Positions 1 to 22,081 of a stretch of DNA of 22,081 nt are shown here, piece after piece. Numbering within the stretch: position 1 is the first letter of the stretch; each line of letters opens with the position of its first letter. The notes under the pieces are model-generated. The model ran no database searches, had not been told where the DNA came from, and saw nothing but the letters and a program-made list of their open reading frames with translations. Source of the DNA: a virus; the IMG/VR virus record IMGVR_UViG_3300044952_001036, positions 1-22,081 of that record. One strand, written 5' to 3'. The position numbers and the translations under genes were made by a program.

Positions 1-1524
1 GTCTCCGCTTTCGTCAGTTGTGGTATGGAATACACGTCCACCAGCTAGTGCAATAGTATATTTGTTGGGATCAGCGTAGCCACTGCCATCTTGACTGGGG
101 CTGAGTTTGGCATAATCCAAGCCAGCACCAGCATAGCTCATGGTATAGCCGCTGGCTTCAATCAAGGAGCCAAACTTGATCCTGGCTCGCAATTGACGGC
201 CAGCTATGGGCAAAGACTTCAAGCTAATAACTGAACAAGGCAAACCACCCGCTGTTACACCTTTTGATACTGTGTAATCAACAGTAGGCAGCAAGGGTGT
301 CGCAGCGTCTAAAAATTGCACTTCCAATTCACTGAATTGATTTGGCAAAACATAAGTACCCCCAGTTGTGACAAAATCAGAACTGACACCATTTGTGGCC
401 CAAGTTTGATTTACAGCCACAGGGCTATCAGTGGTTTCAAGATATCTGTGCCCTTGACTCCAAAGTGCATAATTGCCAAAACTGCAATTGCTGTTCAATG
501 CAGTCACGTGACCACCATCAAGGCACAGCAAGCCAAACTGGCAGAAGTTAACGAAAAAACTCACCAACTGCATGTAACCTTTGCCAATGACTTTGACGCC
601 GATACCACCAAGATTGATTTGAGTAAATGCGTCAATAACAATGCTGTGAATCCTATTATTGGGTCCCAAAACACTGGGATCAATCAACACACCGCCACCA
701 CCTGGGTAAATCCCTGATCCAGTGTCTGGATCGCCACTGATGCTGGAACAGTTTTGTACATAGGGACTGACCAAGATGTCTGCACCTGGAGCAAAGCCAA
801 AGGCAAATCCTGTTTGTCGAGTTGTGGAGATCAGTGCTGATGTATTCACTCCACTTGTGTTGGCATAACCTGCTGGAGTTATATCCAATGCTGATGGATT
901 CAATCTATGATCTCTTACAGTAATGCCATACACATAACACTTGCTGTTCAAATAAAATACATCAGTAGTTGCGACTCTTGGTCGTATGGAAACAGCTCTA
1001 AGATTATCGCCAATAATACTAACACCTGGCGGAATTTCAATTGGACAGTCTTCAGTATAGTCACCTGCTGCTACCAAAATAGCTGTGTGATCAGGTCGGA
1101 ATGCACCAGTGGCAATTTGTCTAGCTGCTTCAGCACATGCAGCTTTCACAGTACGCTTGGCGCTATACCAACTTTGTCCACTGTTGGTATCATTACCACT
1201 TTCTGCAACGTAAATGCGATTTTTAACAATTGCATCAGCAATCTGTTGCAGGCTTTCTGCATTTAGCAGTTTCCAAACACTGCCTTCCCAAACATACATT
1301 TGTTTGTCTGTGGTTTTGTACCAAAGCTGTCCTTGTGTGGGACTTTGTGGAGGACTTTGGTCGGCAAAATTTTCCATGAGATGAACAAGATTTTCATTCA
1401 AATAAGTACCGTAATTGGCAAAATTCTTACCAAATAGGATCAAACTGGAAACTGTGCTGTTATACTGTCCTGGCGGAATACTTGCCAGCGTAGTGCCATT
1501 GGTCTTTGTGATATTTGTATTCAT
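1..1524 (-). CDS. Tail fibre / virion structural protein with beta-helix-like region, partial (C-terminus beyond left edge)
   Basis: An open frame of 508 codons starts at ATG 1524-1522 and leaves the window without a stop. Residues about 60-87 (QGQLWYKTTDKQMYVWEG) match the short 'G-x-LW-x-x-T...W-x-G' modules common in phage fibre and neck proteins. Residues 103-130 (IYVAESGNDTNSG, then a W..A..T..A pattern) resemble the opening of right-handed parallel beta-helix fibres; Gly/Asn-rich beta-type sequence follows to about residue 330. No signal peptide or membrane segment is seen. The start lies 8 bases after the portal stop codon and has no clear Shine-Dalgarno sequence, so it is probably translated by coupling to the portal gene. 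Role by inference: a receptor-binding or neck/fibre component of the virion. The exact T4 counterpart is not recognised, and the missing C-terminus would decide it. Confidence 0.7.
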   Translation of the reverse strand, partial: MNTNITKTNGTTLASIPPGQYNSTVSSLILFGKNFANYGTYLNENLVHLMENFADQSPPQSPTQGQLWYKTTDKQMYVWEGSVWKLLNAESLQQIADAIVKNRIYVAESGNDTNSGQSWYSAKRTVKAACAEAARQIATGAFRPDHTAILVAAGDYTEDCPIEIPPGVSIIGDNLRAVSIRPRVATTDVFYLNSKCYVYGITVRDHRLNPSALDITPAGYANTSGVNTSALISTTRQTGFAFGFAPGADILVSPYVQNCSSISGDPDTGSGIYPGGGGVLIDPSVLGPNNRIHSIVIDAFTQINLGGIGVKVIGKGYMQLVSFFVNFCQFGLLCLDGGHVTALNSNCSFGNYALWSQGHRYLETTDSPVAVNQTWATNGVSSDFVTTGGTYVLPNQFSELEVQFLDAATPLLPTVDYTVSKGVTAGGLPCSVISLKSLPIAGRQLRARIKFGSLIEASGYTMSYAGAGLDYAKLSPSQDGSGYADPNKYTIALAGGRVFHTTTDESGD

Positions 1525-1532
1525 CTTGATAT

Positions 1533-3290
1533 TTACTGTGTTTCAGTTGGAGGTGTTTCAGCACCTGGAGCAACTTCAGGTGTTTCAAATCCCGGTGTCT
1601 CAAGCGGGGCTTCAGGAGGCATCTCAGGTCCACCCATACCAAAATCAGGCTCTGGTGAAGGGCGTATCCCTATTGAACCCAGTCCCACACCCCTGTCTTC
1701 AATGGGGCTGGTGCCAGTCTTGCCTTTGACTTTGTCGTTGTTTTCTTCTTTCCACATCCGCTCATTTTCCAGAATATCTTCTTCTGTCCATCCTAGATAA
1801 CGCTTGAGCGCATATCTCTTGCTCATGTAAGCTCTTGCATCACTGTTCATAGCTGAACTGAAGAGGTTAACACGCTCAGTGTCAATGCTCATGTTGCGAT
1901 ATTGACTGAAACTTTGTGGAACGTTAAATGCCAACTCAAACAAACTGCTGTGTACCTCAATGCCACGGAACTTCAAAAACAATTTAAATTCCATATCCAA
2001 TGTTGGCGCAAGACTGTTCTGCAATCTTTGGCAATATTTGTTGAATCTATACTCTTGGATAAATGCTGTTCCCACTTTGCCATCGTTGTAGACTGCTGTG
2101 CCATCATCTGGTCCAGTGGGCAAATAGCTGCTGGGAATACCTAGCCCGCGCATCAACTTGTTGTTGAAGTATTTCAAGTCGTCAATAGTGCCCAAGTTTT
2201 CGCCAGCATTCAAAGTGTCAATAGTTGTGCCGCGTTGTTCACTGTTGGTTGCAAGGAAGAAATCTTCTGTAATGCTTATGGGGTTGTAGGCGCTGTCAAT
2301 AATACTTGAGCCACCACCTGTGCGGTTTGGGAGTCGCCTTTGGTAAATTTCGTTTTTAACTCTTTCAACATACTGCATGGCACGTTGACCTTGCAGCTGA
2401 CCCACGTCAATCTTAAACACTCTGCGCTCAGGTGCACGCACAATACGGTAAATGAGAATGCAGTCTTCCAACAGGTCTTTTTGTTTGTAAGTTTTGTAAA
2501 CTGCCTCAATGATGCTGGTGCCAAAAGGCCAATATTGATCCAAGCCTTCACTTAAACTGAGATGCACCACGTGGTTGGCATCAATTGCCATGCTGTTGGC
2601 TGGATTGTAAAATCTGCTGGTACGGCCGCCAGGTGTTGTGGGCTGTCCATAGTTGATGTTGCCTGCACCAGCTGCTGGGTTCGCACTTCTGGGATAACCT
2701 CCTGGGAAACTGTATTGATCATGCACAAGAGGGTTGGTTGCCACTAGACTTTGTAAATTGAAATCCAAATCTCTAATCACATATTGTTCAATTTTTTTGC
2801 CTTGTGCCTCATTGACAATGATTTTTTCCACTTTGGCTGAATCCACCCACAACAGCTCATAGGTTTCTGGATCTCGGACGAAAAATTGATCACCGTATTT
2901 GACAGTATTACGAAATATTTTGAAGATTCGTTGATTTAGTTTGTTGATGCTGCACCATTGTTGAAGTGCACTGGCTAAAAGTTCTGTTTCTGTTTCAGTA
3001 ACATCACCTTTCCAAATAAATCGGAAAGGAATAGGCTCATCATCACTTTGGTTTTGTGTGCAAAACTCAGCAATAGTGTCCAAGCTGCGATTGATTTCAC
3101 TATCTAAATCAGCTTGTTCATAAGCCACATAGCGTTCAACCCGGTTTGGAGCACCAGCATAGACTTCAGGCAAATAGCTGCTGAATTTTGTAGTAGTTGC
3201 ACCTTGACTGTTGTCTTTGTTGATTTCTGCTAGTCTTGCAGTGAGTCTAGCTTGACTCGGTACTGTTGTGAAATATTTTTTCCAAGCCAT
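1533..3290 (-). CDS. gp20: Portal vertex protein (T4 gp20-like)
   Basis: The 585-residue protein is slightly longer than T4 gp20 (524). It opens with a polar, poorly conserved N-terminus. The core then follows the pattern of T4-type portals: a segment asking for 'DSEI..SLDTIAEFCTQ' around residues 63-80, 'NTVKYGDQFF' near residue 130, and a long conserved stretch around residues 300-400 that includes the crown/stem helices and 'GLGIPSSYL'. The last 50 residues are rich in Pro, Glu and Gly and look disordered. In this family twelve copies form the ring at one capsid vertex through which DNA is packaged and ejected and to which the neck attaches. The ATG at 3290 is preceded by GAGAGA and, 28 bases upstream, by a late-type promoter. 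The fibre-like gene follows 8 bases after the stop. Confidence 0.9.
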   Translation of the reverse strand: MAWKKYFTTVPSQARLTARLAEINKDNSQGATTTKFSSYLPEVYAGAPNRVERYVAYEQADLDSEINRSLDTIAEFCTQNQSDDEPIPFRFIWKGDVTETETELLASALQQWCSINKLNQRIFKIFRNTVKYGDQFFVRDPETYELLWVDSAKVEKIIVNEAQGKKIEQYVIRDLDFNLQSLVATNPLVHDQYSFPGGYPRSANPAAGAGNINYGQPTTPGGRTSRFYNPANSMAIDANHVVHLSLSEGLDQYWPFGTSIIEAVYKTYKQKDLLEDCILIYRIVRAPERRVFKIDVGQLQGQRAMQYVERVKNEIYQRRLPNRTGGGSSIIDSAYNPISITEDFFLATNSEQRGTTIDTLNAGENLGTIDDLKYFNNKLMRGLGIPSSYLPTGPDDGTAVYNDGKVGTAFIQEYRFNKYCQRLQNSLAPTLDMEFKLFLKFRGIEVHSSLFELAFNVPQSFSQYRNMSIDTERVNLFSSAMNSDARAYMSKRYALKRYLGWTEEDILENERMWKEENNDKVKGKTGTSPIEDRGVGLGSIGIRPSPEPDFGMGGPEMPPEAPLETPGFETPEVAPGAETPPTETQ

Positions 3291-3317
3291 CAGGGTTCTG
3301 TTTCTCTCGGTTTTTGA

Positions 3318-3325
3318 TATTTATG
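3318..3325 (-). promoter_or_regulatory. Late-type promoter CATAAATA upstream of the portal gene
   Basis: On the minus strand the octamer reads CATAAATA, one base from the T4 late consensus TATAAATA that is read by gp55-type sigma factors. It lies 28 bases before the portal ATG inside a 65-base gap between genes. The same octamer, or the exact consensus, occurs at a similar distance before two other genes in this window. Confidence 0.6.
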
Positions 3326-3355
3326 TGAGAAAAATACCCAGAAAAAAGATTACCT

Positions 3356-5686
3356 CTAGGCAAAGTCACCAATTATTCCAGCTGTGATACGTGCTTGTCT
3401 TGCTTGATCTTGGATGTAGGGTGTTTGTGCTGCCACTGTGCTGTTCAAGGTAGTGACCATACCTAATAGTGCATCGTTTTGCGGTGCCATTGGTGGCGCA
3501 AGACTAGTCATAGTGGCTTGGGCTGCCACTCTACTTACAAGTGCCGCCATAGCAGAAACATATGACGTGCTGCTCGCTTGCATTTCAACAAGTGCAGTTG
3601 AATCTTGTAATACGCTGCTGGCATCGCCAGTTTGCTCGCCCGGCTTAGCTTCTGCTGCACTTGCTGAACTTGTCCCATAGCCTGTGATGCCCCCGACTAA
3701 TCCGCCAAGTAGGGCTCCTGCCAAGATACCACCAGGGCCTGCCCCTATGCCTGCAAGAGCTCCCGTTGCTGCACCGCCCAATGCACCGCCCAACCAACCA
3801 TCCAAACCTACTTTACTACCTAGATATGCCCCTCCTAGTCCGCCCGCTACTCCTAGCCCGCCAGCGCCTATCAACCTGCCCCTCCCTAGTCCGCCCATAG
3901 TAGATGCTCCCTGCATAAGACCAGACATCATTCCTGTTGAGCCCAACATTGAAGTCAAACCCAAGCCTCCTCCTCCCAGTAACCGTGGTATCGCAGCTTT
4001 TAAAGCTGTACTTGCCAGCAATTTAGGCATCAATGCCACAGCAGCTCCTGTGGCTAAGGCCGAAGCTGCTCCTGACATACCACTAGCAGCCATTCCATAA
4101 AATGAGTTTGCTGCTCCTGCGCCTGCGCCAGTTGCTGCTGCCAAGGGTTCAAGAACTTTCGTAAACAAGCCCAACTGTTGTGTAGCTGCATAGAGCGCTG
4201 CCTTGAAGTCACCAGTGATACGAGCAGTATCCATAGTCACTTTTTGCATGGCAGTAGTAGCTCGATCTAAGTTTCCACCTCTGCCAGAGAAAATATTCAA
4301 AATTCTTTCCATGCCGCCAGGCCGGGCTGCTGCTGCTTGTGCCCGTTCAGCTTCTGGCAACATCTTGGCAAACATTTCTGCTCCACCAGCGTATGGCCCT
4401 CCTTGCTGTGCTTGTATTTGCAATCTCTCAGCACCAGGGCCTTCTGTCAAAGCCGTTTGAACTTGTTGCACTAAACGCATCGTATCTTCAGTAGTCCCAG
4501 TAGTCAATCCGCGAGACAGTGCTGTCATGGATGGCATCAATTCGCCCATGCTCATCATCGCCCGCGCCTGAGGATCACTAGGCATAAGGCCCATTTGCAT
4601 ACCTACAGCGATTCGAGCCATTGCAGGACCCATTTCACCAAACTGGCCCGCTATTACAGATTTATTGGCTTCAAGGCGTGCAGCCTCTTCAGGATTAGTT
4701 TTTCTTAACGTACGTATACGGAGCATAATTGCTGCATCTTCCGCAGCAGCTTTTTGTCTCGCTTGTATTTCTTTTCTGTCTTTGCCTGTTAACTCAGTCA
4801 ATGCAGTTAGTTCTCGCACATATTTGACTGCACCTTCTCTTTGCATTTCAGTACTCATACCATAAGCTGAGCCGCCTTTGGCTAACATATCAAGGAAAAA
4901 AGCTACAGACTCTCCTTGTTGAGAAAGGGTTTGGTTATACAAGCCAAATTCGCGTGTACTATCTTGAACCCCTCGCACCAATTTGACAAATTTTTCTTCA
5001 CCAACACCACTTATTGTTGTGCCAAACTGCCCCACAATTCCTTGAAACTCTTCCAGCTTCAACCCACTGCGGCCAACCATTTCCTGCATCTTTTCAAGGC
5101 TGCCGCCAAAAGTGACACCAGTGCTGGCCATTGCTTGAAAAGCTGGCATTCCGCTAGCAAAAATTCCCACACCGGCAGCAACTGTTGCTACAGCTTTATT
5201 CAAAAATGAGAAACCTAAGCTAAGCTTAGTAGCATTGCCGCTTGTATCTCGAAACTTCATATCCAGGTAAGATAGGCTGCTTGTTACCCCATCATATAAC
5301 TTTGTGCTGTCAAACTTGCTCACCCTCTCCAAGCTGGATCGCAAGTCATCTACACTGCGTTTGTAACTGCCTTGAATCTCCTTATCAAAATCTTGCATGC
5401 GCTGCTCATGACGCAGCTTATTGACTTCTGCACGTTTGGATTTTTCAGCCTCTATTTGAAGTTTAGTCAAGCCACTGGCTGCATCCCCTAAGGCTTCGTT
5501 GAATTCTTGCAGATTGGCCAAGTCTTCTTGTTTGACATCAGCTATTTTGGCCAAAAGCTTGTTGCTAGTGCTAACTTTGTCGCGCAGCTCTGCCAAGGTG
5601 CGATCTTGCGCCCAATTCTTGCTGATAGTTGTTAACTCACTAGCTGTAACATTCATACAAATTTCTCGCAATAGGAGACTAGCCAT
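3356..5686 (-). CDS. Tape-measure-like tail protein (Gly/Ala-rich, coiled coil)
   Basis: The product is 776 residues from ATG 5686 (GGGG about 7 bases upstream). An in-frame TTG at 5707 and an ATG at 5656 are alternative starts. Residues about 20-145 are polar and charged with heptad-like spacing (coiled coil). A hydrophobic Gly/Ala stretch follows near 165-190, then a long helical region. Residues about 510-690 are packed with glycine-zipper patterns (GGALGGAATGALAGIGAG and similar) of the kind found in membrane-inserting parts of tape-measure proteins. The C-terminus is again helical. No enzyme motif is visible. Tape-measure proteins fill the tail tube, set its length and help DNA cross the cell envelope. 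The gene lies head to head with the gp26/gp51-like frameshift pair, the usual company of a tape measure. The family assignment is inferred from composition and context; another inner-virion protein is possible. Confidence 0.6.
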   Translation of the reverse strand: MASLLLREICMNVTASELTTISKNWAQDRTLAELRDKVSTSNKLLAKIADVKQEDLANLQEFNEALGDAASGLTKLQIEAEKSKRAEVNKLRHEQRMQDFDKEIQGSYKRSVDDLRSSLERVSKFDSTKLYDGVTSSLSYLDMKFRDTSGNATKLSLGFSFLNKAVATVAAGVGIFASGMPAFQAMASTGVTFGGSLEKMQEMVGRSGLKLEEFQGIVGQFGTTISGVGEEKFVKLVRGVQDSTREFGLYNQTLSQQGESVAFFLDMLAKGGSAYGMSTEMQREGAVKYVRELTALTELTGKDRKEIQARQKAAAEDAAIMLRIRTLRKTNPEEAARLEANKSVIAGQFGEMGPAMARIAVGMQMGLMPSDPQARAMMSMGELMPSMTALSRGLTTGTTEDTMRLVQQVQTALTEGPGAERLQIQAQQGGPYAGGAEMFAKMLPEAERAQAAAARPGGMERILNIFSGRGGNLDRATTAMQKVTMDTARITGDFKAALYAATQQLGLFTKVLEPLAAATGAGAGAANSFYGMAASGMSGAASALATGAAVALMPKLLASTALKAAIPRLLGGGGLGLTSMLGSTGMMSGLMQGASTMGGLGRGRLIGAGGLGVAGGLGGAYLGSKVGLDGWLGGALGGAATGALAGIGAGPGGILAGALLGGLVGGITGYGTSSASAAEAKPGEQTGDASSVLQDSTALVEMQASSTSYVSAMAALVSRVAAQATMTSLAPPMAPQNDALLGMVTTLNSTVAAQTPYIQDQARQARITAGIIGDFA

Positions 5687-5740
5687 ATTTAAGCCCCGTA
5701 AATACAAGGAAATAAAACGCTAAGATTATAAGGCAGCCCG

Positions 5741-6574
5741 ATGACTAATCCGTTAAGTCAATATTTTCACACTCCCAAAGCCTACGCCCAATTGCCTACC
5801 CGCGGCAAATTTTACACCAGTGACTTTTTAACTTTGGCAGTAAATGGAGAAATTGCAGTGTATCCACTCACAGCAATTGATCAAATCATGCTGAAAACTC
5901 CTGATGCAATGTTGAACGGTGACGCATTGTTGAGTGTGTTCAGGAATTGTGTGCCTGGCGTAAAAGATCCAAAAAAGCTTGTTGAGCCTGATATCAACAC
6001 ACTGCTTGTGGCAATACGTATTGCCAGTTCTGGTCCAACAATGGAAGTGGATACCAAGTGCCCAAGCTGTGGAAAAGAGCACAACTTTGGCATTGATTTA
6101 AGTGTATTTATTGAAACTCAGAGCTATGTGGACGGGCCCTGTTATGTGGAAATAGATGGCGCCTTACAAGTTTTCCTGCGTCCTTACAATTTTGAACAAC
6201 GGAATTTACAGCTACTAAACGAGGTTGAGCAAGCTCGTAGTATTCGAACTCTTGAAGAAACTGACACCACTGATGCAGAAAAAATCAGCAGCGTAACAAA
6301 ACAAGTGAGCCGGATGGCGCAGCGCACATTGGACATCATGGCCATGAGCATAACTGAAATCAAAATAATCAGTAGTGGTGAAATGGTCACCAATCAAGAA
6401 TACATTCAAGAGTTTGTGAAAGGTATTCCCACAACCAGTGCCAACGCCATCATCGACAAGTTGAAAGAGCTCAACAAAACTGGTATTGATACCGAAACCT
6501 CTTTTCAATGCGACGGTTGCTCACACACTTGGAGCCAGTCAATTGACTTTGATCCCACAAGTTTTTTCGACTAA
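5741..6574 (+). CDS. gp26: Baseplate hub / tail assembly chaperone protein (T4 gp26-like)
   Basis: The 277-residue product matches the T4 gp26-type baseplate family. It has an N-terminal 'LPTRGKFY' motif near residue 18, a helical middle with 'ITEIKIIS' near 205, and a C-terminal acidic tail. Two CxxC pairs, C107/C110 (CPSCGKEHNFG) and C257/C260 (CDGCSHTW), could form a four-cysteine zinc site. T4 gp26 is needed to assemble the central hub; its position beside a tape-measure-like gene suggests a chaperone-like role. ATG 5741 has AAGG 8 bases upstream. A degenerate late-type box (GTAAATA ending at 5704) lies 37 bases before it. The last codons contain a T TTT TTC slippery site directly before the TAA stop and a hairpin, so a minority product of about 355 residues is expected. 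Confidence 0.82.
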   Translation: MTNPLSQYFHTPKAYAQLPTRGKFYTSDFLTLAVNGEIAVYPLTAIDQIMLKTPDAMLNGDALLSVFRNCVPGVKDPKKLVEPDINTLLVAIRIASSGPTMEVDTKCPSCGKEHNFGIDLSVFIETQSYVDGPCYVEIDGALQVFLRPYNFEQRNLQLLNEVEQARSIRTLEETDTTDAEKISSVTKQVSRMAQRTLDIMAMSITEIKIISSGEMVTNQEYIQEFVKGIPTTSANAIIDKLKELNKTGIDTETSFQCDGCSHTWSQSIDFDPTSFFD

Positions 6575-6622
6575 AGCTTCTCAGGGGTGATCCTGTAGCC
6601 ATCACCCAAATACTGAGAAGCT
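6562..6622 (+). promoter_or_regulatory. Programmed -1 ribosomal frameshift signal (slippery heptamer plus hairpin)
   Basis: The slippery heptamer T TTT TTC lies at 6562-6568 in the register X XXY YYZ of the gp26-like frame. A 6-base spacer that contains the zero-frame stop TAA (6572-6574) follows. Then comes a two-tier hairpin: AGCTTCTCAG (6575-6584) pairs perfectly with CTGAGAAGCT (6613-6622), and inside it GGGTGAT (6585-6591) pairs with ATCACCC (6601-6607). The loop has 9 bases and there is a 5-base bulge (6608-6612). Slippery sequence, spacing and stem strength all match known bacterial and phage frameshift sites. There is no U-run, so a terminator is unlikely. Confidence 0.85.
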
Positions 6623-6807
6623 GTGAAAAAGAAGTGGAAATGATTGAAAGCGATATTGCCAACCTAGTGTATTACATGAACGGAGGACTCACCTACAGTG
6701 AAGCTTGGCGTCTCACCACTTCACAGATGAAATCTTTGAGTGGAACTATTTCCAAACACTATGAGATGCAAGCCGAAGCTTATAGGAAGGCTCAATCAAA
6801 GAAGTGA
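6568..6807 (+). CDS. gp51: gp51-like C-terminal extension reached by -1 frameshift from the gp26-like gene
   Basis: After a -1 slip on the heptamer, 79 further codons are open from CGA 6568 to the stop TGA 6805-6807. The sequence begins RLKLLRGDPVAIT and later contains 'LVYYMNGGLTYSEAWRLT', close to the pattern of T4 gp51-type small hub-assembly proteins (Tyr-Gly-Gly-Leu followed by a helix). An internal ATG at 6640 would give a free 55-residue protein, but it has only a weak ribosome-binding site. The frame is open across the whole join, and no independent start lies near the upstream stop. I therefore read it mainly as the second half of a G/GT-type tail chaperone fusion (about 355 residues in total). 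Whether the free short form is also made is unknown. Confidence 0.75.
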   Translation, partial: RLKLLRGDPVAITQILRSCEKEVEMIESDIANLVYYMNGGLTYSEAWRLTTSQMKSLSGTISKHYEMQAEAYRKAQSKK

Positions 6808-6895
6808 TAATTTTAGCTGGGCGTGATCTGGTATGAATCTCAATGATCTTATTGATGATATTATTGGATCTGGAATAGGATACTTGTTGGACTGA

Positions 6896-7300
6896 TAATA
6901 GTTCTGGGTATTTCGTTAGGGAGGAAGTCACACTTCTCCCCACCGGGAGGAGAAGTTTGAAAAGGCTTTCGTATAGGGCTTCGGCCTGCCTGTCTCGTCT
7001 TGGGAATTGCTTCCAGCTGGCGGAGAACCTATTTCCAGCGTTCCTGACTCTCTTCTCGGACTTATGCTCATGGAGCTGCCTTCTCGGTTATGTGCTCATC
7101 ACACACGCAGGGAATTCAGTCAGACAGGCTGTTGACTGAACCCCTTCCAGCTTCACGGGACAGTGAGAGGCTGGATCCTTTTTGTTCACTTTTGTGGCGA
7201 GGGCATAGAACCGTAAACCCTCATACGCAATTTTCCCCGGCCTTCGCGCCTGGTAGATACGGATGGACACTACACCATCATATAAAGCCACTATGTTTTA
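6896..7300. ncRNA. Candidate structured non-coding RNA (GC-rich block, strand uncertain)
   Basis: About 400 bases without a convincing gene, clearly richer in GC than the flanks (about 55% in 6961-7020 against about 30% just right of it). It holds many local inverted repeats: ACTTCTCC 6932-6939 with GGAGAAGT 6949-6956; a C(UUCG)G hairpin at 6976-6987; GCTGG 7016-7020 with CCAGC 7035-7039; TTCAGTCA 7115-7122 with TGACTGAA 7133-7140; TCCAGC 7146-7151 with GCTGGA 7170-7175 enclosing TCAC/GTGA; GAGGG 7199-7203 with CCCTC 7218-7222; GGC/GCC around 7239-7250; and GATGG 7262-7266 with CCATC 7275-7279. Two near-copies of CTTCTCGG...TTATG...CTCAT start at 7052 and 7080. No tRNA, tmRNA, RNase P or group I intron core was recognised. 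The canonical UUCG loop favours the plus strand, but only weakly. Confidence 0.4.
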
Positions 7301-7313
7301 AAAATATACTCTG

Positions 7314-8123
7314 TTATGCGTAGTTGCTGATTCTATAATTGCCTGGACTACGTGCTGTGCTGTCTAGGTATTTCAAAAGATAATTGTTTTTTGTATTTTT
7401 GAAGTCAATTACCCAAGGTGTGTTGTATTCACAGAATCTACCACTCTCTTGCTTGACTATTGCTGTTGTCCATCGATTGTATTCGTTAAGGTTAAAATGC
7501 GGAATAATAATGGGTTTTGTAGTTAACGGAGTCCAAATTTCTGTATGTTGTTCAGTGTTGTTGTATTTGTATTTGATTTCATTACGAGGGATCTGTGCAT
7601 GACGTTTGTTGCTGATTTCCAGCTCACTCAAGCTGCTGGGTGGTGTCTTGTAAGCCACCTCAATTATATCGCTTGATTGGGGATGAGCCAAAATGTCTGC
7701 TTGCTCTTTGTAAAAATCAATAACTGCTCTAGCCATCTGTTTTTTGGCTTCTGGAATCATAATCCAGCGATTGGCTCCTGCAGATTCAAACATCATAATT
7801 TGCGCTTCGGTCAAAATTGTTTTTTGTGTGAGTCTGTCAAAAGCAACTGGAAAATAACTTTTCAGTTGTTCAGGCCATTCTTGAGGCTTTTTCACCAATT
7901 CGCGAATGTTGAGATTGTATTTGGCTAGATCACAAAAGAGTGATGCTTGATCGTGTGTGATGTTGAGAATAGTTTGTGGAAATGCTCTTACACGACTGCT
8001 AAAGGTTCCTACAAGAGTATTGTAAAATCCCAACTCTTGCCGGAAAAAACTATTGAGCCGATTTTGATCTACTGGATCAACTACAATAAAAATGCTGCGG
8101 TGTTGTGGCTTGTTGTGCTTCAT
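7314..8123 (-). CDS. Unrecognised phage protein
   Basis: The 269-residue product is counted from ATG 8123, which has a weak AGAG about 10 bases upstream. I do not recognise the family. The sequence is soluble, with a beta strand/Asp pattern near the start (SIFIVVDPVDQNRL), helices in the middle, and several Trp/Tyr residues in the last third; no membrane segment, cysteine cluster or nuclease motif is seen. The same frame is open further upstream to a TTG at 8240 and reads plausibly as protein (for example 'FIVLDGYNQ'). That start would overlap the divergent nuclease gene by 25 bases and has no ribosome-binding site. The shorter start leaves a 92-base gap between the two genes that could hold divergent promoters (TATAAT-like on minus, TATAAAAT on plus). 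The gene faces the candidate RNA block on its downstream side. Confidence 0.65.
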   Translation of the reverse strand: MKHNKPQHRSIFIVVDPVDQNRLNSFFRQELGFYNTLVGTFSSRVRAFPQTILNITHDQASLFCDLAKYNLNIRELVKKPQEWPEQLKSYFPVAFDRLTQKTILTEAQIMMFESAGANRWIMIPEAKKQMARAVIDFYKEQADILAHPQSSDIIEVAYKTPPSSLSELEISNKRHAQIPRNEIKYKYNNTEQHTEIWTPLTTKPIIIPHFNLNEYNRWTTAIVKQESGRFCEYNTPWVIDFKNTKNNYLLKYLDSTARSPGNYRISNYA

Positions 8124-8215
8124 TTGAAATGCTCTTTTGTTATTTTGATTATAGCCATCTAAAACTATAAAATCAAAGACTTCCAGAGCTTTTTCTGGAT
8201 TACAGGAAAAAACAT

Positions 8216-8731
8216 ATGGCAGGGTCCAAAGGCAAGGCAAAAGGAAATGCAGGCGAATTACGGATAGCCAAGTTTCTCACAACGTTATATGAAGCCAAAT
8301 TTATTAGGGTGCCTAATTCTGGTGCCTTCATTGGAGGAGCAAACACCAAGAGAAAAGACACTATGGATGCTACGCAAATCAGCTACTTCAAAAGTGATCT
8401 CATTCCACCTTCCCATATGAAAAAGCTGGTGATTGAAAGTAAGTTTTATCAAGACTTTCCGTGGCATCGACTCATGTGCAATGGAGATATCAAACAACTG
8501 GATGCTTGGATAGAACAGACATTGGATGTCTGTGACCCAGAAGACCTCTGGTTCGTGGTCATACGCATCAATCGCAAAGGAAGTTATGCTTGTTTTGATC
8601 AAAAACATTTGGACAGCTTCACTGTAGAGAACCATGCTCGTTACAAAACCTTTGTAATAACAGAGTTTGAGCCATTTTTTGAACAAAACAAGCTTAAGAT
8701 TGCAGAATTGGCCTACACTGCTGGTGTATAA
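8216..8731 (+). CDS. PD-(D/E)XK nuclease, Holliday-junction-resolvase-like
   Basis: The 171-residue protein opens with a basic Gly/Lys-rich segment (KGKAKGNAGE). It carries the spaced acidic residues of the PD-(D/E)XK nuclease fold: E14 in the first helix, D61 in 'SDLI', and E74-x-K76 in 'VIESKFYQDF'. The 'GNAGE..IAKFL' opening and the E-x-K strand are typical of small phage resolvases and RecU/Hjc-like enzymes, which cut branched DNA during recombination and before packaging. ATG 8216 has AGGA about 8 bases upstream. The gene converges on gp46 and overlaps its 3' end by 19 bases. Its place beside gp46/gp47 fits recombination and DNA debranching. A general endonuclease of the same fold cannot be excluded. 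Confidence 0.7.
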   Translation: MAGSKGKAKGNAGELRIAKFLTTLYEAKFIRVPNSGAFIGGANTKRKDTMDATQISYFKSDLIPPSHMKKLVIESKFYQDFPWHRLMCNGDIKQLDAWIEQTLDVCDPEDLWFVVIRINRKGSYACFDQKHLDSFTVENHARYKTFVITEFEPFFEQNKLKIAELAYTAGV

Positions 8732-10500
8732 TCCCAATCAAATCTAGTAAAATTATCTTCTTTCACTACAGTCAAAATATTGTTCACACGACTTTGGAGT
8801 TCTTCTCTATGTGAGATCAACAAAATGTTCTTGTTCCGATCTCTGCTCATAGCCTTAAGCGTCTCTAGAGATCTTTCAAGTCCTGTGCTGTCAAGTCCCA
8901 CATCAAGGATCTCATCAACAGCCATGAAGTTGATGCTGGTGTTCATGTTTTCAAAAATGTCTCGGAATGCCCAGCTGAGTGCCAAACAAACTCTTGTGCG
9001 CTCACCTCGGCTGAGACTGTCAAAGTCAAAGTCTACGCCCATATGCATGATCTCAACTCCCAAGTCGTTGCTGAATTTAACTTGGTGTGGCAACATCAAT
9101 CCAGCTAGATATTCACCCAGTCTGTGATTCAAGTAGCTGAGGTTTTGATCAATAATACGCTTTCGGATGAAGCTGTCTTTGTTTGTTAGCAGCTTCAAGA
9201 GAAACTCTTGATGGTCTTTGAGTTGGCTGAGTTCATTTAGTGAATCATAAGTGACTTCTTGCAGTGTGTCATTTAAATTACCCACTTGGGCTTGATAAGG
9301 ATTGGTTTCAAGCTTAAGTTTGTCCAGTTCACCACTAAGAAGTGTGAGACTGTTTCGATGCTCATATGCCTCATCAATGCTTTTGTAAAATGTTTGGTTT
9401 AGCGATACAGCACTAGACAGACCCATGAGCTCATCCAGTTCTTGTGTCAAACTCAGGCATTCCTGTTCCAGTGTTTGAATGCTGCTGTCCAGTTTGGTAA
9501 TTTTGTGCTCAAGGTCGTCCAGCAGATGTGTTTGTTTCTCGTCATGAATCTTTTGACCACACATTGCGCAGTTGTGGTCTTGAATTTGACTATACTGAGT
9601 TAACCAGTTGTTTTGTTGCGCCTTCAGCTGTGTTCCATGCTGTGTTTTTGTTTGGCTTTGGCTGCGCACATTCTTCAATGCTGTTTGAAGTTCACGATAC
9701 ACAAGATTGTCTTTGTGACTTTGAATTTCCTGCTCAACATCAAGATGACTCAAAGCATCTAGTGCATTTTCCAAGTCTTGAATTTTGTTCTGATGTTGAG
9801 TATCCCACTGTTGGGTTTTTTGATTCAAACTTTCAATAGTGCTCAAAATACGTGTATTGCTGTTTTTGATAGTATGTATTTTGAACTCTTCTTGTTCAAT
9901 AGTTTGTTTGGTTGTTTGAATAAGCTTTTTGAGGTTTTCTGCCTTTTGAGACAGTAATGTAATTCCCAACAGCTCTTCAATTATTTCTCGTTGTTTTCCA
10001 GCGCCCATGCTCAAAAATGGCTCAGTATAGGTGTTCAAAGCCACAATGTGTTTGAACATGGTGTGGCTGATGCCCAATACCTTCTCAATCTCTTTCTGAG
10101 TATCTTTGTTTTCGCCTTGAGCCTCGTCAGCACTTTTGTTTTCATTTACTGATTCATCATTTACAACATAGCGGAAAAAACTGGGCGCACGGCCACGTTC
10201 AATTTTGTAGCTGTTGCCGTGGGCTTCAAACTCAATACTCACCACCATGTTCTTTTTGTTGATGCTGTTGATGAGATTGTTTTTCTTGATGTTAGTAAGA
10301 GCTTGTCCATACAGGGCATAACAAATGGCTGAAATCAGTGTTGATTTGCCAACACCATTCCGGTTGCCGTTGCCACCCAAGTCTAGATTCTCGCCCAATA
10401 CAAGAGTCAAGCCAGGTTGTGTGAGAGTAACTGATTGTGTAACAGCACCCACACTCATGAAGTTTTTGATTGTGACGTTTTTGAGGATGATCAATTTCAA
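8713..10500 (-). CDS. gp46: Recombination endonuclease subunit, SMC/Rad50-like ATPase (T4 gp46-like)
   Basis: The 595-residue protein has the full Rad50 layout. Walker A lies at residues 49-54 (GVGKST), preceded by an expanded Gly/Asn loop. Two coiled-coil arms (about 180-305 and 320-440) flank a zinc hook C311-x-x-C314. The ABC signature is LSRGER (496-501), Walker B ends in D529-E530, and the switch histidine is H564. With gp47 it resects DNA ends for recombination-dependent replication and helps degrade host DNA. The start is a TTG whose last bases form the gp47 stop (TTGA overlap), so translation is probably coupled; the next ATG (10458) would remove the conserved first strand 'IKNFMSVG'. 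The 3' end overlaps the converging resolvase-like gene. Confidence 0.93.
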   Translation of the reverse strand: MKLIILKNVTIKNFMSVGAVTQSVTLTQPGLTLVLGENLDLGGNGNRNGVGKSTLISAICYALYGQALTNIKKNNLINSINKKNMVVSIEFEAHGNSYKIERGRAPSFFRYVVNDESVNENKSADEAQGENKDTQKEIEKVLGISHTMFKHIVALNTYTEPFLSMGAGKQREIIEELLGITLLSQKAENLKKLIQTTKQTIEQEEFKIHTIKNSNTRILSTIESLNQKTQQWDTQHQNKIQDLENALDALSHLDVEQEIQSHKDNLVYRELQTALKNVRSQSQTKTQHGTQLKAQQNNWLTQYSQIQDHNCAMCGQKIHDEKQTHLLDDLEHKITKLDSSIQTLEQECLSLTQELDELMGLSSAVSLNQTFYKSIDEAYEHRNSLTLLSGELDKLKLETNPYQAQVGNLNDTLQEVTYDSLNELSQLKDHQEFLLKLLTNKDSFIRKRIIDQNLSYLNHRLGEYLAGLMLPHQVKFSNDLGVEIMHMGVDFDFDSLSRGERTRVCLALSWAFRDIFENMNTSINFMAVDEILDVGLDSTGLERSLETLKAMSRDRNKNILLISHREELQSRVNNILTVVKEDNFTRFDWDYTPAV

Positions 10501-11528
10501 ATACTCTGATAGATTTCAATCAAGCGTTGTTTGTTCATTGTAGTGCTTTCAATACTATTCAAATGTGACACCACAATTGAGTCAACGCTTTCAAAATTGA
10601 TTTCACTGTCATCAAGTACAGTGTCATCTCCATCACTTCTGCCATGGATGAAACTCACATCCAAGGCAGCTAGTTGAGTTTCAAATAACTCTCTAATGAA
10701 GGCAAGGTCTTCATAAGTTAAGTCAGCATCTACTGTTATCCGTGCGAAAGTTTTGTTGTCTATCAAGCCGGTAGGATCCTGAAGTGCCTCTGTAAGGTTA
10801 TACGTGCGATACTTGGGTGCACCAAGCCATTTTTCAAATATGGGATCAGTTCCAGGAGTCCAGATCATCAACCCTCTATCATCGTCTCCCGCATCTGCAA
10901 AGTTGTGAGGAAAGGCATTGCCAATATAACAAATGTTGCCCTTTCGCTGCCTTTTGTGAAAATGCCCACTGAACACCAATTTTTGATTTTGAAAGTGTTC
11001 ACTGTTCAAGCCGCCATGATCGGGCATTTCCACCATGGCATTCATCCGGAACTTGGCAATTTCAGCATGACAAAACAAATAAGGCTGTTTGATTTTTTGA
11101 ATCAACTTATACTCATCACCCACCAACCAAGGAACAAAACAATAGTCTTTGACTGTGGTGATTTTGTCAATTAGGTGAATATTTGAAAAATCCTGTGCAT
11201 AGGGAATACTGTGCAGCTCTAGAGTATCTCGAAAATAGAGATCATGGTTGCCCAAGAGCATTATCACATTGTCAAAATTGTTGTTTAGCAGTTTCATGCC
11301 ATTGTGGCTGTAATTGAGTGTGCTGATGTTCACACTGTTGCGGTTGTGACTCCAGTCGCCCAAAAACAACAGTGTTTTGATTTTCAGCTCTTGTGCTCGT
11401 TTGACCACAAACTCCAAAAACTCAGTACACCAAGTGTTGTGCTGTTTGGAGTTGTTCCGCATGCCAAAATGCACATCAGTTATGGCAATTACTTTTGAAA
11501 AATCAACATTGTCTAGATTGATAGTCAT
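10497..11528 (-). CDS. gp47: Recombination endonuclease subunit, Mre11-like nuclease (T4 gp47-like)
   Basis: The 343-residue protein shows the metallophosphoesterase motifs in order: D18-x-H20 (DVHFG), G57-D58 (LGDWS), G93-N-H-D96, H154 (CHAE) and G188-H-F-H191 (SGHFHKRQ). Together they bind two metal ions in Mre11/SbcD/gp47 nucleases. A C-terminal acidic region (about 270-320) probably contacts gp46. ATG 11528 is preceded by a strong AAGGAGAC about 11 bases upstream. The gene runs straight into gp46 with a four-base overlap, so the two subunits are made together. No late-type promoter is seen on its own strand in the 127-base divergent gap, in keeping with early/middle expression of this pair in T4. 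Confidence 0.93.
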   Translation of the reverse strand: MTINLDNVDFSKVIAITDVHFGMRNNSKQHNTWCTEFLEFVVKRAQELKIKTLLFLGDWSHNRNSVNISTLNYSHNGMKLLNNNFDNVIMLLGNHDLYFRDTLELHSIPYAQDFSNIHLIDKITTVKDYCFVPWLVGDEYKLIQKIKQPYLFCHAEIAKFRMNAMVEMPDHGGLNSEHFQNQKLVFSGHFHKRQRKGNICYIGNAFPHNFADAGDDDRGLMIWTPGTDPIFEKWLGAPKYRTYNLTEALQDPTGLIDNKTFARITVDADLTYEDLAFIRELFETQLAALDVSFIHGRSDGDDTVLDDSEINFESVDSIVVSHLNSIESTTMNKQRLIEIYQSI

Positions 11529-11621
11529 GACTCAAAAGTCTCCTTGAGTCAGAGTATAGCTGATAAAAACTGTTAGTTCAACAGGTGGGCAGGACCTAGA
11601 TTTGTGATATTCATTATGATA

Positions 11622-11629
11622 TATAAATA
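11622..11629 (+). promoter_or_regulatory. Late-type promoter TATAAATA before the homing-endonuclease-like gene
   Basis: This is an exact match to the T4 late promoter core TATAAATA. It lies 26 bases before the GTG start, with GGAG (11645-11648) in between as ribosome-binding site. It sits in the AT-rich gap that separates this gene from the divergently read gp47. Confidence 0.65.
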
Positions 11630-11655
11630 ATATGCAATAGGGTTGGAGAAAAATT

Positions 11656-13377
11656 GTGAATTTGGCAGAATTGAAAGAACTTTGGTTGAACAAGGAGATT
11701 ACACCAAATAGGTTGACAAAGTTGTTGCCTATACACAAAGAAGAGCTAGACAAATTATTTCCTTGTGAAGGCCCAATTGCAGCTAAATTTTATGCATACG
11801 TTCATAACACTAATGCAGAAAACAGTTGGTGTGAACAGAGTGGTAAGTTCAGGACTTTCAATAATATGGTTCTAGGGTTCAGAAAATTCTGTGGTAATCA
11901 ATCTCAATGCTCCTGTAATCGTGAATATCAGGAAAGCGTTCGACACAGCCGCACTAGAGATGAAATAAATCATATTCACGAAAAACGTAAAAATACCAAC
12001 CTTCAAAAGTATGGTTTTGAGTATGCAAGTCAACATGACAAGGTCAAAGCCAAAGCTGAGACCACATGTTTTGAAAAGTATGGCGCAAAAGCTCCAACCT
12101 TAAATCCTGTTGTTTTAGACAAAGCACAAAAAACGATCCAGGAAAATTGGGGAGTAAACTTTCCTCAGCAACATCCTGATATAAGAACCAAAACTATAGA
12201 GGTGTTTCAAAACACTTATGGAGCACCTGTTCCTGCTCAAAACCTGGAGGTGTTAGTTAAAACCAAAAAAACCAACCTCTCAAAATATGGTGTTGTGGCC
12301 CCGTTTTTGACAACAGAGCATAGGGAGACCAATAGGAAAACTTTTCGGCAAAAATCTTGGGATTCCTATATTACAAATAGGACTGATTACACTCCGTTAT
12401 TCACTCAAGAAGAATTTTTGGACTCACATCGTTATTCTGAACATTCGTTTGTTTGCCAAAAATGCCATAACCAATTCAGTGTTGCCTTGAAAAGAGAATC
12501 TGATTTGCGTTGTTTTGCTTGTTATCCAAGAAAAGAAAGTTGGGGAGAAACAAAGATCAAACAATGGTTGTGGGATAATAACATATCTTTTGAGCAATGG
12601 AATAGGCAAGTTATCAAGCCATTGGAGATTGACTTTTATATTCCAGATTTAAATGTGGGTATTGAGTTTAATGGCATCTTTTATCATTCAGATTGCCAAA
12701 TAGGAGACAAAAAATATCATCAAAATAAATGGAAACAAGCTCTTGAAAAAGGTGTAAGGCTTGTTCAAATTTGGGAACATGAGATGGTGCAAAAACCCAA
12801 TATTATATTTGACAGATTGTCACACGTAGTGGGTTTGAAAAAAACAATTGTTGGTGCACGTAAATGCAACATTACAGTTGTGGATTTTGGAACAGCTAAA
12901 ACATTTATTCAGAACTCACACTTGCAGGGCAACATACCAACCAAACATATTTGGGGTTTGGAACACAACGGGTCGCTTGTTGCACTTGCTAGCTTTGTCA
13001 AAACTAGGTACAGCAAAGGGAGTGATTATGAGCTGGCCCGTTATTGTATTTTGCCTGGGTATCATGTTCCAGGCGGGCTTAGCAAGCTTTTGAATCATGC
13101 GCATCAGGAGTTGGGATTCAAAAGCTTGGTGTCCTACAGTAACTTGAACTGGGGACTGGGAAATGGTTACGAAAAAACAGGCTTTGAGTTAAGTCATATC
13201 AGTCCACCCAATTATTGGTATTGGAAAAATATAAATGACGTTCAGAGCCGACTTAAATTTCAAAAACACAAAATACAAGGCTTAGCTGCGGGCAATACGG
13301 AGCAGGAAATTGCCAAAAATTTGGGCTACAATCGTTTTTATGATGCAGGCAACGCAGTGTGGATCAAAAAATATTAG
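11656..13377 (+). CDS. Homing-endonuclease-like protein: repeat array, zinc ribbon, Vsr/PD-(D/E)XK-like nuclease and GNAT-like domain
   Basis: The 573-residue protein starts at GTG 11656 (GGAG about 7 bases upstream). Residues 106-216 hold five short repeats ending in K/N/T-Y/W-G, with the aromatic residue at 119, 142, 165, 188 and 211, an exact 23-residue period. Each repeat is basic and is likely a DNA-contacting module. A zinc ribbon follows (C267/C270 and C286/C289). Then comes a Vsr-like nuclease core: E298, 'LEIDFYIP' with D326, 'GIEFNG' with E337, and YH at 343-344. Residues about 400-530 resemble an acetyltransferase/Mom-like fold (GLEHNGSLVALASF, then an 'ELARYCILP' strand, then 'NYWYW'). 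The gene stands alone on its strand between gp47 and gp55, as expected for a free-standing homing endonuclease that invaded a conserved junction. It overlaps the gp55 stop by 4 bases. Confidence 0.75.
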   Translation: MNLAELKELWLNKEITPNRLTKLLPIHKEELDKLFPCEGPIAAKFYAYVHNTNAENSWCEQSGKFRTFNNMVLGFRKFCGNQSQCSCNREYQESVRHSRTRDEINHIHEKRKNTNLQKYGFEYASQHDKVKAKAETTCFEKYGAKAPTLNPVVLDKAQKTIQENWGVNFPQQHPDIRTKTIEVFQNTYGAPVPAQNLEVLVKTKKTNLSKYGVVAPFLTTEHRETNRKTFRQKSWDSYITNRTDYTPLFTQEEFLDSHRYSEHSFVCQKCHNQFSVALKRESDLRCFACYPRKESWGETKIKQWLWDNNISFEQWNRQVIKPLEIDFYIPDLNVGIEFNGIFYHSDCQIGDKKYHQNKWKQALEKGVRLVQIWEHEMVQKPNIIFDRLSHVVGLKKTIVGARKCNITVVDFGTAKTFIQNSHLQGNIPTKHIWGLEHNGSLVALASFVKTRYSKGSDYELARYCILPGYHVPGGLSKLLNHAHQELGFKSLVSYSNLNWGLGNGYEKTGFELSHISPPNYWYWKNINDVQSRLKFQKHKIQGLAAGNTEQEIAKNLGYNRFYDAGNAVWIKKY

Positions 13378-14219
13378 ATGGGGCCAGTTGGGCTCATTTG
13401 AGGCACAACAAGTGGGACTGCTGCTTCCGCATTGTCAAATCCCAGTTGTTGTGCCAACTGATCCTCTGTCTGTCGGGTGTGACTAGGTGTTGCACCATGC
13501 ATGATCAAAAGATCATCTCTTATGTGTTGACTTCTCTTTTCCAGTTGCAATATCTTGAGAAAACTTGTACTACTTACGGTAGTATAATAAGCAAAGGGGT
13601 TTGAGCTTTTAGCTTCATCAAATTGAAGTCCCACTTGTGCCAATTGCACCAGTGCTTGCGCTTTCATTTCGTCAAGATAAGTGTAACCTCTCCAGTTGCC
13701 TCTATGCCCATAGCGATCAACCAATTTGATCCACATAGCAGCCAGTCTATCAGTAATCCTACCGCCAGTTAAGGTGAATTCACCCTTTTTGTGATGACTC
13801 TTGCCCACACATTTCCATTCATTGTTTTGGAAAATCCAATGTTGAAAAGGAGGGAAATTGCATCTGATGTGTTTTTCTGCCTGATTTTTGGCTTTGTCTG
13901 CTTTGGCAGGGTTTAACGGAATGTGCACAAAAGTCATAAGCCTCACAACAATTTCATCCAAAGGCACATTATCCAATGTTAATGAAGATTCAAAAGTCTT
14001 GCTGCCGCTGGCTTTCTTTTCTTCAGCCATTTTGTTAGCTAGCTTTTTGTGTCGAGCAGCGTCCAAAACTTCTGGAGTTGCTGCTGCAAGATCATATACA
14101 ATGACATCAAAATCAGTGTATTTTTTGTCAACAAATTCACAAAAAGTAAGCTTGCTTTCATGGATTGCAGACAATAAATCTTTGTTTGTTAGATATTTGA
14201 TCTTGGGAACCAATGCCAT
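13374..14219 (-). CDS. gp55: Late-transcription sigma factor (T4 gp55-like) with a central insertion
   Basis: The start at ATG 14219 has AAAGGAC about 7 bases upstream; a longer frame to 14306 has no such site. Of 281 residues, the first 20 (PKIKYLTNKDLLSAIHESK) align with the N-terminus of T4 gp55 (KPKYNYVNNKELLQAI). Residues about 152-240 align with its sigma region 2 core: a helix, 'GNWRGYTYLDEMKAQAL', then 'FDEAKSSNPFAYYT' and a basic helix. About 100 residues between these blocks (roughly 40-148), with a KKxxAxK-rich stretch and 'FPPFQHWIF', have no counterpart in the 185-residue T4 protein. The C-terminus lacks the clear 'LDFL' clamp-binding end of T4 gp55. In T4 this factor directs host RNA polymerase to TATAAATA, and such boxes occur in this window. 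Confidence 0.8.
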   Translation of the reverse strand: MALVPKIKYLTNKDLLSAIHESKLTFCEFVDKKYTDFDVIVYDLAAATPEVLDAARHKKLANKMAEEKKASGSKTFESSLTLDNVPLDEIVVRLMTFVHIPLNPAKADKAKNQAEKHIRCNFPPFQHWIFQNNEWKCVGKSHHKKGEFTLTGGRITDRLAAMWIKLVDRYGHRGNWRGYTYLDEMKAQALVQLAQVGLQFDEAKSSNPFAYYTTVSSTSFLKILQLEKRSQHIRDDLLIMHGATPSHTRQTEDQLAQQLGFDNAEAAVPLVVPQMSPTGPI

Positions 14220-14339
14220 TATAGTCCTTTGTGTTTGAAACCCTAAATTTTGTAATTGGTTACAGAAGAAGTCAAAATGGACGCCTTGATCTGTTAAATA
14301 ATTCAATAGATTGCCAAAAGATTATGTTGGGGCGTAACA
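14220..14339. other. Divergent intergenic region between gp55-like and fusion-enzyme genes
   Basis: A 120-base gap holds the gp55 ribosome-binding site (AAAGGAC, minus strand) and a GGGG about 7 bases before ATG 14340 on the plus strand. A degenerate late-type box TTAAATA lies at 14294-14300, 40 bases before that ATG. No hairpin terminator or small gene was seen. Confidence 0.4.
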
Positions 14340-16559
14340 ATGAAGCTGTTTGACTTATTACCAGAAGTAAATCTCTCTTTGACTGAGGCCAAAGCCCGTA
14401 TCGAGCATCCAGAAGACATGATCTTCGATGAGGGGTTAGATGGTGCCAAAAGAGCTTTTCATATACTGAGCACAACTGCTCATGAACCCGAGTATGTTAG
14501 TATCAAGTTTGATGGTTCTCCGGCCTTGATTTCTGGATGGAAAGACTATAAATTTGTGTTAACAGACAAAGCTGGATTCAGCAGTAAAAAATACAATGGT
14601 TTAACCACAAGCCCTGAGGATATTGTCAATATGCTCATGAGCAGGAAAATGAAAGACACCAGCCCCAGTGCAAAGAGTGCTCGACTGGCATATGCCAACA
14701 AAATAGCCAGTCTCTACCCATTGTTGAAAAAAGTTACCCCAAAAGGATTTATCGGTTACGTTCAAGCGGATTTGTTGTGGACTGGTGTACCTCCCATTGT
14801 AGATGGGGCATATGAATTTACACCCAACAAAATAACTTATCGTGTGCCTGTCAACAGTCAATATGGTGAAATGATTGCCAACAGCAGTGCTGGCGTGGTC
14901 ATGCACAGTGTTTATCAAAGCCCTGAAGATCAGGAACCAGAAGCCTTGCGAAACATCAGTCAATATGGCTTTCGCACTGATCAAGGACTGGCTATCCTAC
15001 CTCATGAAGCCACCATGCTCAAAAGTTTGAACCTGGATAAAAACTTAGTTGACAAATTATCCCACTTGTTTAGAGTGCATGCTGTAAGTGTGAAATCATT
15101 TTTGGACAGAGGACAACTAGCCAGTCATGAAATCTTGAGCCTTCCTGGCTTGATGAAAAGCTTTTTGGCCAAAAAGGCAGAACGTGGTAGTTCCACATTT
15201 AGCCATGTGAGTAGAGAGTTTTTGGAGTGGCTTACAGGGCTCAACAGTACTGCTAGCCCTGCAATGCAGGCCAAGTGTTTGAAATGGATTCAAAGCCACA
15301 TCCATGGTTACAATAGCGTGTGGCGGATAGTAAGTTTGTTGACAAGTTTGAAGCTGGATCTCAAGAAACAAATGGACCGTCAAACAGATGGGACAGTTGG
15401 TGCTAGTTTGGGTGGAGATCCAGGACATGAAGGATTTGTGGCTGTAACTCCCACTGGAATAGTGAAGTTTGTAAATCGTGCCCAATTTATGAGAAAAGGC
15501 GAGCCTGATTCATTGATGGAACAAGAACACAAACGGGTAGTTTGGACCTTTGGCAGGATGAATCCTCCCACTCGTGGTCATCAGCACTTGGTTAACACAA
15601 TGGCCAAACACGCTGGCAAGGGTGACTATTGGATCTTTTTGAGTCACAGTCAAGACGGTAAAAAGAATCCATTGCCTTGGGCGGAAAAGCTGGAGTTTTT
15701 CCAAGAGATTATGCCTCAACACCAAGATCATGTGGTGCAGGATGAGAGCATCAAAACTCCGCTGCAAGCCGCAGAATGGCTCTACAACAAAGGCTATAGA
15801 CATTTTGTATTTGTTGCCGGAGAAGATCGTGTGCAGGGCATGACAGACCTTTTTGACTCTTGGAACAGTCCAGAAATACGTGAAAAACATCAACGTCAAC
15901 CAGTGACGATTGAAATTGTATCAGCTGGAGAACGGCATCCAGATGGCATTGGCGTTAGTGGAATAAGCGGCACCAAGGCACGTGCGGCTGTTTTGAACAA
16001 AGACAAAAAGGCTTTCCACCAAGCTGTGGGTTTGGATGATGAACTTTCCAATAGGCTGTTCCAATCAGTTCGACGCTATCTCAAGCACCCTAGGAACACA
16101 GTAATGGAAGCTCATGAGCACGCTGCTGGCACCATAGTTGTTTTGAGCATGAGTCCCAAAAATGCTCTAGAGCTCAAAGAATGGTGTGAAAGTCAAGGTG
16201 TTCCCTGTATGAATACTGATGATCTTCACATGACTGTTTTGTATAGCCAAAAACCAGTGCCTCACCTCATGAGCATGCATGGTAACACTGTGGTTGTGCC
16301 AGCACAAATAAAAGGTTGGACCAAAATGGGCGACAAAGCCCTGTGCCTAGACCTAGATTGTGACCTGGCACACAAATTTCATCATCATTTGAAGAGCAAG
16401 GGAGGAACTCACGATTTCCCCAACTTCATTCCACACAGCAGCGTAAATTACAATTGGTTGGAGAGAACAGACCTACCAAAAGTTTTGCCCAACTTTCCTC
16501 TGCTGTTTGATCAGATTCATGTCAAGCCAATTGATCCCCGATACGGAAACAAAAGCTAG
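14340..16559 (+). CDS. Three-domain enzyme: ligase-type nucleotidyltransferase + NMNAT-type adenylyltransferase + 2H phosphoesterase
   Basis: The protein has 739 residues and three enzyme-like parts. Residues 1-385 carry ligase-superfamily motifs: K56-x-D58-G59 (motif I, candidate AMP-lysine), 'QADLLW' at 142-147, E364-G-F-V (motif IV) and K376 (motif V). Residues about 398-585 form a cytidylyltransferase-like nucleotide-binding domain: 'GRMNPPTRGH' with T411-x-G-H414 in place of HxGH, and 'ISGTKAR' at 542-548 matching the ISSTxxR motif of NMN adenylyltransferases. Residues about 593-739 form a 2H phosphoesterase with H630-M-T632 and H699-S-S701. Ligase and 2H parts are typical of RNA repair; NMNAT parts make NAD; 2H enzymes also cut cyclic signal nucleotides. 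The actual substrate is not known. The gene converges on the polymerase-beta-type nucleotidyltransferase and shares a CTAG with its stop. Confidence 0.75.
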   Translation: MKLFDLLPEVNLSLTEAKARIEHPEDMIFDEGLDGAKRAFHILSTTAHEPEYVSIKFDGSPALISGWKDYKFVLTDKAGFSSKKYNGLTTSPEDIVNMLMSRKMKDTSPSAKSARLAYANKIASLYPLLKKVTPKGFIGYVQADLLWTGVPPIVDGAYEFTPNKITYRVPVNSQYGEMIANSSAGVVMHSVYQSPEDQEPEALRNISQYGFRTDQGLAILPHEATMLKSLNLDKNLVDKLSHLFRVHAVSVKSFLDRGQLASHEILSLPGLMKSFLAKKAERGSSTFSHVSREFLEWLTGLNSTASPAMQAKCLKWIQSHIHGYNSVWRIVSLLTSLKLDLKKQMDRQTDGTVGASLGGDPGHEGFVAVTPTGIVKFVNRAQFMRKGEPDSLMEQEHKRVVWTFGRMNPPTRGHQHLVNTMAKHAGKGDYWIFLSHSQDGKKNPLPWAEKLEFFQEIMPQHQDHVVQDESIKTPLQAAEWLYNKGYRHFVFVAGEDRVQGMTDLFDSWNSPEIREKHQRQPVTIEIVSAGERHPDGIGVSGISGTKARAAVLNKDKKAFHQAVGLDDELSNRLFQSVRRYLKHPRNTVMEAHEHAAGTIVVLSMSPKNALELKEWCESQGVPCMNTDDLHMTVLYSQKPVPHLMSMHGNTVVVPAQIKGWTKMGDKALCLDLDCDLAHKFHHHLKSKGGTHDFPNFIPHSSVNYNWLERTDLPKVLPNFPLLFDQIHVKPIDPRYGNKS

Positions 16560-17389
16560 ACAGCTACACCTGTCAACTGCTCAATCCTTGCAGCTTCTTC
16601 TTCTGATTTGCGTTGCTCACTGGGAGATTTCTGCTTAAACTTCCCAGTTTTCACATCCATTGTGGGTTTGCCAGTGGGCCCTAATTTATCCAAGCTCCTT
16701 AGAGTTTGAATCAACTCAGTCAACCCTTGATGAATAGCCCTATTGCCTTTGATGGCTCGTTGAATAGTTTCAACACTTTGGAAGCTGTCGTGAGTGAATC
16801 TGGGTCCCAACAGCTTTTGTGCAATCACATCAGGATCAGTGGAGATAACAGATTCATCTTCCCGATTCAACAGTCCACGTTGCCAACTGTATTTCATTCC
16901 CAACGCTTTGGCAATACTGCTCATGAGTTGATTTCTTTCTGCACCAGTGTAGTTGCTGGCGTCTCCTGGACTCTGCATGCTGAATTTCATCCATTGAGGA
17001 TCATCATGGAAGAAAAAGTCAGTTTGCACGAAGCCATTCTTGGGATCACCTGCAATTGGTGTCAACAGATGAACTTCTCCAGCAGGCTTCACATACTCTT
17101 TGGGGTTCAAACCTTGGCTCAACACCCAGTTTTGGAGACTTTGGGCAAATTGGGCTTTTGACATTTTCTTGCTGTCGACTACGATGTCGATATCCCCACT
17201 GCTGGCTTTTTTGCCAACACTGCCCAAGGTCATGCCATGCATGGGCAGCCCTGTGATTTTTTCCAGCCAATCCAACGTGGGACTGATCAAAGCCAGTGGG
17301 ATACGAGTGGTGCGTGGATAGCCATCTGAGGTTTTGAATACGTTGCCGCCTTCAAAAACTAATTGTGGGGAGAGTTCAAACTGTTTCAT
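16556..17389 (-). CDS. Polymerase-beta-type nucleotidyltransferase
   Basis: The 277-residue protein has the minimal catalytic pattern of the Pol-beta superfamily. G56-S57 (LGSVGKKASS) leads into G65-D66-I-D68 (GDIDIVVD), and a third acidic residue D124 lies in 'VQTDFFF'. That makes the three metal ligands D66, D68 and D124. Residues 175-230 are helical and basic and may bind nucleic acid; the last 40 residues (PTGKPTMDVKTGKF onwards) look disordered. Family members add a nucleotide to tRNA, other RNA, protein or antibiotic targets; the substrate here is not evident. The start ATG 17389 has no strong ribosome-binding site. The gene converges on the three-domain enzyme, sharing the palindromic CTAG as stop, which suggests a long association of the two. 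Confidence 0.72.
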   Translation of the reverse strand: MKQFELSPQLVFEGGNVFKTSDGYPRTTRIPLALISPTLDWLEKITGLPMHGMTLGSVGKKASSGDIDIVVDSKKMSKAQFAQSLQNWVLSQGLNPKEYVKPAGEVHLLTPIAGDPKNGFVQTDFFFHDDPQWMKFSMQSPGDASNYTGAERNQLMSSIAKALGMKYSWQRGLLNREDESVISTDPDVIAQKLLGPRFTHDSFQSVETIQRAIKGNRAIHQGLTELIQTLRSLDKLGPTGKPTMDVKTGKFKQKSPSEQRKSEEEAARIEQLTGVAV

Positions 17390-17423
17390 GATCTAGTATT
17401 TAGATTCCAGCTGGTTTCCAGCA

Positions 17424-17431
17424 CATAAATA
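17424..17431 (+). promoter_or_regulatory. Late-type promoter CATAAATA before the baseplate operon
   Basis: CATAAATA differs from the T4 late consensus in one base and lies 31 bases before ATG 17462, in the 72-base gap from the divergently read nucleotidyltransferase gene. A good ribosome-binding site (GAGGAAAG) follows. It probably drives the four-gene baseplate operon late in infection. Confidence 0.6.
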
Positions 17432-17461
17432 TTTGGCTAATATTTTTGAGGAAAGAATTGC

Positions 17462-18481
17462 ATGCCTAGATTTGGTGGTTTTGGTGTTAACACTGGTTCT
17501 TTGGTTGGTGGACTTGTAAACAACGTTGTGGGGTCGGCTGCCTCTGCTATTTTTCCACGCGGGGTGTTTGGCGGTTTTGGAATTGGAGATGGTGTGAATT
17601 TGTTGGGAACACTCAACAATCAAGATCCCACTAACCGACGTGTAAGCCTGCGGCCCAGACCAGCTGCTGCTAATCGCGTGTTGGGCAAGGGATTATTGGA
17701 TCCTTTGCGAGAAACAAACAATGGCATGGTTTGGCCCTACACACCTACAATCAACTATCAACAAGACATTGATTATCAAACCATTAGCACTGTACATACA
17801 AACCAAGACTTTCATATATTTGCACGTACGCCGGCAACTTCATTCAGTGTTGATGGTCAATTCACTGTTCAAAATCAAAAAGAAGGACGCTATGCATTGG
17901 CATGCATACACTTTTTGAGAACCATGAGCAAGATGCATTTTGGTGAAAATGACAAAGATGCAGGCACACCTCCTCCTATTCTCTTGTTCAATGCCTACGG
18001 TCCTTTTGTGTTCAACAACTTGCCAGTCATAGTCAAGAGCTATAGTATTGGATTTCCAGATGATGTAGACTATGTTCAAGTGGCTAGTGGGCTGTCCCCA
18101 GTAAATCAACCCACTGTGCCAAATAATCCCGCAGGAGGTAGTATTATTGCTGAAAATTTACCTCCAATTCCAGGAGTGCCCGCACCAAGTATTCGCAATA
18201 ATCCTAATGATTTGATATATAATGATCCTGGTGCATCACCTTCAGGTCGTGCCCGCACTATTGATCCTAGAGCAGACATGTCGTGGGCAGACCCGCTGAA
18301 CAATCCGCCGGGCGCAAGTGTACAGCAACCAACACCATCTACAACAAAAGCTATTTGGTTGCCCAGCTTGTTCAAAATTTCAGTAACATTGATTGTGCAA
18401 CATACTCCCACCACATTGCGGAAGAGATTCGAGTTGCCCAAATACATCAATGGTGACCCAAGTCAAAGTGATTTCATATAA
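17462..18481 (+). CDS. gp48: Baseplate tail-tube cap protein (T4 gp48-like)
   Basis: The 339-residue protein starts with a Gly/Val-rich hydrophobic stretch (residues 1-50), continues with 'WPYTPTINYQQDIDY' and 'FSVDGQFTVQNQKEGRYALACIHFLR' features near 90-160, then 'LFNAYGPFVFNNLPVIVKSYSIGFP' near 175-200. These are typical of gp48-type proteins of T4-like aquatic phages. A Pro/Asn-rich linker (about 215-300) separates this from a last beta segment with 'ISVTLIVQHTPTTLRKRFEL'. T4 gp48 (364 residues) sits on the hub and starts tail-tube growth. GAGGAAAG lies just before ATG 17462. The stop TAA overlaps the next ATG by one base (TAATG), so the gp53-like gene is translated by coupling. Confidence 0.72.
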   Translation: MPRFGGFGVNTGSLVGGLVNNVVGSAASAIFPRGVFGGFGIGDGVNLLGTLNNQDPTNRRVSLRPRPAAANRVLGKGLLDPLRETNNGMVWPYTPTINYQQDIDYQTISTVHTNQDFHIFARTPATSFSVDGQFTVQNQKEGRYALACIHFLRTMSKMHFGENDKDAGTPPPILLFNAYGPFVFNNLPVIVKSYSIGFPDDVDYVQVASGLSPVNQPTVPNNPAGGSIIAENLPPIPGVPAPSIRNNPNDLIYNDPGASPSGRARTIDPRADMSWADPLNNPPGASVQQPTPSTTKAIWLPSLFKISVTLIVQHTPTTLRKRFELPKYINGDPSQSDFI

Positions 18482-18780
18482 TGACAACAGTAACTTATCT
18501 ACGCAGTAGTCCTTACTATCGCACTCCACAAAACACCACATATCTGGATTTTTGGCGGCCACCATTACTCACAAGAACAAGTGACGATCTAATTGTTACT
18601 TTGGCACAACGGCATCTACATCGGCCTGACTTATTGAGTTTTGAACTATATCGAAATCCACGGGCATGGTGGGCGTTTGCTATCCTAAATCCTGATCAAA
18701 TTGTGGACCCAATTTATGATTTTGTTCCTGGGATAACAATTTATGCACCTAGCCAACTCAGCATTGGAAGCACCTTATAA
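18481..18780 (+). CDS. gp53: Baseplate wedge protein (short T4 gp53-like)
   Basis: The product has only 99 residues, about half of T4 gp53 (196). The core 'RPDLLSFELYRNPRAWWAFAILNPDQIVDP' corresponds to the T4 gp53 stretch 'RPEELANAIYGNPQLYWVLLMCND', and the end 'DFVPGITIYAPS' looks like a LysM-type strand. The N-terminus is rich in Tyr and Thr. In T4 gp53 links wedges together to close the baseplate ring. Both junctions are TAATG overlaps: its ATG uses the last base of the gp48-like stop, and its own stop overlaps the next ATG. This indicates matched, coupled translation of three baseplate parts. The short length is the only odd feature; the frame shows no sign of being broken. Confidence 0.72.
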   Translation: MTTVTYLRSSPYYRTPQNTTYLDFWRPPLLTRTSDDLIVTLAQRHLHRPDLLSFELYRNPRAWWAFAILNPDQIVDPIYDFVPGITIYAPSQLSIGSTL

Positions 18781-21074
18781 TGCCCGATCCTGTTACTAGT
18801 CATTATCTCCGACGTATAATTAGTGAGTTAAAAGAACGTGGTGTTGACTTCAAACCTGAAGATAATGATCTTAATAAATTTGACCGTTACGCATACCATT
18901 TACAGTTGTTTATGGTAAATGATCGAGACGCAGTTGACCCAGACATACAAGCAAAAGTTGAAAATAATCAGATTCGTAAAATAATTATTGCTGAAAGTGG
19001 TGTTACAGCAGGATTTAATATTGTAGACTGTGAACTTTCTGATGCAGTAGGACATAATTTCCGTAATCGAAATACGCATTCGGTAAAAGTGGACTTCACA
19101 ATTGCTGAGCCATATAGCATGAGTTTACCTGACAAGCTTTATATTGCAAGTGTGCAACTTGCTATCCTTAACTGGCGATTAGCACCGATCTTTTTGAAAC
19201 TGTATTTTGACTATTACGACGCTGAAGGGCGTATTGTGCCAGATAGAAGAAAAAGAGGATTTTACTACCGCTTGAAAATAGTGGACTTTGATAACACACT
19301 GACCGCTGCTGGTACAATCTACAAACTCTCATGTGTTGTTGACAATGACATAGGATTTAGAAATAACTACTTTATTATACCACAAACTTATACAATTAAA
19401 GTAGGAGGGACACCTAGTACAGTCCAAGGCAGTAACTTACCATTACAAAATCCAGCAGCACCTGGTACAGTGTTTGAATTCTTTCGAAAATTGGAAGACG
19501 AGATCAATAAATTTTATGCAAAACAGCGTCAAGGACCTGCAGGGCCGCTGCCCGCATACGGGGCGTCTGATCCTAGAGCTGAAGCCCAGGGAGCTCAAGT
19601 TGTTTTTTACGAATTTAACGTTGAGGACAAACTTGCGGAGCAAAAAATTAAATTTACCCCAAATGTCAACAATAGACGTGCATCATTTAGTCAACCTGCA
19701 GGAGGCGAGGTTGAGATTACAGTGGGCCACGGTATTAGTATTGGTGCAATTGTGGATGATATCTGTGCATCAATTACAGACCCGTTATTTTTCATTCCTA
19801 ATGATCAAACAGGCCGAATAAAAGTTCCTTGGATTGAATGTGTGGTTGAAGAGATAGGGTGGGATGACCTTTTAAACGACTATATCCGGCGGTTTCGCTT
19901 CTTCATAAATGTAAAAGAAACACGACGGCCTGTTCCTAACTTACCCTTTGGGCGTACTTTCCAAGCTTCTGAGGAGTTTCAAAATGCTAGATTGCAGTCT
20001 ATTGCTGACGGGGGAACGTTACGCAAAGCATACTTGTATTTTTATACTGGGTTAAATACAGAAATTATAAATCTTGATGTTAAATTTTCTCACTTACATT
20101 ATATACCGCAACCCCTTACCAACGCAACAGTATTGCCTGATGTTTTTAGTGCGCCTCGTGCAAGTTTGCCCTCAGTCCAAGTTGCGTTAGGACAGCGCCT
20201 CTCCATGCAATCACGGATCCAGGCGCTCCAAGCAGAGCTTGCAAGGCCTGGTGGTGTACCTGCAGCACGAAGTGCAGCCATATCCGATGAACTTGCTGCG
20301 TTGCTTGCCCAAGATAACTTTTATGCGACAATAATAGCTGAAAGGTCTCTTGTTATTTTTGATCCTAACCTTGCGTCCCAAATACAGAGTAGGACGGAGA
20401 TTGACCTAGGGCAAAGCAGTGCACCAATCCAGAGCAGGAGAGATGAGTTATTGATCAGCCGGCAAGCTGCGCAAGTTAGAAGAGCTAGATTAGAGTTTGT
20501 GGAAGATGTGTCAACACAACAGCAAAATGTGCAACCATCCGCTCTCACTTATATTAGTGATCCTCGTGATTTGGTGAATTTGGTAAGGCCGGTAAATGGC
20601 GATAGTCAGTCGAGAAAACAGTATGCAAGTATTACCAGTCAATTGTATGATAAACGAGGTGATATGGTAAACATTACTATGGAAATAAAAGGGGATCCGT
20701 ATTGGTTAGGAAAACCAAACATAGAACGTAATAATGACCTACTTAGGTCTTTGCCAAATTCAGGAGCACCTGTACCAAATCAGACATTAGGCCAAAGATT
20801 TGCACTTGCTCCAAATGCGGATGATATCAGTGGGGTTTTTGATGCGTTTTTTATATTAGCATTTAGACATGGCACGTTGCCAAACGAGCAAACCGGTTTT
20901 ATGGACTTGCGTGATGATGTTGATTTTTTCAATGCATTGTATCTTGTTGTTAACGTTACACACATATTTCGAGACGGCAAATTTACTCAAAGAATTGAGG
21001 CTACACGAGATGCGCTTTCCACTTTTGGTGGTACAAGACCACAACCTGAACCACAGCAAAGTTTACCTGGATAA
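18780..21074 (+). CDS. Large baseplate hub protein (gp27/VgrG-type, tentative)
   Basis: The 764-residue protein lies directly before the gp5-like spike gene, the place of the central hub. Residues about 60-220 are beta-rich with 'GHNFRNRNTHSVKVDFTI' and 'FYYRLKIVDFDNT' patterns. Residues about 450-570 form a helical, Ala/Gln/Arg-rich insertion (coiled coil). The end has 'GDMVNITMEIKGDPYWLG' near 630 and 'ALYLVVNVTHIFRDGKFTQRIEATRD' near 720-745, a pattern often found at the C-terminus of hub and LysM-containing tail proteins. T4 gp27 has only 391 residues, so this would be an enlarged hub. Start ATG 18780 shares one base with the previous stop. The gp27 label rests on position and on the C-terminal motif; another baseplate subunit is possible. 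Confidence 0.6.
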   Translation: MPDPVTSHYLRRIISELKERGVDFKPEDNDLNKFDRYAYHLQLFMVNDRDAVDPDIQAKVENNQIRKIIIAESGVTAGFNIVDCELSDAVGHNFRNRNTHSVKVDFTIAEPYSMSLPDKLYIASVQLAILNWRLAPIFLKLYFDYYDAEGRIVPDRRKRGFYYRLKIVDFDNTLTAAGTIYKLSCVVDNDIGFRNNYFIIPQTYTIKVGGTPSTVQGSNLPLQNPAAPGTVFEFFRKLEDEINKFYAKQRQGPAGPLPAYGASDPRAEAQGAQVVFYEFNVEDKLAEQKIKFTPNVNNRRASFSQPAGGEVEITVGHGISIGAIVDDICASITDPLFFIPNDQTGRIKVPWIECVVEEIGWDDLLNDYIRRFRFFINVKETRRPVPNLPFGRTFQASEEFQNARLQSIADGGTLRKAYLYFYTGLNTEIINLDVKFSHLHYIPQPLTNATVLPDVFSAPRASLPSVQVALGQRLSMQSRIQALQAELARPGGVPAARSAAISDELAALLAQDNFYATIIAERSLVIFDPNLASQIQSRTEIDLGQSSAPIQSRRDELLISRQAAQVRRARLEFVEDVSTQQQNVQPSALTYISDPRDLVNLVRPVNGDSQSRKQYASITSQLYDKRGDMVNITMEIKGDPYWLGKPNIERNNDLLRSLPNSGAPVPNQTLGQRFALAPNADDISGVFDAFFILAFRHGTLPNEQTGFMDLRDDVDFFNALYLVVNVTHIFRDGKFTQRIEATRDALSTFGGTRPQPEPQQSLPG

Positions 21075-21088
21075 TAGAGTATAGTTAA

Positions 21089-22081
21089 ATGGCAACCTTA
21101 AAACAAACAGTCAATCTGCCAGGTGCTTATGAACTAGACCCAGGAGGCTTACGCGCAACATGGGATAAAATTTATCTTGGCCTAATACGAGACGTAAATG
21201 ATGCTCGCAACATGGGACGTATCCGAGTTTGGATACCAGAATTAGGAGGACTAATTGATAATTCTGCAAATTGGATTATTTGTGATTACGCCAGTCCATT
21301 TGCTGGGGCATCAAACGTAGCTGATGTAAACCTAAATCCCACAAGCTCACAAACAGACTATGGTATGACATTCATACCACCTGATCTCAATAACCAAGTG
21401 CTGGTTTGTTTCATAAATGGCGATCCCAGTCGTGGCGTTTGGTTTGGATGTTTGTTCCAAGTTGACCGCAATCATATGACTCCCAGCACTCCTGGTAGTA
21501 GCCCCTCAAAAGAAAACAAAAACATCTTAACTGGTGGACAACCCATCTTCAAAGACAGTTATGATTTTGCCAAGGAAGCAGGAGTTCCAGAACTGCCTAT
21601 TGAACAAGGTGGACCAGCTCCTCGAGGTATGCAACAAGGTATTCGCACCATGGGTTGGCGAACCCCATATGGGCACACTATGGTTTATGACGACACTCCA
21701 ACAGACGCTTTTATCCGATTGCAAACTCGTGGCCTAGCTCAGATTGTTATTCATGATACAAAAGATAGGATCATAATCAACACTGGTCCAAACAGAGCCA
21801 GAATAGAGATGGACAAAGAAGGCAACATTGATATTTTTGGACAAAAAAGCGTCAGTGTCAGTGCCGGACAAGACATCAATCTACATGCTGACAGAGATGT
21901 GAATATTGAAGCTGGTGGCAGCATCAAAATGAGAAGCCTAGATGAAACACGCATGTTCAGCAAAAAGCCCTTCAACATCAGCAGTGGTGGAGATGTTTTG
22001 TTGTTCAGTCAAGGAAATATGCATCTTGTAAGTAATTCAAATATCTACAACACTGCTGTAGGAAGCCTGCAATACAGAAGC
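21089..22081 (+). CDS. gp5: Baseplate central spike protein (T4 gp5-like, no lysozyme domain seen), partial
   Basis: From ATG 21089, 331 codons are open to the right edge. Residues about 20-130 form an OB-type domain ('YLGLIRDVNDARNMGRIRVWIPELGG', later 'GDPSRGVWFGCLF') like gp5 and VgrG proteins. Residues about 180-230 contain 'GWRTPYGHTMVYDDTP', a common element before the spike stalk. From about residue 245 short repeats follow ('GNIDIFGQKSVSVSAGQDINLHA', 'DVNIEAGGSIKM'), the building blocks of the triple beta-helix needle. In T4 a lysozyme domain sits between OB fold and helix; here the link is only about 50 residues and no lysozyme motif is seen. The protein would pierce the outer membrane mechanically. 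A weak AGAG lies about 10 bases before the start. Confidence 0.78.
   Translation, partial: MATLKQTVNLPGAYELDPGGLRATWDKIYLGLIRDVNDARNMGRIRVWIPELGGLIDNSANWIICDYASPFAGASNVADVNLNPTSSQTDYGMTFIPPDLNNQVLVCFINGDPSRGVWFGCLFQVDRNHMTPSTPGSSPSKENKNILTGGQPIFKDSYDFAKEAGVPELPIEQGGPAPRGMQQGIRTMGWRTPYGHTMVYDDTPTDAFIRLQTRGLAQIVIHDTKDRIIINTGPNRARIEMDKEGNIDIFGQKSVSVSAGQDINLHADRDVNIEAGGSIKMRSLDETRMFSKKPFNISSGGDVLLFSQGNMHLVSNSNIYNTAVGSLQYRS

Follow-up and report, generated by a model that had tools for sequence, protein, structure and literature searches.

A three-domain protein from a large T4-like phage: DUF6267, an NMNAT-type nucleotidyltransferase and an Acb1-type 2H phosphoesterase

The fungal tRNA ligase Trl1 is composed of a ligase, a kinase and a 2H phosphodiesterase. 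In other systems the work is divided between proteins, and RlaP, a Pol-beta protein, is described as acting in concert with an RNA ligase (PMC7824862). The 2H fold also occurs in Acb1 (T4 57B, FBB1), an anti-CBASS nuclease whose described ligand contacts include Y12, W74, F107, E141 and W147 (PMC9117128). A fusion of a phage 2H domain to a ligase-type domain matters because, in a survey of polyvalent phage proteins, phage-type 2H domains, a group that may differ from the one discussed here, were reportedly never found with RNA ligases (PMC5512222).

The window, which is the whole 22,081-nucleotide stretch of DNA that was analysed, encodes a 739-residue protein of a large T4-like phage, in which DUF6267, an NMNAT/PPAT-type HUP nucleotidyltransferase and an Acb1-type 2H phosphoesterase follow one another from the N to the C terminus (Table 1). 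The original prediction had placed three catalytic domains in this single frame, and the ORF coincides with it exactly; matches in Pfam, all above the curated cut-offs (DUF6267, E 2.2e-27; Acb1, E 3.8e-18; CTP_transf_like, E 1.4e-5), in PHROGs and in the PDB confirm the assignment. All the motifs that it quoted are present, and their residues are conserved throughout the three-domain family, for which residues were counted in 17 distinct proteins. The full-length model has a pLDDT of 88.9. A search for the architecture among phage proteins, which had been proposed as a check, recovered the same order in 34 distinct viral contigs, with identities down to 46%. The protein has no PADLOC match, and no kinase family for 5′-OH ends was matched in it by Pfam.

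Table 1. Features of the three-domain gene and its convergent neighbour (nucleotide positions in the window)
Feature	Positions	Strand	Basis or conservation
ORF of the three-domain protein, 739 aa, ATG start	14340..16559, stop included	+	ORF list; architecture common to 34 distinct viral contigs
Domain 1, residues 21–384, DUF6267 (PF19782)	14400..15491	+	ligase-fold nucleotidyltransferase suggested by motifs and structure
Motif I, K56-F-D-G59; K56 putative adenylylated lysine	14505..14516	+	K, D, G in 65/65 aligned sequences
D144, putative motif III acid	14769..14771	+	D in 65/65
Motif IV, E364-G-F-V367	15429..15440	+	E, G in 65/65; V in 64/65
Motif V lysine, K376	15465..15467	+	65/65
Domain 2, residues 397–588, HUP/NMNAT-type nucleotidyltransferase	15528..16103	+	Pfam, PHROGs, structure
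T411-R-G-H414 (TxGH)	15570..15581	+	T, G, H in 17/17 distinct three-domain proteins
ISGTKAR, residues 542–548 (ISxTxxR)	15963..15983	+	S543, R548 in 17/17; T545 in 15/17
Domain 3, residues 597–735, Acb1-type 2H phosphoesterase	16128..16544	+	Pfam, PDB phmmer, structure
First 2H motif, H630-M-T632	16227..16235	+	H, T in 17/17
Second 2H motif, H699-S-S701	16434..16442	+	H, S701 in 17/17
Convergent neighbour, 277 aa, Pol-beta-like nucleotidyltransferase by motif (GSxG..SGDxD..D, VQxD)	16556..17389	−	family fused to DUF6267 elsewhere

By way of a working analogy, the protein would resemble Trl1 in carrying a ligase-fold part at the N terminus and a 2H part at the C terminus of one chain. Unlike in Trl1, the centre is a HUP domain according to Pfam and structure, not a polynucleotide kinase, and the Pol-beta partner is a separate protein. 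The claim that no enzyme with this order of domains had been described agrees with a limited literature search, covering few subscription journals, which found no description of the three-domain architecture, no activity or role reported for DUF6267 and no role for its HUP partner. The first two domains by themselves are less singular, as they form a common pair in cyanophages. The pair of S-PM2, S-WAM1 and Melnitz (phrog_455) consists of the same two domains, either as a single protein (S-PM2, 591 aa) or as the products of neighbouring or nearby genes; unlike the protein of the window, it comes without a detected 2H domain, and the HUP partner often has other C-terminal extensions. In the loci searched, no HUP or DUF6267 protein other than those of the three-domain family was accompanied by a detected 2H domain.

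DUF6267 was previously a Pfam family of unknown function, and its reading as a ligase fold appears to be new here. In an alignment of 65 sequences, the window's own copy included, K56, D58, G59, D144, E364, G365, K376 and R380 are invariant. D144 stands where ligases have E in motif III, and E364 and K376 are 12 residues apart, a spacing that is presumably 14 in the Naegleria RNA ligase if E312 and K326, known as mutants from PDB titles, are its motifs IV and V. The domain was re-predicted alone because the alignment behind the full-length model had wrongly spread 18 Acb1 fragments over it; the separate model (pLDDT 92, pTM 0.88) contains a long helical insertion. Its listed VIA matches are RNA or DNA ligases in 50 of 50 cases, 43 of them by title, two titled Pmar-Lig and five, in NHEJ complexes, assigned to ligase IV by their chain length and range. 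The top Z scores, of 7.8 for the Naegleria RNA ligase, 6.8 for T4 Rnl1 and 6.7 for the ligase domain of Trl1 (8rbj), are moderate, and so is the support that they and the invariant motifs lend to the predicted ligase-type domain. Together with the gene context, they suggest that DUF6267 is a divergent, cryptic ligase-fold nucleotidyltransferase of the lysyl-AMP type.

Identification of a ligase by sequence profile was tried and failed, every comparison with a ligase profile being non-significant. Profile–profile alignment with hhalign gave E values of 0.03–0.04, and RNA_lig_T4_1 was reached by two of the 65 members (best E 0.027). Domain 1 of the window itself matches DUF6267 and, at E 0.12, DUF4880, with no ligase among the families, and none of the families searched labels residues 1–385 as a ligase. 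In Foldseek, the DUF6267 model had no match with E <0.01, the best being CorA (E 0.017), with T4 Rnl1 at E 0.14.

The other two domains are closer to characterized families. The middle domain matches two cytidyltransferase families of PHROGs (E 4.4e-45 and 9.8e-35) and shares with NadM/NMNAT and PPAT the HUP fold (VIA Z about 12–13.5 over 145–168 residues) as well as TxGH and ISGT..R, which upholds the proposed NMNAT-type fold; PPAT, NadD and NMNAT tie in Z as its structural matches. The C-terminal domain finds Acb1 both by PDB phmmer (7t26, E 1e-8) and by structure (7t27, Z 16.2, rmsd 2.1 over 133 residues), with HxT/HxS kept, as expected for the 2H fold that had been recognised in it. In PHROGs it matches phrog_755 (E 3.2e-21), a family named RNA ligase there; the same label is also attached to T4 57B/Acb1.

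The three-domain gene is accompanied by the convergent gene in 34 of 34 distinct contigs. The product of the latter is named Pol-beta-like from its motifs and context, because searches of the PDB and Pfam with the family profile gave nothing meaningful; the 277-residue neighbour in the window likewise has no significant match in Pfam, PHROGs or NCBIfam. It is similar to RlaP in being a nucleotidyltransferase of the Pol-beta type with a link to a ligase-type protein. Unlike RlaP, it does not match the PF10127 profile, and a true RlaP is encoded elsewhere in the phage, with a PF10127 match about 94 kb away in contig G001. A scan with DUF6267 gave, among the best matches listed, 79 loci, in which the domain is fused to the Pol-beta family in 41, lies beside it in 25, belongs to a three-domain protein in two and has neither in 11. 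In a corresponding HUP scan, again of 79 loci among the best matches listed, DUF6267 is fused or within 3 kb in 74 and absent in five.

Taken as a whole, the domain matches, the predicted structures, the residues invariant in all 65 sequences and the Pol-beta/HUP gene context lead us to favour, tentatively, a nucleic-acid end-healing and sealing module formed by DUF6267, HUP, 2H and the Pol-beta partner, most likely acting on RNA. The substrate would most likely be RNA cut by host defence nucleases, in which the 2H domain would open 2′,3′-cyclic phosphates, the Pol-beta partner would put back lost nucleotides and K56 of DUF6267 would take AMP for the sealing of the ends. The HUP domain might make some adenylylated or dinucleotide intermediate. 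Besides the three-domain protein, the same phage encodes two separate RNA ligases, RlaP and a kinase-phosphatase; the module could be a specialised supplement to this conventional set, and because the set is already there it may also do something else. Against repair, moreover, the five loci of the nearest stand-alone 2H relatives have no recognised repair gene adjoining. Two further ideas were set aside: a Tpt1/KptA partner (2′-phosphate removal with NAD+) had no match above the cut-off in three contigs, and for the repair of phage tRNAs no tRNA gene was seen in the window or in 17 tiles, joints uncovered, of the 328-kb contig G001.

A bolder version, which we consider doubtful, is that DUF6267 founds a new ligase-fold branch, common in marine T4-like phages and working with Pol-beta and HUP proteins, and that a jumbo-phage lineage captured an Acb1-type 2H domain. 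A single polypeptide would then open, refill and reseal defence-broken RNA, or would remove a defence signal and mend its damage, and its chemistry would be unlike that of known RNA repair. Reading DUF6267 as an enzyme of ligase fold whose partners are Pol-beta and HUP proteins provides a testable hypothesis for a gene pair that is common in marine phages.

Another nucleotide-transfer pathway is somewhat unlikely to be the answer. DUF6267, HUP and Pol-beta would then modify or cap a nucleic acid, a protein or a metabolite, for instance in DNA metabolism, and the 2H domain would trim the product, no repair being involved. In S-PM2, S-WAM1 and Melnitz, recA/uvsX and primase-helicase genes are found close to the genes of the pair, together with MazG in two of these phages, which fits such a pathway, as do the complete RNA-repair set elsewhere in the phage and the D in motif III and helical insertion of DUF6267. 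The exclusively polynucleotide-ligase character of the listed structural neighbours of DUF6267 argues against it, and so does the pairing of the Pol-beta partner with a weakly RNA-ligase-like gene, which overlaps the Pol-beta gene in Atu_ph07 (RNA_ligase, E 0.002) and Phosso (E 0.085); both matches are below the cut-off, and that of Phosso was absent in a second search. A HUP protein of S-WAM1 has a match to tRNA_lig_kinase that also stays below the cut-off (E 0.05).

A counter-defence chimera, in which the 2H domain, like Acb1, breaks down cyclic-nucleotide signals and the other domains restore NAD or mend the damage of the same defence, is unlikely. The Acb1 fold and HxT/HxS are kept, and so is part of the ligand site: in the 17 three-domain proteins the position of W74 is always W, that of F107 is F, Y or W, and that of W147 is Y or W. 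The full contact set is absent in the window, which keeps W74 and F107, has Y for W147 and replaces Y12 with I and E141 with K. Across the family all 17 proteins have I or V at the Y12 position, and the E141 position is K in nine (the window included), E in four, D in three and S in one. Because E141 is not lost in all 17, this explanation was slightly raised and the other-pathway one slightly lowered. Unlike Acb1, the 2H domain of the window is fused to two other enzyme domains; in a long-branched tree, such fused domains fall with four stand-alone rows into a clade of their own (100/95), separate from that of T4-like Acb1 (99/86). NAD restoration, moreover, is encoded elsewhere in the phage.

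The last point also bears on an NAD+ cycle, in which DUF6267 would be an NAD+-using ligase releasing NMN, and the fused NMNAT-type domain would remake NAD+ from NMN and ATP. The NMNAT-type fold with its ISGT..R motif and the frequent pairing of DUF6267 with HUP domains are in its favour, yet it is very improbable, as the structural neighbours of DUF6267 are ligases whose cofactor we take to be ATP and the phage has its own NadM and NadV. These are encoded on contig G002, which carries a copy 99% identical to the protein of the window, with NadV near its own NadM (NMNAT plus Nudix); no NadV was seen on contig G001. Because of this separate pair, the proposal that the middle domain supplies NAD is weakened, and NAD supply was set aside as its main role. 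The HUP domain is about 19% identical to the NadM of the same phage, in a rough alignment that misplaces the ISGT motif. The absence of NadV from S-PM2, S-WAM1 and Melnitz neither helps nor excludes the cycle. Finally, chance motifs or a misassembled fusion can be dismissed, given the significant Pfam matches and the identical architecture in 34 distinct contigs at 46–100% identity.

Beyond the three-domain family, DUF6267 was found in at least 483 viral-contig stretches, and tblastn with the window's copy alone gave 84 phage records, duplicates included. The HUP domain occurs in 514 phage records, and databases call its gene cytidyltransferase. Prokaryote genomes yielded no relative of the whole 739-residue protein. 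DUF6267 is present in 25 contigs of prokaryote databases (22 under MAG titles, two from bins and one from an isolate, Nonlabens xiamenensis), which are probably phage contigs; a HUP ORF lies in the stretch examined around DUF6267 in 14 of the 25. Pseudomonas phage Cassandra, a relative by its portal protein (50%), has a HUP gene followed by two downstream ORFs that appear repeat- or structural-like by eye.

The original prediction of one protein carrying ligase-type, NMN adenylyltransferase-type and 2H phosphoesterase signatures is borne out by the three-domain ORF, which contains all the motifs quoted and has Pfam matches to three domains; PHROGs agree with Pfam for domains 2 and 3, and phmmer matches the protein to the solved Acb1 structure 7t26 (E 1e-8). 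Tentatively, this protein and the convergent Pol-beta-like gene, which is named by its motif, are read as a system for healing and sealing nucleic-acid ends, most likely those of RNA, in which the 2H domain would open cyclic phosphates, the Pol-beta protein would refill, and the DUF6267 lysine would accept AMP and seal. The protein would belong among the multi-enzyme nucleic-acid repair or counter-defence proteins. Its folds are already known; neither a ligase reading of DUF6267 nor its fusion with an Acb1-type 2H domain was found in the literature searched.

Coordinates and domain matches of the features discussed (L-numbers, loci fetched for comparison; G001, a viral contig)
Feature	Location	Strand	Length	Matches
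Three-domain ORF	window 14340-16559	+	739 aa	
DUF6267	residues 21-384			Pfam, E 2.2e-27, over cut-off
CTP_transf_like (HUP domain)	residues 403-548			Pfam, E 1.4e-5, over cut-off
Acb1 (2H)	residues 597-733			Pfam, E 3.8e-18, over cut-off
Pol-beta-like gene	window 16556-17389	-	277 aa	none significant in Pfam, PHROG or NCBIfam
ORF	window 7314-8240	-	308 aa	none significant in Pfam, PHROGs, NCBIfam or PADLOC
ORF of G001	L350:1709-2632			start GIY-YIG-like by eye
Portal protein, Synechococcus phage Ssp-JY40	L117:1576-3435			Phage_portal_3 + C-terminal Acb1
Overlapping genes, Atu_ph07	L119:3034-5582			
Overlapping genes, Phosso	L118:2806-5501			

The three-domain order occurs in 34 distinct viral contigs (20 from the whole-protein scan, one at L109/L430, one at L202/L439 and 12 at L431-L438 and L440-L443), many of which are near-copies and some of which have ORFs clipped by the contig border. 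Beyond the ORF, on the opposite strand, a Pol-beta-like gene is present in 34/34, with 3 to 36 bases between the ORF ends. Seventeen distinct sequences were retained, including that of the window, to which they are 46-100% identical. The motif residues are conserved in 16/16 or 17/17 for the ligase motifs and in 17/17 for both the 2H motifs and TxGH plus R548 of the HUP domain; the exceptions are T545, which is S in two proteins, and H436, which is Q in one, while K441 differs in three, K442 in two and D496/R497 in two.

The AlphaFold2 model of the whole protein (pLDDT 88.9, pTM 0.55) is confident for the single predicted domains and not for their mutual arrangement. Two of the proposed folds are recovered when the model is compared with the PDB: residues 596-735 superpose on Acb1 7t27 (Z 16.2, 133 residues, rmsd 2.1), and residues 397-588 match PPAT, NadD and NMNAT (Z about 12-13.5). 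Domain 1, modelled separately from 65 sequences (pLDDT 92, pTM 0.88), gives nothing significant with Foldseek alone, the best matches being CorA (E 0.017) and T4 Rnl1 (E 0.14). When Foldseek candidates were re-aligned (VIA), every one of the 50 rows listed was a polynucleotide ligase: the title says so for 43, two bear the title Pmar-Lig, and five chains of NHEJ complexes are read as ligase IV by their length and range. The best-scoring are Naegleria RNA ligase (Z 7.8), T4 Rnl1 (6.8), fungal tRNA ligase (6.7), the trypanosome editing ligase (6.6) and T4 Rnl2 (6.3), followed by DNA ligases, and values below 8 are by themselves no proof of a ligase fold. Taken together, the unmixed listing and the residues of motifs I, IV and V, which are invariant in 65/65 sequences including the window's, make a ligase-type fold likely for the modelled DUF6267 domain. 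Sequence profiles do not see this kinship (hhalign against Rnl1 or Atu_ph07-type proteins, E 0.03-0.04), and there is no clear match between the Rnl1 set and Atu_ph07-type pair either (E 0.033).

The partners of DUF6267 were surveyed in scans of the best 80 matches, which include near-copies and are not unbiased samples. Among the best 79 loci of the DUF6267-based scan, 41 are fusions with Pol-beta, 25 have Pol-beta in the same orientation at most 3 kb away, two are three-domain and 11 are neither. The best 77 loci of the whole-protein scan comprise 53 Pol-beta fusions, 20 three-domain proteins, one locus without DUF6267 and three with none of these, two of them clipped by the contig end; L022 carries its own HUP match, below cut-off. 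The fusion with Pol-beta amounts to 83 full-length ORFs in the first 336 loci, near-copies included. The HUP domain's part is the weakest step of the proposed mechanism, and it is somewhat unlikely that the protein serves another nucleotide-transfer pathway. In the HUP-based scan, DUF6267 is fused or within 3 kb in 74/79 of the best loci and not in five. Isolated phages share the same logic: DUF6267 and HUP are a single fused gene in S-PM2 and adjacent genes in S-WAM1, and Melnitz has the order DUF6267, small gene, HUP+DUF5824. Agrobacterium phage Atu_ph07 and Sinorhizobium phage Phosso each have, upstream of Pol-beta and overlapping it, a gene with KLDG and EGVV, whose RNA_ligase matches are weak and below cut-off (E 0.002 and 0.085); in other loci this position belongs to DUF6267. 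In both, a third gene, alike by eye between the two phages, continues the overlapping row.

Less probably, the protein may be a counter-defence chimera whose 2H domain has anti-CBASS activity, as Acb1 does. Acb1 is described with catalytic residues H44, T46, H113 and T115 and contacts Y12, W74, F107, W147 and E141 (part of PMC9117128). Aligned with T4 57B, the window's domain has H, T, H, S at the catalytic positions and W, F, Y at W74, F107 and W147, but I at Y12 and K at E141; among the 17 proteins, Y12 is I in 15 and V in two, E141 is K in nine, E in four, D in three and S in one, and W147 is Y in nine and W in eight. According to the passage concerned of PMC5512222, the 2H domains that phages carry in polyvalent proteins, like the solo versions, were never observed together with RNA ligases. 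A tree was computed for 68 2H domains, with a warning from the program about long branches (two T4-like rows included). In it, 13 three-domain and four stand-alone rows form one clade (100/95), to which neither the T4-like rows (a clade of their own, 99/86) nor the portal-type or large proteins belong, and the three-domain rows alone form one weakly supported group (73/73). No repair genes were recognised adjoining the five stand-alone 2H loci of this clade (L281-L285), which lie in similar phage gene neighbourhoods, with neighbours that we take, by eye, to be S-adenosylmethionine decarboxylase-, glycerophosphodiester-phosphodiesterase- and HAD-like. In the same tree, thirty other proteins of at least 300 aa group near the Ssp-JY40 portal-Acb1 protein.

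The portal of the window has its nearest matches, of the 12 records listed, in PA5oct-like Pseudomonas phages and Atu_ph07 (48-50%). Copies of the protein with 99% identity to the window's occur on two contigs (328,603 and 309,756 bases), whose common genes are offset by about 72 kb between the two numberings, so the phage genome may reach 400 kb. Across both contigs are an Rnl1-type ligase, a second RNA_ligase protein, RlaP and an AAA_33+Metallophos protein, likely a kinase-phosphatase, as well as NadM (HUP+Nudix) and NadV. Separate genes thus provide for RNA repair as well as NAD salvage, the three-domain protein being something additional, and a role in an NAD+ cycle is very unlikely. In the parts of the sources concerned, several RNA ligases per phage are possible and probably not redundant, RlaP acts together with RNA ligases (PMC7824862), and all surveyed phages with NadM also have NadV (PMC9503650). 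No tRNA genes were found in the 328-kb jumbo-phage contig (L339-L355), read in tiles. In this contig (G001), the GIY-YIG-like ORF lies between SbcC-like and PDDEXK genes, a place where none is listed in the window; the near-identical phages may differ here by a mobile endonuclease.
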